A DNA stretch of 64,000 bases from Rhodospirillaceae bacterium (GTDB lineage Bacteria > Pseudomonadota > Alphaproteobacteria > UBA8366 > Aestuariispiraceae), in assembly GCA_002709955.1 (NCBI GenBank), contig PAQY01000012.1:83756-147755 (forward strand), in the 5' to 3' direction. A model generated the notes under the pieces. It had not been told where the DNA came from. It worked only from the letters and a program-made list of their open reading frames with translations, and did no database searches. Position numbers and translations under genes: made by a program. Shown here one piece after another: positions 1 to 64,000 of this stretch. Numbering within the stretch: the first letter of the stretch is position 1; every line of letters begins with the position of its first letter.

Positions 1-276
1 TTTCAGGCGCAGTTCGTGGCGCAGGATCCCGCATTGGATCGGTTCTTTGTGCCCTCTGCACAGGCCGGACATTATCAGTTCGACCTGCCCGGATTTGTGC
101 TGGACCAGATGCGCGCCAGCGGCGTTGGGCGTCGTGCCCATATCGCGGAAGACACCTATGCCGATCCTGATCGCTTTTACAGCTTCCGTCGCGCGACGCA
201 CCGAAAGGAGCGCAACGCGGATGGTTCCATTGACTATGGCCGGTTACTGTCAACCATCGCCCTGGTATCAAAATAG
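1..276 (+). CDS. pgeF: PgeF/YfiH (laccase-domain) protein, C-terminal part
   Basis: The reading frame is open from the first base to a stop at 276, so only the last 91 residues are present. The end matches the C-terminal block of the PgeF/YfiH family: a DLPGFVLDQM helix, then ADPDRFYSFRRATHRKE and the closing DYGRLLSTIAL strand. Family members are cytoplasmic enzymes formerly called polyphenol oxidases. They are now described as purine nucleoside phosphorylases or as removing wrongly incorporated residues during peptidoglycan precursor synthesis. In this C-terminal piece the usual upstream Cys/His metal ligands cannot be checked. The next gene starts 12 bases downstream, so the two are probably co-transcribed. 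Confidence 0.8.
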   Translation, partial: FQAQFVAQDPALDRFFVPSAQAGHYQFDLPGFVLDQMRASGVGRRAHIAEDTYADPDRFYSFRRATHRKERNADGSIDYGRLLSTIALVSK

Positions 277-287
277 GAGACCCCATC

Positions 288-1439
288 ATGGCCGTTCATT
301 TCAGCGTTGAAGAACTTGCCGCCCGTCGCGCCAAAGCCTGTGCGGCGATGCAGGATCAGGGTCTGGATGGCATGCTGATGTTCCTTCAGGAAAGCATGTA
401 TTGGCTGACCGGCTATGACACATTTGGCTTCTGTTTCTTTCAGGCATTCTATCTGGGTGCGGATGGGAAATTCTTCCTGTTGACCCGCGCGCCAGACCTG
501 CGCCAGGCCCAGCATACCAGTGTCATCGAGGACATTCAGATCTGGGTGGACAAGGAAGGCGCACAACCCGCCCTGCAATTGCGCGATCTGCTGGACAGTT
601 ATGGCGCGAAGGGCAAGACGCTGGGCGTGGAATATGAAGCCGCAGGCCTGACCGCCCATCGCGGTAAACAGGTTGAGGCAGCGCTGGACGGGTTCTGTAC
701 CCTGGTTCCCGCAAATGACCTGATCAGCCAGCAACGCATTGTGAAAAGCCCGGCTGAGCTGGATTGTATCCGGCGCGCCGGGGAATTGGCGGATGATGCC
801 TATGACGCGGCGGTTGCCGTAACTGCGGCTGGCGTGGATGAAGGCCTTATTCTCTCGCGCATGCAAGGCGCTGTGTTTGAAGGCGGCGGTGATTATGCGG
901 GTAATGAATTCATCATCGGGTCGGACCGGGATGCCTTGCTGTGTCGCTATAAATCAGGTCGTCGCGCCTTGTCGCCAAATGATCAACTGACATTGGAATG
1001 GGCGGGGTCCTATCGCCGCTATCATGCCGCCATGATGAATACCTTTATCATTGGTCAGCCCCAGCCGGAACATCTGCATATGTACGAGGCCGGAAAGGCC
1101 GCCTTGTTAGAATGCGAGGCAACATTGAAGCCCGGCAATACGATGGGCGATGTGTTTCAGGCCCATGCGACGGTGCTGGATTCCTATGGCTTGCGGGAAC
1201 ATCGGTTGAATGCCTGTGGCTATGGGATGAGCGCACGCTTCACGCCGTGCTGGATGGATTATCCGATGTTCTATGCGGATAATCCGGTGGTTCTGGCTTC
1301 CAATATGGCGTTTTTCATCCATATCATCATTGTCAATTCCGACAAGGGACTGGCCATGTGCCTGGGGCGCAGTTCGATCCTGGATGAAACCGGGTCAAAA
1401 ACCGTGTCACGCAGTCCCCTGGACATGGTGCGCCTGTAG
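288..1439 (+). CDS. Creatinase-fold M24 family protein lacking the metal ligands
   Basis: A 383-residue protein with the two-domain aminopeptidase P/creatinase architecture: a creatinase-type N-terminal domain (about residues 10-140) and a pita-bread catalytic domain (about 150-370). In metal-dependent M24 enzymes the second domain carries Asp, Asp, His, Glu and Glu ligands. Here the first two blocks read LEWAG and YRRYHAAMMNT, the third NACGYGMSARF, and the later blocks FFIHIIIVNSD and CLGRSS. The metal ligands are therefore replaced, as in metal-independent creatinase and related C-N hydrolases. It probably hydrolyses a small guanidino, amide or imide compound rather than a Pro peptide; the substrate is unknown. 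The start has GGAGA about nine bases upstream. True creatinase occurs separately at the right edge of the window. Confidence 0.75.
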   Translation: MAVHFSVEELAARRAKACAAMQDQGLDGMLMFLQESMYWLTGYDTFGFCFFQAFYLGADGKFFLLTRAPDLRQAQHTSVIEDIQIWVDKEGAQPALQLRDLLDSYGAKGKTLGVEYEAAGLTAHRGKQVEAALDGFCTLVPANDLISQQRIVKSPAELDCIRRAGELADDAYDAAVAVTAAGVDEGLILSRMQGAVFEGGGDYAGNEFIIGSDRDALLCRYKSGRRALSPNDQLTLEWAGSYRRYHAAMMNTFIIGQPQPEHLHMYEAGKAALLECEATLKPGNTMGDVFQAHATVLDSYGLREHRLNACGYGMSARFTPCWMDYPMFYADNPVVLASNMAFFIHIIIVNSDKGLAMCLGRSSILDETGSKTVSRSPLDMVRL

Positions 1440-1502
1440 GATAAGGGAAGCGATCAGCGTCGATGCCGTGGATTATTCAGATGGTGGTGGTCAGCCTGCT
1501 GC

Positions 1503-2396
1503 TTGTTATGGTGGCGTGCCTTGTATAAGCGCCAGTGGTTGATTTGCATTGGGATACTGGGCTTGCTGAATGCCTGCGGCCCTATCCCAAAACCGTTTCA
1601 GTCTGCCCCCGCGACCAAGATATCCAACCCCTTACTGGCGATCCCGGATGGGGCCGGGGTGACTGTAACCCCGGTAGAAGGGGCAAATCCTAATATTTCC
1701 GGGCCGCTGACTGAGGCCCTTGTTGCGGCATTGATCGCGCGCGAAATCCCCGCCACAGCCGGGGGCGCGCTGACCAACGGCCTGTTGTTGGAAGGCACAG
1801 CCCATTGGCGGGACCGCAAGGCATTGGTTGATTGGCGTCTGACGGATCATCTGGGCAATCAGGTGGCTTTGATTCAGGCGGAAGTGCCTGCGACCCGCAC
1901 CGCCTATGATCAGGGCTATCCTTTGCTGGTTCAGGAATTGGCTGATACGGGGGCAGATCTGGTGGCAAACTCCCTGCGCCCGGATACGACGGTTCTGACA
2001 GAACAGACAGGACCGCGCAGCGTTGCTATTATGGGGGTGGAAGGTGCGCCAGGGGATGGAAACACAGCCCTGGCAAGCGCCATGACAACCGTGCTGGATG
2101 AGGCCGGCGTGACCATTGCTGACAGTCCCGAAGACGCAACCCTGCTGTTGGCTGGATCGGTCCTTCAGGGGGAGCCCCAGAATGGATCCCAGGAGATCAC
2201 GATCCGCTGGTGGTTGATGGATGCCACAGGGACGGTTCTGGGGACCCTGCAACAATCCAACCTTGTCCCGGAAGACAGCCTGAATGACAAATGGGGCGGC
2301 GCTGCCTATGATGCCACCCTGGCTAATGTTCAGGCAATTCAGGAAATTCTGGGCAAGATCGATACTGTTCGATCCGTTGATCCGTCCGTTCAATAG
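1503..2396 (+). CDS. Predicted lipoprotein of unknown function
   Basis: A 297-residue protein with a short positively charged N-terminus (Arg, Lys, Arg), a hydrophobic stretch and a lipobox-like LLNAC, so it is probably lipidated on the Cys and exported. The body alternates beta-strand-like and Ala-rich segments and has no motif I recognise. The N-terminus is uncertain: the frame opens with TTG at 1503, and another TTG lies near 1539 just before the hydrophobic stretch. A 21-codon hydrophobic reading frame (ATG 1462 to stop 1527) overlaps the start in another frame and might couple translation or be chance. It follows the M24 gene by about 60 bases on the same strand. Confidence 0.6.
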   Translation: MLWWRALYKRQWLICIGILGLLNACGPIPKPFQSAPATKISNPLLAIPDGAGVTVTPVEGANPNISGPLTEALVAALIAREIPATAGGALTNGLLLEGTAHWRDRKALVDWRLTDHLGNQVALIQAEVPATRTAYDQGYPLLVQELADTGADLVANSLRPDTTVLTEQTGPRSVAIMGVEGAPGDGNTALASAMTTVLDEAGVTIADSPEDATLLLAGSVLQGEPQNGSQEITIRWWLMDATGTVLGTLQQSNLVPEDSLNDKWGGAAYDATLANVQAIQEILGKIDTVRSVDPSVQ

Positions 2397-2501
2397 GATT
2401 GTTTTTAACATCTGGCACAAGTTGCATCGATGCGCGGCTTGTCACAGGCTGTAAGTCATGGGACGAAAGTCCCGAAAGATTTCAGGATTGGATCACAGCA
2501 A

Positions 2502-2951
2502 ATGACAGCGAAAAGCACGAAAGAGCCTTGGATGGACCCGGCGGATTTCGGTAAATCTATACCCAAAGGTCTGGGCATAAACTTATTGGTCCGGGATGTC
2601 GCCGCCTCTGTTGGGTTTTGCAGCCATGTTTTTGCAGCAAAGGCTGTTTATGAGGACGAGGATTTTGCTGTGATGGCGGAACCGGTCAGCGGCGCACAAT
2701 GGATGCTGCATGCGGATCACACCTATGACAAGCATCGCATGTCAGGCTTGGTGCGGTCGGTGCAGGGGCGCGGTGCCGGGGTGGAATTGCGCCTGTATGG
2801 TGTTGACCCCGATGCGGCAGAGGCACGGGCGCGGGAATGGGGCTATCAGATGCTGGAAGGCACGATAGACAAGCCCCACGGCCTGCGGGAATGCTATATC
2901 TTTGATCCTGATTGGTATTGTTGGGTGCCGTCCGTCCCACGTATTGAATGA
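2502..2951 (+). CDS. VOC (glyoxalase/bleomycin resistance) superfamily protein
   Basis: A protein of about 149 residues with the beta-alpha-beta-beta-beta layout of a VOC-fold domain. It opens with GINLLVRDVAASVGFCSHVF, has a central GAGVELRLYGVDPDAAEARA helix, and ends ECYIFDPDWYCWVPSVP. VOC proteins include glyoxalases, dioxygenases and resistance proteins, usually metal-dependent dimers, and this sequence alone does not give a substrate. I chose ATG 2502 because homology-like sequence begins soon after it; an in-frame ATG at 2430 would add 24 residues with no recognisable content. It converges with the DUF1501 gene, with only four bases between the stops. Confidence 0.65.
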   Translation: MTAKSTKEPWMDPADFGKSIPKGLGINLLVRDVAASVGFCSHVFAAKAVYEDEDFAVMAEPVSGAQWMLHADHTYDKHRMSGLVRSVQGRGAGVELRLYGVDPDAAEARAREWGYQMLEGTIDKPHGLRECYIFDPDWYCWVPSVPRIE

Positions 2952-2955
2952 CCGC

Positions 2956-4164
2956 TTAAAGACCGCTGATCGGCGCAATGCTGGCGGAGTCTGGAAATAC
3001 ACGCTTATCCAATACGGATCGGGTCAGCCCCCAATGTTGGGCCAGGATGCCTTTAAACAGGGCGCGGCTGTCCAGGGTCGGGTCCAGCCCGCCCGCTTGC
3101 AGCATTGGCAGATCGCCCAGCCGCTGCGACTTCTTTAAGGCCCCGCCCAGGATCAGCGCCATACCAGCCGTGCCATGATCCGTGCCGCCCTGATCATTTG
3201 GGCGAACTGTCCGCCCGAATTCCCCGATTGCGACAATCATGGTGTTGTCCCAAACAGGCCCTAACCCATCGGCCAGCGTGGTCAGGCCACTTGCCAACCC
3301 TGCCAGCGCACGGGCCAGCGGACCTTCCAGCGACCCTTGTTGCAGGTGGCTGTCCCATCCCCCGCATTCGATAACGGCCACGCGGGGACCGTCCTGGGTC
3401 GACAGGGCGCGTCCGACCATTTCGGTTGCGATGCTTAAATTCTGGGCGGCGATGCCTGCGGTATCAGCGGCGACATGATCAGGCCCCATGACAGAATGGC
3501 GCAGGTTTCGCGCGCGAATGCCTGTCGTCAGGGCTTCTGACAGAATCGGATCATTGGCATACAGGGTTGCAATCCGTTCCAGATATCCGGCCCGATTGGG
3601 GGCCAGTTCCGATGGCAACCATGGTTCCGTTGGTGTCGCGCCTGACAGGATCAGGGGAACGGTCGTGCCCAGGGACAGGGCGCGAATCGATCCATCCCCA
3701 GCGCCGCTGGCCGATAGGGCACGGTTCAGCCATCCCCCTGCGGCGTTGTTGGGGTCATAGTCTTGCAGGCCTGATTCCAGGATGCTCTGTGCTTCCTGAT
3801 GGGATTGCCCGCGATAGGGGGTGGCAACGGCTGGGGCGATGACCATCTGTCCGGCCTGCCAATAGGGTAATAGCGGTTCTGCAACCGGATGCAGTCCCAA
3901 ACTGCCATCCAGGTCCAGTAATCCGCCATAACTGCCAGGCGGTGCCAGCGCCAGCGGCCCGCGCAGGGACCGATAATTGGGGTCAGTGTATAACGGGAAC
4001 AGGGCCTGACTGTCCAACCCACCCCGCAACAGAATGAGGATCAGGGGCCTGTCTTTTGGTCCATCGGCAAAGCTGATCTGGGGCACCAGCGCGGCGGTTG
4101 CGACGGTCGCGCCGGTCAGGGCCAGCAAGCGTCGACGGGTGAAATGATGGGGGGCGTGTGTCAT
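2956..4164 (-). CDS. DUF1501 protein with Tat-type signal peptide
   Basis: A protein of about 402 residues beginning MTHAPHHFTRRRLLAL, a twin-arginine (RRR plus hydrophobic) signal ending near ISFADG, so it is probably exported folded to the periplasm. The mature part carries DUF1501 hallmarks: an LLRGGLDSQALFP block, IECGGWDSHLQQG, and VAIGEFGRTVRPNDQGGTDH, which places metal-binding-type Asp/His residues as in alkaline-phosphatase-like enzymes. The reaction is unknown. I chose ATG 4164 because it begins the Tat signal seven bases after the DUF1800 stop, with GGTGAAAAG as ribosome-binding site. DUF1501 and DUF1800 genes are a very common bacterial pair, and here they form a two-gene operon. 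Confidence 0.85.
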   Translation of the reverse strand: MTHAPHHFTRRRLLALTGATVATAALVPQISFADGPKDRPLILILLRGGLDSQALFPLYTDPNYRSLRGPLALAPPGSYGGLLDLDGSLGLHPVAEPLLPYWQAGQMVIAPAVATPYRGQSHQEAQSILESGLQDYDPNNAAGGWLNRALSASGAGDGSIRALSLGTTVPLILSGATPTEPWLPSELAPNRAGYLERIATLYANDPILSEALTTGIRARNLRHSVMGPDHVAADTAGIAAQNLSIATEMVGRALSTQDGPRVAVIECGGWDSHLQQGSLEGPLARALAGLASGLTTLADGLGPVWDNTMIVAIGEFGRTVRPNDQGGTDHGTAGMALILGGALKKSQRLGDLPMLQAGGLDPTLDSRALFKGILAQHWGLTRSVLDKRVFPDSASIAPISGL

Positions 4165-4171
4165 CGTCTTT

Positions 4172-5539
4172 TCACCGCCTTTGGAATTCCGGGGATGCGA
4201 ACAGCACCGCCAATCCTTCGCCCCGATCGGCTGCGACCGCAATCCGTCGATAGGTGACCGGCGACAGAAGGGGACCCAGAATTTCCAGCGCGGTTTCTGT
4301 AACCGGGGCATCGGGCATCAGGGCGGCACCGCGCCTGGCTATGGCACCGGTCCATGACAGGCGATCCATCATCTGTTGGGGGGCAATCCAGGCCCCCGCC
4401 TGCAGGGGCCACCCTTCGGGCGATGGGGCATGTTTGGGGGACTGACCCAGAACCCGCTGTGCCCGCAGCGTCATGCCGCCAGCCTCTCCCCCCATCCCCA
4501 GCGCGCGGGCGGTGGACAGGACCAGGTCTTCCGGCGTCTTGATTTTGCTTTGTATGGGCGACCAGGCCGCTTCAGATGTGACCATGCCCTTGGCCATTCC
4601 AGCCAGGCTGTTCGCGCCGTCGGTGAAACCGCGCAGCATGCTGTTTATCAACTCAGATGGTGGTGTGTCGGTAATGAAATACTGTGCCATCCGGGTCGCG
4701 ATATAGGTCGCCACCTGTTCTGTGCGGCCCAGCTTGTCCAGCGCGGCCTCAGCCTCCAAAACACCGGAAGGGGGAAAGCTGTGTTCCAGGAAATATTTCG
4801 CATTCGGCTCATGCCATTTTGGTCGGAAGATAAAACTGCCTGGATTGGGTTCTTCTGGACCGGTCACGGACCAGCCGGTCAGCATTTTCGCCAGGGAAAA
4901 GATATCTTTTGGCGTCGGTTCGCGTTGTGGCCCCAACGTATAGAGTTTCAGAATGGCTTGCGCCAGGCGATCATCCAGCGCCGCCGCACCCTTCAACCCC
5001 GCATAGGAATAGGCCCCGATGGAACGGGCATTTTCAAAATTTAGCAGCAGGGCCGGGTGGCGCACCGCTTCGGTCAGCAGATTGACGAAACTGCCCCTGA
5101 GATTTGGGCGGATAACGTCGCGCTCGAAGGCGTAAGTCAGCGGGAATATACGGGGGTTCAAGGCCGAAAGGCTGAAATGATTGCACCAGAAACGCACCAG
5201 CCGTTCGCGAAACGGCGCGCCGGTTGCCATGGCATAAGCCGCATGCACTTTTGCCTCTGCCTGGGATTCGGTGCTGCGACTGCGCCTTAAGGCTTGCAGC
5301 GCTGCATCACCCGACGCTTGCGCCGTTACCAGTTGGGACGTGATTTCAGACGTGTCCCGCAGTCCCTGGAAATAATCCGCTGGTACGGCGCTTTCTTCCA
5401 ATTGGGCCAATAGCCAGCCTTGCGGGTCAGCGGCAATGCCCTGCAATTCGCCAACACGCGCGCCATATCCGAATCGTGATGCGGCAATAGCAGCATCACG
5501 CAGACCGGGGGGAAACTGTTTCGGATAGGGCTGGACCAT
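4172..5539 (-). CDS. DUF1800 family protein
   Basis: A 455-residue protein matching the DUF1800 family. It has an N-terminal AAIAASRFGYGAR block, the central RLVRFWCNHFSLSA motif, then GAYSYAGLKGAAALDDRLAQ, and a later segment reading KDIFSLAKMLTGWSV. Members are paired almost invariably with a DUF1501 protein; some are thought to act on exported substrates, but no reaction is established. It has no clear signal peptide of its own, so it may travel with its Tat-exported partner or act inside. It is the first gene of a minus-strand pair and is transcribed divergently from dgcN across about 150 bases. Confidence 0.85.
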   Translation of the reverse strand: MVQPYPKQFPPGLRDAAIAASRFGYGARVGELQGIAADPQGWLLAQLEESAVPADYFQGLRDTSEITSQLVTAQASGDAALQALRRSRSTESQAEAKVHAAYAMATGAPFRERLVRFWCNHFSLSALNPRIFPLTYAFERDVIRPNLRGSFVNLLTEAVRHPALLLNFENARSIGAYSYAGLKGAAALDDRLAQAILKLYTLGPQREPTPKDIFSLAKMLTGWSVTGPEEPNPGSFIFRPKWHEPNAKYFLEHSFPPSGVLEAEAALDKLGRTEQVATYIATRMAQYFITDTPPSELINSMLRGFTDGANSLAGMAKGMVTSEAAWSPIQSKIKTPEDLVLSTARALGMGGEAGGMTLRAQRVLGQSPKHAPSPEGWPLQAGAWIAPQQMMDRLSWTGAIARRGAALMPDAPVTETALEILGPLLSPVTYRRIAVAADRGEGLAVLFASPEFQRR

Positions 5540-5612
5540 GGCAGGTGCCGAAAGCTTTCTGTTAGCGCTGGAATTCAGCCTAGCGTGATTCCTGATTGCA
5601 ACAAGGCGTGAC

Positions 5613-5643
5613 GCACCGCATCGGCCCCTTTATAGTGCGGTGC
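5613..5643. promoter_or_regulatory. Inverted repeat, candidate operator upstream of dgcN
   Basis: GCACCGCA at 5613-5620 is repeated exactly in inverted orientation (TGCGGTGC) at 5636-5643, with a 15-base spacer. It lies 47 bases before the dgcN start, between dgcN and the divergent DUF1800 gene. The position and two-fold symmetry fit a repressor or activator site. No regulator gene is adjacent, so the protein that would bind is unknown. A short transcribed hairpin is the alternative. Confidence 0.4.
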
Positions 5644-5689
5644 AACGACGAAATAGTGAAATTCACAAAATTGAAGAGGCTCCACGCGC

Positions 5690-6685
5690 ATGCAAATTGA
5701 GAATCCTTATCTGATGTTTTTGGGCGATGCTGCTGATGATCTGGCGGCAAAGGTTGCCAATGGCGTTGCGAAATGGCGTCCAGACTGGTGCAAGGGTCAG
5801 CTGCGCCTGGATGGCTGTAAGGCCGATCTGGGCCTGCCGGATATGACCTTGGAAGAAGCCCAGGCGGCCGGGTGCAAGACCGTGATCGTTGGCGTTGCCA
5901 ATCGTGGCGGGGTTATTCCTCAATCCTGGCGCGCGACCTTGGAAAAAGCGCTGGTCATGGGCTTTGACGTTGCGTCTGGCCTGCACAACAAGCTGACAGA
6001 TATTGAAACACTTTCCAGCCTGGCGCAGGAACATGGCCGCAAATTGTATGATGTGCGCCATCCGACAGAAACATTCGATGTTGCCAGTGGCACAAAGCGC
6101 CCTGGCCTGCGTCTGCTGACGGTCGGAACCGACTGTTCGGTCGGGAAAATGTTCACGTCTCTGGCGGTCGAAAAGACAATGCGGGAACGCGGCATGAAGG
6201 CCAGCTTCCGCGCGACCGGGCAAACCGGTATTTTCATCGCAGGGGGTGGTGTTTCTGTGGATGCGGTGATCGCAGATTTCATTTCCGGTGCGACGGAAAA
6301 GCTGTGCCCCGCGAACGAGCCCGATCACTGGGATGTTGTGGAAGGGCAAGGGTCTCTGTTTCACGCATCTTTTGCCGGGGTCAGCCTGGGCCTGTTGCAT
6401 GGGGCACAGCCCGATGCCTTGGTGATGTGTCACGAACCGACGCGGACCCATATGCGCGGCCTGCCTGATTTCGCCTTGCCGTCTCTTAAGGATTGCATCG
6501 CGGTCAACGAACAGATGGGGCGCATGGTCAATCCGGCCTGTCGCGTGATCGGCGTTTCGGTCAACACATCAGGCCTGCCCAAGGATCGTCAGGACGACTA
6601 TCTGGAAAGTGTGGAACGGGAGGTCGGTCTGCCGACGGTCGATGCCTTCCGCCAGGGCGCGGGGCGTTTGGTGGACGCGCTGTAA
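5690..6685 (+). CDS. dgcN: D-glutamate N-acetyltransferase DgcN (DUF1611 family)
   Basis: A 331-residue DUF1611-family protein. The N-terminal part (to about 125) contains VIVGVANRGGVIPQSW. A P-loop follows at about residues 143-160 (TVGTDCSVGKMFTSLA), then a conserved EGQGSLFHASFAGVSLGLLHG block and MCHEPTRTHMRGLPDF. In marine bacteria DgcN N-acetylates D-glutamate, and DgcA then racemises the product to N-acetyl-L-glutamate, feeding it into L-glutamate metabolism. The next gene is a DgcA homologue starting four bases after this stop, which fixes the assignment better than the fold alone. A GAAGAGG ribosome-binding site precedes the ATG. An inverted repeat upstream may regulate the pair. Confidence 0.85.
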   Translation: MQIENPYLMFLGDAADDLAAKVANGVAKWRPDWCKGQLRLDGCKADLGLPDMTLEEAQAAGCKTVIVGVANRGGVIPQSWRATLEKALVMGFDVASGLHNKLTDIETLSSLAQEHGRKLYDVRHPTETFDVASGTKRPGLRLLTVGTDCSVGKMFTSLAVEKTMRERGMKASFRATGQTGIFIAGGGVSVDAVIADFISGATEKLCPANEPDHWDVVEGQGSLFHASFAGVSLGLLHGAQPDALVMCHEPTRTHMRGLPDFALPSLKDCIAVNEQMGRMVNPACRVIGVSVNTSGLPKDRQDDYLESVEREVGLPTVDAFRQGAGRLVDAL

Positions 6686-6689
6686 CCCG

Positions 6690-7673
6690 ATGATAAAGCT
6701 GACAGCGAAGCACGAAAGCTTTCCCATCGCAGGAACCTTCACGATCTCTCGCGGGTCAAAGACAACGGTGGAAGTTGTTGTCGTGGAATTGACCGAAAAC
6801 GGTGTAACGGGGCGCGGTGAATGCGTTCCCTATGCCCGTTATGGGGAAAGCATCGCGTCTGTCATGGCGCAAATTCAGGAAATGGAAGGTGCCTTGGGTC
6901 AGGGGATGGATCGTCATGCCTTGAATGACGCCATGCCCGCCGGGGCGGCCCGCAATGCCATTGATTGCGCCCTATGGGATCTGGACGCGAAACGCAGTGG
7001 AATGCCAGCCTGGAAGGCAGCGGGCTTCTCACAGGCCCCCCAGGCCCTGGTGACGGCCTATACGCTCAGTCTGGATACGCCAGAGAATATGGCAAAGGCA
7101 GCGGAAAAGAACGCCAGCCGTCCCCTGTTCAAACTGAAATTGACGGGCGACGGCGATCTGGAACGGGTTGCTGCCGTGCGAGCCGCCGCCCCCGATACCC
7201 GTTTGATCGTGGATGCCAATGAAGGCTGGTCACCGGAAATGGTGGAGCCATTTTCAGAGAAGCTTGGGGCGCTGGGGGTTGAAATGATCGAACAACCCTT
7301 GCCCGCCGCACAGGATGCGATCCTGGCCGATCTGGCCCATCCGGTGCCTCTATGTGCGGATGAAAGCGCCCATGCCCGCAAAGGGTTGCCGTCGCTGATC
7401 GGCAAATATGATGTCATTAACATCAAGCTGGATAAGACCGGTGGCCTGACAGAGGCCCTGTACCTGCGGGCAGAGGCAGAAGCGGCGGGTATGGAAATCA
7501 TGATCGGCTGTATGCTGGCGACATCCCTGGGCATGGCCCCCGCCTTTCTGGTCGCCCAGGGGGCCAAATTCGTTGATCTGGACGGCCCCTTGCTGTTGGC
7601 GGTGGATCGTGAACCGGGCTTCGAATTTGAAGGGTCCCTGATGCATCCGCCAAAGCCTGAATTATGGGGGTGA
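6690..7673 (+). CDS. dgcA: N-acetyl-D-glutamate racemase DgcA (enolase superfamily)
   Basis: A 327-residue enolase-superfamily racemase/epimerase of the dipeptide-epimerase subgroup. The expected catalytic pieces are visible: FKLKL (KxK general base) near residue 150, then LIVDANEGW, EMIEQPLP and CADESAH supplying the metal-binding Asp/Glu/Asp, and INIKLDKTGG with the second catalytic Lys. Beside dgcN its likely substrate is N-acetyl-D-glutamate rather than L-Ala-D/L-Glu dipeptide. I chose the start at 6690 (MIKLTAKHES) because it begins the family's first beta strand four bases after the dgcN stop; further in-frame upstream codons lie inside dgcN. Together they form a two-gene operon, converging on the MttB-like gene. 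Confidence 0.82.
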   Translation: MIKLTAKHESFPIAGTFTISRGSKTTVEVVVVELTENGVTGRGECVPYARYGESIASVMAQIQEMEGALGQGMDRHALNDAMPAGAARNAIDCALWDLDAKRSGMPAWKAAGFSQAPQALVTAYTLSLDTPENMAKAAEKNASRPLFKLKLTGDGDLERVAAVRAAAPDTRLIVDANEGWSPEMVEPFSEKLGALGVEMIEQPLPAAQDAILADLAHPVPLCADESAHARKGLPSLIGKYDVINIKLDKTGGLTEALYLRAEAEAAGMEIMIGCMLATSLGMAPAFLVAQGAKFVDLDGPLLLAVDREPGFEFEGSLMHPPKPELWG

Positions 7674-7748
7674 CGCAAAGCATCATGCGTTCGCATGAGC
7701 TCACACACGATGCCTCTTGCGTCTGGCTATTTTTGCAAATGCGTCGTC

Positions 7749-7766
7749 GTAAACGAGTCCGTTTAC
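7749..7766. terminator. Small hairpin between convergent dgcA and mttB-like genes
   Basis: GTAAACG (7749-7755) pairs exactly with CGTTTAC (7760-7766) around a four-base loop. The position between two convergent genes suits a bidirectional transcription end, but no clear U-run follows on either strand, so intrinsic termination is only possible. Confidence 0.3.
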
Positions 7767-7778
7767 TTGGGATTTGCT

Positions 7779-9335
7779 CTAGAAATCGGTCGGCGCGCCG
7801 CCTTCTTCCTTGCGACGGGCGACAAAGGCTTCCAATTCTTCCTTGATCGCCAGATCGATCGGGGGCGGTGTGTATTCCGCCAGGATTTCCTTATACAGCG
7901 TATGGGCACGCTCATGCGCCATCTGCGACCCAGCTTCGGCCCAGGCCTCATAATTCCGCCAGTCGGACAGAAATGGGTTATAGAAGGCATTGCGATAGCG
8001 GCTTTGTGTGTGCTGACAGCCAAAGAAATGGCCGTTCGGGCCGACTTCTTTCATCGCATCCAGCCCCAATTCATCATCTGACATATCGATCGGGCGGTTA
8101 TAATACATCCACTGTTGGATCATTTCACAGTCCATCACGACCTTTTCGAAGGAGGCACTCAATCCCCCTTCAACCCAGCCTGCTGCGTGGAAGACGACGC
8201 CACAATGGCCGCTTAACACACTGAACAGGGAATTCTGACTCTCCCAGATCGCCTGACCATCCGGCGCGTTGGAGGCATTGGCGTTAGACCCGCGCCAGGG
8301 CAGCTTATAGAATCGCGCCATCTGACCGGAAATCTGCATGGCGCGCATATATTCTGGCGTCCCGAAAGCGGGGGAGCCGGATTTCATATCCACATTGGAG
8401 GTAAAGGCCCCGAAGACCACGGGTGTGCCAGGCGTGATGTATTCCAACAGGGCGACAGCGGCCAGACATTCTGCCGTCTGCTGCACAATGGAGCCGACAA
8501 TCGTGACCGGTGCCATGGCACCCGCCAGCGTGAAAGGCGCAATGATCACCGGCTGGCGACGACGCGCCAGACGCATGGCACCATCCAGCATCGGCCAGTC
8601 ATGCTTCAGGGGAGACGAGGAATTGATATTGGTGAACATGCGGGGTTCTTCGTCAAATTCCGCATGGGTCAACCCGGCCCCGATTCGGGCCATTTCCATC
8701 GCATCCTCAACCCGGTCCGGACCCAGAGAATAGGCATGGAATACCTTATCGGTCAGGGTCAACAGGTCATAGATCGCATCCAGATGTCGGATTGACGCAT
8801 GGATGTCGATGGGCTCCACCGGATAGCCGCCATTGAAATTGATACAGTTGAACGCCTGTGACAGGCGCAGCATGTCCTGATAATCCGCGCGATTGCCGAC
8901 CCGGCGGCCCTTTTCCAGATCCATCGTATTGGGCGGGCTGGCGACCATGCCGAAGGCGGCGCGGCCATTTCCAATCTCAATCTTTCGGGCCGGATTTCTG
9001 GGGGTTATGGAAAAGCTTTCCGGGGCACGGGCAACCATTTCCATGACAAAATTGCGATCAAACTTCACATTGAACGTGACCGGATCCACGTCACATCCAG
9101 CCTCTTTCAGGATGTCCCGCGCTTCTTCGTTCAGAAACAGAATACCGACTTCTTCCAGCACGCGCATCGCGGTGTCGTGGATCTTGTTCACCCCCTCTTC
9201 ATCCAAGGGTTCGGTGGGTTTATCGATATAGGTCAGCTGGCCCCAGGGCATTTGATGCAGGGCGCTTGCCGCATCTGCTGTGTCGCGGTTTTGAAGGCGG
9301 GTAGAGCGTCCTGATGAGCGTCCGGGGCGGGCCAT
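7779..9335 (-). CDS. MttB-like corrinoid methyltransferase family protein (non-pyrrolysine)
   Basis: A 518-residue member of the trimethylamine:corrinoid methyltransferase (MttB) superfamily, reading through without an internal amber codon, so of the non-pyrrolysine type. Recognisable blocks are TAMRVLEEVGILFLNEEARD near the N-terminus, VASPPNTMDLEKGRR, NFNGGYPVEP, and the C-terminal GPNGHFFGCQHTQSRYRNAFY. Characterised non-Pyl members demethylate glycine betaine and related quaternary amines in anaerobes using a corrinoid protein. No corrinoid protein or activase gene is seen in this window, so the acceptor is unknown. It lies 46 bases downstream of tdh on the same strand and is probably in the kbl-tdh operon, linking one-carbon/methylamine use with threonine-glycine metabolism. 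Confidence 0.8.
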   Translation of the reverse strand: MARPGRSSGRSTRLQNRDTADAASALHQMPWGQLTYIDKPTEPLDEEGVNKIHDTAMRVLEEVGILFLNEEARDILKEAGCDVDPVTFNVKFDRNFVMEMVARAPESFSITPRNPARKIEIGNGRAAFGMVASPPNTMDLEKGRRVGNRADYQDMLRLSQAFNCINFNGGYPVEPIDIHASIRHLDAIYDLLTLTDKVFHAYSLGPDRVEDAMEMARIGAGLTHAEFDEEPRMFTNINSSSPLKHDWPMLDGAMRLARRRQPVIIAPFTLAGAMAPVTIVGSIVQQTAECLAAVALLEYITPGTPVVFGAFTSNVDMKSGSPAFGTPEYMRAMQISGQMARFYKLPWRGSNANASNAPDGQAIWESQNSLFSVLSGHCGVVFHAAGWVEGGLSASFEKVVMDCEMIQQWMYYNRPIDMSDDELGLDAMKEVGPNGHFFGCQHTQSRYRNAFYNPFLSDWRNYEAWAEAGSQMAHERAHTLYKEILAEYTPPPIDLAIKEELEAFVARRKEEGGAPTDF

Positions 9336-9381
9336 AAACTATCCTTTTCAAAGGCCGGTGATTATAGAACTAGGCGATTTT

Positions 9382-10410
9382 TCAGGCGGCCAGGTCCAGA
9401 ACGACCTTGCAGGCTTGGCCTGAATTTAAGGCGGTGAAACCGTCTTCGAATTTTTCAAAGGGCAATCGGTGCGTAATCACCGGGCTGACATCCAGACCGC
9501 TTTGCAGCATGGCGATCATCTTGTACCAGGTCTCAAACATTTCGCGCCCATAGACGCCCTTGAACTGTAGACCTTTAAATATCGCGGCGGTTAAATCTAG
9601 CTCTACCGGCGTCGCAAAAAGTCCTAGAAGCGCCATCTTGCCCCCGTGGTTCATGGCACCGACCATGTCATTCAGGGCACGCCCGGCCCCGGACATTTCC
9701 AGCCCGACATCAAAGCCTTCGGTCATGTCCAGGTCCCGCATCACGTCTGACAGCTTTTCCTTATCGGCCCGCACACCACGGGTCGCACCCATTTTTTCTG
9801 CCAGGCGCAGACGATCATCGGACAAATCGGTGACAACGATATGGCGTGCCCCCACATGCCGGGCGACGGCGGCTGCCATCAGGCCAATGGGCCCCGCGCC
9901 GGTGATCAGCACGTCCTCGCCCACAAGGTCATAGGATAGGGCCGTGTGGACGGCATTGCCCAACGGGTCCATGATCGCGACGATATCGTCTGAAATGCCG
10001 TCTGGAATGGCACAGACATTGTGTTCAGGGATTGTCAGATAGTCGGCAAAGGCTCCCTGGCGATTGACGCCAACACCGACGGTGTGATTGCACAAATGCT
10101 CCCGTCCTGCGCGGCAATTGCGGCATTTGCCACAGACCAAGTGCCCTTCCCCCGAAACGCGCTGACCCGGTTTGACCAGGGTTACTTCTTCGCCCACGGC
10201 CTCAACAACACCGCAATATTCATGGCCGACCACCATGGGCACGGGAATGGTCTTCTGTGCCCAGGCATCCCAGTTATAGATGTGCAAATCAGTGCCGCAA
10301 ATTGCGACCCGCTGAACCTGGATCAGGACGTCATGCGGGCCGGGCACAGGTTTTTCCGCTGTTCCCATGGACAGGCCGACGGCTCGTTCAGATTTGTACA
10401 GTGCGCGCAT
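9382..10410 (-). CDS. tdh: L-threonine 3-dehydrogenase
   Basis: A 342-residue zinc-dependent medium-chain dehydrogenase, the usual length for Tdh. Residues near the N-terminus read [16 protein letters not shown] and [15 protein letters not shown], giving the catalytic zinc ligands Cys and His-Glu. The structural zinc loop is [19 protein letters not shown]. The NAD-binding Rossmann motif is [14 protein letters not shown]. It oxidises L-threonine to 2-amino-3-ketobutyrate, the substrate of Kbl encoded 24 bases upstream. The pair degrades threonine to glycine and acetyl-CoA in the cytoplasm. Confidence 0.95.
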
Positions 10411-10434
10411 TGCTTGGGTCCTTAGAAACGAGGG

Positions 10435-11634
10435 TCAGGCGATCAGTCCGATGTCGCGACCGACTTTGGTGAAGGCATTAATGGCATGATCCAATTGCTG
10501 GCGGGTATGGGCGGCTGACATCTGGGTGCGGATCCGCGCTTTGCCCTTTGGCACAACAGGATAAGAGAAAGCGGTCACATACAGGCCTTCCGCCATCAAT
10601 CCCGCCGCCAGTCTGGTTGCCAGAACGGCATCCCCGGTCATGACGGGAATGATCGGATGGTCGCCTGGCACCAGATCAAAACCGGCCTGCATTATGCCCT
10701 GGCGAAAATGTTTGGCATTCTGGCGCAAGGTTTCGCGCAATTCTTCGCCCCCTTCCAGTAAATCCAGTGCGGCCAGGGTCGCGGCACAGATCGACGGGGC
10801 TAGCGCGTTGGAGAACAGATACGGCCGTGCCCTTTGGCGCAACAGGGCCACAATGGGGGCGGGGCCAGCGATATACCCGCCCGACGCACCGCCCAGGGCC
10901 TTCCCGAACGTACCACTGAGCAGCTGCACGCGTCCTTCGACGCCATGGTGGTCCGGTGTCCCGGCCCCGCGCGGTCCCATGAAGCCAACAGCGTGGCTGT
11001 CATCGACCATAACGGTGGCGTCATAGCGTTCCGCCAGGGCGCAGATGGCGGGCAGGTCCGCAATAATGCCATCCATGGAAAAAACACCATCAGTCACGAT
11101 CAGGCGCAGCGCTGCATCCTGACTTTCCTTCAAGCGGGCTTCCAATTCTTCCATGTCATTATTGGCATAGCGATAGCGCTGAGCCTTGCACAGCCGCACG
11201 CCATCAATGATGGAGGCATGATTCAACGCGTCGGAAATGATCGCATCTTCTGGACCCAGCAGGGATTCAAATATCCCCGCATTGGCATCAAAGCAGGAGG
11301 AAAAGAGGATCGCATCTTCGGTCTTCAGGAAATCCGCCAGGCGGCTTTCCAACTGGCGGTGCAGGTCCTGGGTGCCACAGATAAACCGAACCGACGCCAT
11401 GCCAAATCCATGGCTGTCCAGCGCTTCCTTGGCGGCGTGGATCAGGCGGGGATCATCGGCCAGCCCCAGATAGTTATTGGCACACAGATTGATCACATGT
11501 TGGGCGTTTCCATCATCCAGGGTATCAATCTCGCTGGATTGGGCACTGGTGATCGTGCGCTCCCGCTTCATCAGCCCGTCCGCTTCAATCTGTGACAGGG
11601 TATCTTGGGCATGTTGGATCAGGGAACGTGTCAT
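10435..11634 (-). CDS. kbl: 2-amino-3-ketobutyrate CoA ligase (glycine C-acetyltransferase)
   Basis: A protein of about 399 residues, the normal length of Kbl, of the PLP-dependent alpha-oxoamine synthase family. Key segments are [16 protein letters not shown], the [11 protein letters not shown] loop that contacts PLP, and the Schiff-base lysine in [16 protein letters not shown]. It cleaves 2-amino-3-ketobutyrate with CoA into glycine and acetyl-CoA, completing the Tdh pathway. I chose ATG 11634 (MTRSLIQHA) as the start; in-frame upstream codons would run through the operator repeats. The promoter region contains two copies of a 13-base element between this gene and the XRE-cupin regulator. 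Confidence 0.93.
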
Positions 11635-11652
11635 GGCGGTGCTTTCATTTTC

Positions 11653-11684
11653 GATATCCAGGAATTTGTATGATATCCTGGAAT
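11653..11684. promoter_or_regulatory. Two 13-base repeats upstream of kbl, candidate operator
   Basis: GATATCCAGGAAT (11653-11665) and GATATCCTGGAAT (11672-11684) differ only at the central base and start 19 bases apart, about two helical turns. Each copy is itself nearly palindromic around CCWGG. They fill the 56 bases between kbl and the upstream regulator gene, the place expected for the XRE-cupin protein to act on the kbl-tdh promoter. Binding by that regulator is inferred from location only. Confidence 0.5.
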
Positions 11685-11690
11685 TCACTG

Positions 11691-12311
11691 TCAACGGATG
11701 ATTTGCCTGACCTGCGCATCATATTGCTGGGGCAGGGCAACCAGCAGGATCGCGCGCGATGGGCCGCTGGCCGTATTGATAATCTGATGCGCGCGATCTG
11801 CCTGATAGCGTAACGTGTCTCCCGCCCTGGCTTCAACCCGCGTGTCGGCCACTTCGACGGCAACAGACCCATCAAGACAGGTTAAATGCTCATACGTGCC
11901 CATGGCATGGGGGTCAGACGCCAGGATACCGCCGGGCTCCATCCGCATTTCATACCATTCTATCGGCAGAACGGTGCGATAGGGGCTTAACATCTGTAGG
12001 GTTACCAAGCCATCGCGGCTTTTGCGGGTGGGGGTCGAATAGGCATGGCTGTGTTCGATCACCGGCGTTTCCGCCTGTATTGTTTCGGTCAGGTCTGCCA
12101 TGTCCAGCCCCAGCGATTGCATCAGGTTCCAGACCACGGCAAAGGTCGGGTTGACTGTGCCGCGCTCTACCTGGCTTAACATGGATTTTGACACGCCACT
12201 GCGTTCTGACACCTGTTCCAGGGTCAGGCGGTGCTGTTTACGCGCCTTGCGGACGATTGCGCCAAGCTGTGGCGGTGGCACCAGGTTGTCTTTCACGCAG
12301 GATTCTCCCAA
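11691..12311 (-). CDS. XRE-family regulator with C-terminal cupin domain
   Basis: A 206-residue protein with an N-terminal Cro/C1-type helix-turn-helix (about residues 16-75, [20 protein letters not shown]) and a C-terminal cupin (about 110-195, [17 protein letters not shown] and [14 protein letters not shown]). This two-domain type, as in PuuR and SutR relatives, senses a small molecule in the cupin and controls neighbouring catabolic operons. It sits directly upstream of kbl-tdh on the same strand, so control of threonine breakdown and perhaps of itself is likely. A GTG start at 12296 is possible. The inducer is not deducible here. Confidence 0.85.
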
Positions 12312-12387
12312 ATCTAAGCATTCCGAAAGTTCAATATATCGAAAAACTGAAATAAAAACATAGAACAGTGTTGTCTCTACTCATTTC

Positions 12388-12570
12388 GTCACCCCGCACT
12401 TGTTGCGGGGTTCAGGGGCGGCGGGTGAATTTGGTGCGTGTGGCTCTGGATTCCCGCCTGCGCGGGAATGACGGCTTCACTATTTAGTCACCCCGGACGT
12501 GATCCGGGGTCCAGGGCAGCAGGTCGTGAGTCGGGCGTTCCGCTCTGGAGTAACGCCTGCGTGGGAATGG
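12388..12570. repeat. Tandem REP-like palindromic units
   Basis: This intergenic stretch is two successive copies of a composite unit. Each has a GTCACCCCG...CGGGG palindrome (12388-12416 and 12487-12515), followed about 30 bases later by a GCCTGCG-centred palindrome ending GGGAATG (12447-12474 and 12545-12570, the latter degraded). Related palindromes occur at 61964-62207. Such elements are widespread in alphaproteobacterial intergenic DNA; here they separate the XRE-cupin gene from the IclR gene. No gene is seen between 12312 and 12586. Confidence 0.75.
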
Positions 12571-12586
12571 CAAAGGGAAGGTGACG

Positions 12587-13363
12587 CTAACCCAGGGCCA
12601 GCCCGACATCATGGGCGGCCTCTTTCAGGGCGGGGGTGAAGTCTTCGATCATGTCCTTGACCGCGACACGGCCCTTATTGACGACAACATTCAGCGCGCC
12701 CACGGCGGTGCCTGACACGCCCAGCACCGGAACGGCGACCGACAGGGCCCCCATTTCAAATTCTTCATCAGTGGCGGCATAGCCCTGATTTCTGGTGCGA
12801 TCCAGGATCACCTTTAAGGCACCACGGTCAATTACAGTGTTGGGGGTTTCTGATCTAGGCGCGATCTGGGCCATAAGACGGTCGCGCTCTGTTTCGCTGA
12901 CATGTGCCAGATAGGCACGCCCGATGGCGGTGGCCGCCATGGGTAATCTTGCCCCAATGGTAAACCGTGTGGAAAACAGGCGATCCTCACAAATTGCATG
13001 GGCGACATAGACCATATCCGTGCCGCTGGGCAGGCCCAGGGAACAGGTTTCCCGCATGGTATTGGATGCCTGGCGCAGGATCGGGTTCACCCGGTCGCCA
13101 ATCTCACTGGACCGCAGAAAGGAAAAGCCCAGGGTTAGGATCTTGGGGGTTAAATTGAACCGGCCATTTTCCTGGGTTGCATAGCCCATGGCTTCCAGGG
13201 TGCGCAGGATTCGCCGTGCCCCGGCGCGGCTGAATCCTGTCAACCGGGCGGCATCGGCAATTGTCATGGTCTGGGTGTCCGGCCCAAAAGCAGCAATCAG
13301 GGTCAGGCCCTTGGCCAGGGTCTGGACAATCTCGCTGTCTTTGACCACCGGGACATCATTCAT
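12587..13363 (-). CDS. IclR-family transcriptional regulator (PcaR/PobR-like)
   Basis: A protein of about 258 residues with an N-terminal winged helix-turn-helix (about residues 12-75, MTIADAARLTGFSRAGARRI) and an IclR effector domain. The early VKDSEIVQTLAKGLTLI block and the C-terminal GYAATDEEFEMGALSVAVPV are typical of the PcaR/PcaU/PobR branch that controls aromatic catabolism. The start at 13363 (MNDVPVVKD) lies one base after the glutamine-synthetase-like stop, so it is translated from the same minus-strand operon. The neighbouring Rieske oxygenase and divergent pobA share an intergenic operator with the three-half-site layout known for PcaU/PobR, and I infer this protein binds there. 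Confidence 0.88.
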   Translation of the reverse strand: MNDVPVVKDSEIVQTLAKGLTLIAAFGPDTQTMTIADAARLTGFSRAGARRILRTLEAMGYATQENGRFNLTPKILTLGFSFLRSSEIGDRVNPILRQASNTMRETCSLGLPSGTDMVYVAHAICEDRLFSTRFTIGARLPMAATAIGRAYLAHVSETERDRLMAQIAPRSETPNTVIDRGALKVILDRTRNQGYAATDEEFEMGALSVAVPVLGVSGTAVGALNVVVNKGRVAVKDMIEDFTPALKEAAHDVGLALG

Positions 13364-13364
13364 T

Positions 13365-14789
13365 CTAGAAAATCTCGAAATATTCGCGCTGTTCCCAATC
13401 GGTGACTTCTGCAAAGAAACGGGCCAGTTCCGCCTTTTTCAAGGTGACCAGATAATCGACAAAGGCATCGCCCCAGGCTTTGCGATAGAAGGCGCTGCCG
13501 CTGAAAGCATCAATGGCTTCCAATATCGTGCGGGGCAGCAGGACCCCTTCGGCATAGGGGGCTTCGGTCGGGGGCGGTGGTTCAGCCTGGCGCGTCATGC
13601 CATCCATACCGCACAGGACTTGGGCGGCCAGGCACAGATAAGGATTGGCAGCCGGTTCCGGGGCGCGGTTTTCAATCCGGGTTGCAGGATCCCCTGGGGC
13701 ACCAACAACCCGCAGCATCGCGCCCTTGTTATCCATGCCCCATAAAATGCGATCTGGCGCCAGGACGAAGGGGCGATAGCGCTTGTAACCATTGATCGTC
13801 GGGGTGGTTAGAAGGCAGCTTGCCGCCGCATGGTCCAGCAATCCAGCCAGGAAATTCTTGCACAATGGGGACAGGGGCTCTTGCGCATCGACAAAGGCGG
13901 GTTTGCCCGTGTCGCGATGGATCAGGGACTGATGCACATGCCAGCCATTGGAGAATACTTCTGGCAAGGCCGGGCGGCACATGAAGGTCGCGTGATAGCC
14001 GATGCGGCGCAGGGCCTGCTTAATGGCGCTGCGGAACAGCACGGTACAGTCAGCCGTCTTCATCGTATCCTGGGGGTGGAATGTGGCTTCGACCTGGCTG
14101 GGGCCGAATTCCACTTCCAGACTGCGCAGGGGCAGGGACAGGCCTTCACAGACGGTTCGGATGGTCTCAAAGACCGGTTCCAACTCGTCTGCCTGACTTT
14201 CGGTCAGATACTGATAACCGCGCGTCACCAGTGATGTTTCAACAGGGGCTGGCGGATGGCCCGCATCCTGATAGGCCAGCTTCTTACTCTCCAGTTTCAG
14301 GACCGTGAATTCCAGCTCTAACCCGCTGCGATGTTCATACCCAGCCTCCGCCAGCAGGGTCAGGGCATTGCGCAGGCGCGACCGCGTACAGAACGGCATC
14401 GGCGTCCCGTCTTTCAGTGCCAGATCACATAACAGCCACCCGGTCTTTTCCGCCCAGGGCAGAATTTGGAACGTATCCGGGTCGGGCATCATCATGATGT
14501 CACCCGCCCCCTTCAGGCCGGGCAGGTCATAGCCGCCTTCCTTCGTCCATACCGGGAAGACGGTGCGGTGGGATGTATCCTTCAACAGCAGGGTGGATGT
14601 CATGGCACAGCCATTTTCTAGGGCATCCTGAAGCCCGGAAACAGGGATCGTTTTGCCCCGCAGCAATCCGTGCTGATCCGCGAAGGACAGCCGGACACTT
14701 TCGACCCCAGCGGATGATACGCGATCCAGGATGTCTTGAATCCGGGTGCGCCGGTCCGATGGACCGACGGTTTCAAATGAAAGCTTCAT
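13365..14789 (-). CDS. Glutamine-synthetase-like gamma-glutamyl-amine ligase
   Basis: A 474-residue GS-fold protein with the N-terminal beta-grasp part (about 25-120, including DQHGLLRGKTI) and the catalytic barrel. The catalytic Glu motif reads GLELEFTVLK, then EVEFGPSQVEATFHP, NGWHVHQSL, TTPTINGYKRYRP and RIENRAPEPAANPYL. It differs enough from nitrogen-assimilation GlnA to suggest a substrate other than ammonia. Homologues make gamma-glutamyl derivatives of amines such as anilines, isopropylamine or polyamines before oxidation. Eight bases from the Rieske oxygenase and upstream of an IclR regulator, it probably activates an aromatic or alkyl amine for ring oxygenation. No gamma-glutamyl amidase gene is seen beside it. 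Confidence 0.8.
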   Translation of the reverse strand: MKLSFETVGPSDRRTRIQDILDRVSSAGVESVRLSFADQHGLLRGKTIPVSGLQDALENGCAMTSTLLLKDTSHRTVFPVWTKEGGYDLPGLKGAGDIMMMPDPDTFQILPWAEKTGWLLCDLALKDGTPMPFCTRSRLRNALTLLAEAGYEHRSGLELEFTVLKLESKKLAYQDAGHPPAPVETSLVTRGYQYLTESQADELEPVFETIRTVCEGLSLPLRSLEVEFGPSQVEATFHPQDTMKTADCTVLFRSAIKQALRRIGYHATFMCRPALPEVFSNGWHVHQSLIHRDTGKPAFVDAQEPLSPLCKNFLAGLLDHAAASCLLTTPTINGYKRYRPFVLAPDRILWGMDNKGAMLRVVGAPGDPATRIENRAPEPAANPYLCLAAQVLCGMDGMTRQAEPPPPTEAPYAEGVLLPRTILEAIDAFSGSAFYRKAWGDAFVDYLVTLKKAELARFFAEVTDWEQREYFEIF

Positions 14790-14797
14790 GTTTGACC

Positions 14798-16132
14798 CTA
14801 TTCCGCAGCAATACTGTCAGTGCCAAAATACCAGGGGGCAGCCTCGCGCCGTTTTTGCTCGCTGGCAAGCCACGCGCTGCGCCAGGTGTCATGCGGGGCC
14901 AATGTATCGATGGCAATTGGCCCTTTGATCGCACCCGGGCCGCCCGGCGTATCCAGGATTGGCAGGATTCCTTCACCCTTTGCGACGGTTTTGATCGCCC
15001 GCAGCAGCAGGCGGCGATAGGCGGCGATTGCCACATCGGTCTGGCCCAGATGTTCCTTGGTCCGGTCCTGAATGGGGCCGGGCGATTCGACGGCCCATTG
15101 ATCATGGACATTGATATCATCGCCCATGCCGGTATAGGTGCGCATCTTTTGCTCTACCGGGTCATAGCCATAGCCATTCTGTTTGCCGACCTTCGGGATA
15201 TAGTCTGGCATGATATACAGGGCTTCGCGCTGTTGGCGCATTTTGACCTTGTCCACGGCATTCCCGAAGCTGGTAAAAATTGCATACCAATAGCAGGTGA
15301 CATCATCAATCGGGACATGCCATTGGGTGATGGTCATTTCATTGGACATCGGAATGGTGATTGCCTGGGGGAAGACCTGATTGGTGACGCGGACATGCAT
15401 TGCCTGTCCATCCAGGTCCCGCAGCGCCATGATGCGCAGGCCGTAATCGGTCGTTTCCACATCAATCTTGGGGCGCGGAAAATCGCGCAGGATGCGGGTC
15501 ATCGGGATATCGGTATCCCCAACGTAATCGCGGAATTGCTTGCCATAGGCATCGGCCGGGTCGTCATCTTCCAGATAGCGATGCAGGAAGGAGGCATGTG
15601 CCGGGTCGATCCCGACTTCCAGGGCCTGTAGCCAATTGCTTTCGATCAGCCCTTTAAAGGCAAAGGTGTGGCTGTCGGGGGCGGTGAAACAATCCAACTC
15701 TGGGAAGGCGGGTGGTTCCCCTGTCCCCAGATAGCCAAACAGAATGCCATTGCGCACCGAAACCGGATAGGCCGTTGTCTTGATGCGGCTTGCCAGTTGG
15801 CTTTCCTCCGGTTCTGCCGGGGTTTCCAGGCATTGGCCATTCGTGTCGAATTTCCAGCCATGGAAGGGACAGCGAATGCCGCCATCTTCTAACCGCCCAT
15901 AGCATAAATCCGCCCCGCGATGGGGGCAGTGGCGATCGATCAGCCCATAGGTGCCGTCTTCGTTGCGAAAGGCGACCAGCTTTTCCCCCAACAGAGTGAC
16001 CGGGCGGACAGGGCGCGGTCCGTCGAATTCATCGACCAGTGCGACCGGCTGCCAATAACGGCGCAACACGGCCCCTGCCTCTGTCCCCGCGCCAATTTCC
16101 GTCAGTTTGCGATTCATCTCTGCACTGATCAT
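14798..16132 (-). CDS. Rieske non-heme iron oxygenase, large subunit
   Basis: A protein of about 444 residues. The N-terminal Rieske [2Fe-2S] motif is CPHRGADLCYG plus CPFHGWKF (about residues 65-95), and the mononuclear-iron motif GIDPAHASFLHRY has the usual two histidines near 180. Length and sequence resemble phthalate dioxygenase/VanA-type single-component terminal oxygenases. It would use electrons from a separate reductase, not seen in this window. The start is ATG 16132 with GGAGGG just upstream, rather than the TTG at 16144. It is the first gene of the Rieske / GS-like / IclR operon, divergent from pobA. The substrate is probably an aromatic acid or gamma-glutamyl anilide, by inference from the neighbours. 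Confidence 0.88.
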   Translation of the reverse strand: MISAEMNRKLTEIGAGTEAGAVLRRYWQPVALVDEFDGPRPVRPVTLLGEKLVAFRNEDGTYGLIDRHCPHRGADLCYGRLEDGGIRCPFHGWKFDTNGQCLETPAEPEESQLASRIKTTAYPVSVRNGILFGYLGTGEPPAFPELDCFTAPDSHTFAFKGLIESNWLQALEVGIDPAHASFLHRYLEDDDPADAYGKQFRDYVGDTDIPMTRILRDFPRPKIDVETTDYGLRIMALRDLDGQAMHVRVTNQVFPQAITIPMSNEMTITQWHVPIDDVTCYWYAIFTSFGNAVDKVKMRQQREALYIMPDYIPKVGKQNGYGYDPVEQKMRTYTGMGDDINVHDQWAVESPGPIQDRTKEHLGQTDVAIAAYRRLLLRAIKTVAKGEGILPILDTPGGPGAIKGPIAIDTLAPHDTWRSAWLASEQKRREAAPWYFGTDSIAAE

Positions 16133-16146
16133 TTCACCCTCCAATT

Positions 16147-16171
16147 TGTTCGAATAACGAACATGTGTTCG
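16147..16171. promoter_or_regulatory. Three half-site operator between Rieske gene and pobA
   Basis: TGTTCG (16147-16152) and CGAACA (16158-16163) form a perfect inverted repeat around AATAA, and a third TGTTCG (16166-16171) follows as a direct repeat. PcaU/PobR-type IclR regulators are known to use a palindrome plus a third repeat of the same half site. The site lies within 40 bases of the Rieske start and about 115 bases before pobA, so one regulator could control both directions. Confidence 0.6.
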
Positions 16172-16285
16172 ATATACAGTATGCCAAAAGAATCTATGGG
16201 CGTAAACTGTTTCATTTTCTGGGTTCCTGGCCGGTGCAGGCCTAATCTGACGCCAGGAAACGCGCTATTTCAGGAGAGCCTTTTC

Positions 16286-17482
16286 ATGGGCAAATCACGT
16301 CGCACACAGGTTGGCATTGTTGGCAGTGGTCCTGCGGGTCTGCTGTTGTCACAGTTGCTTCACCGACAGGGTATCGAGTCGGTAATCCTGGAGCGAAAGG
16401 ATCGCGCCTATGTCGAAGGCCGCATTCGCGCCGGTGTTCTGGAACAGGGCACGGTTGATCTGCTGCGGGAAGCCGGGGTTGCTGAGCGACTGGACCGCGA
16501 AGGGCTGATCCATAACGGGTTCGAAATTGCGGGGAATGGTCGTCGCCACCGCATCGCGCTGGATGAATTGACCAATGGCAAGGTTGTTACCGTCTATGGT
16601 CAGACGGAGGTGACCAAGGACCTGATCGCCGCACGCCAGGCCGTGGGGAGCGAGATTGTTTTTGAGGCGGCGGATGTGACGCCCCATGCTTTCGATGGGT
16701 CAAAGCCGTTCCTGACCTATTCCCACCAGGGCGAAGACTATCGATTGGACTGTGATTTCATTGCAGGCTGTGACGGCTTTCATGGGGTGTGCCGACAGTC
16801 GCTGCCAAAGGATGCGCTGCGCACATTTGAACGGGCTTATCCGTTTGCCTGGCTGGGGATATTGGCCAAGGCGGCCCCAGCGGCGGATGAATTGATCTAT
16901 GCCCATCATGAGCGGGGCTTTGCCCTGTGTAGCATGCGATCAGAAACGATTTCTCGCCATTATGTCCAATGTCGTCCCGATGAAGACCTGGCGGAATGGT
17001 CGGATGCCCGTATCTGGGATGAATTGCGCCATCGCATTGGCGATACAGATGGGCACCACATCAATGAAGGGGCCCTTTTGGATAAAAGCATTACCCCCAT
17101 GCGCAGCTTTGTCGCCGAACCTATGCGCCATGGAACGCTGTATCTGGCCGGGGATGCGGCCCATATCGTGCCGCCGACTGGGGCGAAGGGGCTGAACCTG
17201 GCAGTATCGGATATTAATTACCTGTATCGCGCCCTGGTTCAATTTTACAAACAGAACATGTCAGATCTGTTGGACCAGTATTCTGATCAGGCCCTGGCCC
17301 GAATATGGAAGGCGGAGCGGTTTTCCTGGTGGATGACCAGCCTGCTGCACAAATTCCCGAATGAGGTCGGGTATGATCGCGCCTTTGAAAACCGCATGCA
17401 GGAGGCGGAAATCGCCTATCTGATGTCCTCTCATGCCGCCCAGACGGTGGTTGCGGAGAACTATGTGGGCTTGCCGTTTTAG
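16286..17482 (+). CDS. pobA: 4-hydroxybenzoate 3-monooxygenase
   Basis: A 398-residue FAD monooxygenase of PobA length. The N-terminal dinucleotide motif is VGIVGSGPAGLLLSQLL, followed by VILERKDRAYVEGRIRAGVL. The second FAD motif is LYLAGDAAHIVPPTGAKGLN, and the middle carries CDFIAGCDGFHGVCR. The enzyme hydroxylates 4-hydroxybenzoate to protocatechuate with NADPH and O2. I chose ATG 16286 because CAGGAGAG stands ten bases upstream and the Rossmann motif begins nine residues in. It is divergent from the Rieske operon and probably co-regulated by the IclR protein. Protocatechuate ring-cleavage genes are not in the window. Confidence 0.9.
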   Translation: MGKSRRTQVGIVGSGPAGLLLSQLLHRQGIESVILERKDRAYVEGRIRAGVLEQGTVDLLREAGVAERLDREGLIHNGFEIAGNGRRHRIALDELTNGKVVTVYGQTEVTKDLIAARQAVGSEIVFEAADVTPHAFDGSKPFLTYSHQGEDYRLDCDFIAGCDGFHGVCRQSLPKDALRTFERAYPFAWLGILAKAAPAADELIYAHHERGFALCSMRSETISRHYVQCRPDEDLAEWSDARIWDELRHRIGDTDGHHINEGALLDKSITPMRSFVAEPMRHGTLYLAGDAAHIVPPTGAKGLNLAVSDINYLYRALVQFYKQNMSDLLDQYSDQALARIWKAERFSWWMTSLLHKFPNEVGYDRAFENRMQEAEIAYLMSSHAAQTVVAENYVGLPF

Positions 17483-17500
17483 AATTTTCTGGCGCGCACC

Positions 17501-18031
17501 CTATGCAACCCTACCGGCGTGGCGACGCGCCAGGGGTGGGTCATCCGCGCGATAGATATGATAGCGGTCCGGATCCATGCCTGCGGGAAGGGGCAGCATA
17601 ACCGCGCCGGGCAGGGACAGCGGTTGGTCGCTCACCACATAGGCACCTGTCGCCAGAAGCGGCAAAAGTGCCGGACTTAATTTATTGCGGGCAAATGCCA
17701 TATTGGCATCCTTATCCCCCGATCCCAGATCTGCATGGACCAGGATTGCTCTGCCAGCCAGGGTCTTGCGGGCAAGGCCCAGATTATCAATGACATCGCC
17801 CAGAAACAGGTGTTGATCGTCTGGAATACAATCGGGGTGCGCCCGAACCTCTCGCTCAAAAACATAGATTTCGCGATCCGGCAGAATGGCGCGCATATGA
17901 TCATAGGTCCGACCATTGCCCAGACCCAGCTCCAGCACAACGCCCTCCATCGACCCAATATCCTGCGCCGCCTGATTCAACAAATCACGCTGCGCCTGAA
18001 GCCGCCGAATAGCCGAGTCCAATCGTGACAT
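17501..18031 (-). CDS. Class I SAM-dependent methyltransferase
   Basis: A protein of about 176 residues with a SAM-binding motif I reading VVLELGLGNGRTYDHM, followed by EIYVFEREV for the acidic ribose-binding position. A later ILVHADLGSGDKDANM segment corresponds to motif II/III. The short length leaves little room for a substrate domain. Homologues are generally annotated only as methyltransferases and the substrate is unknown. I prefer ATG 18031 (MSRLDSAIRR); an in-frame ATG at 18046 is equally open. It converges with pobA and is divergent from the KAP NTPase gene. Confidence 0.75.
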   Translation of the reverse strand: MSRLDSAIRRLQAQRDLLNQAAQDIGSMEGVVLELGLGNGRTYDHMRAILPDREIYVFEREVRAHPDCIPDDQHLFLGDVIDNLGLARKTLAGRAILVHADLGSGDKDANMAFARNKLSPALLPLLATGAYVVSDQPLSLPGAVMLPLPAGMDPDRYHIYRADDPPLARRHAGRVA

Positions 18032-18201
18032 ACCAATCCCATTCACATTTTGCGCTGCACCATAGCAGCCTTCTGCGAAGATAGGATTTTCCCAGAATAA
18101 ACCAACCCTTAATCACGGGGAGGTGAAAATCAGGGTGTCAAAATTAATAAAAACAATCTAAAGTAATGATAATTCGTGTTGGATGCTGGATGAGGGAAGC
18201 G

Positions 18202-20649
18202 ATGACGGACGCAGATCAAAAAGTATCTGATCATGACTACCGAATGAAACTGCTGATGAAAGGGTTAAGGCAACTTGATCCCAAAGCAACCTTTCGTCCC
18301 CTTCTTGTGTCCGGTGCTCAGGATCTTTTCCTGTCCATCCATTCGGAACCATTAACAGGAGATTTTGTAATTGGATGGGCGACGCAATTAATAAATATTT
18401 CTATAGATGATCTTACATCTGATATTGGTTGTGACGTTATTATTGTTGAAAATATAAAAGAAAACTCATCAGGGTTACTTTTAATTGGAACTATTTTCTT
18501 AAAGAATGAAAAAAAGAATATTAGCTATAAAGGTAATATTTCTGATTTCTTTAAAATTATTTTGAACAATATTATTGCTTCCAGAGATATAGGTGCCTCA
18601 AAAAAAGCAAAAGAACCTTCAAATACTGCCGATTGGGACTTTCCCCCTGAATTCAGGGAGGCCCTGCGGGACGCCAATATTCAGATTGTGCCACGAACCA
18701 GGCGCCCTGATGCGGAAACGGAAGATTGGTTCTGGTCCGGGTCAGCCTTGATCCTGCCGCATCCCAATCGTGACGTGAAGGTGCCGCCTGTACAATTATT
18801 GCTGGCGAAAGAAGGGCTTTCTGAGGGGGTCAGGGACCGTTTCAGGGCCGCCTTCATGACGCATAAGCGCTGGTACTTGTTGGTCGATTATGCGCGTAGC
18901 GAAAAGGATCAAGTCTCGCCCTATCTCATGGTGGGGTATGGCTATAGCGCCGAGGATAAGGCGACCGTCGCCACGTTCACACAGTCTGTTCATACCAACT
19001 TGCCGCAGTATTTCGGGGACGGTCCGGCGCGGGATATTCAGGTGAATGATCTGGCCCCCACCCATGACGCGCCAAGCCATAATCCAAAACTGGGTTTTCC
19101 TGAGATTGCGAAAGAACTGTGCAGCACCATTGAATCTGTGCGCCGGGATGCTTTGAAGAAAGGGGTGGATGCGAACATTACGATAGGCCTGTTTGGTCCC
19201 TGGGGGTCAGGCAAATCAACCCTGATGGGGGCCTTGGAAAAGGCACTGCTGAGCGTAGACTCTGACAAAGCCTGCTATGTCATCATACCAGTAAATGCCT
19301 GGAAATGGGATGGGTCCAAGAGTTTGCATGCCCATATGCTTGACACGCTTCGCAATGTGATGGGCAAAGAATTGGAAGAGGCGGCACGCAGGAAAAAGCA
19401 GGGCTTTGATCGCCTCTATTGGGGAACAATGGCATTCATCAAGAATGTGGTCCTGCCGTTGGTGCCACTTGTCTTGATATCAGGATCCCTGCTTTATGTG
19501 CTGGTCGCATCAGGCGCTTGGGCGTGGTTCCACGGCTTTGTATCACGATCCTCGGAAACGGTAGACATTACAGCCCCTGGTTTTTCGGCCCAAATTGGGG
19601 CCGGTGTCACGTTATTTGTTGGCGCTATCACCAGCGTATTTCGCGACAGCCTTCGAAGCTGGATCAATGGCCTGTTTCAAAGTCGGGTCGTAAAGGTCAG
19701 CGATCAGCAGCGCCTGGCACAGACCTATGCGGATATCAGTGAAATCGGGAAGCAAACCGGGCACACTCTGGCGTTTTTTATTGATGATCTGGATCGATGC
19801 ACGCCGGACCGTGTGGCTGAATTTGTTGAGTCCATTCATAACCTGACCACGGCGGGGTGTGTTACGGTCGTTGCTTGCGATGAAGAATTCGTTTCTGCCG
19901 CACTGAACGCGAAATATGAGAGAATCGTTGCCCATCATCCAGATGGCATTGGGTTTGGCCGCAGTTTCCTGGAAAAAATTGTGCAGGTTGGATTTCGAAT
20001 GCCCGCCTTGACAGAAAAGGGTGTGCAAGAGGCGGGGCTGATCCGGGGGGACATCGATGATCCGGTCCTGGATGCGCAATTGGACGAGAATGGAATTTTG
20101 CTACAGGCAGGATCCTTCGGGTCCATTGGCAAAAATGGTGGCAAGCCTGATGAGATGGTGCTGAGAAAATCAGGCTTGGAAGAAAATATAGCTGAATCAG
20201 CGGAAGAAGATGTTGGCGTTGAATTGCGCCCTCAGATTAATGAGCGTCTTGCCAGCGAAACCCTGGATATGATGATCCGGGATTTCGTTCAGCCGATGGG
20301 TATGAACATGCGCCGCATCAAATCATTGCGCAACACCGTTGGATTGTACCTGCGAATAGCGGCTGCGCGCGGCGATATTCCGCCGGAAGACCCGGCAAAG
20401 GCAACACGGTTGGCAGCGTATCTGGTCGCTGATTTGGTGGATCGGGTGTGGTTGGACGCCTATCGCCTTGAGCAATTGGAAAGTTATCGCGCACGCCCTG
20501 GCCTGGGTGACTTGTCTGGGCGTCAATCCCTGCAGGATAAACTGGCCAGTGCGCTTGGTTCCCCAGATGCTTTGGACGACCTATATCGTTTGCTTGGTCG
20601 GCAGCCCCGTGGGCTGCCGACGCCAGCTGATCCTCAGTCCAAGTCTTAA
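18202..20649 (+). CDS. KAP family P-loop NTPase, membrane-associated
   Basis: About 815 residues. An N-terminal region of about 300 residues matches nothing I recognise. A KAP NTPase domain follows, with Walker A GLFGPWGSGKST (about 332-340) and Walker B LAFFIDDLDRC. Between them are two predicted membrane segments (around residues 420-445 and 475-495), the inserted pair characteristic of KAP NTPases. I chose ATG 18202 because of GAGGGAAG upstream. The first 150 codons are strikingly AT-rich compared with the rest and with neighbouring genes, suggesting a recently acquired or recombined N-terminus. KAP NTPases appear in several phage-defence and membrane-signalling contexts; no defence partner is adjacent. 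Its stop overlaps that of the convergent MFS gene in CTTAAG. Confidence 0.82.
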   Translation: MTDADQKVSDHDYRMKLLMKGLRQLDPKATFRPLLVSGAQDLFLSIHSEPLTGDFVIGWATQLINISIDDLTSDIGCDVIIVENIKENSSGLLLIGTIFLKNEKKNISYKGNISDFFKIILNNIIASRDIGASKKAKEPSNTADWDFPPEFREALRDANIQIVPRTRRPDAETEDWFWSGSALILPHPNRDVKVPPVQLLLAKEGLSEGVRDRFRAAFMTHKRWYLLVDYARSEKDQVSPYLMVGYGYSAEDKATVATFTQSVHTNLPQYFGDGPARDIQVNDLAPTHDAPSHNPKLGFPEIAKELCSTIESVRRDALKKGVDANITIGLFGPWGSGKSTLMGALEKALLSVDSDKACYVIIPVNAWKWDGSKSLHAHMLDTLRNVMGKELEEAARRKKQGFDRLYWGTMAFIKNVVLPLVPLVLISGSLLYVLVASGAWAWFHGFVSRSSETVDITAPGFSAQIGAGVTLFVGAITSVFRDSLRSWINGLFQSRVVKVSDQQRLAQTYADISEIGKQTGHTLAFFIDDLDRCTPDRVAEFVESIHNLTTAGCVTVVACDEEFVSAALNAKYERIVAHHPDGIGFGRSFLEKIVQVGFRMPALTEKGVQEAGLIRGDIDDPVLDAQLDENGILLQAGSFGSIGKNGGKPDEMVLRKSGLEENIAESAEEDVGVELRPQINERLASETLDMMIRDFVQPMGMNMRRIKSLRNTVGLYLRIAAARGDIPPEDPAKATRLAAYLVADLVDRVWLDAYRLEQLESYRARPGLGDLSGRQSLQDKLASALGSPDALDDLYRLLGRQPRGLPTPADPQSKS

Positions 20650-21863
20650 GCCCCCGCCGGGGTTAGTTTGCGGTTGTCTTCGATGGGCAGGTGGACGATG
20701 GCGGCGGCGAAGCCCAGGATGGCGCTGGCGATCCACATGGCATCGTAATTGCCGAACATCTCATAGAATTCCCCGGCCATGACCAAACCCGTGAAGCTGC
20801 CCACCTGATGGCTGAAAAAGACGATACCAAACAACATGCCGACATTGTTGGGCCCATGCAGTTTGGCGACCGTCATGCTGGTCAGGGGCACGGTGGAAAG
20901 CCACAGCAAACCAATAACGGCGCTGAATACCAGCAGAACCGTTTCCGTCACGGGAACGATCAGCAGCCCCATCGCGGCCAGACCGCGCAGCGCATAGATG
21001 ATCGACAGCGGATATTTCGGGCGAAATGTGCCGCTGATCTGGCCTGCCGTGATCGTGCCAATGATGTTGAACGCACCGATCAAGGCCAGCCCAGCCGTCC
21101 CAGCGGCGGCAGACAGGCCGCAGACCAGGGCGAAGTTCGGCAAATGAACGGCGATAAAGGCCAGGTGGAAACCACAGACAAAGAACCCTGCGATCAAAAG
21201 CTGGAAACTGCGATCGGTCATGGCACGGCCAAGCACGGCTTTCAGGTTTTCACCAGGCTGTGCCGCGATAAAGGCCCTTTGCGCGGCGGTAGGTCTGGCT
21301 TCACGGCGAACGACCAAGGCAAGTGCGGAGGCAGCAAGGCAGACAGCCGCCATCGCCAGAAATGCGTCAATCAACCCAAAACTTTGCAGAAACAATTGGC
21401 TGACGGGGGAAAAGACCAATTGTCCAAAACTGCCGCCCGCCGTTGCGATGCCCAAATACAGGCCGCGGCGTTTGTCTGACGCCGTGCGCCCGATAGCCCC
21501 CAGCAGGACAGGAAAGCCAACGGCGGCCTGTGCAACGCCCAGGATAAGACCGGCGGACATGCCAAAGACCCAGAAGTTTTCCGCCATTGCCGTCATGGCA
21601 AGGCCGCCTGCATACAGAACTGCGCCAAAGAACACGACGGGGGCAGCCCCAAATCGATCTGATAAACGACCGGCAAAGGGTTGCGCAGCCCCCCACATCA
21701 GGTTCTGAACCGCCAGGACCAGTGACAGGGAGGCGATGGTGAACCCGGTTTCAGCAGGCATGCTGGGCAGGAAAACGCCAAATGAAATTCGCGCGCCAAA
21801 GCCAACGGCCAGGATCAGGAAGCCCGCAAAAAGAACCAGGGCAGCATTGCGTTCCGATGTCAT
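20646..21863 (-). CDS. MFS transporter
   Basis: A protein of about 405 residues with around 12 hydrophobic segments. It has the MFS loop 2-3 signature QPFAGRLSDRFGAAP and a second, weaker repeat near GQISGTFRPKYPLS in the C-terminal half, so it is an inner-membrane secondary transporter. Its layout resembles oxalate/formate or monocarboxylate-type members, but the substrate cannot be deduced. I chose ATG 21863 with GGAGTGATC upstream; the longer frame adds 32 charged residues before the first membrane helix and is unlikely. It is monocistronic as far as can be seen. Confidence 0.8.
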   Translation of the reverse strand: MTSERNAALVLFAGFLILAVGFGARISFGVFLPSMPAETGFTIASLSLVLAVQNLMWGAAQPFAGRLSDRFGAAPVVFFGAVLYAGGLAMTAMAENFWVFGMSAGLILGVAQAAVGFPVLLGAIGRTASDKRRGLYLGIATAGGSFGQLVFSPVSQLFLQSFGLIDAFLAMAAVCLAASALALVVRREARPTAAQRAFIAAQPGENLKAVLGRAMTDRSFQLLIAGFFVCGFHLAFIAVHLPNFALVCGLSAAAGTAGLALIGAFNIIGTITAGQISGTFRPKYPLSIIYALRGLAAMGLLIVPVTETVLLVFSAVIGLLWLSTVPLTSMTVAKLHGPNNVGMLFGIVFFSHQVGSFTGLVMAGEFYEMFGNYDAMWIASAILGFAAAIVHLPIEDNRKLTPAGA

Positions 21864-21987
21864 GTCGATCACTCCTGAATGGATTAGGCGCTCTTCATAG
21901 ACCTGAAGGTGGGCTTCGTCTTGCGAAATCGCTGCAAGAGCTTTTCGCCTGGATATCACGGATCAAAAAACAGGTTGGCAAAAGAAA

Positions 21988-22015
21988 ACCGCCCGGCAGA
22001 GACCTGCCGGGCGGT
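21988..22015 (-). terminator. Intrinsic terminator of the BI-1 gene
   Basis: A perfect 12-bp stem (21988-21999 with 22004-22015) closes a four-base loop. On the minus strand it is followed by TTTTCTTTT, a standard rho-independent terminator just past the BI-1 stop at 22042. Confidence 0.85.
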
Positions 22016-22041
22016 GTATCATCATCGCAGATGATAGAAAA

Positions 22042-22776
22042 TCATTCCCGCATGATGTTCAGGATGTTCAGGATGTGGATGAACAGCGTGACAAAGCTGC
22101 CATACAAGGCCAGCGCGCCAAACAGCGCATATTTGGTCACCTGATCATCGCCCAGATTTTCGTGATACATGTTCTTGATCATCTGGGTTTCATAGGCCGT
22201 AACCCCGGCGAAAACCACCACGACTGCGAAGGAAATCAACAGAGCAAAGCCTGTGGAGGCCAGGAACATATTCACGACCATGGCAATCACCAGGCCGATC
22301 ATCGCCATCATGAAGAATGTCGACAACCCGCTGAGGTTCTTTTTGGTGGTGTAGCCAAACAGGCTGACGCCCGCAAACATGCCAGACGTGATAAAGAACG
22401 CCCGTGCGACATCCATCGATCCTTCGGTAGACTGCAGGAAATAGGCCACCATCGGGGAAATCATGATACCCCAAAGTGCGCAATAGGCCCAGTAGAAGGC
22501 ATGCGCAGTCGCAGTGGACTTCATCGTAATGATGCGGTGGGAGAAGAAGCCCATGCCGATCAAGGCCGCAAACAGAACCCATTTCATCGGGCCGACAGCA
22601 ATTGTGACCATGATTTCAGGATTTTGCGCCAACGCGAAGACCAGCACGCCCGTGAAGGCGACGCCCAGCGCCATGTAGTTGTAAACGCGCAGCATATAGG
22701 ACCGCAGACCGGCGTCGATTTCCGCCTGGCTGGCGGTACCAGCCTGTGTTGCATAACGATTCGGATTGAGAGCCAT
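22042..22776 (-). CDS. Bax inhibitor-1/YccA family membrane protein
   Basis: A 244-residue, very hydrophobic protein with about seven membrane segments, the usual size for BI-1/YccA. It starts MALNPNRYATQAG, has SHRIITMKSTATAHAFYWAY in the middle and ends ALALYGSFVTLFIHILNI, all typical of the alphaproteobacterial branch. Bacterial members such as YccA interact with the FtsH protease or act as pH-sensitive calcium leak channels. A cytoplasmic-membrane stress role is likely but not shown here. The gene stands alone, with a strong terminator 27 bases downstream. Confidence 0.9.
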   Translation of the reverse strand: MALNPNRYATQAGTASQAEIDAGLRSYMLRVYNYMALGVAFTGVLVFALAQNPEIMVTIAVGPMKWVLFAALIGMGFFSHRIITMKSTATAHAFYWAYCALWGIMISPMVAYFLQSTEGSMDVARAFFITSGMFAGVSLFGYTTKKNLSGLSTFFMMAMIGLVIAMVVNMFLASTGFALLISFAVVVVFAGVTAYETQMIKNMYHENLGDDQVTKYALFGALALYGSFVTLFIHILNILNIMRE

Positions 22777-22954
22777 GGCTCATTGCCCCTTTAGTAGTCA
22801 CCCCCGTGAAACTCTCCAGCCGCGCCCGGTCGTGGCCGATATGGGGAGGGTGATGCCCATGCCGGTCACCGAAGCGCGATTTTGTTAACACATATGGACA
22901 TTCTTATACACTGTTTCAACAGAAAGATGTCCCAAAAAATGCCCTTATTTCAGC

Positions 22955-25474
22955 TTATTCGTTCCGCATTAGCGGGGCCGCTTTCTTGCCCAGGGCGGAC
23001 CAGGTTCCGATAAAGCCCATAGACACGGTTGCAATCAGGGCAACCACCACTGTTAGGGCGGCAGCTTCAGGAACAAAGATCCATTCCGCCTGCATCACAA
23101 ATTCAATCACGACATAGGCAGCAATGCCACCGACGACCCCTGCAATCACCGCGGTCATCAGCCCCAGCAGGCCAAATTCCAACAGATAGGCGATCAGGAT
23201 ATCCCGGCGGGTGGCCCCCAGTACTTTCAGCACAACGGATTCGTAAATCCGCCGATTGTGCCCGGCGGCCACGGCACCTGCCAGCACCAGGATACCGGCC
23301 AGGATCGCAATGCCAGCGATGGCGGTCACTGCCGTTCCCAGATCTTTGAGGATTTTATCAACGCCTTCCAGAACTTCCTTAACCCGGATTGCCGACACAT
23401 TGGGGAATTGATCGGTCAGTTCCTGTTCCAGGGCAACCTCACGATCCGCCGGTAAATAGGCGGTGGCGATGTACATTTGCGGCGCGCTTTCAATCATACC
23501 GGGGGAAAAAATCATCACGAAATTAATCCCCAATGTGGTCCAGTCGATCTCCCGAAGGTTCGAGATTTCCGCCTCAATTTCCCGTCCCAGAACATTGACT
23601 GTGATCTTGTCGCCGATCTTGAGATTCAGCAACTCGGCGGCTTCTGCATCAAAACTGACCAGGGTTCGGCTGGTATCGGAATAGTCCTCTGGCCACCATT
23701 CGCCCTCGACGATTTCACTGCCCTGGATTGGGGGTGTGCGTGACCAGGTGATGCCGCGATCTCCCCGCAGGATCCAGGCGACTTCGGATGGTGGTTCAAT
23801 CTGTTCGACGGGAACCCCTGCCAGGGTGGTGATGCGCCCCCGCAGCATGGGGACCGTTTCATAGCGATCCAAGCCATTGAAACTGTCCAGATCTGTGCGG
23901 AAATCATCAATCTGATCTGGCTGAATATCGATGAAATAGAATCCTGGTGCTTCTCCTCGGAAGGTTTCTGAAACCTGTTTGGACAGATTCCCCTCGATCA
24001 TTGCGACCGCGATCAGGACGGTCAGGCCCAGACCCAGGGATACGACGACACTGGCTGTTGGCGCGCCTGGTCGATGCAGGTTGGCGACTGCCAGGGCGAT
24101 GCGGATATTGCGTGCGCGCGGCAAACGCCGGGCCAAGGTCATGGCCCCGCTGGCTGCGGCGCGGAAGGCCAACAGGGTCCCAACCGCCCCACCACAGAAA
24201 GCCAGGGCGACAAGCGGTTGATCTGCGGTCAATACCGCCAAACCAACCAAAGCGATGGCGCAAAGTGACAAGGCGATTGCCATTTTGGGGCCGGGACGCC
24301 CCATGACTGGGTTCAGCAGGTCACGAAACAGTGTCGCTGCGGGCAGGTTGCTTGCCTTGGCCAGCGGCCACAAGGCGAATACCAATGTTGTCAGCAATCC
24401 GAATGCCGCCGCCAGGATCAGGGGGAAGGGATACAGGCCCATCCGTGCCTCTACCGGCAGGCGGTCCGCCAATAGCGGGATGATCAATGCGGGCCCTGCA
24501 CCGCCGATGATCAGGCCTGCAATGATACCAACAATCGCCAATGCGCCGACCTGCAACATGTAGATGGAAAAGATCGTGCTGCTGGAAGCCCCCAGACATT
24601 TCAGTGTCGCAATTGTTGCGGTTCGCTGATTCAGGAAGGCCCGGACTGCATTGCCGACCCCAACGCCGCCGACCAGCAAGGCGGTCAGCCCCACCAAAGT
24701 CAGGAACAACCCAACACGGTCAACGAAACGTTGAATATTGGGTGCGGCATCGTCCAGCGCCCGAACACGCCATCCAGCGCCTGGGAAGCGTGTATTCAAA
24801 CGCTCCGTCCAGGCGGCGACATCGGTGCCGGGCGCTAGGGCAATGCGATAGTGATAGCGGATCAAACTGCCCGGCTGTTCCAACTGCGTTGCTGCCAGGG
24901 CGGCGCGGGGAATAAAGACGCGCGGGCCCAGGTCAAATGCTTGGGTTCCCTTGTCTGGCTCTGACAGGAAGGTGCCACGCAGATCAAATGTTGCCTCCCC
25001 GATTTTCAGTCTATCGCCCTTAACCAGCCCCATGCGCTCGACCAGTTGCGGCGCGGCAATCAGGCCCCATGCCCCATCGCGCTTGTCCAGTTCATTCAGC
25101 GAAACGCCGTCTTCCAGCACCAGTTTACCGTATAGGGGATAGGCCTCATCCACGGTTTTTAACTCGATCAGATGGCGGTCCGCCCCATCGGCGCGAATGG
25201 CCATGGCACGCATTTCCACGACCTGAGAAATTTGTTCTGAATTGGCACGCAGCCATTCCAGTTCGTTCGGGGCGGCGGCGACATGGGTCAGGCGCAGATC
25301 GACATCCCCGCCCAACAGAACGCGGCCATCGGCCTTCAGCCCAGCCTCAATAGCCGAAGCCAGGGACCCAACGCCTGCAATGGCGGCAACACCAAGCGCC
25401 AGGCAGGCGACAAAGACGCGGAACCCTTTCAGGCCGCCGCGCAATTCGCGTCGTGCGATGCGTGCAGAAACCAT
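22955..25474 (-). CDS. ybbP: FtsX-like ABC transporter permease (YbbP type)
   Basis: An 839-residue permease with the MacB/FtsX topology found twice: an N-terminal membrane helix and a large extracytoplasmic domain, three central helices near residues 250-400, then a second FtsX domain ending in three helices. Its start, MVSARIARRELRGGLKGFRV, is typical of YbbP. YbbA-YbbP is thought to move or extract hydrophobic molecules or lipoproteins at the inner membrane; the substrate is unproven. The gene lies one base downstream of its ATPase partner, and tesA is divergent next to that, the same ybbP-ybbA/tesA order as in E. coli. Confidence 0.88.
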   Translation of the reverse strand: MVSARIARRELRGGLKGFRVFVACLALGVAAIAGVGSLASAIEAGLKADGRVLLGGDVDLRLTHVAAAPNELEWLRANSEQISQVVEMRAMAIRADGADRHLIELKTVDEAYPLYGKLVLEDGVSLNELDKRDGAWGLIAAPQLVERMGLVKGDRLKIGEATFDLRGTFLSEPDKGTQAFDLGPRVFIPRAALAATQLEQPGSLIRYHYRIALAPGTDVAAWTERLNTRFPGAGWRVRALDDAAPNIQRFVDRVGLFLTLVGLTALLVGGVGVGNAVRAFLNQRTATIATLKCLGASSSTIFSIYMLQVGALAIVGIIAGLIIGGAGPALIIPLLADRLPVEARMGLYPFPLILAAAFGLLTTLVFALWPLAKASNLPAATLFRDLLNPVMGRPGPKMAIALSLCAIALVGLAVLTADQPLVALAFCGGAVGTLLAFRAAASGAMTLARRLPRARNIRIALAVANLHRPGAPTASVVVSLGLGLTVLIAVAMIEGNLSKQVSETFRGEAPGFYFIDIQPDQIDDFRTDLDSFNGLDRYETVPMLRGRITTLAGVPVEQIEPPSEVAWILRGDRGITWSRTPPIQGSEIVEGEWWPEDYSDTSRTLVSFDAEAAELLNLKIGDKITVNVLGREIEAEISNLREIDWTTLGINFVMIFSPGMIESAPQMYIATAYLPADREVALEQELTDQFPNVSAIRVKEVLEGVDKILKDLGTAVTAIAGIAILAGILVLAGAVAAGHNRRIYESVVLKVLGATRRDILIAYLLEFGLLGLMTAVIAGVVGGIAAYVVIEFVMQAEWIFVPEAAALTVVVALIATVSMGFIGTWSALGKKAAPLMRNE

Positions 25475-25475
25475 C

Positions 25476-26207
25476 TTATTCTGCCGCCTTCAATGCGGCG
25501 TCTTTGACCAGACGCCCGTCGCGCATCTCTACGGTTCGGTCACAGGCCCGCGCCAGATCCGCATCATGGGTGATCAGCATCAGGGTCGTTTTATGATCGC
25601 GCGCCAGATTGAACATCAGATCGATGATTTGTTGTCCAGTGTCGGCGTCCAGATTGCCTGTGGGCTCGTCAGCCAGGATCAGCTTCGGACTGCCAATAAA
25701 GGCGCGCGCCAGGGCGACACGCTGTTGTTCCCCGCCGGAAAGCTGGCCTGGATAATGGCTCAGCCGGTGTGACAGGCCGACCTGTTCCAAAACCTCTGCG
25801 GCGCGTTCATAGGCATCGCGCCGCCCGGCCAGTTCCAGGGGGATTGCGACATTTTCGACCGCTGTCATGGTGGGAACCAAATGGAAGCTTTGAAATACGA
25901 TACCCAGGTTATCGCGGCGAAATTCTGCCAGGCCATCCTCGCTCAAGCCACGGAAATCCTGGTCGCCAATTCTGACACTGCCCGAAGTTGCCTGTTCCAA
26001 CCCGGCCACGATCATCATCATGGATGTCTTGCCAGACCCTGATGGCCCCACAACACTGACTGTCTCGCCGCGCCCAACTGACAAATCAATACCGCGCAAG
26101 ATGTTGACCTCGCCCGCTAAAGACCCAAGTGTAAGGTGGACATCGCGCAGATCAATCATGGGCGATGCAGGGGTTTGGTTTTCTTCAGTATCAGCGCGAG
26201 ATGTCAT
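25476..26207 (-). CDS. ybbA: ABC transporter ATP-binding protein (YbbA type)
   Basis: A 243-residue LolD/YbbA-type ATPase with every expected motif: Walker [16 protein letters not shown]-loop FQSFHLVP, signature [14 protein letters not shown], Walker [13 protein letters not shown] and the H-loop LITHDADLA. It powers the adjacent FtsX-like permease. The start is either ATG 26207, whose CATG is shared head to head with the tesA start at 26206, or an internal ATG at 26159 ([10 protein letters not shown]), where the conserved domain begins. With the longer start the two divergent genes overlap by two bases and each promoter must lie inside the other gene. Confidence 0.92.
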
Positions 26208-26910
26208 GAACTCACTTTCTTTCGATGCGATCTATATCAGCGTTTCAAGGCTATATGGCCCGTTGCGGTGCACAATCAATGGTTTGCTGGTCGCAATGTC
26301 CTTAGTTTTTGGGACATTGGGAATGGGGCACGCCCAGGCGGAAACAACTATTCTGGCACTGGGCGACAGCCTGACGGCAGGATATGGCCTGTCCAAGGCG
26401 GAAAGTTTCCCCAACAAGCTGCAGGCAGCACTGACCGAGGCGGGCCATGATGCGCGGGTCGTCAATGGCGGTGTGTCTGGCGATACGTCGAAAGGCGGCT
26501 TAAGTCGTGTGGACTGGTTGTTTGCCGACAAGCCGGATCTGATGATCCTAGAACTGGGGGCGAATGACGGGTTGCGCGGTTTGCCCCCTTCAGAAACCAA
26601 GAAAAATTTAGCCGCCATAATCGAAAAGGCGCAGGCGGCGGGGGTTCGGGTTCTGCTGACCGGCATGATGGCGCCCCCCAATCTGGGCCGCGAGTATAGC
26701 GAAGAATTTAATGCGGTCTTCCCGGACCTGGCAGAAGAATACGATACTTTATTCTATCCCTTCTTTCTGGATGGGGTGGCGGCCGATGCCAGCCTTAATC
26801 AGGGGGATGGGATGCATCCGACTGGGGCGGGTGTGGATGTGATCGTTACCCGTATTCTGCCCATCGTAGAACAGGCTTTGGATGGGCTAAAGCAACAGGG
26901 TAATTCATGA
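26206..26910 (+). CDS. tesA: Arylesterase / thioesterase I (SGNH hydrolase)
   Basis: An SGNH-family hydrolase of about 234 residues. Block I is ILALGDSLTAGYGL with the nucleophilic Ser; block II holds Gly in NGGVSGDTSKGG; block III is LELGANDGLRG; block V, GDGMHPTGAG, carries the catalytic Asp and His. An N-terminal hydrophobic stretch ending GHAQA is a signal peptide, placing the enzyme in the periplasm. TesA hydrolyses acyl-CoA and aryl/lyso-phospholipid esters. The start is uncertain: ATG 26206 overlaps the divergent ybbA start, while ATG 26296, close to the signal's hydrophobic core, would leave a shorter signal. The adjacent ybbAP order is widely conserved. Confidence 0.9.
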   Translation: MNSLSFDAIYISVSRLYGPLRCTINGLLVAMSLVFGTLGMGHAQAETTILALGDSLTAGYGLSKAESFPNKLQAALTEAGHDARVVNGGVSGDTSKGGLSRVDWLFADKPDLMILELGANDGLRGLPPSETKKNLAAIIEKAQAAGVRVLLTGMMAPPNLGREYSEEFNAVFPDLAEEYDTLFYPFFLDGVAADASLNQGDGMHPTGAGVDVIVTRILPIVEQALDGLKQQGNS

Positions 26911-28055
26911 CGGCATCAGCGGCTTTCCTGTCTGCGCAAGCGACGGGACAAACCTGGCGAGACGCGCTGGAGGCCGTGATACCTGTATTGCGGGCAGCCA
27001 ACAGCAATCATCAATTGGGGTTGATCTATATGACACCCCATTATGCCACCCATGCTGCAGAAATTGAGGCGGCGCTTGGTGCTGCGACCGGGGTGCCTCA
27101 TTGGATCGGTACAGTCGGCTATGGCACGATTGGAACCGATCCAGCGACGGGCAGTTTCGTTGAAAATTTCGGTACACCCAGCCTGTCGGTCATGGTGTGT
27201 CCGTTTGCCGAAGAAAGTTTTCGCGTTTTTTCCGGTATAAGGGGCGGAAGTGATCGGATCAGTGCGCAATACAGCGACTGGCTGTCCTCTGATAGTCCAC
27301 CCGTCATCCTGGCCCATGGTGATCCAGGCAATGGCCTGCTGGGTGGATTAATGGATGATGTAACACAGGAAACCGATGGCTTTCTGATTGGCGGATTAAG
27401 CGCGGTTCAAGGGCCGGGCTCTCAAATCGCAGATGGGCCAGATGGGCAGGGGCTCAGCGGAGCGTTGCTGTCGCTGGCTCATATTCCCCTTCAAACGGCA
27501 CTTAGTCAGGGATGCAGTCCCATCGGACCGATCCATACCGTTACTCAGGCACAGGAACATGTGATTCTTGAGTTAAATGATCGGCCTGCATTGGAGGTCT
27601 TTAAGGAGGATATTGGCGAAATCCTGGCGCGGGATTTGAATCGCTGTGCGGGATATATTTTTGCCGCCTTGCCGGTGGAAGGGTCCGATCTGGGTGATTA
27701 CACCGTGCGCAATCTGGTGGCGATTGATCCGCATCAGGGGGCCGTGGCAATCGCGGCGCATCTTAATCCAGGCGATCGGGTGATGTTCTGTCGCCGGGAT
27801 CCAACAACCGCTGTTGCCGATATGCGCCGCATGCTGTCCGACCTGAAGTTACGCCTGGGGAAACAGTCCATCCGGGGCGGTCTTTATGTCTCCTGCGCCG
27901 CACGCGGGCCAAATCAATTCAGTGATCCAGATCAGGAAATGCAATTGATCCATCAGGCATTGGGAACCTTTCCTCTGACCGGATTTTTCGCTAATGGAGA
28001 ATTCTGTCGCGACCGCCTGTATTCTTATACCGGCGTATTGACGCTGTTTCTATGA
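26907..28055 (+). CDS. FIST domain sensory protein
   Basis: A 382-residue protein consisting of a FIST N-terminal domain (about residues 30-230, with LGLIYMTPHY and WIGTVGYGTIG) and a FIST C-terminal domain (about 235-375, with GLYVSCAARG and FPLTGFFANGEFC). FIST proteins are predicted intracellular small-ligand sensors, probably for amino acids, often linked to signal transduction; no output domain is fused here. The ATG overlaps the tesA stop by four bases, so translation is probably coupled to tesA. Confidence 0.85.
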   Translation: MTASAAFLSAQATGQTWRDALEAVIPVLRAANSNHQLGLIYMTPHYATHAAEIEAALGAATGVPHWIGTVGYGTIGTDPATGSFVENFGTPSLSVMVCPFAEESFRVFSGIRGGSDRISAQYSDWLSSDSPPVILAHGDPGNGLLGGLMDDVTQETDGFLIGGLSAVQGPGSQIADGPDGQGLSGALLSLAHIPLQTALSQGCSPIGPIHTVTQAQEHVILELNDRPALEVFKEDIGEILARDLNRCAGYIFAALPVEGSDLGDYTVRNLVAIDPHQGAVAIAAHLNPGDRVMFCRRDPTTAVADMRRMLSDLKLRLGKQSIRGGLYVSCAARGPNQFSDPDQEMQLIHQALGTFPLTGFFANGEFCRDRLYSYTGVLTLFL

Positions 28056-28099
28056 TTGGGTGAATGCCCAAAAAATCATCACAAAGGACCAGACCTACC

Positions 28100-29152
28100 A
28101 TGCGTTACAATAAGCTTGGCCATACCGATTTGGATGTCAGTGTTGTCTGTTTGGGCACCATGACCTGGGGGCAACAGAATACCGAGGCTGAAGGCCACGA
28201 ACAGATGGATTATGCCCTGGATCAGGGGGTTAATTTCTGGGACACGGCAGAGCTTTATTCAGTGCCACCCAGCGCCGAAACCTATGGTCGGACCGAAGAA
28301 ATTATCGGCACCTGGTTTGAAAAGACGGGCCGCCGGTCCGAAGTCATCCTGGCCAGCAAGGTCGCGGGTCGCGCCAATCGCCTGCCCTGGATGCGCCCGC
28401 ACTTGCATGATGGGGAAACCCGCCTGGACCGTCAGTCGATCCTGGAAGCCTGTGACGCCAGTTTAAAGCGGCTGAAGACCGACTATATCGATGTCTATCA
28501 ACTGCATTGGCCGGAACGGGAAACCACGACATTCGGCACGATGAATTACACGCATGTGCCGGAAATGGATGGCATCGCCCTGGAAGAAACCCTGCGCGCC
28601 CTGGAAGAACTGGTTGCTGCGGGGAAGGTCCGCCATATCGCCGTTTCCAATGAGACCCCCTGGGGTGTGATGGAATTTCTGCGCCTGTCAGAGGCGATGA
28701 ACCTGCCGCGAATCGTTTCCGTGCAGAACGCCTATAATCTGTTGAAACGGGATTATGAATTCGGGCTGGCAGAAGTTTCCTGCCGCACCGGGGTTGGTAT
28801 GCTGGCCTATTCGCCCCTGGCAATGGGGGTTCTGTCGGGTAAGTATCTGGATGGTGCCTGGCCGGAAGGGGCGCGCCTGACCCTGTTTGGCAAGTATTTC
28901 GGGCGCTATCTTTCGCCGCGCGCCGTCGAAGAAACCGCCAAATATGTGGCCGTTGCGCGCAAGCACGGGCTGGATCCGGCCCAGATGGCCAATACTTTTG
29001 TAAATACCCATGAATTCACCACGGCCAATATCATCGGGGCCCGCACGATGGATCAATTGAAGGCCGCAATCGCCACCGGGGACATGAAATTGTCAGAAGA
29101 TGTACTTTCCGACATAGAAACCATTCACAAAGCCACACCAATCGGGTATTAA
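28100..29152 (+). CDS. NADP(H)-dependent aldo-keto reductase (Tas-like)
   Basis: A protein of about 350 residues with the (beta/alpha)8 aldo-keto reductase fold. The catalytic tetrad is visible: Asp in NFWDTAELYS, Tyr a few residues on, Lys in VILASKVAG and His in VYQLHWPER. The start RYNKLGHTDLDVSVVCLGTM and this length match the Tas/YghZ subgroup. The physiological carbonyl substrate is unknown. I chose ATG 28100 because homology begins there; the frame is open from 28064. Confidence 0.9.
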   Translation: MRYNKLGHTDLDVSVVCLGTMTWGQQNTEAEGHEQMDYALDQGVNFWDTAELYSVPPSAETYGRTEEIIGTWFEKTGRRSEVILASKVAGRANRLPWMRPHLHDGETRLDRQSILEACDASLKRLKTDYIDVYQLHWPERETTTFGTMNYTHVPEMDGIALEETLRALEELVAAGKVRHIAVSNETPWGVMEFLRLSEAMNLPRIVSVQNAYNLLKRDYEFGLAEVSCRTGVGMLAYSPLAMGVLSGKYLDGAWPEGARLTLFGKYFGRYLSPRAVEETAKYVAVARKHGLDPAQMANTFVNTHEFTTANIIGARTMDQLKAAIATGDMKLSEDVLSDIETIHKATPIGY

Positions 29153-29197
29153 GGGGGTAGGGGTCGATTTTGGCCCCAGATATAGTGGAGGCGCGCC

Positions 29198-29758
29198 ATG
29201 ATCAGGCTTTTCGTCGCCCTGCCCATCCCAGACCATATTCGGGATGCGCTGACCGGGTTACAGAACGGGCTCCCCGGGGCCCGTTGGACCGATCCGGATA
29301 ACTTCCACCTCACTTTGCGGTTTATTGGGGAGATCGATTACGGCGCTGCCGAAGATCTCGCCCATGACCTGATGCGCATTGATGCACCGGCTTTCGACGT
29401 CACGCTGGACCAGCTCAACTGGTTCGGCAACAAGCGTCGGCCCAGTGCCCTGATCGCCCAGGCCCGCAAGGATGAGGGGCTGATGCATCTGCAAAGGAAG
29501 GTCGAATCCGCCGCCGTGCGCTGTGGGTTCAAGCCCGAAAGCCGCAAGTTCCTACCCCATGTGACGCTGGCCCGCCTGAAAACGACCAGCATCCAGGAGG
29601 CCGAACGCTTCGTTGCGGAACGGCGCTTGCCGCTGGATCGCAATTTTGAGGCGGACCGCTTCGTGCTGTATTCCAGCTTCCTGGCCCATACAGGCTCGAT
29701 CTATACCGAAGAAGCCGACTACTACCTCCGCTGGGCCGCCTACGCCGCTGCGGAATAG
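29198..29758 (+). CDS. thpR: RNA 2',3'-cyclic phosphodiesterase
   Basis: A 186-residue protein of the 2H phosphoesterase superfamily, formerly LigT. The two catalytic HxTx motifs are present: FHLTLRFIGE near residue 43 and PHVTLARLK near 125. It opens MIRLFVALPIPDHIRDAL as usual and has normal length. It hydrolyses RNA 2',3'-cyclic phosphates to 2'-phosphomonoesters and can join tRNA halves in vitro. Its stop is 12 bases from that of the convergent pepP-like gene. Confidence 0.93.
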   Translation: MIRLFVALPIPDHIRDALTGLQNGLPGARWTDPDNFHLTLRFIGEIDYGAAEDLAHDLMRIDAPAFDVTLDQLNWFGNKRRPSALIAQARKDEGLMHLQRKVESAAVRCGFKPESRKFLPHVTLARLKTTSIQEAERFVAERRLPLDRNFEADRFVLYSSFLAHTGSIYTEEADYYLRWAAYAAAE

Positions 29759-29770
29759 GGATTGAGCAGA

Positions 29771-31789
29771 CTAAAGAGGCGCCGTTGCTGCCTCCAGCCA
29801 CGTCTTCTCGGCCCCTTGCAATTGCGGGGCGATTTCTGCGAAGACGCGGGCGTGATAGGCGTTCAGCCAGGTGCGCTCGCCTTCTGACAGCAGGGCTGCA
29901 TCGATCAACGTGCGGTCGATGGGGGCCAGCGTGATGGTCTCAAACTCCAGCAGGGCGCGTTCTGCGCCAGCGGGGGGCGTGTCGACTTCTTTCACCACGA
30001 CCAGATTTTCAATCCGGATGCCGTATTCGCCCGCTTTGTAATAGCCGGGCTCGTTCGACAGGATCATGCCGGGCTTCAGGGCGACGGCGTTATGGGCCTT
30101 GGCGATGCGTTGCGGGCCTTCATGCACATTCAGATAGCTGCCAACCCCATGGCCTGTGCCGTGATCGAAATCCAGCCCCGCCTGCCACAGGGGCAACCGC
30201 GCTAGCGGGTCCAACTGACTGCCCGTCACGCCAACAGGAAAGCGGGCAGTGGCAATCGCGATATGGCCTTTCAGGACCAGTGTGAACCGATGGATCATCT
30301 CTTCCGTTGGGGTGCCAATCGCCATGGTGCGGGTGACATCGGTGGTGCCATCCAGATATTGCGCGCCACTGTCGACCAACAGCAATTGACCGGTCGCAAT
30401 GGCCTTATTGGTGCGGGGGCCAGCGCGATAATGGATCACCGCGCCGTTAGAGCCAGCCCCTGCAATCGTGTCGAAGCTCAGACCCCGGAAATTCTCTCCC
30501 TTTTCGCGAATGCTGCGCAGGTGGTCGATGGCCTGCAACTCAGTCAATCCACCCTTTGGTGCCTCTTGGGCGATCCAGTGCAGGAATTTCGACAGGGCCG
30601 CGCCATCGCGTTTATGGGCGGTGCGGGTCCCCTCAATCTCAACCGCATTCTTGCAGGATTTCGGCATCAGGCAGGGATCGGGCGCTTCTACGATCCTGGC
30701 ACCATATTGCTGTAGGCGATCAAAGATCAGGCAGGGGGCGGTGGCTGGGTCGGCCTGCACAGCTTTCCCCTGACGCCCCAGTTCGGCCAGCGCATCGGCA
30801 TAATCACCCTCTGGGCGCAGGGAAACGGCATTGCCCAGTGATGCCCGGACCGACGGCGTCAATTTGCGATCATCAATGAACCAATCGACAGCCCCGTCCT
30901 GATGCAACAGCGCAAAGCTGAGTGGCAGGGGACAGTTTGGCACATCGCCGCCCCGCATGTTCAACAGCCAGGCAATGGAATCCGTTGCGGTGATTGCTGC
31001 AGCATCGATGGCTTTTTTTCCCAGGGCAGCACCCAGTCTGGCGCGCTTGTCTTCTGAAGACTCCCCCGCGAATTCCAGGATTTGCGGCACAACAGGGGTC
31101 AGCGGGGCGGAGGGTTGATCCTGCCAGACGGTATCGACGGGGTTGGGTTCAACCCGGACAAGTTTGGCCCCGGCGCGCTGTGCCGCCAGATTAAGATGCC
31201 CGGCCCCATGTTGCGTATGCAGCCAGGGATCAAAGCCGATTGTGTTCCCGGCCTTGAAATTCTCCGCGATCCAGTCTGTTGCCGGGGCCTCTATCATGTG
31301 CTGGGGGGTAAACAGTGTGGTGTCGACCTGATCCAGAACCTGCAATGTGTATCGCCCGTCAATGAAGATCGCCGCCTTGTCCAAGCCGACCACGACGGTC
31401 CCGGCCGATCCGGCGAATCCTGTTAGCCACAGCACCCGTTCTGCCTTTTGCGCAATATATTCCCCCTGATATTCATCGGTGCGCGGGATGACCAAACCGT
31501 CCAATCCCAGTTTGCGCATTTCCGCGCGCAGGGCGTCCAGCCGTTCCCGGGGTGCAGGCCCATCGGTGAACGGGCTTCCCAGACCATCGATATACGCGCG
31601 CCCGGCCTGCGCCAATTGGCTGCGCACAGCCTGTGGCGCATCGGGCGCAATCAAATCGGTCCACCGGTCCTGAGAGTCTGGTGGGGCGGCGGCGGCACCG
31701 CGCAACAGGGATTCTATCTCCGCTTCATCTCGAATGATATCGGCTTTTTGCAGCAATTGTTGCAGTTCAACGAGGGCGGAAGATGTCAT
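29771..31789 (-). CDS. pepP: Xaa-Pro aminopeptidase, M24B family
   Basis: A protein of about 672 residues, the long three-domain form with two creatinase-like domains (about 75-370) before the catalytic domain (about 375-590) and a C-terminal tail. All five metal ligands are present: Asp in LLVDSGAQY, Asp in DGTTDVTRT, His in GTGHGVGSYLNVHEGPQ, Glu in SNEPGYYK and Glu in GIRIENLV. It removes N-terminal residues ahead of proline in the cytoplasm. The start is ATG 31789 (MTSSALVEL); the open frame extends 12 codons further. Confidence 0.92.
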   Translation of the reverse strand: MTSSALVELQQLLQKADIIRDEAEIESLLRGAAAAPPDSQDRWTDLIAPDAPQAVRSQLAQAGRAYIDGLGSPFTDGPAPRERLDALRAEMRKLGLDGLVIPRTDEYQGEYIAQKAERVLWLTGFAGSAGTVVVGLDKAAIFIDGRYTLQVLDQVDTTLFTPQHMIEAPATDWIAENFKAGNTIGFDPWLHTQHGAGHLNLAAQRAGAKLVRVEPNPVDTVWQDQPSAPLTPVVPQILEFAGESSEDKRARLGAALGKKAIDAAAITATDSIAWLLNMRGGDVPNCPLPLSFALLHQDGAVDWFIDDRKLTPSVRASLGNAVSLRPEGDYADALAELGRQGKAVQADPATAPCLIFDRLQQYGARIVEAPDPCLMPKSCKNAVEIEGTRTAHKRDGAALSKFLHWIAQEAPKGGLTELQAIDHLRSIREKGENFRGLSFDTIAGAGSNGAVIHYRAGPRTNKAIATGQLLLVDSGAQYLDGTTDVTRTMAIGTPTEEMIHRFTLVLKGHIAIATARFPVGVTGSQLDPLARLPLWQAGLDFDHGTGHGVGSYLNVHEGPQRIAKAHNAVALKPGMILSNEPGYYKAGEYGIRIENLVVVKEVDTPPAGAERALLEFETITLAPIDRTLIDAALLSEGERTWLNAYHARVFAEIAPQLQGAEKTWLEAATAPL

Positions 31790-32029
31790 AAAAGGCAATC
31801 CTGCGATTGAGAAATTGATACACAACTTAAGCTACGAAGGCCGCAGGTGGTTTGCAAGATGCGTGATTAGATGAAGTGTCAGTACAACTAAATGGTGCTA
31901 TTTTGCAAAAGAAAGACTGAAAATAAAGCCAGCTTCATGTGAATCTGGTCAAAGACCCTTGAACCGAATGCTTCAACTGTTTAGAAGGGTAATTCAACAG
32001 AAATACTCTAAATTGGTGTGAGGTCTGTT

Positions 32030-32689
32030 ATGATGGTTCGTTATGTTTTGGGTGTTGTATCGACACTGATGTGCTTTGGAATTTCCTCGGCTAAGGCTGA
32101 CGAAGGTATTTACCTCAGTGGTTTGGCGGGTGTGAGCCTGTATGAGGATTCTGAAAGCCAGGGGGGTGGCCTCTCTGTGACGAATGATTATCAGCCTGGA
32201 TATGCGGTTTCTGGCGCATTGGGCTATCTTTATGAAAATGGGCTTCGTGCTGAAGTTGAACTGTCCCATCGCAGCGCAGATATTGCAGATTTTAACAGTG
32301 TTTCCGCGGGCGGGACGACCATTGCTCTTGGGAATGGCATCAAGGGCAGCGGCAGTGTCAGCGCGACCAGCCTGTTGCTGAATGCCGGTTATGAACTGGA
32401 AACCAGCACCGGTTTTAGCCCCTATGTTTTGGGTGGTCTGGGCGTCGCGCATATTGATGTGAATGATGCGCGTGTGAATGGGGTTCTGTTGGCGGATTCC
32501 AGTGACTCCGTTCTGGCTTATCAGATTGGTGTTGGATCCATGTACAAACTGACGGCCCATACGTCACTGGATTTGAGCTATCGGTTCTTTGACACACAGG
32601 ACCCTGAATTGCGGGACTCTTCGGGAGCAAACTTTGAAAGCGAAATGCAGACCCATAATGTAATGCTAGGGCTGCGGTACCGTTTCTAA
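32030..32689 (+). CDS. Outer-membrane beta-barrel protein
   Basis: A protein of about 219 residues with a signal peptide ending SSAKA-DEG and alternating amphipathic strands such as GLRAEVELSHRSADI and SPYVLGGLGVAHIDV. It ends LGLRYRF, the terminal aromatic residue typical of BamA-assembled barrels. The size suggests an eight-stranded OmpA/OmpW-like barrel in the outer membrane. The pattern resembles the porin-family/Opa-like OMP group; the cargo, if any, is unknown. Start choice lies between ATG 32030 and 32033, both behind GTGTGAGG. A strong terminator follows 28 bases after the stop. Confidence 0.8.
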   Translation: MMVRYVLGVVSTLMCFGISSAKADEGIYLSGLAGVSLYEDSESQGGGLSVTNDYQPGYAVSGALGYLYENGLRAEVELSHRSADIADFNSVSAGGTTIALGNGIKGSGSVSATSLLLNAGYELETSTGFSPYVLGGLGVAHIDVNDARVNGVLLADSSDSVLAYQIGVGSMYKLTAHTSLDLSYRFFDTQDPELRDSSGANFESEMQTHNVMLGLRYRF

Positions 32690-32716
32690 TCTTATGGAAC
32701 CTGTATGAGTATCTGG

Positions 32717-32748
32717 AATCGGCGACATAAATCGCCGATTTCTTTTTT
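32717..32748 (+). terminator. Intrinsic terminator of the outer-membrane protein gene
   Basis: AATCGGCGA (32717-32725) pairs exactly with TCGCCGATT (32732-32740) around a six-base loop, followed by TCTTTTTT. It separates the barrel gene from the downstream small-RNA candidate. Confidence 0.88.
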
Positions 32749-32763
32749 GGCAGTTATGCACCT

Positions 32764-32790
32764 GGAACATAGCGGGGGTGCAAATTGTTA
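32764..32790 (+). promoter_or_regulatory. EcfG-type (general stress) promoter candidate
   Basis: GGAAC at 32764-32768 and TGTT at 32786-32789 are separated by 17 bases, close to the GGAAC-N16/17-cGTT consensus of EcfG, the alphaproteobacterial general-stress sigma factor. It would start transcription near 32797, just ahead of the hairpins of the small-RNA candidate. The -10 first base deviates, so this is tentative. Confidence 0.45.
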
Positions 32791-32796
32791 CCCTTT

Positions 32797-32976
32797 TAAG
32801 AAACCGCGGATAGGGCCATATCTGTGATCAAGAGGATGCGCCGCTGACCTCCTCCCCCAAACCCCAAGCGGCGTATCCACCAGGATCAATAACCTTTTAG
32901 GTGGTTGTCCTGGGTGCCTTTAGACAGGCATGCGCCCCGTCTCTCCCCTCCCCCTTGAGACGGGGCGCTTTTATTT
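32797..32976 (+). ncRNA. Candidate small RNA with CCUCCUCCC loop
   Basis: Two strong hairpins lie in a gene-free interval. The first pairs 32834-32845 with 32867-32878 (12 pairs including one G-U) and exposes CCTCCTCCC at 32848-32856 in its loop. The second is a 12-bp GC-rich terminator stem at 32932-32968 whose loop is also C/U-rich, followed by TTTTATTT. CCUCCUCCC-loop RNAs are known in Rhodobacter and relatives (CcsR/cuckoo type) and related anti-Shine-Dalgarno-loop families in rhizobia; they are stress-induced and pair with mRNAs. An EcfG-like promoter stands just upstream. The 5' end is estimated from that promoter. Confidence 0.6.
32932..32976 (+). terminator. Intrinsic terminator of the small-RNA candidate
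   Basis: A perfect 12-bp stem, GCGCCCCGTCTC (32932-32943) with GAGACGGGGCGC (32957-32968), carries a pyrimidine-rich 13-base loop and is followed by TTTTATTT. Confidence 0.9.
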
Positions 32977-33096
32977 TCCGCGCTTGGTGACGGACAAATT
33001 ACCCCTTGTTTGGCGACGCTGCGTTTCCTGAAATGGGACTTATCGTTTGAAGGGATATCCCGTAACGATACGGTTTGTTGGTTCTGGAGAGGCCTG

Positions 33097-33915
33097 ATGC
33101 CATTGCATGAAACTAAGTCAGACAGTCTGCCCGCGCTGTTCGTATCGCATGGTCCCCCGACTTTACCCTTCGAAACCATACCGGCCCGTGATTTCCTGTC
33201 GGGTCTAGGGGCTGGGATGCCGCGACCACGGGCGATTGTGGCTGTTTCCGCACATTGGGAAACGACCAATCCGGCGGTGACCACACGGGTCAAACAGACA
33301 ACATTACATGACTTTTATGGCTTCCCGGACGCGCTGTATCAAATGCGCTATGACACGCCAGGATCCCCAGAATTGGCCCAACAGGTTCAAGACCTGCTGT
33401 CCAAAGCGGGTTTCCCAACCGATGGCGATTCAGAACGCGGGTTGGATCATGGGGTCTGGACGCCGCTGACCCTGATCTATCCAGCGGCAGATATTCCGGT
33501 CATTCAATTGTCTATTCAAACGGACCTTGGGCCAGCGCATCATCTGGCGCTGGGCAGGGCTTTGGCTCCGCTATGCGACGAGGGAATTCTGATCCTTGCC
33601 TCAGGCAATATCACCCACAACCTGGGGGCCTGGGCCCGTCTGCGTCAGTTAGGGCAGGATGGGGTGCCAGATTGGGTGACAACCTTTCAGGACTGGGTTT
33701 ATGAGATGGTGAGTGCCGCTGATATACCAGCCCTATTGGATTTCATGCAGGCCCCTATGGGGCGCGAGAACCATCCAACACCAGAGCATTTTCTGCCCTT
33801 CTTTGTTGCCCTGGGCGCGGGAATAGGCGACCAGAATTCCGCTGTTCTGGGGCGCAGGCTGCATCACAGTGTCTGCTATAACGTTCTGGCCATGGATGCC
33901 TATGCGTTTGGGTGA
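33097..33915 (+). CDS. LigB-family (DODA-type) extradiol dioxygenase-like protein
   Basis: A protein of about 272 residues matching the LigB/YgiD-type class III extradiol dioxygenase family. The conserved positions are ALFVSHGPPTLPF (first His), AIVAVSAHWETTNP (second His), RGLDHGVWTPL (third His) and ILASGNITHNLGAW. Characterised relatives cleave catechols such as DOPA using a Zn or Fe ion bound by these histidines; the natural substrate here is unknown. I chose ATG 33097 because CTGGAGAGG precedes it. It converges with lolA. Confidence 0.87.
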   Translation: MPLHETKSDSLPALFVSHGPPTLPFETIPARDFLSGLGAGMPRPRAIVAVSAHWETTNPAVTTRVKQTTLHDFYGFPDALYQMRYDTPGSPELAQQVQDLLSKAGFPTDGDSERGLDHGVWTPLTLIYPAADIPVIQLSIQTDLGPAHHLALGRALAPLCDEGILILASGNITHNLGAWARLRQLGQDGVPDWVTTFQDWVYEMVSAADIPALLDFMQAPMGRENHPTPEHFLPFFVALGAGIGDQNSAVLGRRLHHSVCYNVLAMDAYAFG

Positions 33916-33924
33916 AGGATCGAA

Positions 33925-34641
33925 TTATCGATCATTATTGTTTTGCCACGGATTGACGAAATAGAACTGGTCTGACTCCAGATCGATACCAGTCCGAACA
34001 TTTTCCAGCATGACGCGGGTGACAGTGCCTTGCTGATCCACCACAGTCCATTGCACCAAGCTTAAGGGCTGTTCTGAGAATGTAAAGGTCAGCGACCCTG
34101 CATCGGGTGCGTCCTTCTGGGCAACCGTGATGTGCAACAATCCTTTATCGCGCGCAGCATCCAGCACGGTTAGCTCTTCGCCCAGTTTCATTGGTTGGCG
34201 CAGCAACATAGACGCCGGTGTCAAACCCAGGGGGATGTGACTGACTTCCTGCAGTTCTTCATCGATAAAGATGTAAAAAGTACCGTCAGCGATAATTTTG
34301 AACGGCAGGGGGTCATCATAATCGATGCGCATTTTACCAGGACGGTCCATCATGACATCGCCCAAATACACGGTCCCATCCATATTGTACTGGTGGAAAC
34401 GCGCTTTTAGCGTATCGACCTTGTCGAAATACCCTTCAATTTCTGACAGCAGAATCTTTTGTTCTACAGCGCCCATTTGCTGTTGTTCTGGCCGCTCAAC
34501 GGCGGCATTGGGGTCAACGCCCTGGGTTTCTGCCTTCACATGATCAGACAGACCAAGTCCCATCACCAGAATCAGCGCGGCCAAAAGACCACGGCTGTGA
34601 AGGAACCTTTCAGAGAATTTAGAGTTACCGGGAATGATCAC
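33925..34641 (-). CDS. lolA: Outer-membrane lipoprotein carrier protein LolA
   Basis: A LolA-like periplasmic chaperone of about 238 residues that ferries lipoproteins from LolCDE to the outer membrane. The mature part has the expected half-barrel strands, DTLKARFHQYNMDGTVYLG, RPGKMRIDYDDPLPFKII and QWTVVDQQGTVTRVML, and ends FYFVNPWQNNN. A signal peptide (RGLLAALILVMGLGL then VKA) precedes it. The start is uncertain: GTG 34641 overlaps the end of ftsK by 17 bases and ATG 34668 is an alternative deeper in ftsK. The ftsK-lolA order is common in alphaproteobacteria. Confidence 0.88.
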   Translation of the reverse strand: MIIPGNSKFSERFLHSRGLLAALILVMGLGLSDHVKAETQGVDPNAAVERPEQQQMGAVEQKILLSEIEGYFDKVDTLKARFHQYNMDGTVYLGDVMMDRPGKMRIDYDDPLPFKIIADGTFYIFIDEELQEVSHIPLGLTPASMLLRQPMKLGEELTVLDAARDKGLLHITVAQKDAPDAGSLTFTFSEQPLSLVQWTVVDQQGTVTRVMLENVRTGIDLESDQFYFVNPWQNNNDR

Positions 34642-37009
34642 CGACCAAGACTTCACGCTTTCCAACATGGTTCGCCGCACTGACGACCCCTTCCTTTTCC
34701 ATGCGCTCCACGATCCTGGCGGCACGGTTATACCCGATTTGCAAATGACGTTGGACAAAGCTGGTAGAGCATTTGCCTTCCCGTGCAATCAGGGCAACCG
34801 CCTGGTCATACAGCGCGTTTTCACCACCGTCGTCACCACCGCTGCCCCCGGAAAGAGAGCTTGCGCCGCTAACGTCGGTATCGAATCCCCCTGACATATC
34901 GTCTTCATCAGTCACACTTTCAACATAGTCCGGCACACCTTGTGCTTTTAAGAACTGACAGACGGCCTCAACCTCTGTGTCATCGACGAAAGGACCATGG
35001 ACGCGGGTGATGCGTCCACCGCCTGCCATATGCAGCATATCGCCCTTGCCCAGCAATTGTTCAGCGCCCTGTTCGCCCAGAATTGTGCGGCTGTCGATTT
35101 TCGAAGTGACCTGGAACGAAATCCGTGTCGGGAAGTTCGCCTTGATCGTCCCCGTGATAACATCAACGGATGGGCGCTGGGTCGCCATGATCAGGTGGAT
35201 CCCTGCCGCACGCGCCATCTGGGCCAGACGCTGGATCGATGCCTCAATATCCTTGCCCGCAACCAGCATCAGATCCGCCATCTCGTCGACCAATACGACG
35301 ATATAGGGCAGGGGGGTCAGGTCCAGCGGTTCTTCTTCAAAAATTGGCTTATGGGTTTCGGAATCGAACCCGGTCTGGACGCGCCTTGTGATGACCTCAC
35401 CCTTGCGATCCGCCTCGGCAACGCGCTTGTTATATCCTTCGATATTGCGCACGCCCAGCTTGGACATGGACCGATAGCGATCTTCCATTTCCCGTACCGC
35501 CCATTTTAGGGCGACAACGGCTTTCTTGGGGTCGGTCACCACCGGGGCCAGAAGATGGGGAATATTATCATAGACGGATAATTCCAGCATCTTAGGGTCG
35601 ATCATGATGAAGCGGCATTGATCGGGCGTCAGCTTGTACAGCAGGGACAGGATCATTGTGTTCATGCCCACGGATTTCCCGGACCCGGTGGTCCCGGCGA
35701 TCAATAGGTGGGGCATGGTCGCCAGATCAACGACTTCCGGTGTGCCGCCAATATCCTTCCCCAGAATCAACGGCAATTTCGCTTTGGATTTGTCATAGGT
35801 GTCGGATGCGACCAGTTCCCGATAGCCCACCATTTCCCGGCGCGCATTGGGCAATTCGATCCCGATCACGCTGCGCCCTGGAACGGTTGCAATGCGCACA
35901 GAAATGGCGGACATGGATCGTGCGATATCATCGCTAAGGCCGATCACGCGACTGGTTTTGGTTCCAGGCGCGGGTTCCAATTCGTACAGGGTGACAACAG
36001 GGCCAGGGCGTACTTTGGTAATTTCCCCTTTGACCCCGAAATCTTCCAGCACCCCTTCCAGCATACGGGCATTCTGTTCCAATCCCTCAGAATTCTTGGA
36101 TTGTGCCTCTGCATCAGGGTGGCGGTCGACCAGAATATCCAATGGTGGCAGGTGGAATTCCCCATCCTGCGGCGGCAGGGCCAGCTTGATCTGACGCTCT
36201 TCCGTGGCGCGTTTGGAGGGTTTTGGACTTTCCGGGGTTTCAACGCGATCTTCCCGTTGGGCGCGTGGTGGAGACGGGGTCGCACGTGGCGGTGCCGCGC
36301 GCTTTATCGCCGGGGCCAGGGTTGGTTCGACGCGGCCATCGCCCCGCCGCAGAACCAGTTCCTTCAGGGCAGGGGCAATTTGGTCTGCATTCCGCAACGC
36401 ACTCACACCCCGCCTGGTGCCGGTCCAGGATTTCACGATGACCGTGCGCCATTCTGATACTGTGATGCCAAATCCGTACAAGGCGATTGCCACAGCCGGA
36501 ACAGCCGCCGCCAGCCCGATCCAGGACAGATCGATACCAACCAACAGAGGGCTAATTCCAGACAGGATCACATCCCCCAATATGCCACCCAATCCGGCCC
36601 CTACAGGCCAGGCGTCATAGCGCGGCAGTGTCGCCAACGCCAAGGCGGTCAAGGATGCCAGGGCAGGGGTCAGAGCCAGTCGGATCCAGGCGCGTGGCAA
36701 CACGCGATCCATAACCAGACGCCATCCCCAGCCAGCCAGCAGCGGGAATCCCAGGAAACTGGCCAGGCCCAGGCTTTGCAGCGCGACATCGGCAACACTG
36801 GCACCAGGATATCCCAAAAGGTTGCTGACCGGTTGGTTGGTGGCATTGTTTGGCGACGGATCAGCGGGGCTGTAGGAGACAAGGGCCGTCAACAGTGCAA
36901 AGGCAAGAATGATCAACCCGATACCAAGGCATTCAATGCCCCGTTTCTTCAGGTAATCGGTTGCCCCATCTGGCAGAAAGGCTGCTTTTTCATGTGTCTT
37001 TGCCACCAT
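34625..37009 (-). CDS. ftsK: DNA translocase FtsK
   Basis: A 794-residue FtsK. It has four N-terminal membrane helices (about residues 25-190), a short charged/proline linker (about 215-310), and the RecA-like motor with Walker A LLIAGTTGSGKSVGMN, Walker B YIVVLVDEMADLMLVAG and HLIMATQRPSVDVITG. The C-terminal winged-helix gamma domain is GKCSTSFVQRHLQIGYNRAA. It pumps chromosome dimers at the division septum and activates XerCD at dif. The linker is short compared with E. coli FtsK, as usual in this class. It is followed by the overlapping lolA and preceded by the DapC-like gene on the same strand. Confidence 0.96.
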   Translation of the reverse strand: MVAKTHEKAAFLPDGATDYLKKRGIECLGIGLIILAFALLTALVSYSPADPSPNNATNQPVSNLLGYPGASVADVALQSLGLASFLGFPLLAGWGWRLVMDRVLPRAWIRLALTPALASLTALALATLPRYDAWPVGAGLGGILGDVILSGISPLLVGIDLSWIGLAAAVPAVAIALYGFGITVSEWRTVIVKSWTGTRRGVSALRNADQIAPALKELVLRRGDGRVEPTLAPAIKRAAPPRATPSPPRAQREDRVETPESPKPSKRATEERQIKLALPPQDGEFHLPPLDILVDRHPDAEAQSKNSEGLEQNARMLEGVLEDFGVKGEITKVRPGPVVTLYELEPAPGTKTSRVIGLSDDIARSMSAISVRIATVPGRSVIGIELPNARREMVGYRELVASDTYDKSKAKLPLILGKDIGGTPEVVDLATMPHLLIAGTTGSGKSVGMNTMILSLLYKLTPDQCRFIMIDPKMLELSVYDNIPHLLAPVVTDPKKAVVALKWAVREMEDRYRSMSKLGVRNIEGYNKRVAEADRKGEVITRRVQTGFDSETHKPIFEEEPLDLTPLPYIVVLVDEMADLMLVAGKDIEASIQRLAQMARAAGIHLIMATQRPSVDVITGTIKANFPTRISFQVTSKIDSRTILGEQGAEQLLGKGDMLHMAGGGRITRVHGPFVDDTEVEAVCQFLKAQGVPDYVESVTDEDDMSGGFDTDVSGASSLSGGSGGDDGGENALYDQAVALIAREGKCSTSFVQRHLQIGYNRAARIVERMEKEGVVSAANHVGKREVLVGDHSR

Positions 37010-37032
37010 CTCTTACTCTCTTTGTGTCGTCG

Positions 37033-38298
37033 TCAATTGATAGATTTATGTGTGCTTAAAACTTGTGCAATGCGGCTCATGGCGTCTTCAACCGTCTTTG
37101 GATCATGAACCAGGGCAATGCGGATATAGTCATCTCCCGGACTCTTTCCTGATTTTGGATCGGTTTGGGACATGTATCGCCCCGGCATAACCTTGATCCC
37201 GGCATGCTGCCATAACAGGCGCGTTGCCGTTTCCCCGTCACCGACTGTGGCCCCTGTATTCAGCCACAGAAAGAACCCGGCTTCTGGCCGATGGAACCCC
37301 GGTAGTGTGCCCAGATGATAATCGGCAATTTCGACCAAATTGAGGTAGTGGGCGCGGTTGGCAATAACATGGGTTTCATCCTGCCAAAGGGCTTCACCCG
37401 CCGCCATCAGGGGTCCTGGTACCTGTGCGCCGCCATAACTGCGCAGCATCAGCAAGGGCTCGATCAAGGCAGCGTCCCCGGCGACGAAGCCCACCCGCAA
37501 GCCCGGTGAGCCGGAGCGTTTGGACAGCGAGTTGAAGACCAGCAGATTATCGGGCACCCCTCCCAAATCCTGCGCTGCGTCAAACCCGCCAGCCGGTGGG
37601 GTATCAAACCAGATTTCAGAATAGCATTCATCGACCGCCAGCACGAAGTCATGCTTCCGGGCCAAGGCCAGCATTTCCGTCAATGCAGCCCGGGTTGCAA
37701 CAGCACCTGTCGGATTGCCGGGCGTGCAAAAGAAACAGATCGCGGCACGATCCAGCACGTCTTTGGGCAGGGCGGCATAATTCGGGACGAAATCATTTTC
37801 GGCGACTGTATCTACCAGGATCGGCTCCGCGCCGCCAACAATCGCACCCCCGAAATAGACATGATACATCGGGTTGGGGACCAGCACGGTTGGGGGGATG
37901 CCGGTATCGCCCAGCCAGTCCCGCTTACGCAGGATCGCCATCAGGGTTGCCTGAAACAATCCTTCGCGGGATCCACACAGGGCGGAAATCTGTGTCGCCG
38001 CATTGATCGAATTACCCTGCAGGACGTATCGACGTTCCAGCCAGCGCGCAACGGCCTCCCGATAGCCAGGTGATCCGGCAGGGGGGGGATATTTACCAAA
38101 CAGGGCTGCTGTCTGTGCAATGGTTTGGGAGACGACGGCAGGGACCGCCGCCTGCGGTTCTCCCACCTGCATGAATACAGGGGGGCGGCCCGGTGCCAGA
38201 CCGTTCAGCAATTCGTCGATGCGACGAAAAGGAAAATTCTTCAATTGGTCAAGCCGATGCCCGGCCATATCGTGATCCATACTGCTGTTTGTGCCCAT
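37033..38298 (-). CDS. Class I/II aminotransferase, DapC-like
   Basis: A 421-residue fold-type I aminotransferase. VGEPQAAVPAVV, FFCTPGNPTGAVA, LAVDECYSEIWF and the PLP-binding lysine in FNSLSKRSGSPGLRVGF are all present. The sequence and its place next to ftsK match the alphaproteobacterial proteins annotated as N-succinyldiaminopimelate aminotransferase, which would serve lysine and peptidoglycan precursor synthesis; other alpha-amino/keto-acid pairs are possible. Three start codons lie within the first ten residues (38298, 38280, 38268). It ends 23 bases before the ftsK start. Confidence 0.78.
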   Translation of the reverse strand: MGTNSSMDHDMAGHRLDQLKNFPFRRIDELLNGLAPGRPPVFMQVGEPQAAVPAVVSQTIAQTAALFGKYPPPAGSPGYREAVARWLERRYVLQGNSINAATQISALCGSREGLFQATLMAILRKRDWLGDTGIPPTVLVPNPMYHVYFGGAIVGGAEPILVDTVAENDFVPNYAALPKDVLDRAAICFFCTPGNPTGAVATRAALTEMLALARKHDFVLAVDECYSEIWFDTPPAGGFDAAQDLGGVPDNLLVFNSLSKRSGSPGLRVGFVAGDAALIEPLLMLRSYGGAQVPGPLMAAGEALWQDETHVIANRAHYLNLVEIADYHLGTLPGFHRPEAGFFLWLNTGATVGDGETATRLLWQHAGIKVMPGRYMSQTDPKSGKSPGDDYIRIALVHDPKTVEDAMSRIAQVLSTHKSIN

Positions 38299-38447
38299 GG
38301 GTTCTGGTGCGCGGCCATTGGCCCGGTATTCTCAAGCCCACTTTTCTCAAGCTTTAGAAGCAATATGCGCGCCAAACCACGTATAGAGTAGGTTATACTA
38401 GATATTGAGGAAAATAACAGCGCTTGTTCGCAGGTCGCTGCTAAGCA

Positions 38448-38482
38448 AAAAAAAGCCCCCGAAGAGCGAACTCCTCGGGGGA
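38448..38482 (-). terminator. Intrinsic terminator of glnK-amtB
   Basis: On the minus strand an 11-bp GC-rich stem (38472-38482 with 38457-38467, one G-U pair) closes a UUCG tetraloop and is followed by an eight-base T run. It lies 60 bases past the amtB stop. Confidence 0.9.
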
Positions 38483-38542
38483 TAAGGTTTGCGGGGTGGA
38501 AACAGTGTGGTGTGGGTTGTTTCCTTGTTTTCGTCAGGCTTC

Positions 38543-39853
38543 TTACTTAGAAGCCGAACCCGCACCAAATTCAGGATAGGCCTCCATGCCCAGGTCCGCC
38601 TTGTCGAGGCCGAGCATTTCAGCCTCTTCAGAGACGCGGACACCGACCACCAGTTTCAATACCGTCCAGACGATAAAGCTGGTGATGAAGACAAAGGCGC
38701 CGATTGCAACGATACCGGTCAACTGGACAACAAAGTCCGCACCGGAGAAGACAACCGCCAGCGTGCCCCAGATACCACATACCAGGTGGACAGAGATTGC
38801 GCCGACAACATCGTCGATTTTCAGCTTGTCCAGCAGAGGCACGGCAAAGACAACCAAGGCCCCGCCAACGGCACCAATGAAGATCGCCAGCATCGGGCTG
38901 GGTGCCAGAGGTTCAGCGGTGATGGAAACCAGACCAGCCAAGGCACCGTTCAGGGCCATTGTCAGATCGATTTTCTTATACAGGATCTGGGTCAGGATCA
39001 TCGCCACGATAACGCCAGCCGCTGCGGCCAGGTTGGTGTTGATATAGATCGTCCCGATGTCGGAAATGTCCTGCATCGTGCCCATGGCAAGCTGAGACCC
39101 GCCGTTGAAGCCGAACCAGCCCATCCACAAGATGAAGGTACCAAGCGTGGCCAATGGAAGGTTCGCACCGGGCATCGGATGTCCACCGTCACCATAGCGA
39201 CCCTTACGGGCACCAATGACAATGGCACCAGCCAAAGCCGCCCAACCACCAACGGAATGCACGATCGTGGAGCCTGCGAAGTCTGAGAAGCCCATTTCGC
39301 TGAGCCAGCCGCCACCCCAGGTCCAGGAACCCTGGATTGGGTAGATGATTGCTGTCAGGACAACACAGAATGCGAAGAACGGCCACAGTTTGACGCGCTC
39401 TGCCACTGTACCAGAGACGATTGAGGCTGTTGCCGCAACGAAGACCATCTGGAAGAACCAGTCTGAACCAGCGGAATATTCGCCGCCTTCCAGCGTGTCT
39501 GCCGCAGCAATTGTTCCGGCATCCCAGATTGCAAAGCTGCCGATATAGCCGCTGACATCCATATACATCAGGTTATAGCCAAGCAGATAGAACATGATCC
39601 CGGCAATGGAATACAAGCCGATATTCTTAAGGCACTGCGCCGCTGTGTTCTTAGAGCGAACCAGGCCCGCTTCCAGCATGGCAAACCCGGCTGCCATCCA
39701 CATGACCAGGAAGCCATGCATCAGGAAGGACAGGCTGTTGAAAATATACTGCGTTTCCAGCGGAACATCCGCCATTGCGGGCATTGCAATAAAGCTAAGC
39801 GCAGCCGCGATAGCCCCTGCAATACCATACCGTTTGATTGATGCGGTCATCAT
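38543..39853 (-). CDS. amtB: Ammonium transporter AmtB
   Basis: A 436-residue Amt/Rh channel with a cleavable signal ending MPAMA-DV and eleven membrane helices. Recognisable family blocks are GFAMLEAGLVRSKNTAAQC, the pore region FAGSTIVHSVGGWAALAGAI with the first pore His, and VHLVCGIWGTLAV with the second. It conducts ammonium into the cell and is blocked by non-uridylylated GlnK, encoded 14 bases upstream. A terminator with a UUCG loop follows. Confidence 0.96.
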   Translation of the reverse strand: MMTASIKRYGIAGAIAAALSFIAMPAMADVPLETQYIFNSLSFLMHGFLVMWMAAGFAMLEAGLVRSKNTAAQCLKNIGLYSIAGIMFYLLGYNLMYMDVSGYIGSFAIWDAGTIAAADTLEGGEYSAGSDWFFQMVFVAATASIVSGTVAERVKLWPFFAFCVVLTAIIYPIQGSWTWGGGWLSEMGFSDFAGSTIVHSVGGWAALAGAIVIGARKGRYGDGGHPMPGANLPLATLGTFILWMGWFGFNGGSQLAMGTMQDISDIGTIYINTNLAAAAGVIVAMILTQILYKKIDLTMALNGALAGLVSITAEPLAPSPMLAIFIGAVGGALVVFAVPLLDKLKIDDVVGAISVHLVCGIWGTLAVVFSGADFVVQLTGIVAIGAFVFITSFIVWTVLKLVVGVRVSEEAEMLGLDKADLGMEAYPEFGAGSASK

Positions 39854-39867
39854 CGAATTATCTCCCC

Positions 39868-40206
39868 TTAAAGCGCGTCGGCATCGGTCTCGCCGGTGCG
39901 AATGCGCACGGCTTGAGCGACGTCCAGGACGAAGATCTTGCCATCGCCAATTCGACCGGTATTCCCGGCCTTCTGAATTGCTTCGACGGTCTGGTCGGCC
40001 AAATCAGATGGCACAACCACTTCGATTTTGACTTTTGGCAGGAAGTTCACGGAATATTCGGCCCCGCGGTACACTTCTGTCTGCCCCTTTTGACGACCGA
40101 AGCCTTTGACTTCGGTAGCGGTTAACCCCTGTACACCAAGTCCGGTCAGTGCTTCGCGCACATCGTCCAGCTTGAAGGGTTTGATGATCGCCATGATCAG
40201 TTTCAT
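39868..40206 (-). CDS. glnK: Nitrogen regulatory PII protein GlnK
   Basis: A 112-residue PII protein. The T-loop contains the uridylylated tyrosine in VYRGAEYSVNFLPK, the B-loop reads GRIGDGKIFV, and the C-terminus RIRTGETDADAL is canonical. The trimer senses ATP/ADP and 2-oxoglutarate and gates AmtB, encoded next. I chose ATG 40206 (MKLIMAIIKPFKL) because it is the universal PII start. A sigma-54-type promoter about 160 bases upstream suggests induction under nitrogen limitation through NtrC. Confidence 0.96.
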   Translation of the reverse strand: MKLIMAIIKPFKLDDVREALTGLGVQGLTATEVKGFGRQKGQTEVYRGAEYSVNFLPKVKIEVVVPSDLADQTVEAIQKAGNTGRIGDGKIFVLDVAQAVRIRTGETDADAL

Positions 40207-40368
40207 AGATTTCCCCGAGGGCTCCCTCTCTATTGAAGCGATATTGCTCCCTCTCACGCGCCGCTACAGTCTTCGGGACATCCGGATGATCACCGACCCC
40301 CCGGCCGATATCCCCGATGGTTCGCCTGCGCGAACCCTGCAAAACGCATGAGGCTCGCTTTGGTAATA

Positions 40369-40383
40369 ACAAGATGCGTGCCA
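40369..40383 (-). promoter_or_regulatory. Sigma-54-type promoter upstream of glnK-amtB
   Basis: On the minus strand the sequence reads TGGCACGCATCTTGT, matching the TGGCACG-N4-TTGC (-24/-12) consensus except for the last base. It lies in the leader before glnK, the usual place for nitrogen control. The rest of the roughly 400-base interval 40207-40605 is AT-rich and has no gene I can support. Confidence 0.6.
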
Positions 40384-40605
40384 AACCGTCATGAATCTGA
40401 AATATTGTTTTTTATCAATTGATTAGGTAAAAATCTGATTGATCGTAACAAGATTTTTATGTGCATTTAATGCTTAATTAATAGCCGAATTTTATTTTTG
40501 CCTATTTTTTGTGCGAATTAATGCGACAATCCAGCGCTGGACTTCCGGGTCGTATGGCGCAACCTTTAACACAGGAATTTAGCAGGTTTGACGAAGGATA
40601 GCCGA

Positions 40606-41835
40606 ATGGCAAACAAGCGCGTTGATGTTGTCTTTGCGGGCGGCGGTATGGTGGGGCTGACATTGGCCATTGCCTTGGCGCGGTCTGGTCTGTCGGTCAC
40701 CGTCGTGGACCGGGAAACACCAGATTCCGTTGTGAATCTGGCCTATGACGGTCGTGCATCAGCGATTGCTTTGGGATCGAAACGGGTGTTGGAAGCGGCG
40801 GGCGTGTGGCAACACATGGCCGCTGACGCATCGCCGATATGGGATATTCGTGTCGCCGATGGTCATCCACTACGCGGTGTGTCGCCACTGTTCCTGCATT
40901 ATGATCATGCAGATATCGGCGATGATCCCTTTGGGTGGATTATCGAAAACCGGATCACACGTCAGGCCTTGCAGAAGGTGGCTGCGGAAACAGACGGTTT
41001 GACCCTGATTGCGCCTGCCGATGTTGTGCGCATTGATCGCGATGCGGATTGTGCAACTGTTGTCCTGGCAGACGGTGCGGACATCCACACCTCCCTGGCG
41101 ATCGCGGCGGATGGCAAATTTTCCACGCGCCGCAAAGAGGCCGGGATCAAAACCAGTGGCTGGGCATATGATCAGACATCCATCGTCGCAACTGTCCGTC
41201 ATGAGCGTGCCCATGATGGGGTTGCCGTGGAATTGTTCCTGCCCGGCGGTCCCTTTGCCATGCTGCCCATGACAGAAAACCGATGCAATATTGTGTGGTC
41301 AGAGAATACCGATCTGGCCCAGCGCTTTATGGCGATGGATGATGCTGCGTTCCTGGATGAATTGCGATTGCGGTTCGGTGACTGGCTGGGCGATTTGGAA
41401 CTGGTCGGGCCGCGCTTTGCCTATCCGCTCAGTCTGCTTCAGGCCGAACGCTATACCGATACACGGTTCGCATTGATCGGGGATGCCGCCCACTCGATAC
41501 ACCCGATTGCAGGGCAGGGGCTGAATATGGGATTGCGTGATGTCGCCGCCCTGGCGGAGGTGATCGTTGACAGCCATCGGCTGGGCCTGGATATCGGCAG
41601 TGCGGTAACCCTGCGCGCCTATGAGCGGCGGCGGCGGTTTGACAATATCCTGTTGACCGTGGTGACAGACGGGCTGGTTCGATTGTTTTCAAATGATGTT
41701 CCCCCCTTGCGCGCCGTTCGGGACATTGGGCTGGCCACGGTCAATCGACTGCCGCCCGCGAAGGACTTCCTGATGCGTCACGCTATGGGCGTCGTTGGCG
41801 ACCTGCCCCGCATGGTGCGCGGCGAAGCGCTGTAG
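40606..41835 (+). CDS. UbiH/UbiF/COQ6-family ubiquinone biosynthesis hydroxylase
   Basis: A FAD monooxygenase of about 409 residues from the UbiH/UbiF/VisC/COQ6 family. It has the N-terminal VVFAGGGMVGLTLAIAL dinucleotide motif, a middle VRHERAHDGVAVELFLPGG, and the family signature LIGDAAHSIHPIAGQGLNMG. It hydroxylates the ubiquinone ring in the inner-membrane-associated pathway; which ring position cannot be decided from sequence. I chose ATG 40606 because GAAGGA stands just upstream; TTG 40588 is also in frame. A GST gene follows two bases later. Confidence 0.88.
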   Translation: MANKRVDVVFAGGGMVGLTLAIALARSGLSVTVVDRETPDSVVNLAYDGRASAIALGSKRVLEAAGVWQHMAADASPIWDIRVADGHPLRGVSPLFLHYDHADIGDDPFGWIIENRITRQALQKVAAETDGLTLIAPADVVRIDRDADCATVVLADGADIHTSLAIAADGKFSTRRKEAGIKTSGWAYDQTSIVATVRHERAHDGVAVELFLPGGPFAMLPMTENRCNIVWSENTDLAQRFMAMDDAAFLDELRLRFGDWLGDLELVGPRFAYPLSLLQAERYTDTRFALIGDAAHSIHPIAGQGLNMGLRDVAALAEVIVDSHRLGLDIGSAVTLRAYERRRRFDNILLTVVTDGLVRLFSNDVPPLRAVRDIGLATVNRLPPAKDFLMRHAMGVVGDLPRMVRGEAL

Positions 41836-41837
41836 AT

Positions 41838-42521
41838 ATGACACCTGCAGATATGACACAGGGAGTTACTCTGTTTGGCTATCGCTACAGCGTCTACAAC
41901 TGGATTGCCACCCTCGCACTAGCAGAAAAAGATATCCCCTATATTTGGGTTGAGGTTGACCCCTTTTCGGATCAGACGCCGCCGGTTTCAGAGGCCATGG
42001 TGGATTTCCTGGCACGCAATCCGTTCAAGCGCGTGCCTGTCTTGTTGCATGGCGATTTCAGCCTGTATGAGACGGCGGCAATCACCCGCTATGTGGATGA
42101 GGCATTTTCAGGTCCCACCCTTCAACCATCCAGCCCTGTAGATCGCGCAAGGCAGTCTCAGATTCTCTCAATCATTGATAATTATGCCTATTGGCCGCTT
42201 GTCCGTCAGGTCTTTGCACAGGGATTCTTTGCGCCGTGTTTTGGGGAAAAGGTGGACCAGGACGCTCTGGCGGCAGGGCTTCGGACTGCGCCTGCCATTC
42301 TGGATGCTATAGCCGCATTTAAGAGGAATGGCCCCTGGCTGCTGGGGCCTGCGCTAACCCTGGCGGATATCCATTTATATCCAATGCTGGCCTATCTGGC
42401 GATGGTGCCGCAAGGGGCGGAAATGATTCGGAATATACCCAGCCTGGAACACTGGCGTCAGGAAATGGCGCAACGACCGACCGTGATCGATACAATGCCC
42501 CGGTTCAAGGATCCCGGCTGA
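41838..42521 (+). CDS. Glutathione S-transferase family protein
   Basis: A 227-residue protein with an N-terminal thioredoxin-like GST domain (about residues 10-90; FKRVPVLLHGDFSLYETAAI is the cis-Pro and Glu-Ser-like glutathione-binding segment, with Glu-Thr here). The all-helical C-terminal domain carries the N-capping LTLADIHLYPML. GST activity or a housekeeping/chaperone role are both possible. It starts two bases after the UbiH-like stop, so the two are in one operon, and its 3' end overlaps the convergent DUF971 gene by 17 bases. Confidence 0.85.
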   Translation: MTPADMTQGVTLFGYRYSVYNWIATLALAEKDIPYIWVEVDPFSDQTPPVSEAMVDFLARNPFKRVPVLLHGDFSLYETAAITRYVDEAFSGPTLQPSSPVDRARQSQILSIIDNYAYWPLVRQVFAQGFFAPCFGEKVDQDALAAGLRTAPAILDAIAAFKRNGPWLLGPALTLADIHLYPMLAYLAMVPQGAEMIRNIPSLEHWRQEMAQRPTVIDTMPRFKDPG

Positions 42522-42912
42522 GGCCCTTTGAGTCCAGGGCATTCAAATAGGACTGCCAGCGTTCATCGTATTCGACGCCCAGTTCATACAGATATTGCCA
42601 GCTATAGAGGCCCGTATCATGCATGTCGTCGAACAGGATGCGCATGGCATAGTTGCCGACGGGCTCAAGCTTCATAATGCCGACATGACGGCGGCCGGGG
42701 ACCAGTTGCTTCTGGCTGGCGGAATGGCCTTGTACCTCGGCAGAGGGGCTTTCGACGCGCAGATATTCTGCAGGATAGGAAAACCGCACCCCATCATCGA
42801 ATTGTACTTCCAGTCGCTTTTCTGCCTTGATGTGTTTGACCTCTGTCGGCCAGGCCTTGGTGGAAAAACGATCCTGTGCGGCGTCGGACCCTTTATCGGA
42901 ACCGGCGGTCAT
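42505..42912 (-). CDS. DUF971 domain protein
   Basis: A 135-residue protein with a DUF971 domain (also the N-terminal domain of gamma-butyrobetaine hydroxylases). The diagnostic strands are [40 protein letters not shown] and [13 protein letters not shown]. Stand-alone DUF971 proteins have been linked to iron-sulfur or P-loop (Mrp/ApbC) factors, but no reaction is known. It is last in the cnoX / LON / Trm112 / DUF971 group and overlaps the Trm112 gene by four bases, so translation is coupled. Confidence 0.85.
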
Positions 42913-43136
42913 TTGGCCTTAATCTCGCGCGCTTCTTCGGGCAGCATGATCGGGATGCCATCGCGGATTGGATAGGCAAGCCCCGCCGTATCGCTGATCA
43001 ATTCCTGTGCGGCGGCGTCATAGCGCAGGGTGCCGCGGGTGACGGGACAGACCAGAAATTCCAACAGGTTCCTGTCAATGCCGGGCGTTTTAGCCTGGGT
43101 TTCCCCGGAAGCATCCTTATTCGTATCGCCAGCCAT
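42909..43136 (-). CDS. Trm112 family protein
   Basis: A protein of about 75 residues: [20 protein letters not shown], then [18 protein letters not shown] and [10 protein letters not shown], the standard Trm112/YcaR fold. The zinc Cys pair is reduced to a single Cys, as in many alphaproteobacterial members. Trm112 proteins activate SAM methyltransferases, or in bacteria have an unassigned housekeeping role. ATG 43136 is preferred for its AGAGGA upstream and normal length; ATGs at 43163 and 43178 are also in frame. Confidence 0.82.
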
Positions 43137-43186
43137 TGGGTCTGTTTCCTCTTTTTGCGGCATCTCTGCCGTTCCCATGCATCAGA

Positions 43187-43852
43187 TTATTGCTTAGATT
43201 TCTCGCCGCCATCCCCGCCTGTGTCAAGCACGGCCATCTCGACCAGCGTGGTCAGAACCCTGGCACGGTCGGCCAGATTGGTTGCCTCCAACAGGGCTTG
43301 CTTTTCCGGTGGCGCAAACGGACAGATCATCGCCAGGGAATTTATCAGACGCTCATTGGGGGTCTCACACAAGGCTTCCCAACTGGCCTGAATGCCCTGG
43401 GCGGCGAAATAGGCCTTCAGGCTTTTGAACAAGGCGTCACGATCAACGCCGTCCCCCTCATCCACGTGAAGATCGCCTTCAAAGTCCTGCCAATCTGCCA
43501 TCACACGCCGATAGCCGCGTGTGGTCGCCAGTTCTTCAGAGATTCGGAACCGACTGAGACCTTTCAGGGAGATCAGGATGCGCCCATCGTCTGTTTCTTC
43601 AAATGCCGTGATCCGCCCGGCACAGCATATCGGATATACCGGGGGGTCGCATTTGACTGCGGCTGATTTCTGGCAGGGTTGCGCCATCGCAATCAGCCGA
43701 TCCCCGGCCAGCGCATCCTTCACCATATTCAGATAGCGGGGTTCGAAAATATTCAGTGGCAGCATGCCGCGCGGCAGCAACAGAACACCGGTTAGGGGAA
43801 AAATCGGCACACTGGCTGGCAGATCTTCGAAACTAGCATCAAAATGGCTCAT
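43187..43852 (-). CDS. LON substrate-binding domain protein
   Basis: A protein of about 221 residues corresponding to the N-terminal substrate-recognition domain of Lon without ATPase or protease parts. PASVPIFPLTGVLLLPRGML, NIFEPRYLNMV and GRITAFEETDDGRILISLKG are typical. Such proteins are common in alphaproteobacteria; the function is unknown and may involve binding unfolded chains, which would suit the neighbouring CnoX chaperedoxin. ATG 43852 (MSHFDASFED) is preferred over 43864. Confidence 0.87.
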   Translation of the reverse strand: MSHFDASFEDLPASVPIFPLTGVLLLPRGMLPLNIFEPRYLNMVKDALAGDRLIAMAQPCQKSAAVKCDPPVYPICCAGRITAFEETDDGRILISLKGLSRFRISEELATTRGYRRVMADWQDFEGDLHVDEGDGVDRDALFKSLKAYFAAQGIQASWEALCETPNERLINSLAMICPFAPPEKQALLEATNLADRARVLTTLVEMAVLDTGGDGGEKSKQ

Positions 43853-43972
43853 ACTTGACCACACATCGTTTCAGTCACCTCGCATACTGGTCCGCGCTCA
43901 GGACTGGTCTTTTCCGCCCTGTTTCGGCCATCAGGCGCTGGTATGTCTGTCGTTATCTGCTGAACAATGCTG

Positions 43973-44896
43973 TCAGCTGAACAATAATGACGACAGGCGG
44001 CGGCGTCCAGATTGCACGACAGGGTCCATTGGCCCCAACGCCTCAAATACTTTCAGTAACTGTAGGCGGGCCGCGCCGTCATTCCAGTCCTTGTTGACCT
44101 GAATAATGTGTAAAAGATTATCAACCGCCTCTTCGGACTGTCCAACGGCTGCTTGTGCCTCCGCCAGGTCCAGTCTTGCCTGATGATCCTTCGGGTCTGC
44201 AGCCAGTTTGGCCTCCAGGTCTGCAAGCTGGGTCTGAGCCTCTGCTGCCTTATCTGCCAATTCCAGGGCGGCATGGGCCGACAGGACGTCCGGGTCTTGA
44301 GATTTTGCGACAGGGATTTCCGCCAGAATGGCTTTGGCGGCCTCGACTTCTCCCAATTTGATATAGGCTTGCGCCAGCTTGGCCGCGACTTTGAAATTTT
44401 CCGGGTCGTGTTCCAGAACCTGTCCGAAGATGCCAGCAGCCATGGCGAAATCGCCGGCTTCAATGGCTGCGTCCGCTTGTTCCAGTGCGGCCTCAATTGG
44501 ATCCTGGCTGTCATCATTGCCTGCTGCCTTTAACAGGCGGGCGATGAAATCCCGGATGGCGCTGTCTGGCTGTGCACCGGCAAAGCCATCGACTGGGCGC
44601 CCGCCGACGAAACCGAACACGGCGGGGATGGATTGCACCTGCAATTGCTGGGCAATCATCGGGCTCTCATCAATATTGATTTTGACCAGCCTGACCTTGC
44701 CACCAGCAGCCGTGACCGCCTTTTCCAGGGCTGGGCCCAATTGCTTGCACGGGCCGCACCAGGGGGCCCAGAAATCGACAATAACCGGGTTCGTCTGGCT
44801 GGGCTCCATCACATCCTGGCGAAAGGTCGCATCGCTGCCATCGATGATTGCAGCAGCGCCCGCTTGGGCATCAGCTTGTCCAATTAAGGGTTCCAT
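43973..44896 (-). CDS. cnoX: Chaperedoxin CnoX/YbbN (thioredoxin plus TPR)
   Basis: A 307-residue protein with a thioredoxin domain (about 20-125) bearing the active-site WCGPC in VDFWAPWCGPCKQLGP, then a TPR-like region (about 130-305) with repeats such as AIEAGDFAMAAGIFGQVLE. This is the architecture of CnoX/YbbN, which protects proteins from irreversible oxidation and hands them to GroEL or DnaK. An intact CxxC suggests redox activity, unlike the E. coli SxxC form. It is transcribed with the LON-domain, Trm112 and DUF971 genes. Confidence 0.88.
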   Translation of the reverse strand: MEPLIGQADAQAGAAAIIDGSDATFRQDVMEPSQTNPVIVDFWAPWCGPCKQLGPALEKAVTAAGGKVRLVKINIDESPMIAQQLQVQSIPAVFGFVGGRPVDGFAGAQPDSAIRDFIARLLKAAGNDDSQDPIEAALEQADAAIEAGDFAMAAGIFGQVLEHDPENFKVAAKLAQAYIKLGEVEAAKAILAEIPVAKSQDPDVLSAHAALELADKAAEAQTQLADLEAKLAADPKDHQARLDLAEAQAAVGQSEEAVDNLLHIIQVNKDWNDGAARLQLLKVFEALGPMDPVVQSGRRRLSSLLFS

Positions 44897-44989
44897 AGAC
44901 GCATCACTCCAATTGTCTCGTTGTGGCTCGGCAGATCACCGATTTGGCTGACCCATCACTTAGGCGTTCCGCCCGTCTCCCTCAAGTCC

Positions 44990-45505
44990 TTAGCTGTCAG
45001 GAAACAGAGCCTGTCCAAAATCAATGCGTTCCGGCGCATACCCTTCCGCTTCCAGAAAGCGCAGCAGATCGCCAACCGCTACTGTGGTGGTCGCGGTATT
45101 GCGCAGCGGGTGACAGTTGACGACCGGCTGGGCGAATATTCCCTCATCCAGGACGACAGTGACCTGGCGGTCCGTATCATTGACCACCGCCAGTGGCGTC
45201 ACAGAGCCTGGAAGGACGCCCAGGACCTCCATCAATGTCTCCGGCGATCCGAAGCTCAGCGAATCCTTTGCCCCCAAACGCTTGCGCAGGGCCTTCAGGT
45301 CGACCTCCCGGTCTTCCAGCACGCTGCACAGGAACAGGCGCTTTTTGCGGTCGCGCAGGAACAGGTTCTTAATATGCGCACCGGTCAACCGCCCGCGCAG
45401 CTTTTGGCTTTCCTCAACGGTAAAGACGGCGGGATGTTCGATGGTCTCATGGGCGATGCCCAGGTCATCGAGTCGCGCAAAAAGGTCGTGATCCTGTTTC
45501 GGCAT
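44990..45505 (-). CDS. proX: Prolyl-tRNA editing protein ProX (YbaK/PrdX type)
   Basis: A 171-residue YbaK-fold trans-editing protein. It starts LDDLGIAHETIEHPAVFTVEE, has the catalytic Lys in GAHIKNLFLRDRKK and the closing NCHPLRNTATTTVAV loop. PrdX/ProXp-ala proteins deacylate Ala-tRNA(Pro) and guard translation fidelity. It is a stand-alone minus-strand gene ahead of tRNA-Gly. Confidence 0.88.
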   Translation of the reverse strand: MPKQDHDLFARLDDLGIAHETIEHPAVFTVEESQKLRGRLTGAHIKNLFLRDRKKRLFLCSVLEDREVDLKALRKRLGAKDSLSFGSPETLMEVLGVLPGSVTPLAVVNDTDRQVTVVLDEGIFAQPVVNCHPLRNTATTTVAVGDLLRFLEAEGYAPERIDFGQALFPDS

Positions 45506-45711
45506 GGCAATTCTCTCTCCCGCTGTGCAAGTGTTGCGCTGTGCTAACCCATTCGCAAGCGTTAGAAAACCCGCAGAGAGCGGCGTGTTTAAAGATATGA
45601 TAAATTTTTGACGAAATCGGGCTTGCCAGGAAAGGGACTAAGGGTATATACGACCGCTGCCTTAGAGATAAGGCGTGACCACTCCGCCAGTGACGGCGGA
45701 CGGTCTTCGGA

Positions 45712-45786
45712 GCGGGCGTAGCTCAGGGGTAGAGCACAACCTTGCCAAGGTTGGGGTCGAGGGTTCGAATCCCTTCGCCCGCTCCA
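45712..45786 (+). tRNA. tRNA-Gly (GCC)
   Basis: A 75-base tRNA with acceptor stem GCGGGCG/CGCCCGC, D arm GCTC...GAGC, anticodon stem CAACC/GGTTG around loop TTGCCAA (anticodon GCC), T arm GAGGGTTCGAATCCCTT, and an encoded CCA. Its 3' end faces the integrase gene 76 bases away, so it is the likely attachment site of the island. Confidence 0.97.
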
Positions 45787-45830
45787 GTTGTTTCTAAAAA
45801 ACCCTTTGAAATCAATACTCTGTGGCCAAT

Positions 45831-45862
45831 TGTGTCCCACGGAAAAGCTGATGTGGGACACA
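45831..45862. repeat. Perfect inverted repeat between tRNA-Gly and integrase
   Basis: TGTGTCCCAC (45831-45840) is repeated exactly inverted (GTGGGACACA, 45853-45862) across 12 bases, ending at the base before the integrase stop. It could be an integrase arm-type site, or a 3' hairpin of the integrase mRNA. No U-run follows, which argues against a terminator. Confidence 0.6.
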
Positions 45863-46927
45863 TCACCACTCCAAGCGGTCTAATTTGCTTGCCGCGTTGG
45901 TCGCGAGAATTTGTCGCTGGACCCTTTTCGTATAAATTTCGGACGTTCGGGCTTCCCTGTGGCCATGTACGGCCATGATCTCATACTGTGAGCAATGTTC
46001 TTCCGCGAGAATTTCGCCGACCGATTTCCGAACGCCGTGGGCGCTGAGGCCGGAAAGACCCGCATCACGACACCAGCGCCGGAACAATCCGCCAAGCGAA
46101 TCTGGCGTGCTATAAGGTTTGCCCCGATTGGTGAGGAGATAGGGTTGGCCGGCAATTGATACAGGTCGCGTGGCACGCAAAAGAGCGGCTGTCATGGGAA
46201 TGTCCACTTCCGCCGATCCTTTCTTGATCGGCTGCCATCTCAGGTGCGCAACATCGTTTCGCATGACCTCATTGTCCGCGCCCAAGAGGATAACATCGCT
46301 AATTCGGGCTGCGGTGAATAGCAGAAGTGTGAGTACTAGATGTTGTTGCGTACCTTCCGGATAGAAAGACCGGAACGCTTGAAGCTGAACCTTTGTCCAA
46401 GGCTCCGCTCCATCGCCACCCGGGTCAATCCGACCAATGTCGAGAGCTGGATTGTGGTCAATCAAACCAGTTTCGACAGCCCATCGAAACATGCCTCGAA
46501 TTGCTTCGACCATGCTGTCGGCCCAAGCCGGGCGGTCTGAGAGCTTGTCGCGATACTGTACGATGGCAGCAGTCGGCATGAGCATCGGGTATTCCCCACA
46601 CTCATCTCGAAGTTGGCGGAGAAGAAACCTTCGTTTCTTTAAGGTGTGAGGCGAACTCAAACCATTCTCGACTCGGCCTTCCAAATAGGCCTGGTGCTTG
46701 TATGTCAGCCACGCGATGGATTTCGGAATCGCCCGCTCTTCCGGTCGCGCATCGATTGTCGCGACGATACCGGCACGTCCAGCATGATAATACTCCATGA
46801 AGTCGCGGTGGTTAGGCGAAATGGGGATGCGGATTCGTCGTTTCGGATTCCCTTCCACGCGAACACGGTATCGGAACTTTCCGTTGGGCATGCGCTCACG
46901 CAGAAGGCCGGGCAATTCAATTTTCAC
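45863..46927 (-). CDS. Tyrosine recombinase (island integrase)
   Basis: A protein of about 354 residues. The N-terminal part has a basic arm-binding region; a SAM-like core-binding domain follows (about 70-165), then the catalytic domain. The catalytic residues are Arg in LLFTAARISDV, Lys near IKKGS, His and Arg in LSAHGVRKS, His in VHGHREARTSEIYT, and Tyr in EIYTKR. I chose GTG 46927 because GGGAAGG precedes it and it overlaps the upstream small gene by four bases; a frame extends to 47008. It sits tail-on to tRNA-Gly, as expected for a tRNA-targeting integrase. Confidence 0.92.
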   Translation of the reverse strand: MKIELPGLLRERMPNGKFRYRVRVEGNPKRRIRIPISPNHRDFMEYYHAGRAGIVATIDARPEERAIPKSIAWLTYKHQAYLEGRVENGLSSPHTLKKRRFLLRQLRDECGEYPMLMPTAAIVQYRDKLSDRPAWADSMVEAIRGMFRWAVETGLIDHNPALDIGRIDPGGDGAEPWTKVQLQAFRSFYPEGTQQHLVLTLLLFTAARISDVILLGADNEVMRNDVAHLRWQPIKKGSAEVDIPMTAALLRATRPVSIAGQPYLLTNRGKPYSTPDSLGGLFRRWCRDAGLSGLSAHGVRKSVGEILAEEHCSQYEIMAVHGHREARTSEIYTKRVQRQILATNAASKLDRLEW

Positions 46928-47118
46928 GACCACACCTTCCCAGCCCAGTCTTTCATTCCTGGAACCTTCACATCCACAGCGTCGCCACCAACTGCTGCAA
47001 ACTCCCAACGCACCTCATCGATTTTCTGGATACAGCGGATCGGCTGCAATCCAACCTTGAGGATTGCGGCTGAGAATCGACGGATATCCGCCTCTGTAAT
47101 TTTCTGTCTGTCAGTCAT
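46924..47118 (-). CDS. Small conserved protein coupled to the integrase
   Basis: A 64-residue protein beginning MTDRQKITEADIRRFSAAI, with a basic helix then a beta-like tail. Short proteins of this type with an early KITEAD-like motif often lie immediately upstream of alphaproteobacterial island and prophage integrases. The function is unknown; directionality factor or accessory DNA-binding roles are conceivable. The stop overlaps the integrase GTG by four bases. Confidence 0.6.
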   Translation of the reverse strand: MTDRQKITEADIRRFSAAILKVGLQPIRCIQKIDEVRWEFAAVGGDAVDVKVPGMKDWAGKVWS

Positions 47119-47274
47119 TGCTCTACCCTTTCAGATAGCCAGGGGGTCGGACCCTGGAGTTGGTTTCTAGGTTGTCGTTCGAACTTCTGTATGAACGCGC
47201 AGTGCTTACTTCGTGATCTACGAAGACTACGTGTAAAGTTCAAGAGTTAATGAAGAATAATTGGTATTTTCATT

Positions 47275-47401
47275 TTCATTTATCATGAATGAACAACAAA
47301 TATGTGTGTGAATTATATTTTTAATGGTTTCATTCGTCATAAATGAACGGCATGTTTGTGGGCATATGATGTTTCTAACGGTTTCATTCGTAATAAATGA
47401 A
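47275..47401. repeat. Three palindromes at exact 54-base spacing
   Basis: A 19-base palindrome TTCATT-N7-AATGAA occurs at 47275-47293, 47329-47347 and 47383-47401, each starting exactly 54 bases after the last. Copies 1 and 2 remain similar along the full 54 bases (both contain TGTGKG and end TAAYGGT), so this is a degenerate tandem array of just over two units. It lies in AT-rich non-coding DNA (47119-47460). Candidate roles are an operator array or iteron-like protein-binding sites. Confidence 0.7.
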
Positions 47402-47459
47402 ATAAAATTTTTAAATAGTAACTTTTTTTCTTGATCTTTATTTGATTGATAGGCAAATA

Positions 47460-47640
47460 GATCATGTCACGTGATGGCGTGGTCGTCCCTGGGGAGTCTG
47501 GGGGTGGAATCTCCAACGGACGGGGAGCCCGTCCATAAGAAGGGATTCAATGACATGAGAGCGCAACGCTCGTAATCGCCCTGTCTGTCCTAATGCCGGA
47601 TGGGGTAAACATCCGGCAGGTTGGGATAGTTTCCTTCTCT
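47460..47640 (+). other. Hairpin-rich leader, candidate structured RNA
   Basis: This GC-richer stretch holds three perfect short hairpins: GGACGGG/CCCGTCC at 47518-47534, GAGCG/CGCTC at 47559-47571, and GCCGGATG/CATCCGGC at 47595-47617. The last extends on both sides through TCCTAA/TTGGGA (47588-47627, with a U-G pair). It precedes the gene at 47714 and contains no convincing reading frame. It may be a leader RNA or an independent non-coding RNA; I do not recognise a known family. Confidence 0.35.
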
Positions 47641-47713
47641 GCCACAACTATACATGTACTTGGGACGTTGCTTGAGCAGCGGCGTCATTTTGTGGAACGG
47701 AAAGGTAGAGAAG

Positions 47714-48523
47714 ATGACTGAAAATAATCAGAACAACCAGGTTGTGGGATTCTATGAAGCAGTAGGTAGCGCTATGTCAGGAGGGGCCGAGCCAGAGGCA
47801 CGTGCAATGTCGGTTTCTGATGACAACGTTGGTTCTGCCAACATCTCGTCGGGAAACATCGAAAAGTTTCGTCGAAACATGAATTTGAACACACTGTTTG
47901 ATCACGCTGTCGGTGATATTGACGCTCTCAGGAAAGCGATCCGTCAAACTGGCCCACTGAGTTTGACGGCTTTGGTATCCGTTTATCGCATCCATGTCGC
48001 ACTTCAGAACGATGTTGTCAGTAGAGAGGATTTCCTCGGCAAACTGGGTGTCAAACAAGACCCGCGTGCGAAGTATCCCGCGCAGCCCCTGATTCGACAC
48101 CTTGTTACAAAGGCCGCCCCGGAACTTCGCTCAATGACATCGCATTGGGCCGGAGCGATTGCTTGGGCCGAACGCAACAATGTTGATCCGGAAAATTTTG
48201 AAGACTTCATAAAAGGTATCGATGGCGGGATACGTGGTGCATATGCCGCAGAGGTGAAGGCAACCCGCAGTCCCAACGAGCGAAAGAAACGAGCCGATAG
48301 GATTAATCGTGCCAAGACGGTTTACTTCAAGACCGTTGATCCGGTGGCCGTCCTGAGCATGTCGTGCTTTCAGAACATTGGGTCGGGCATGCATCTCGCC
48401 TTCGTGAAGGTAGAGAAAGATGGTTCGATAAAACTCGTGGACCGCTGGGACAAGGATGTTTCTTGGGTCGAATCGGCGTTTGACCGCCACGTTGTCAGTG
48501 CCACTGAAAATCGGACTACGTGA
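47714..48523 (+). CDS. Unrecognised island protein
   Basis: A 269-residue protein. ATG 47714 follows GAAAGGTAGAGAAG, a good ribosome-binding site; the frame stays open from 47654. The first 55 residues are polar and probably disordered. The rest is a mixed helical domain with ALRKAIRQTGPLSLTALVSV and HWAGAIAWAERNNVDPENFE, and a later basic segment ERKKRADRINRAKTVYFKTV. A short beta-rich C-terminal end includes GSIKLVDRWDKDVSWVE. No family, signal peptide or membrane segment is recognised. It is alone on the plus strand, downstream of the repeat array and hairpin leader. Confidence 0.65.
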   Translation: MTENNQNNQVVGFYEAVGSAMSGGAEPEARAMSVSDDNVGSANISSGNIEKFRRNMNLNTLFDHAVGDIDALRKAIRQTGPLSLTALVSVYRIHVALQNDVVSREDFLGKLGVKQDPRAKYPAQPLIRHLVTKAAPELRSMTSHWAGAIAWAERNNVDPENFEDFIKGIDGGIRGAYAAEVKATRSPNERKKRADRINRAKTVYFKTVDPVAVLSMSCFQNIGSGMHLAFVKVEKDGSIKLVDRWDKDVSWVESAFDRHVVSATENRTT

Positions 48524-48731
48524 TCAAATGTCAAGCATCTCACGAACCCAAGGCCGCTATCGCAGTCCTACCCCTGAGCACAACTAAGTGATCCCGCTTC
48601 GCGAAGATCACGAAGATTTCGTTTTGGGCCGAACACTGTATCCCCACCTCGCAAAGGATACTGAGCCGGAATAATTGTCTTGGAAATCTTGTTTGCAAAA
48701 CCGAAAGACTGGAGGACACCTCACCAAAGGA
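48524..48731. other. Short non-coding interval with a hairpin
   Basis: No gene is seen. GTGATC (48588-48593) and GATCAC (48606-48611) flank a CTTCGCGAAG palindrome, making a compact hairpin 65 bases past the preceding stop. It could end that transcript, though the following T content is weak. Confidence 0.3.
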
Positions 48732-49315
48732 CTATGGAAGGCTTCCAATCTTCACGCTGACCTTTAGAGGAACAGGCGACCTGACCATGAGCCAGCGAGC
48801 AATGGGTCGTCCTGTTATGGGAACCATATGAGGTGGTTTCGAGCCTATCGCTATCACCGTGGCGCGGTCTTGGAAGATCAGATTGAGCGGCGTTTGGTAT
48901 TGTTCATCAGTGAGCCGAAAACTCTGAATGGCAATACGGTTCGGCTCCATATTCTTGGCGACTTCAATAGTCTTGAATACATACGTTGATGGGAAGGATG
49001 GCTCGAAGGTTTCGAGGCGCTACACTGCTTCGGGTTCGCGGCACACCGTCGAGAAAGTGAGATTGGGGAAGCACTAAACGCGCTATAGGAATCGAACTGG
49101 GATCGCTTCGCGATGCGGTTCAGCGACTCGTCAAGGCACATAAGATGGGGGGCATTCTTCCAGAAGTAGATCGCCCGGCTCCGGCAAAGGCAATAGTCTG
49201 CCCGGTCGAGATAAAGGAAAATCGGATATGTGCTACCTGTGGCCTCTGTTGGATGCCAAGGAAGCGGGTGCTTTTCATTGAGCACTGAAGGCCCGCACGC
49301 GAAGTTTATCCCCAT
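48732..49315 (-). pseudogene. Degraded reading frame downstream of the ImmA-like gene
   Basis: A protein-like frame starts at ATG 49315, overlapping the ImmA stop, and stays plausible for about 80 codons (for example YLDRADYCLCRSRAIYFWK). After about 49080 sense continues in another frame (CFPNLTFSTVCREPEAV), meets a TAG near 49021, and goes on as TFEPSFPSTYVFKTIEVAKN to a stop at 48732. One frameshift plus one nonsense codon therefore break it. The encoded family is not recognised. Two unrelated chance frames are the alternative. Confidence 0.4.
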
Positions 49316-50235
49316 TGGCTCCCGGACACACTGCGGCGTGAAAAGACGCCGAGATCATGAAACAGAATGAATACCTGGTGTGTGTTCGTGAATCCCTCGA
49401 TCATACACTCGTGGTCTTCGCCGTTTATGTCTTTCAAGACAATTGTCTGAGGTGACGTAAAGCGCTTTCGGCCCAATGGAATTGCTGACCCGATCGGGCC
49501 GGTTGATGTGAATTGCTCCGTGTTCAAGCAAGCTCCAAAAAGCTCGGTGAAGCTTGGAGACTGAACTCTCCGTCGAAGCTTGGCAGAGTATCCTTGACCT
49601 CCCGAAATTCGCTCAGGCATGTACAGCACTAGAACCGCGCACGAACGATGGTTCTTCGATACGTACTGCCGAATAGACGCGTAGAGAGAAGCATTGAACT
49701 TCCTAGCCAAATTGATGGGGGTTTTTAATCCAAAATTGGCGTCATTCGACATGTTGACGAATGTGTCGAGTTGGAAAAGGATTTCCGCAGCAAAGACATT
49801 TGCTTCCTTGTCAAAAAGTTCAGCCGATTCTGGATCAAGTTCTTGCTCGCCATCCTCCACGTATGAATACATTGCTCTCTGCCAAGGCAAGAAACCGTGT
49901 GCTGCTTCATGAAAACCAACGAACCGCTTTTTGACCTCAATGAGAGACTTGTCGAGGCAAATCAGGCCCGACGGGGCGTGTATCAACCCGAGCACCTTTG
50001 ATATTGCGCGGCGAAGGACATCGCCAAACCCGCCCGCGTGTTTCCTGTAGTCAGTTATAGCGGACGTATCCAGCACATCCTCTCGAACCTCAGAAATCTT
50101 GGCCACTCGCATTATGGCTTCTGTGGGGGTCGGGAGAACATCTATCGCACCCGAATCGCGCAATGCCCTTTCCGCTTCTTGGCGAATTTTGTTGTACTGG
50201 ACTGCGTTTAAGGTGGAGTCGTCGGGAAGGATCAC
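49306..50235 (-). CDS. ImmA/IrrE family metallo-endopeptidase
   Basis: A 309-residue protein with the zinc-protease motif HEAAH (residues 109-113, VGFHEAAHGFLPW) and a downstream EANVFAAEIL (about 144-153) supplying the third ligand, the ImmA/IrrE arrangement. In ICEBs1 ImmA cleaves the paired ImmR repressor when its element is induced. Here the gene overlaps the XRE gene by four bases, forming the same repressor-protease pair, divergent from the ubiquitin-like operon. It probably relieves repression of that operon on an unknown signal. The C-terminal 130 residues are additional and may sense the signal. Confidence 0.88.
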   Translation of the reverse strand: MILPDDSTLNAVQYNKIRQEAERALRDSGAIDVLPTPTEAIMRVAKISEVREDVLDTSAITDYRKHAGGFGDVLRRAISKVLGLIHAPSGLICLDKSLIEVKKRFVGFHEAAHGFLPWQRAMYSYVEDGEQELDPESAELFDKEANVFAAEILFQLDTFVNMSNDANFGLKTPINLARKFNASLYASIRQYVSKNHRSCAVLVLYMPERISGGQGYSAKLRRRVQSPSFTELFGACLNTEQFTSTGPIGSAIPLGRKRFTSPQTIVLKDINGEDHECMIEGFTNTHQVFILFHDLGVFSRRSVSGSQWG

Positions 50236-50612
50236 TTCCGTTTCTCCGTTCTGATGAAACTCAAGAACCGCCTTAGCTCTGTCTCTTCCTCAATTGTTAG
50301 GTTATCGATGGCGAACGTAGCCGCGCGTCCGTGTTTCTCTTCGGACTTCCTCGCACCTTGAGTAGTTACGTAACCAGCACGTTCCATTAGGTTCTCATAC
50401 TTAACGTCCAAAGCGATTGAGAGTGAGTAGAGGATATGGGGAGAAGGTTTCGCAATCTTCCCCGTTTCGAGTTGACTAAGGTATGCGTTGGAAACTTCTC
50501 CATCCGTCGCCCTCTCTACATCTCTGAGAGATAATTCTTTTCCTATTCGCTCGCTACGTAAGAATGTTGATAGCCGATTCGTCGATTTAGGTTCCTGTTT
50601 GCTTCTGTCCAT
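50232..50612 (-). CDS. XRE-family repressor paired with ImmA-like protease
   Basis: A 126-residue protein with a Cro/C1 helix-turn-helix (about residues 13-75, ELSLRDVERATDGEVSNAYL then SQLETGKIAKPSPHIL) and a charged C-terminal tail. It lies head to head with the ubiquitin-like operon across 154 bases holding a symmetric set of four GCTAA boxes, its probable binding sites. Coupled to the ImmA-like gene, it is the likely repressor of both directions. Confidence 0.87.
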   Translation of the reverse strand: MDRSKQEPKSTNRLSTFLRSERIGKELSLRDVERATDGEVSNAYLSQLETGKIAKPSPHILYSLSIALDVKYENLMERAGYVTTQGARKSEEKHGRAATFAIDNLTIEEETELRRFLSFIRTEKRK

Positions 50613-50668
50613 TTTACATCCCCTACTTTATTGAAATCGATCAAATCACCAGAAAACTAGGCTGATTT

Positions 50669-50731
50669 GCTAATTTCAGCAAGCGCGCTAAATTTTCGCT
50701 TGACAAACTTAGCAATCCGCATTCCCTTAGC
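50669..50731. promoter_or_regulatory. Symmetric four-box operator between xre and ubiquitin-like operon
   Basis: GCTAA occurs at 50669-50673 and 50687-50691, and its complement TTAGC at 50709-50713 and 50727-50731. The spacing is 18 bases on each side and the whole set is mirror-symmetric about base 50700. A TTGACA -35 box (50700-50705) sits at the centre. This fits a dimeric repressor bound at paired sites controlling the rightward promoter. Confidence 0.6.
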
Positions 50732-50766
50732 GATGTTGTAACAGCCCAAACCAAAAGGAGGTTCAG

Positions 50767-51921
50767 ATGGCTAGCGCTAAGGACGAAATTGACATCGAAA
50801 AATGGTGCGAAACGCACGGTGATAAGGCAATTCCTATTGCTGACAGTTACACAGTGCGGCTGTGGGACGGAGATGGATTCGATGAAAAGCGACGCCTCGA
50901 TGACCGAAAGCCTACAGGTCGTCAAATCTTGGGTGCGTTTGGTCGACACCCTGCAGACGAATTCGAACTGCTGATGCTTAGCCGGGATTCGGTAATTGAG
51001 CGCGTGAATCTTGACGAAACTATCGATCTGGCCGCGCAAGGGCCGGAGCGGTTCTTCTCGTTTCGGACGGATCGGCTGCATAACCTGTCAATCGATGGCC
51101 GTCGTTTCTCATGGGGCGCGTCCTCCATTGAGGTCTCGTTGCTCCGTTTGATCGCTCGAATTCCGGAAGACTGTGATCTTTATTTTGAGGAGCAGGACGA
51201 AGCGGATCGTTTGCTTAAGGAAACAGATATCCTCGACTTGTCACAGCCCAACCTGGAAAAGGTCTACTCTCGGAAGCGGAAATGGAAGTTCGATGTACAG
51301 GGGGTGATACTAACGCTTGCCGAACCACTTATTCAGGTGCGTGACGCGCTTGTCCAGGCAGGGTTCGATCCTGACAAGGGGTGGATTGCGATCCTGAAAC
51401 GTAAAGGCGAACCGAAAGAGCAGGTCACGCTGGACTACCTGGTCGATCTGACGACCCCTGGTATTGAGCGTCTGCGGTTGACACCGGGCGAAATCAACAA
51501 CGGTGAAGCTGTGGTGAGCCTTCGGAAGGAGTTCGCTTTACTTCCAAAGGATGAGGAATTCCTAAACCGTCGTGGATGCGTTTGGGAAACCTTTATCGAA
51601 GGGAAGCGTCGCTGGTTGAAGATTCATGGATTTCATCTTCCGTCTGGGTACAACAAGGCGTCGGTGGACCTTTGTATTGACGTGCCTGAAGCATATCCGG
51701 GCGCCGCCTTGGACATGTTCTACTGTCATCCGCAATTAGTTCGTGCGAACGGCAGTTCGATAGCCCAGACCGATTCACGCGTCGATATTCAGGGCGTCCC
51801 GCATCAGATGTGGTCGCGCCACCTAAACGGATCGACGCGATGGAATCCTGCAAGCGACAGCGTCCTGACGCATATCGCAGTGGTTGATGAGTGCCTATTG
51901 CGGGAGGTTGGCGATGAATAG
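50767..51921 (+). CDS. Triple ubiquitin-like domain fused to a prokaryotic E2
   Basis: A 384-residue protein. Three beta-grasp multiubiquitin repeats are visible at about residues 27-101 (with PTGRQILGAFGRHPADEFEL and NLDETIDL), 104-171 and 173-240 (ending DLTTPGIERLRLTP). Residues 256-381 match the prokaryotic E2 family E: LKIHGFHLPSGYNKASVDL, YPGAALDMFYCHP and HQMWSRHLNGSTRWNP. Cys320 follows the strand where E2 enzymes place their catalytic region, but whether it is catalytic is unsure. No di-glycine tail exists because the E2 is C-terminal, so ubiquitin-like units must be released by cleavage or act as a scaffold. AAAGGAGG precedes the ATG. Operons of this kind were predicted as ubiquitin-like conjugation systems; antiphage use is inferred. 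Confidence 0.9.
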   Translation: MASAKDEIDIEKWCETHGDKAIPIADSYTVRLWDGDGFDEKRRLDDRKPTGRQILGAFGRHPADEFELLMLSRDSVIERVNLDETIDLAAQGPERFFSFRTDRLHNLSIDGRRFSWGASSIEVSLLRLIARIPEDCDLYFEEQDEADRLLKETDILDLSQPNLEKVYSRKRKWKFDVQGVILTLAEPLIQVRDALVQAGFDPDKGWIAILKRKGEPKEQVTLDYLVDLTTPGIERLRLTPGEINNGEAVVSLRKEFALLPKDEEFLNRRGCVWETFIEGKRRWLKIHGFHLPSGYNKASVDLCIDVPEAYPGAALDMFYCHPQLVRANGSSIAQTDSRVDIQGVPHQMWSRHLNGSTRWNPASDSVLTHIAVVDECLLREVGDE

Positions 51922-53311
51922 CGTTCGATCACTGACCCTGACCGTCGGCCAGCACAATAACGCCAAGCGCCATCTCTTTCCTGGTGACGGGCTTGAGGCG
52001 GCTGTGGTGCTGGTTTGCCGGCGGGTCGGGATGGAAAGCGAAAGATTAATAGTTCGGAAAGTGATCGCGGTTCCGTATGAGGATTGTTCTGTAAGGACAG
52101 AAGACAGGCTGACGTGGCCGGGTAGCGCCATTGAAGATGCTATGGACATAGCGGAAGATCATGGTGACTGTGTCATTCTTCTCCACAGCCATCCTGGCGG
52201 GTTCTTCGGGTTCTCCGAGATTGATGACCTCTCGGACAATACGACGATGCCATGCTTGTATTCCGCCATCCCCGGTCCGTCAGCGATTCATGGTTCCGCA
52301 ATCATGACACCGAACGGCGCTGTTCTCGCTCGCGTCTATCCAGGTGTTGGACAGGAGTGTGTGTTCCTACGGACGATGGTGGTGGGGCACGATATCAAAC
52401 ACTACGGTCGGGACATTCCTTCGCGTATCCTACACGGAACCGAAGGCATGAGGGATTTGTTTGGTTATTTGACGGTCTGCGTCGTCGGCGCTTCGGGCAC
52501 CGGCTCAATAATCATTGAACAACTGGCTCGAAACGGGATCGGCCACATTATTTTGATCGATTTCGATAAGGCAGAATGGAAAAACCTGAACCGAATTCTG
52601 AATTGTAAGGTTCGGCATGTCGAAACCGATGCTTACAAAACTGAGCTGCTGGCTGAATCAATCAGCGAGTACGCGCCATCTATACGGATCACTTGCATTA
52701 ACCGCTCAATCTTTGATCCGGCGGCGATAGAAGCGGCATCATCGGCGGACACAGTGTTCAGTTGTGTGGACAGACAACTGGGCCGCTCCGTCTGTGAAAG
52801 AATTTCTACTGCTTTCATTGCACCGCTGGTCGATCTTGGAGTTACGATCCCAACCCGAACGTTGCCTGACGGAACGGTCGTGGTATCTGACATGTGCGGG
52901 CGCATCGACTTCGTTAGACCTGACGGACCAAACCTATCGGACCGAGGGGTGATCACGCCCAAAGGGCTGTATGACGAGCACATTTTTTTGAATGCTCCAG
53001 ACGAGGCTATCGAGCAGGTTCGAAATGGTTATATCTCCGGTGTTGCTGAAGAGGCTCCTTCAGTGATCAACGTCAATATGGTCGCCGCCGCGCGAGCCTA
53101 TACCGAATGGACTATCCGGCAACTAGGGGGAAACTTGGATCCCAATGAAAGTGTTGCGACGATCCGGTTCTCTCTCTGCGCACGGGATGAAGACCACGTG
53201 GCAGAAGCGGATTACGATCACCAGACCCTGTTAGAACTGGGGCAGGGGTTCGCCTCTCCTCTTCTTGGATTTCCAGCCTTGGTGTCTCGCAAGATTGGAG
53301 AAGCTGCATGA
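51914..53311 (+). CDS. JAB peptidase fused to ThiF/E1-like activating enzyme
   Basis: A protein of about 465 residues. The N-terminal JAB/MPN domain (about 20-145) has the complete JAMM motif: His91-x-His93, Ser101, Asp104 in LLHSHPGGFFGFSEIDD. The C-terminal E1-like domain (about 175-400) has the nucleotide motif VCVVGASGTGSIIIEQL (GxGxxG-like at 192-197), the acidic IDFD at about 215-218 and NLNR (224-227), expected for adenylating a ubiquitin-like C-terminus. The E1 catalytic Cys is not certain. The protein could both activate and remove ubiquitin-like units made by the upstream gene. I chose ATG 51914, which overlaps that stop by eight bases; it follows GGGAGG. Confidence 0.92.
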   Translation: MNSVRSLTLTVGQHNNAKRHLFPGDGLEAAVVLVCRRVGMESERLIVRKVIAVPYEDCSVRTEDRLTWPGSAIEDAMDIAEDHGDCVILLHSHPGGFFGFSEIDDLSDNTTMPCLYSAIPGPSAIHGSAIMTPNGAVLARVYPGVGQECVFLRTMVVGHDIKHYGRDIPSRILHGTEGMRDLFGYLTVCVVGASGTGSIIIEQLARNGIGHIILIDFDKAEWKNLNRILNCKVRHVETDAYKTELLAESISEYAPSIRITCINRSIFDPAAIEAASSADTVFSCVDRQLGRSVCERISTAFIAPLVDLGVTIPTRTLPDGTVVVSDMCGRIDFVRPDGPNLSDRGVITPKGLYDEHIFLNAPDEAIEQVRNGYISGVAEEAPSVINVNMVAAARAYTEWTIRQLGGNLDPNESVATIRFSLCARDEDHVAEADYDHQTLLELGQGFASPLLGFPALVSRKIGEAA

Positions 53312-53637
53312 GGATTTTTCGATGGCTATCCCGTTGGTGGGATCGTAATGGTCCAAAAAGAAAGCTAATTCTGGTCGATGGCGACTCACCGCCTGAAATA
53401 ATTAGATCCCGAAACCTCTATTTGGCCAAGGACGATGGCGAGGATTGGTCTGTTGCGATGCGATGTCCTTGCGGGTGCGGCGACCGGTTGGAACTCATGT
53501 TAGCGACCGAGGCCAGGCCACATTGGTCTGTGCGGTCGAAGCCCAATGCTCCCCCAACACTGCAACCGTCTGTGTGGCGCAAAGCGGGATGTAAAAGCCA
53601 TTTCTGGGTTCGGGACGGTCGGATCGTCTGGTGCTAG
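53308..53637 (+). CDS. DUF6527 family protein
   Basis: A 109-residue protein with a basic N-terminus, a Cys-rich centre (Cys53, Cys55, Cys57 in MRCPCGCGDRLELML) and the DUF6527 C-terminal signature PSVWRKAGCKSHFWVRDG with Cys95, His98 and Cys109. The Cys/His set suggests a bound zinc. Proteins of this family accompany multiubiquitin, E2 and JAB-E1 genes and may process or dock the ubiquitin-like protein; a catalytic role is inferred. The ATG overlaps the E1 stop by four bases, so all three genes are translationally coupled. Confidence 0.88.
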   Translation: MRIFRWLSRWWDRNGPKRKLILVDGDSPPEIIRSRNLYLAKDDGEDWSVAMRCPCGCGDRLELMLATEARPHWSVRSKPNAPPTLQPSVWRKAGCKSHFWVRDGRIVWC

Positions 53638-53810
53638 GTTTTAAGGTCGAAGCGAAGTAAAGATTGGACGAGTTTAATACAAACTCTGTATCCTAGCACT
53701 TCCCAATACATTGAGAATTCCATATCGTAGTCGCATAGCCCTTCTTTGTCATGGCGGTTATGTATCTCTGCAAGCTATTATGTTTGCAAGGTATTAGATG
53801 AAGAGCGCAT

Positions 53811-54428
53811 CTAGTCGAGCTCCGATAGATCCCCGTTTAGTACCTCGTTTCGAATACGGCCAAGAAGATTGGATACGGATTGACCATTGTTCATGCTTGG
53901 CATGTATGGTGCTCGAACGACTATTTGATCATCCAATTCATCGGCTATCCTTGAGGCCAAACTGTTGATCGGGGAGTTCCCATCCCAGATGTATACATCA
54001 CATTCTTTATTAAACCGCGCTCCAGTAGAGAATGCATTCCGTGTCATATTTGAACTACCAACAATTCCGATGTTTGGTGTTCCGTTCTGAGAGGCGATGA
54101 AAACTTTCGCATGCCAACGTAGTCCCACCTTCAGCATGCAGGTGATATTGGCACCTGCTTTGGTCATGTTGTTCTTGAAATTCCGATAGGCTGGTTTCCA
54201 TGTCGCGTTGTGGATTCCGACGGTCGTAAGTGAAACTCCACTTTGGGAGCAAACATTAGCCAAAGAGCGTTCGCTACTTACTTGGTAAGTGGAGTTTTTG
54301 AAGTTGTCCTGGAAAAAGCCTGAACAGAGCAGAGCTTCGTCAACATAGTTAGAGGCTAGAGAAGAGATAATTACATCCCGAAACGTGTTTTGAGAACCTC
54401 GGGTACGCAAAACAATTGCTATTGGCAT
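53811..54428 (-). CDS. Phospholipase-D-fold (HKD) protein
   Basis: A protein of about 205 residues with one HKD-type motif: WHAKVFIAS (His, Lys) followed by IGIVGSSNMTRNAFSTG with the Gly-Ser-Ser-Asn that completes a PLD half-site, then a conserved Glu/Asp-rich strand. One motif suggests a homodimeric enzyme; such PLD proteins in defence islands are often nucleases or restriction-linked effectors. It lies convergent to the ubiquitin-like operon, with 173 non-coding bases between. A run of eight G immediately precedes ATG 54428, at the ribosome-binding position; a TTG at 54440 lies upstream in frame. Confidence 0.75.
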   Translation of the reverse strand: MPIAIVLRTRGSQNTFRDVIISSLASNYVDEALLCSGFFQDNFKNSTYQVSSERSLANVCSQSGVSLTTVGIHNATWKPAYRNFKNNMTKAGANITCMLKVGLRWHAKVFIASQNGTPNIGIVGSSNMTRNAFSTGARFNKECDVYIWDGNSPINSLASRIADELDDQIVVRAPYMPSMNNGQSVSNLLGRIRNEVLNGDLSELD

Positions 54429-54440
54429 CTCCCCCCCCAA

Positions 54441-54745
54441 GTCCTCTTGTTCAATTTTCTGCTAGCAGAGCATAGGTCGAACTTATCATTGTCAATTCTA
54501 AATTCTGCAACTGGAACTTTAACAACTGATAAATAAGACGGATCTATATGTCTCGTTATCGGATCGTAACGCTAGTAGCCGAAAGTTAGCTGCGCTATCT
54601 CGACAGCACCTAACATTGCTCCATGTAAACGAAAATTTCACACGAAAACCGTCGTAATACTGCGCCTCTAACCGGACCCCAGTTTCTAGTATAGAGATGC
54701 CAATTCGCAATGCCACTGGCGGTGATCTTCCTCAAGTGATCCCAG
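54441..54745. other. Non-coding or undetermined interval
   Basis: An AT-rich stretch between two minus-strand genes. A 65-codon minus-strand frame (54519-54716) is open but has no recognisable content, so I do not call it. No hairpin or repeat stands out. Confidence 0.4.
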
Positions 54746-55774
54746 TTATGAGTCCAATGACACACCACCATGTACTACTTCATCGATATTGGCTTCAACA
54801 AGGTACGACTCGATATCCCAGAATGACCATTCAGTTGGGAGATGATACAAGCCGCGACATTTCTTGGCCCATCGCCCCATCTCCTTGGCTTTATTGGTGC
54901 AGAAGGACTTGGCTTGGAAAGAGAAATTTGTGCTGCGTCGATCTCGATTTAGAAGGAACTTCAGTGCTTCTTTGATCCTACCTAGAGAGCTACCATTAAG
55001 ACTATTGAGTTTTAGGTGCTCTTTTGTGATGTAGCGCGCGGCTCCTTCAATGCCGAATGCGTCTTTCCCGTCTTCGTCGATATCATGGCGAATGCGTCGC
55101 ACATCGACCACGTTCCCGGACCCAAAGCTTCGGACTAATGCCCGTCGAACCTGTTCGTTCGATGCGTCGAAGGCATAGAATAGGCAGTGGAAATGGAGTT
55201 TAATCACGACGTCATCAGGATCGAATTGATCAATTGATGCCGGTTTTGAGAGTTGTTCACGCGGAAGGTTCTGGGCAATGATAACGTCATCCTCAAATCG
55301 GCCTTTCGCGATGCACTGTAACCCGGATTGTTTCAGAACTCGCCCAATCTCGCGCCGCCACCAGCTAATTTTCAAATCGAACTCTGTTAGGGATATAGCC
55401 TCTAAATTTATGGTGACAAACCACATCTCGTTTTCCGGCAAGATGTGAAAACCCTGAACTGATTGCGCATTGCGGATTTGGTAATTCCTTGACGGTGATG
55501 AGGATTGGGCAGCATTGACGGCCCATTCGCTATCAGGGCCGTAACCTGAAACTCTTCTGAGACACTTTGGGCATCCACGATGTTCGCACGGCTGCTTCTT
55601 GGAGCATTGTGAGAACCGCTGATGGCTTCTAACAAATGAATCATAGCTACCAGCAAGCTCTCGTACCGCAGCGTAGGCTCGATGCGGGTTCCGATCCGTG
55701 AGCAATGCGACCTGTGTCTTCTCGTCGCCTTCATTGATTGCCTTCGCCATCTGTCGGCTATGTGGGTTGATCAT
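54746..55774 (-). CDS. HUH-type Rep-like protein with an N-terminal Cys cluster
   Basis: A 342-residue protein. A Cys cluster at residues 57-71 (CSKKQPCEHRGCPKC) looks like a zinc-binding knuckle. Three motifs in HUH-endonuclease order follow: motif 1 MWFVTINLEAISL (about 117-129), motif 2 KLHFHCLFY with His194-Phe-His196, and motif 3 ARYITKEHL with Tyr248 and Lys251. That is the pattern of single-tyrosine Rep or relaxase-like enzymes that nick single-stranded origins and join DNA ends. No transfer or plasmid maintenance genes are nearby, so it may serve island replication or defence. Inverted repeats just upstream are candidate recognition hairpins. Confidence 0.65.
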   Translation of the reverse strand: MINPHSRQMAKAINEGDEKTQVALLTDRNPHRAYAAVRELAGSYDSFVRSHQRFSQCSKKQPCEHRGCPKCLRRVSGYGPDSEWAVNAAQSSSPSRNYQIRNAQSVQGFHILPENEMWFVTINLEAISLTEFDLKISWWRREIGRVLKQSGLQCIAKGRFEDDVIIAQNLPREQLSKPASIDQFDPDDVVIKLHFHCLFYAFDASNEQVRRALVRSFGSGNVVDVRRIRHDIDEDGKDAFGIEGAARYITKEHLKLNSLNGSSLGRIKEALKFLLNRDRRSTNFSFQAKSFCTNKAKEMGRWAKKCRGLYHLPTEWSFWDIESYLVEANIDEVVHGGVSLDS

Positions 55775-55829
55775 GTTGGATGTATCCAGTCACGGAAATT
55801 GCAGTAGCCCGGCAGAAATAACGAGCTCC

Positions 55830-55988
55830 ATCTTCCAAACTGGAAGATTTTCAACCATGTTCAAGGTATTGTCGCAAAAACGGTACCAAAACGGCATTTG
55901 TGGGGTTTGTATTCTGAGACGGTTTTTGAGGCACATTTCGGTCGCGTCCTGCGATGTTTACGCAACCAACATTACGCGTCTCAAAAAC
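55830..55988. repeat. Inverted repeats upstream of the HUH-type gene
   Basis: ATCTTCCA (55830-55837) and TGGAAGAT (55841-55848) form a tight perfect hairpin. Further on, GTTTTTGAG (55922-55930) is repeated inverted as CTCAAAAAC (55980-55988), and GAGAC (55916-55920) as GTCTC (55978-55982). They lie in the 340-base gene-free interval between the minus-strand HUH gene and the plus-strand DUF262 gene. They could be nicking-origin hairpins or promoter operators for the divergent genes. Confidence 0.5.
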
Positions 55989-56114
55989 GAAGGGTTTTAG
56001 GATTACCCCTAGAAACCTTTTCGACAGCACTACCAACATAATTGTAATCGTCAGATTGGAATATTTACAAAACTAAGGTATATGCTTTGTTACAACTTGG
56101 AAGGGTCAGGATAC

Positions 56115-57257
56115 ATGGTTAACGAATCGATAGATGAAGCTAGTGACGAACACTCGGTTTTAATAGAAGACCCAGAGGGTTTGGATGATCCGTTCGTTAT
56201 CGGTTGGGGTGAGTATCCGTTAGATGCGGTGTTTGTAAGGACAGAACCGCGCACTGTTGGCGACGTTGTGGATCGTATCGAACGCAACCGATATGTTCTC
56301 GATCCAGATTTTCAAAGGGACTTCGTTTGGCAAGTAGCTAAGCAATCCAAGCTCATTGAGAGTTGTATAATGAGGATTCCGCTTCCGGTCTTTTATGTTG
56401 CTGAAGCTTCAGACGGCAGGATCATTATCGTTGACGGTTTGCAACGACTCACAACTTTTTATAGGTTTATGCATAATCACTTCAAGCTCACAGGACTAGG
56501 AGCAAACGATCCTAATTTAACCCATCCGCTTGAGGGAAAGTATTTTAGAGAGTTACCAATTGCGTTGCAGGAGCGTGTCGCGGACACATCAATTACATTG
56601 TACATCCTTGATGCTAAAGCGCCGGAGCGGGCGCGTTTAGATATTTTTGAGCGGGTCAATAGTGGCGAACCATTGACGCGACAACAGATGCGTAATGCGC
56701 TTTACAATGGACCAGCCACAAGTTGGCTCAAGGATGCCGCGTCGAGTCATTTGTTTCGAAGTGCTACTGGGTTTTCGCTGAATAAAAGGACCATGCGTGA
56801 CCGCGAGGCAATTAATCGCTTCTGTGCTTTCAAACTTCTTGGCGTGAATGCGTATCGAGGTGATATGGATACGTTCTTGGCAATAGGTTTAAAGGAGCTT
56901 GAAAGCCTAACGGATTCAGCCCGAAAGAGCTTGCGTGAGGAGTTCGATGGGGTAGTTAAACTGAATGCTGAACTTTTTGGTAAGCACGCCTTCCGCAAAT
57001 CTCTCTCAAGTAATCCACATTCTGCAAGATCAGTAATAAACATATCTTTATTTGAAGTGTGCACAGTTACTCTGACAAAGATTTTGTCGCTATCGTCTGA
57101 TGATCACAGGATTATTAAAGAAAAGATTGTTGATCTTCTTTCTGATTCTGAGTTCCTCGATTCAATAACGTATTCAACAAATAGCTCTAGGCAGGCACGT
57201 AGCCGGTTTGAACGAATGGAAAGAATGGTTTCTGCTATACTTGAGGAAACATTATGA
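56115..57257 (+). CDS. DUF262 domain protein
   Basis: A 380-residue protein with an N-terminal DUF262 domain: LDPDFQRDFVWQVAKQSKLI (about 62-82) and the nucleotide-site motif IIIVDGLQRLTTFYRF (about 103-118), with Leu in place of the second Gln of the usual DGQQR. DUF262 proteins have a ParB-like NTP-binding fold and include the GmrS half of GmrSD modified-DNA restriction enzymes. The helical C-terminal half has a NKRTMRDREAINRFCAFKLL block. No HNH DUF1524 nuclease motif is seen. I chose ATG 56115 because GGTCAGGA precedes it. It overlaps the ATPase gene by four bases. Confidence 0.87.
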   Translation: MVNESIDEASDEHSVLIEDPEGLDDPFVIGWGEYPLDAVFVRTEPRTVGDVVDRIERNRYVLDPDFQRDFVWQVAKQSKLIESCIMRIPLPVFYVAEASDGRIIIVDGLQRLTTFYRFMHNHFKLTGLGANDPNLTHPLEGKYFRELPIALQERVADTSITLYILDAKAPERARLDIFERVNSGEPLTRQQMRNALYNGPATSWLKDAASSHLFRSATGFSLNKRTMRDREAINRFCAFKLLGVNAYRGDMDTFLAIGLKELESLTDSARKSLREEFDGVVKLNAELFGKHAFRKSLSSNPHSARSVINISLFEVCTVTLTKILSLSSDDHRIIKEKIVDLLSDSEFLDSITYSTNSSRQARSRFERMERMVSAILEETL

Positions 57258-58342
57258 CGTTGCGCTCTGTAGATGCCATAACAATGGATGGTTTCAAGTG
57301 TTTTGACCATCTACGCATGGAGCTGGGCCAACTTACGCTTGTCACAGGTTTTAATGGTGGCGGTAAGTCAACCGCCATACAGCCATTGTTATTGCTAGCG
57401 CAAACACTTCGGCTCGGAATCCTAACTGCCTTACCACTAAACGGACCAATGGTGAAGCTTGGAACAGCGGGTGATATTACTCCTAACGAAGATGGCTCTC
57501 TAACAAATCTTACAATCGAGGGTCAGGGAACAACGATTTCGGTGAAGCCTAAACTGCGTTCTGGAGATCGTGTTCTTCAACTCGTTGAGTCCCTTAGTGG
57601 TGCACTTGATACGCCGCTAGCTTGCTCCCTTAGCATGTTGTCGTACCTTGGTGCGATCCGAATTGGGCCGGAGGACTCGTTCCCGATTCCTGAACAATTC
57701 GATACCCCGGACGTTGGCCTCGATGGACGCTTTGCGCCGTACTGGTATGATCATCATGTCGACGAGGATGTAGACGAAGCCAGACGTTTTCCAGGAGAGG
57801 AGGCGAGTGTTTATCGGAAGCACTTGGACGCTTGGCTTGGTAGTATGTTTCCTGGTGCACAAGCCAACGTCCAAAACGTTGTAAACCTCTCCCAAATGAA
57901 TCTTCAATTTCGACTGTCATCGCTTGGAGCATGGCGTCGGCCTTCAAATATTGGATATGGTCTCACGTACGTTTTTCCGATCCTTGTATCGCTGCTTTCA
58001 GCAAAACCAGGGCAGATAATCATTATTGACAGTCCCGAATCTCATCTTCACCCATCAGCTCAGTCTCAGATGGGGAGAATATTGGCGACTTTTGCCCAAG
58101 CAGGAGTGCAGATTTTAGTTGAAACACATAGTGACCACCTTTTGAACGGAGTACGTTTGGCAATCCGCGAACAGGTTCTTCCATCAGATTGCCTGCGAGT
58201 ACATTTCTTCAGGGGCCCTAAAGGCAGGGACCACGGCGTTACAACACCAAGTTTTGGTGCTGGCGGAGAAGTGTATGAGTGGCCAGACGGTTTCTTTGAT
58301 CAGAATGAGAAAGACTTGTCACGACTTGCGGGCTGGGCCTGA
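57254..58342 (+). CDS. AAA-type ATPase (DUF3696/OLD-like)
   Basis: A 362-residue SMC/RecF-like AAA ATPase. Walker A is LVTGFNGGGKSTAI (about 30-42). The ABC-like signature region is followed by Walker B QIIIIDSPESHLHPSAQSQM and a VETHSDHLLNGVR switch, typical of the AAA_15/DUF3696 group. It lacks a Toprim nuclease domain, so it probably drives or gates its partners. It is the middle gene of a coupled three-gene cassette: start overlapping DUF262 by four bases, stop four bases before the next start. Similar ATPase plus DUF262 sets occur in antiphage systems. Confidence 0.88.
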   Translation: MTLRSVDAITMDGFKCFDHLRMELGQLTLVTGFNGGGKSTAIQPLLLLAQTLRLGILTALPLNGPMVKLGTAGDITPNEDGSLTNLTIEGQGTTISVKPKLRSGDRVLQLVESLSGALDTPLACSLSMLSYLGAIRIGPEDSFPIPEQFDTPDVGLDGRFAPYWYDHHVDEDVDEARRFPGEEASVYRKHLDAWLGSMFPGAQANVQNVVNLSQMNLQFRLSSLGAWRRPSNIGYGLTYVFPILVSLLSAKPGQIIIIDSPESHLHPSAQSQMGRILATFAQAGVQILVETHSDHLLNGVRLAIREQVLPSDCLRVHFFRGPKGRDHGVTTPSFGAGGEVYEWPDGFFDQNEKDLSRLAGWA

Positions 58343-58345
58343 GAA

Positions 58346-59311
58346 ATGAAGTTCTACTTAAATGAGGCTTCGATTCACGGACAGTTTGCGGACACACAAG
58401 AGTTTCGCGTTGCGCTTGAGGCTATACTAGCGGGACGCTCCCGATCTACGGTCCTCGCAGCAATGCGAACTGTACCGGAACTGGCGAACCGCCCCGTGCT
58501 GCATGACCAGACTTTTCGTCAAGTTGTGCAGACTTGGCGAGGGTCTCCACTCGCAGGCAGCTTGCTAGCATGGGTTGGGAAAAATGGGCCGTTTGTTCAT
58601 GATGATAGGCTTCTTGAGGAAGACGACTTGTTCCATTGCCTTGGGGTAGAAGTTACTGACGGCGGACTGGGTGAGGCGGGCCGTCGAGCCAAGGCGAGCG
58701 AGAATTCTGCTTCAATGAGTTTTCGTGGAGGTGATCCTGATTTCGCGCAATCTCCATTACCGATCGTTCATGGTTTCTTGGAAGAGCCATTCGGCACGTA
58801 CTCAGTTGAGAATTTTTGGGATGTCGATGACGCAATCGCAGCGATCATGGAATGGGAGAAACCAGCCAATAACTGGCAGGAAATGATTGAGATCGCTCGT
58901 GTCAGGTTTCCTAACGTTCTTCTCCCGGACACACTGTATAGAGACGTTCGAATTGCTAGGGAGCCTTTCAGTGCGGTAATTAGAGACCAGTTCTATGTAT
59001 TGTTAGGCTTTCTTAACGAATATATGAAGGGACGAGACGAGAACGGACAGGAAGGGCCTAGATCCAGGGCTATTCTGAAGGAGCATTTTAAGGGGAGAAG
59101 AGCATTGTTCTCGCCAGAATCAAGTTCGAACAAAGATGACTTTAGGACGGAAATGACCTTTCCAAACCCGGATGGCGCTGGAATGATTTTCGCGCATTGG
59201 CATGGCAAAATTAGTCATAGGTTCTTTCGCATGCACTTCGAATGGCCTACCCCTGCCGCTACCGATAAAGTTAAAGTTCTTTATGTTGGCCCAAAACTAA
59301 CAAAGGCTTAA
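58346..59311 (+). CDS. Unknown third protein of the DUF262/ATPase cassette
   Basis: A 321-residue protein starting MKFYLNEASIHGQFADTQEF. The N-terminal two thirds are mostly helical and match no fold I recognise. The C-terminal block is distinctive: EMTFPNPDGAGMIFAHWHGK then ISHRFFRMHFEWP, ending KVKVLYVGPKLTK. That block recurs in hypothetical proteins near defence genes and may be the effector or target-sensing module. Gene position makes it the third member of the system; from memory, Menshen (an antiphage system with a DUF3696-type ATPase) has a similar make-up. No nuclease motif is evident. Confidence 0.75.
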   Translation: MKFYLNEASIHGQFADTQEFRVALEAILAGRSRSTVLAAMRTVPELANRPVLHDQTFRQVVQTWRGSPLAGSLLAWVGKNGPFVHDDRLLEEDDLFHCLGVEVTDGGLGEAGRRAKASENSASMSFRGGDPDFAQSPLPIVHGFLEEPFGTYSVENFWDVDDAIAAIMEWEKPANNWQEMIEIARVRFPNVLLPDTLYRDVRIAREPFSAVIRDQFYVLLGFLNEYMKGRDENGQEGPRSRAILKEHFKGRRALFSPESSSNKDDFRTEMTFPNPDGAGMIFAHWHGKISHRFFRMHFEWPTPAATDKVKVLYVGPKLTKA

Positions 59312-59529
59312 CAGCCCTAGGCCTCGTGACGGGCTAGCTGGCGCGTCTCGAAAAGGTATACTCAACCAATACGGTGGCATGAGACTGAAATTATCTCTCA
59401 AGAGGGTTTCTGCCTCAAATTGAAACACGGATTGTGAAGTATTAGGACTCTTAAAAGGACATTCGGGGGCGATCCTTTTCCATACTTCGGATCGGACCCA
59501 GATTGTTTGCGCAATGCCCCCAACAAAGC
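59312..59529. other. Island right flank, non-coding
   Basis: No gene is seen. A copy of the tRNA-Gly 3' end was searched for by eye here and not found, so the island's right junction is not located. A short AGCCC/GGGCT hairpin near 59313-59335 follows the last island gene. Confidence 0.4.
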
Positions 59530-59557
59530 AAAACCCCCAGGTTTTCCTGGGGGTTTT
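59530..59557 (-). terminator. Intrinsic terminator of tRNA-Val
   Basis: AAAACCCCCAGG and CCTGGGGGTTTT form a perfect 12-bp stem around TTTT, directly after the tRNA-Val on the minus strand. The A/T arms make it usable in both directions. Confidence 0.9.
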
Positions 59558-59559
59558 GA

Positions 59560-59634
59560 TGGTGGGCGCGGGAAGGATTGAACTTCCGACCCCTGCGATG
59601 TCAACACAGTGCTCTCCCACTGAGCTACGCGCCC
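59560..59634 (-). tRNA. tRNA-Val (GAC)
   Basis: A 75-base tRNA on the minus strand: acceptor stem GGGCGCG/CGCGCCC, D arm GCTC...GAGC, anticodon stem CTGTG/CGCAG with loop TTGACAT (anticodon GAC), T arm with GTTCAATCC, and an encoded CCA. It is the first clear host gene right of the island. Confidence 0.96.
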
Positions 59635-59750
59635 TTGTGCAGTCTGCACGCTGTGCATTTGCTGCGGCAGGGTGAATAGCACCGTGGGGCGGGTCCTTCA
59701 AGCGTTTGATCGGGGTGTGACAGATTTTTGTCTGTGGCCCGGATGCTGGC

Positions 59751-60911
59751 TCAAGGCGTGGTCCAGAACTGGTCTTTCAGGCAGGTCAGCACCGTTTCCA
59801 TCCGCTGGGTCCAGGTATGGGTGCGGGCATAATGTGCCTGGGCCGTGTGGCGGTCATCGTCGGTGCGTGCCATGGCCTGGTCTATGGCGGTGGCGGCCCG
59901 GTCTGCGGCGAAGGGCAGGGGGGTGATGCCGAGTGCCGTTGCCTGCGCCGGTGTCAGAAAGCGGCTGGGCTCTGTGACGACCGATGCGCCCCGCGACAGG
60001 CCATAGAACACGCGCTCATGCGCGCCATTGCGGAAGCTGGGGCTGCTGTTGATCAGCACGCGGGCGCGGCCCATCAGGTCGGCGGCGTCTTCAAAAGTGA
60101 CGGCACCGCGATCTTCCATCGTGCCGGGCAGGGCGGTGCGCAGCGACGGGTCGATGACGCCGCAATAGACGATTTTGCGCTGTTTCAGGCTGTTCAGCAG
60201 GGCAATCCGGCGGGTGCTGATCAGATGGCTTTCCAGATCATTGGTCGCGGCCAGCCAGTCCTGGGGGGACTTGCCGGGCAGGGCGGCCTTGCACAGGGCA
60301 TACAGGGCGGCATCGGTCTCCCGCGCCGCCTCCACTGCCTGGGACAGCGCCTTGCGCAGGCCCCGATCGCTGCCGCCATGGCGGGTTAGGAAGTCGTCCT
60401 GGCTGGGCGCGCTGGTGATGTTGCCCACAAACAGGACGGGGATGTCGCGCTGGTCATTGGACAGGGGGGCTGGTTCCGGCGGGGGACCGGCATGGGGGAA
60501 GGGGATGTGACAGTGGCTGGGACAGGGGAAATCCGCCAGAATGTCTGGGAAATCCCCATCCACCAGCCCCAGAATGCTGTTTTCCGGCATCGCCTGAATC
60601 TTTGCCATATGGCGCAGGGGGGAGTCGGTGATGAAGCTCATCCTGGGCAGGCGATAGGCATCATACAGGGAGCCATTCGGGACCCGGTAATTCTCATTCG
60701 CGTTGATATCCAGCACGAAGCGGGGGCCTTTGAATTCCGCGATCATTTTCACCATGATGCGGTTCAGCCCCTCATTGGGGAAATCGCTGCGCAGATATTC
60801 CATGACCGACACGTCCGCATTTTCCAGCGCCGTGCGCATGCCGCGCCCCATATCCCAGATGGAGCTCAAGGGGGCGAAGTTGGCGATCAACAGGCAGCGT
60901 GGTTTGGTCAT
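59751..60911 (-). CDS. CgeB-like glycosyltransferase
   Basis: A protein of about 386 residues with a GT-B-like layout. The N-terminal domain starts KPRCLLIANFAPLSSIWDMG. A central GDIP-like start of the second domain (DIPVLFVGNITSAPSQ) leads to the conserved C-terminal block RARVLINSSPSFRNGAHERV, then FYGLSRGASVVTEPSRFLT, the nucleotide-sugar site of glycosyltransferase group 1/CgeB proteins. Cell-surface polysaccharide or flagellin glycosylation is possible; the acceptor is unknown. I chose ATG 60911 because GGAG stands six bases upstream; the frame extends to 60965. Confidence 0.75.
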   Translation of the reverse strand: MTKPRCLLIANFAPLSSIWDMGRGMRTALENADVSVMEYLRSDFPNEGLNRIMVKMIAEFKGPRFVLDINANENYRVPNGSLYDAYRLPRMSFITDSPLRHMAKIQAMPENSILGLVDGDFPDILADFPCPSHCHIPFPHAGPPPEPAPLSNDQRDIPVLFVGNITSAPSQDDFLTRHGGSDRGLRKALSQAVEAARETDAALYALCKAALPGKSPQDWLAATNDLESHLISTRRIALLNSLKQRKIVYCGVIDPSLRTALPGTMEDRGAVTFEDAADLMGRARVLINSSPSFRNGAHERVFYGLSRGASVVTEPSRFLTPAQATALGITPLPFAADRAATAIDQAMARTDDDRHTAQAHYARTHTWTQRMETVLTCLKDQFWTTP

Positions 60912-61063
60912 CATAAACTCCATCAGGAACCGCGCCACCTTACACAGCGTTGGGGGATAATCCAATTCTGCTGGGCCAGGGGCCGGTCACTTTGCCGTCT
61001 CTGGCATGGTGCTTGCTTCTATTAGGGGCAGAGAGAGCGTTTGACACGGCTTGGAGAGGCCAA

Positions 61064-61783
61064 ATGAGAGTTCTAACGATATGTGCCGGGTTCATTTTGT
61101 GTATGGCAATCGGCGGGCTGGGTCCGTCCAGCGCGCGGGCCAGTGCGGATCAGGAAACCAGGCCCCAGGCCGGGCCCTGCGCGGCGGCGATTTCTGTGGC
61201 GGAACGGGCGCGCAATATTCCGGTCCACTTGCTGCAGGCCATTTCCCTGACGGAAAGCGGTCGGTGGAGTGCGGATGATGATGCCTTTGTTGCCTGGCCC
61301 TGGACGGTCATGGCGGAAGGCAGGGGGCGATATCTGCCCAGCAAGGAAGCCGCCATTGCCGAGGTTCAGGCCCTGAAGGCCAAGGGTATCACCAATATCG
61401 ATGTCGGCTGTATGCAGGTGAACCTGTATTATCACGGCAGCAATTTCGATGATCTGAACGAAGCCTTTGATCCCGTCCATAATGTAGCCTATGCCACGTC
61501 CTTCCTGATGGACCTGCGCCACAAGCGCAACAGCTGGACCCGGGCGGTGAAGGAATATCACTCCACCAATCGGGAGCGGCAGCAACTGTATCAGGACCGG
61601 GTCATGACGATGTGGGATGCCCTGAAAAAGGGCCGCCCGATCGCGGGTAAGGAGACCGGCATTGCAGAGGTCGGCCTGACCTATATGAGCAACGCCCAAT
61701 GGCCGCCCAAGAATTATCATCAGCAAAAACAGTTGGAAGCCGCAATCCGGGGCCGCGTGATGAGTGGATCCGGGCAGTTTTAA
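61064..61783 (+). CDS. SLT-domain lytic transglycosylase
   Basis: A protein of about 239 residues with a signal peptide (to about residue 27, ending ARASA). The lysozyme-like SLT domain has catalytic Glu in LLQAISLTESGRWS, then TNIDVGCMQVNLYYH, and AVKEYHSTNRERQQLYQDRV near the end. It cleaves the glycan strand of peptidoglycan in the periplasm, for wall remodelling or assembly of trans-envelope machines. ATG 61064 has TTGGAGAGG upstream. It is divergent from the glycosyltransferase gene. Confidence 0.87.
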   Translation: MRVLTICAGFILCMAIGGLGPSSARASADQETRPQAGPCAAAISVAERARNIPVHLLQAISLTESGRWSADDDAFVAWPWTVMAEGRGRYLPSKEAAIAEVQALKAKGITNIDVGCMQVNLYYHGSNFDDLNEAFDPVHNVAYATSFLMDLRHKRNSWTRAVKEYHSTNRERQQLYQDRVMTMWDALKKGRPIAGKETGIAEVGLTYMSNAQWPPKNYHQQKQLEAAIRGRVMSGSGQF

Positions 61784-61841
61784 GGTGCCTCTGCCTCTGC
61801 CTCTGATCGACCGGAGTAACGCTGTTTTAGCCAAATGAGCC

Positions 61842-61943
61842 CTCACCCTGAGGAGCGGCGCGTCTCGAAGGGGGAGCCCTCTGCAAGCACCGTCCTTGCA
61901 GCGCATCCTTCGAGACGGCGCTATCGAGCCTCCTCAGGATGAG
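61842..61943. repeat. Long imperfect inverted repeat (MITE-like)
   Basis: The left arm 61842-61871 (CTCACCCTGAGGAG, then GTCTCGAAGG) is matched in inverse by 61907-61943 (CCTTCGAGAC, then CTCCTCAGGATGAG). An inner CTGCAAG/CTTGCAG pair completes a hairpin of about 100 bases. This is a known kind of intergenic palindrome in alphaproteobacterial genomes. No gene is seen in 61784-62304. Confidence 0.7.
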
Positions 61944-61963
61944 ATTGTAGCCCACACACGTCT

Positions 61964-62207
61964 TACCCGCGCAGGCGGGTATCCAGGGCCAAACGTCCAT
62001 CTGTCTGCCTACCGCCCTGAACCCCGGATCAAGTCCGGGGTGACAGTCCTGAATACTCAATAAGGTGAAAACGCAGAGGGCGCTGAGCGACGCAGAGGGC
62101 GCGAAGACAGCACCACGCTCTTAGCGTCCTCCGCGCCTTCTCCGCGCCCTTCGCGGTAATTCTTCAAAAGACCCTCGTCTTACCCACGCAGGCGGGTATT
62201 CGGGGTC
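61964..62207. repeat. REP-like palindromes, second cluster
   Basis: TACCCGC-type palindromes at 61964-61987 and 62181-62207, and a CCCCGGATC/GTCCGGGG palindrome at 62015-62046, belong to the same families as those at 12388-12570. Between them, 62070-62155 holds a repeated CGCAGAGGGCGC-type sequence facing its complement, another common intergenic repeat. Confidence 0.7.
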
Positions 62208-62304
62208 AAGTGCCGGTAAATTCCGCGGATCCCTGTGTTTTGCTGTAGCGGATGTCTTGATCGACGGGGCGATGCGCCGCACGATGCGGGGACGGAGGAT
62301 GATC

Positions 62305-63489
62305 ATGACAAAAATTGATGTTGATGGATTGCGGGCAGACACGCCGGGCTGTGGCGGGGGAATGGCGCATTTGAACAATGCTGGGGCTGGCCTGATGCCG
62401 CGCCCGGTGCTGGAAGAATTGACCGGCCATCTGGTGCGGGAAGCAACCGTCGGCGGCTATGAGGCTGCCGCCCTGGTCGCACCGAAGATGGAGGCCATGT
62501 ATCACAGCGCGGCGCGGCTGATTGGCGGCAAGGCCAGTGAAATCGCCTATCTGGAGAATGCGACGCGGGCCTGGGACGCGGTGTTCTATGCTTTTGACTG
62601 GCAGCCTGGCGACCGTGTTGTGACCGGGTCCAGTGAGTATAATTCCAACATGATCGCCTTTCGCCATGCCCAGGATCGCTATGGCATTGAACTGGTGCTG
62701 GCCCCGGATGCGGATGATGGCACCGTTGATCCAGACGGGCTGGAAGCGCTGTTGGATGATCGGGTGCGGCTGATCTGTATCTCCCACATGCCAACCAATG
62801 ACGGTCTGATTAATCCGGTTGCACAGATTGGCGCGATTGCTAAGCGCCATGATATTCCCTTTCTGCTGGATGCCTGTCAGTCGGTCGGCCATATGCCGGT
62901 CGATGTCAGCCAGATCCAGTGCACCATGCTGTCTGCTACGGGGCGGAAATACCTGCGCGGGCCGCGCGGAACAGGGTTTTTATGGGTTCGAGAAGACTGG
63001 ATCTCGCGCCTAAACCCGCCCTTTCTGGACAATCGCGCCGCCAAATGGACCGGAGTAGACCGCTATGAAGTGGCGGACACTGCACGGCGGTTCGAAAACT
63101 GGGAAAGTTACATTGCGGGGCGCCTGGGCCTTGGGGTTGCCCTGGATTATGCACACAGCATCGGGATGGCGGCGATCTGGGACCGCATTCAGGCCCTTTC
63201 TGCGCGATTGCGCGATGGGCTGTCGGAGTGTCCCGGCGTCACCCTGCACGATCGCGGCACCGCCAAAAGCGGGATCGTGACCTTCACCAAGGCCGGGCTG
63301 ACCTCGGCAGAGGTTTCAACCCATCTGCGCCTGCAGCATCGGATCAACACCTCGGTCTCAGATGTGCAATTGACCAGGGCCTCCCTGATCGCCAGCGGGG
63401 TCCCCAATATGGTTCGGGCATCGCCCCATGTTTATAATACAGAGGCAGAGGTCGATGCCCTGATCGCGGCGGTCAGTGCTTTGCGATGA
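62305..63489 (+). CDS. Class V aminotransferase (cysteine desulfurase-like fold)
   Basis: A PLP-dependent enzyme of about 394 residues. AHLNNAGAGLMPRPVLEEL is the N-terminal block, LENATRAWDAVFYAF follows, PFLLDACQSVGHMPVDV holds the PLP-contacting Asp/Gln, and the Schiff-base lysine is in SATGRKYLRGPRGTGFL. The sequence resembles the isopenicillin-N-epimerase/Csd branch rather than IscS, since no catalytic Cys loop is obvious. The substrate is unknown. I chose ATG 62305 because GGAGG stands seven bases upstream. Its 3' end overlaps that of the convergent creatinase gene by 17 bases. Confidence 0.82.
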   Translation: MTKIDVDGLRADTPGCGGGMAHLNNAGAGLMPRPVLEELTGHLVREATVGGYEAAALVAPKMEAMYHSAARLIGGKASEIAYLENATRAWDAVFYAFDWQPGDRVVTGSSEYNSNMIAFRHAQDRYGIELVLAPDADDGTVDPDGLEALLDDRVRLICISHMPTNDGLINPVAQIGAIAKRHDIPFLLDACQSVGHMPVDVSQIQCTMLSATGRKYLRGPRGTGFLWVREDWISRLNPPFLDNRAAKWTGVDRYEVADTARRFENWESYIAGRLGLGVALDYAHSIGMAAIWDRIQALSARLRDGLSECPGVTLHDRGTAKSGIVTFTKAGLTSAEVSTHLRLQHRINTSVSDVQLTRASLIASGVPNMVRASPHVYNTEAEVDALIAAVSALR

Positions 63490-64000
63490 TGTTGTGTTCG
63501 GGACCGAACGGGAAGCCGGTGATATCTTCGGCCCCGGTTTCGGTCACGATCAGAATGTCATGTTCCCGGTATCCCCCGGCACCGGGCAGATGGTCTGGCA
63601 GCATGATCATTGGTTCCATGGAAACCACCATGCCGGGCTGTAGGGTGGTATCAATATCTTCCCGCAGTTCCACACCCGCTTCCCGCCCGTAATAGTGGCT
63701 TAAGACGCCAAAGCTGTGGCCATAGCCAAAGGACCGGTATTGCAGCAGGTCCCAGCCGCGATACATATCGTTTAACTCAATGGCGATATCGCAACAGCGT
63801 GCGCCGGGCTTGATCAGTTCAATGCCCCGGCGGTGAACGGCACAGTTCTTTTCCCACAGGTCCAGTTCCACATCAGTCGCGTGCTCACAGAACAAGGTGC
63901 GTTCCAGGGCTGTGTAATAACCAAAGATCATGGGAAAGCAGTTCAGGGACAGGATATCCCCAGATTCGACAACACGATTGGTGACGGGATTGTGGGCACC
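63473..64000 (-). CDS. Creatinase, C-terminal part
   Basis: The frame is open from the right edge to a stop at 63473, giving the last 175 residues; the start lies outside the window. The text is very close to known creatinases: GAHNPVTNRVVESGDILSLN, FPMIFGYYTALERTLFC, SFGYGHSFGVLSHYYGREAG, GMVVSMEPMIMLPDHLPGAG and GYREHDILIV. Creatinase hydrolyses creatine to sarcosine and urea without a metal, using a catalytic His. With sarcosine and urea utilisation expected elsewhere in the genome, this supports use of nitrogenous osmolytes. Confidence 0.93.
   Translation of the reverse strand, partial: GAHNPVTNRVVESGDILSLNCFPMIFGYYTALERTLFCEHATDVELDLWEKNCAVHRRGIELIKPGARCCDIAIELNDMYRGWDLLQYRSFGYGHSFGVLSHYYGREAGVELREDIDTTLQPGMVVSMEPMIMLPDHLPGAGGYREHDILIVTETGAEDITGFPFGPEHNIIAKH

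Follow-up and report, generated by a model that had tools for sequence, protein, structure and literature searches.

Results

Genes and Features of the Locus

The window, by which is meant the entire 64,000-nucleotide stretch that was analyzed, contains a three-gene operon for ubiquitin-like proteins and a divergently transcribed pair of regulatory genes. The relevant features are as follows.

45712-45786, forward strand: tRNA-Gly, next to the integrase gene
45863-47008, reverse strand: tyrosine integrase, adjoining tRNA-Gly; probable left end of an island
49306-50235, reverse strand: M78 (ImmA/IrrE) metallopeptidase, CapP-like (Pfam Peptidase_M78, E = 1e-5, above the cut-off), with the HExxH motif H109-E-A-A-H113 and a C-terminal GAF-like domain at about residues 190-299
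50232-50612, reverse strand: XRE repressor, CapH-like (Pfam HTH_3)
50669-50713: candidate operator of 45 bp, with inverted 16-mers GCTAATTTCAGCAAGC and GCTTGACAAACTTAGC and a 13-bp spacer
50700-50705, forward strand: TTGACA, probably the -35 hexamer for bub, within the right operator arm and conserved in most relatives
50767-51921, forward strand: BubA-BubB fusion of 384 aa (Pfam Multi_ubiq, E = 2e-17; Prok-E2_E, E = 3e-30), in which three Ub-like beta-grasp domains extend to Gly246 (base 51504) and are followed by an E2-like domain without a conserved Cys
51914-53311, forward strand: BubCD, a JAMM/JAB domain fused to an E1/ThiF adenylation domain, matching PDB 9ea4
53308-53637, forward strand: DUF6527 protein (Pfam DUF6527, E = 7e-24), with CPCGC and Cys-x2-His motifs

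The bub genes overlap by 8 nt (BubA-BubB and BubCD) and 4 nt (BubCD and DUF6527), and the XRE and M78 genes, divergent from bub, overlap by 4 nt. All five frames are conserved in other species, and a chance origin is therefore excluded. The BubA-BubB protein matches the solved structures of BubA (9d59, E = 5e-39) and BubB (9eav, E = 1.5e-34). In a sequence search BubCD was aligned end to end, over residues 5-455, with Citrobacter BubCD (9ea4, E = 7e-106). The Pfam matches of BubCD are ThiF (E = 8e-22) and Prok-JAB (24.7 bits, slightly below the cut-off of 25). The third Ub-like repeat receives no Pfam call; its counterpart in Citrobacter BubA, by alignment, is the third beta-grasp domain. By sequence comparison, the operon at 50767-53637 is a Bub operon of Iyer 2006 type 6e. 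Row 6e of that survey lists the same gene set, with a polyUbl-E2 fusion in some species and an E2 in which the cysteine is missing ("inactive").

An initial annotation of this DNA had placed three overlapping genes for a triple Ub-like-E2 protein, a JAB-E1 protein and a DUF6527 protein here. These genes are present, and the Pfam families expected from that annotation were recovered, with Prok-JAB at the marginal score given above. The same annotation took the genes to be complete for the activation, transfer, and removal of a ubiquitin-like modifier; the proteins are as named, but a set whose E2-like domain lacks a conserved cysteine is not a canonical one. The divergent XRE repressor and ImmA/IrrE-type peptidase were also correctly recognized, but the peptidase gene lies outside the interval of 50232-53637 that had been assigned to the system.

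The operon is located within a stretch of lower G+C content, at about 46.5-59.3 kb, between the tRNA-Gly and integrase genes and a tRNA-Val gene. No island att repeat of at least 13 bp was found. Between the bub and Nsn genes are a PLD-like protein (53811-54440, reverse strand) and a 342-aa protein with no family assigned (54746-55774, reverse strand). The Nsn genes, at 56082-59311, match PADLOC NsnA, NsnB, and NsnC over their full lengths and make up another candidate defence system within this island.

Active Sites of the Bub Proteins

Residues of BubA-BubB are numbered from the first Met and those of BubCD without the start Met. In the alignment of 106 BubCD sequences the JAMM residue E27 is conserved in 104, and H90, H92, S100, and D103 are conserved in all 106. 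In the nucleotide loop, S193, T195, and S197 are conserved as well. The E1 cysteine at position 327 is variable and appears in 52 of the 106. The fused BubA-BubB form, as judged by ORF length, occurs in 87 of 104 loci. No conserved Cys is found in the E2-like domain among 104 BubA-BubB sequences, the best column holding Cys in 31; W349, S350, and R351 of this domain are invariant. The transfer step thus cannot be the usual cysteine relay, and a canonical E1-E2 ubiquitin cascade was ruled out since the E2 catalytic cysteine is not conserved in these homologues.

The junction between the Ub-like and E2-like domains is formed by N245, G246, and E247, which are conserved in 94, 100, and 88 of the 104 sequences, respectively. 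The separate BubA genes of two loci (L024 and L031) stop precisely at the junction glycine (...QTEG, then the stop codon), and the Citrobacter BubA sequences deposited in the PDB terminate in ...NNG. As judged from these sequences, BubA-BubB is probably a precursor that the BubCD JAMM domain processes by cleavage after Gly246, between NNG and E, which would expose a C-terminal glycine. The E1 domain of BubCD would then adenylate the Ubl at this glycine, and BubB would serve as an E2-like partner without a cysteine. Conjugation by the bub operon is a predicted activity.

In the DUF6527 protein, residues C53, C55, and C57 (CPCGC), S88, C95, and H98 are invariant among 21 sequences, and the Cys/His motif is probably a zinc site. 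The structural model of this protein is confident (pLDDT 88), and a search of the PDB with it provided no match over Z 4.2.

The XRE Repressor and the M78 Peptidase

The PADLOC profiles capH and capP match the window XRE protein and peptidase weakly, with E values of 1e-5 and 2e-12, respectively, the latter covering only profile positions 52-162 of 242. At other Bub loci the capP profile gives E values of 2e-60, corresponding to a better-matching CapP than that of the window. The HExxH motif is present in 17 of 17 homologues of the pair, and the HTH of the XRE protein contains an SNxYLSQ stretch that is invariant in an alignment of 12 homologues. In the AlphaFold model of the peptidase the N-terminal half is of poor quality (mean pLDDT 61), and the part from about residue 190 onward is good. 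When the model was compared by VIA-align, Z scores of 10.7, 10.3, and 10.1 were obtained for IrrE (3dte and 3dti) and PprI-ssDNA (8sln), respectively. The C-terminal part aligns with CapP (7t5t) at Z 8.6 and an rmsd of 3.1 over 132 residues, and the C-terminal domain of the model is similar to PAS-type sensor domains as well. By these profile matches and model comparisons, the XRE and M78 genes probably encode a divergent relative of CapH/CapP, the peptidase having a predicted IrrE/CapP fold.

The GAF-like domain of PprI mediates its activation by ssDNA, and the cleavage of CapH by CapP is likewise ssDNA-activated (PMC10904395). Because PprI and CapP respond in this way, an ssDNA trigger is proposed for the M78 peptidase by analogy; ssDNA sensing by the window pair is a property carried over from distant relatives.

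Regulators at Other Bub Loci

The 106 Bub loci compared comprise the window itself, one IMG/VR contig, 80 loci from GTDB, and 24 from plasmids. In the profile scan of genome contigs a single-protein query gave no match, and matches were obtained with an alignment query. The upstream regulators were assigned to classes by bit-score thresholds that we set. The window-type XRE with M78 is found at 17 of the 106 loci and the window-type XRE alone at 3. A PADLOC-type CapP is present at 18, CapK with CapS at 15, and a UvrD-type protein at 15, of which 13 show HExxH in the retrieved ORF. The remaining loci carry another HTH gene (10), RHH with XRE and M78 (9), a PD-Lambda-2_B-like gene (7), an XRE-M78 fusion (1), or a WYL protein (1); 8 are unclassed and 2 are cut. 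Outside the window-type set, most loci thus have either an M78 protein of another type or CapK with CapS.

Directly upstream of bub, on the same strand, a protein of 1130-1160 aa combines M78, UvrD helicase, and PD-(D/E)XK domains (L042, 317-3709). It is also encoded at L044, L046, L048, L053, L058, L063-L066, and L070. This protein is a possible regulator or effector and is not among the Cap switches of PMC13373217. In a further arrangement, an RHH gene, a GNAT or hypothetical gene, XRE, and M78 are divergent from bub (L012, L013, L014, L037, L039, L040, L041, and L050). Short TAGCTA repeats occur in the intergenic regions inspected at the RHH loci, and the window's operator is absent there.

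The association of XRE and M78 genes with Bub operons that the initial annotation had raised as a matter for tabulation is thus recurrent, and it extends over unrelated species. As a regulatory design it is not new. CapW or CapH with CapP, both DNA-damage-responsive, are carried by 219 of 544 published Bub operons (PMC13373217), so that both the bub operon itself and the idea of an upstream damage switch are already published.

The Candidate Operator

Where the XRE is of the window type, the intergenic regions share an operator pattern of GCTAAGTTTGTCAAGC, a spacer of 12 to 15 bp, and GCTTGACAAACTTAGC. The two arms were scored together, over 32 positions, in a scan of intergenic regions. The window operator has 4 mismatches in 32 to the consensus, all in the left arm, and the -10 of the window bub promoter is weak. 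Among the 20 Bub loci with the window-type XRE, 17 showed the operator with 0-7 mismatches in the scan; L035 (3) and L089 (0), where the scanned stretch had been misplaced, bring the number to 19, and at the twentieth, L031, the copy is degenerate (10 mismatches). Since the consensus was derived from some of the scored loci, the other regulator classes provide the fair comparison; at about 83 scanned Bub loci with other regulators the operator is absent, with at least 11 mismatches, as in shuffled sequences. With a strict form of the pattern, which the window's own site does not fit, neither 385 genomes of the class nor IMG/VR yielded a match.

The left arm mirrors the right and may serve the promoter of the repressor itself. 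The 45-bp operator is a new detail with respect to the Bub literature searched, in which no mention of it was found and which did not cover Ye 2026 and Gong 2025. At L026, L067, L092, L103, and other loci a GC-rich hairpin (CCGGC...GCCGG) appears just upstream of bubA, in the presumed 5' leader. This 5'-UTR hairpin is present at 8 of 17 loci of the window-type set vs about 11% of shuffles, and is absent from the window.

Distribution of the Operon and of the Switch

Bub-type E2 genes above the Pfam cut-off were detected in one genome among 43 from the order, two among 385 in a sample of the class, and six among 398 from the phylum. BubCD was matched in 82 plasmid records and in none of 50,697 phage records. 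An assignment of the bub operon as a phage gene set was rejected on the basis of the phage records and the single match in IMG/VR. That match (L116) is the only IMG/VR Bub operon found; it has a PADLOC-type CapP and lies on a 44-kb contig catalogued as viral.

A tblastn search with the window peptidase provided 16 plasmid records, which represent 12 distinct loci. Seven are Bub loci and four (L117-L120) lie beside another operon with Multi_ubiq and ThiF proteins. The twelfth, from Clavibacter (29% identity), has no ubiquitin-like operon alongside. The operator is found with 7, 4, and 8 mismatches at L117, L118, and L119, respectively, and L120 is without it. In L117-L119 the JAB and E1 genes are separate. 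The E1 and E2-position proteins tested from these operons gave no match to Bil structures, and the operons are described by their content. With the peptidase next to ubiquitin-like operons in 11 of 12 loci, in a sample that is small and drawn from plasmids only, the pair seems to follow more than one kind of such operon.

Discussion

Proposed Switch and Alternatives

We consider it likely that the window holds a Bub operon on a defence-type genomic island under the control of a divergent damage switch of the CapH/CapP type. In the resting state the XRE protein would occupy the dyad at 50669-50713, which includes the bub -35 hexamer, and keep bub off; it would probably repress its own gene as well. 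ssDNA arising from damage or infection would activate the M78 peptidase, and the repressor would be cut and bub expressed. This cleavage step is modelled on PprI/DdrO and CapP/CapH, for which it has been shown. We infer repression, ssDNA-triggered cleavage, induction, and any role in defence; phage protection by Bub operons had not been demonstrated as of PMC13373217. The initial suggestion that the operon is silent until the repressor is cleaved fits the regulator-specific candidate operator over the bub promoter, with cleavage itself a predicted step.

The switch had further been called one of mobile-element style. ImmR/ImmA pairs reportedly control integrative and conjugative elements such as TnSmu1 of Streptococcus mutans, and the integrase gene lies 2.3 kb beyond the peptidase gene. 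The pair could thus be an ImmR/ImmA- or CI-type switch for excision or transfer of an integrative element, with bub merely a neighbor. This is unlikely, since the operator covers the bub promoter and tracks the XRE protein at nearly all Bub loci of its class, on plasmids and chromosomes and in unrelated species, and since the plasmid peptidase adjoins a ubiquitin-like operon at all distinct loci except that of Clavibacter. The term is better replaced by a damage switch of the CapH/CapP (PprI/DdrO) type, given that on plasmids the pair travels with ubiquitin-like operons.

The nature of the trigger is a separate matter. The distant relationship of the pair to CapH/CapP and the PAS-like character of the peptidase C-terminal domain would accommodate a signal unrelated to DNA damage, for instance a protein of a phage or a small molecule bound at the GAF-like domain. 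We regard such a signal as possible but doubtful, because the better structural matches are to the ssDNA-triggered PprI/IrrE and CapP and because the remaining known Bub regulators report DNA damage too. As to the output, the E2-like domain without a conserved cysteine and the variable Cys at E1 position 327 would suit a system in which no protein is conjugated and the Ubl and E2-like domain act non-covalently, for example as a regulated assembly of the Ubl. The conservation of the adenylation motifs, the C-terminal glycine, and the JAMM site argues against this, and it appears quite improbable.

For the damage switch, a broader reading can be proposed, to which we give an even chance of being correct. 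The XRE and M78 genes may constitute a subfamily of CapH/CapP that serves mainly ubiquitin-like operons, moving with the 45-bp operator as a portable damage-inducible promoter cassette. The recipients would be Bub operons and a second type of ubiquitin-like operon with separate JAB and E1 genes. The defined and conserved operator makes derepression of the Bub operon by DNA damage through the XRE protein directly testable, and it provides a sequence tag for finding further operons with the same switch.

Comparison with Known Systems

The Citrobacter Bub system (BubA, BubB, and BubCD; 9d59, 9eav, and 9ea4, respectively) has the same domains as the window operon, and the BubCD proteins can be aligned end to end. 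BubA of Citrobacter and that of the window share the ending ...LRLTPxxxNNG. At two plasmid loci of Citrobacter, L015 and L021, a DUF6527 gene follows BubCD, as in the window, whereas CapK and CapS are found upstream in place of XRE and M78. The window operon shows no essential difference from type 6e of Iyer 2006 (polyUbl, inactive E2, JAB-E1, and metal-binding protein).

In CapH with CapP (Lau et al. 2022), which accompanies CBASS and Bub operons, an XRE and M78 pair also lies beside the operon promoter, and CapP and the window peptidase both combine M78 with a C-terminal GAF-like domain. The window pair differs as a divergent subfamily, as reflected in the capP E values given above, and has an operator of its own. 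PprI/IrrE-DdrO of Deinococcus shares the peptidase fold and the repressor-protease logic with the window; it governs a chromosomal damage regulon, whereas the window switch adjoins its operon. The Bil system (BilABCD) resembles the window operon in that a single operon encodes JAB and E1 together with a Multi_ubiq protein. In Bil the JAB and E1 genes are separate and the E2 has a Cys, whereas in the window JAB and E1 are fused, the E2-like domain is without a conserved cysteine, and a DUF6527 gene is present.
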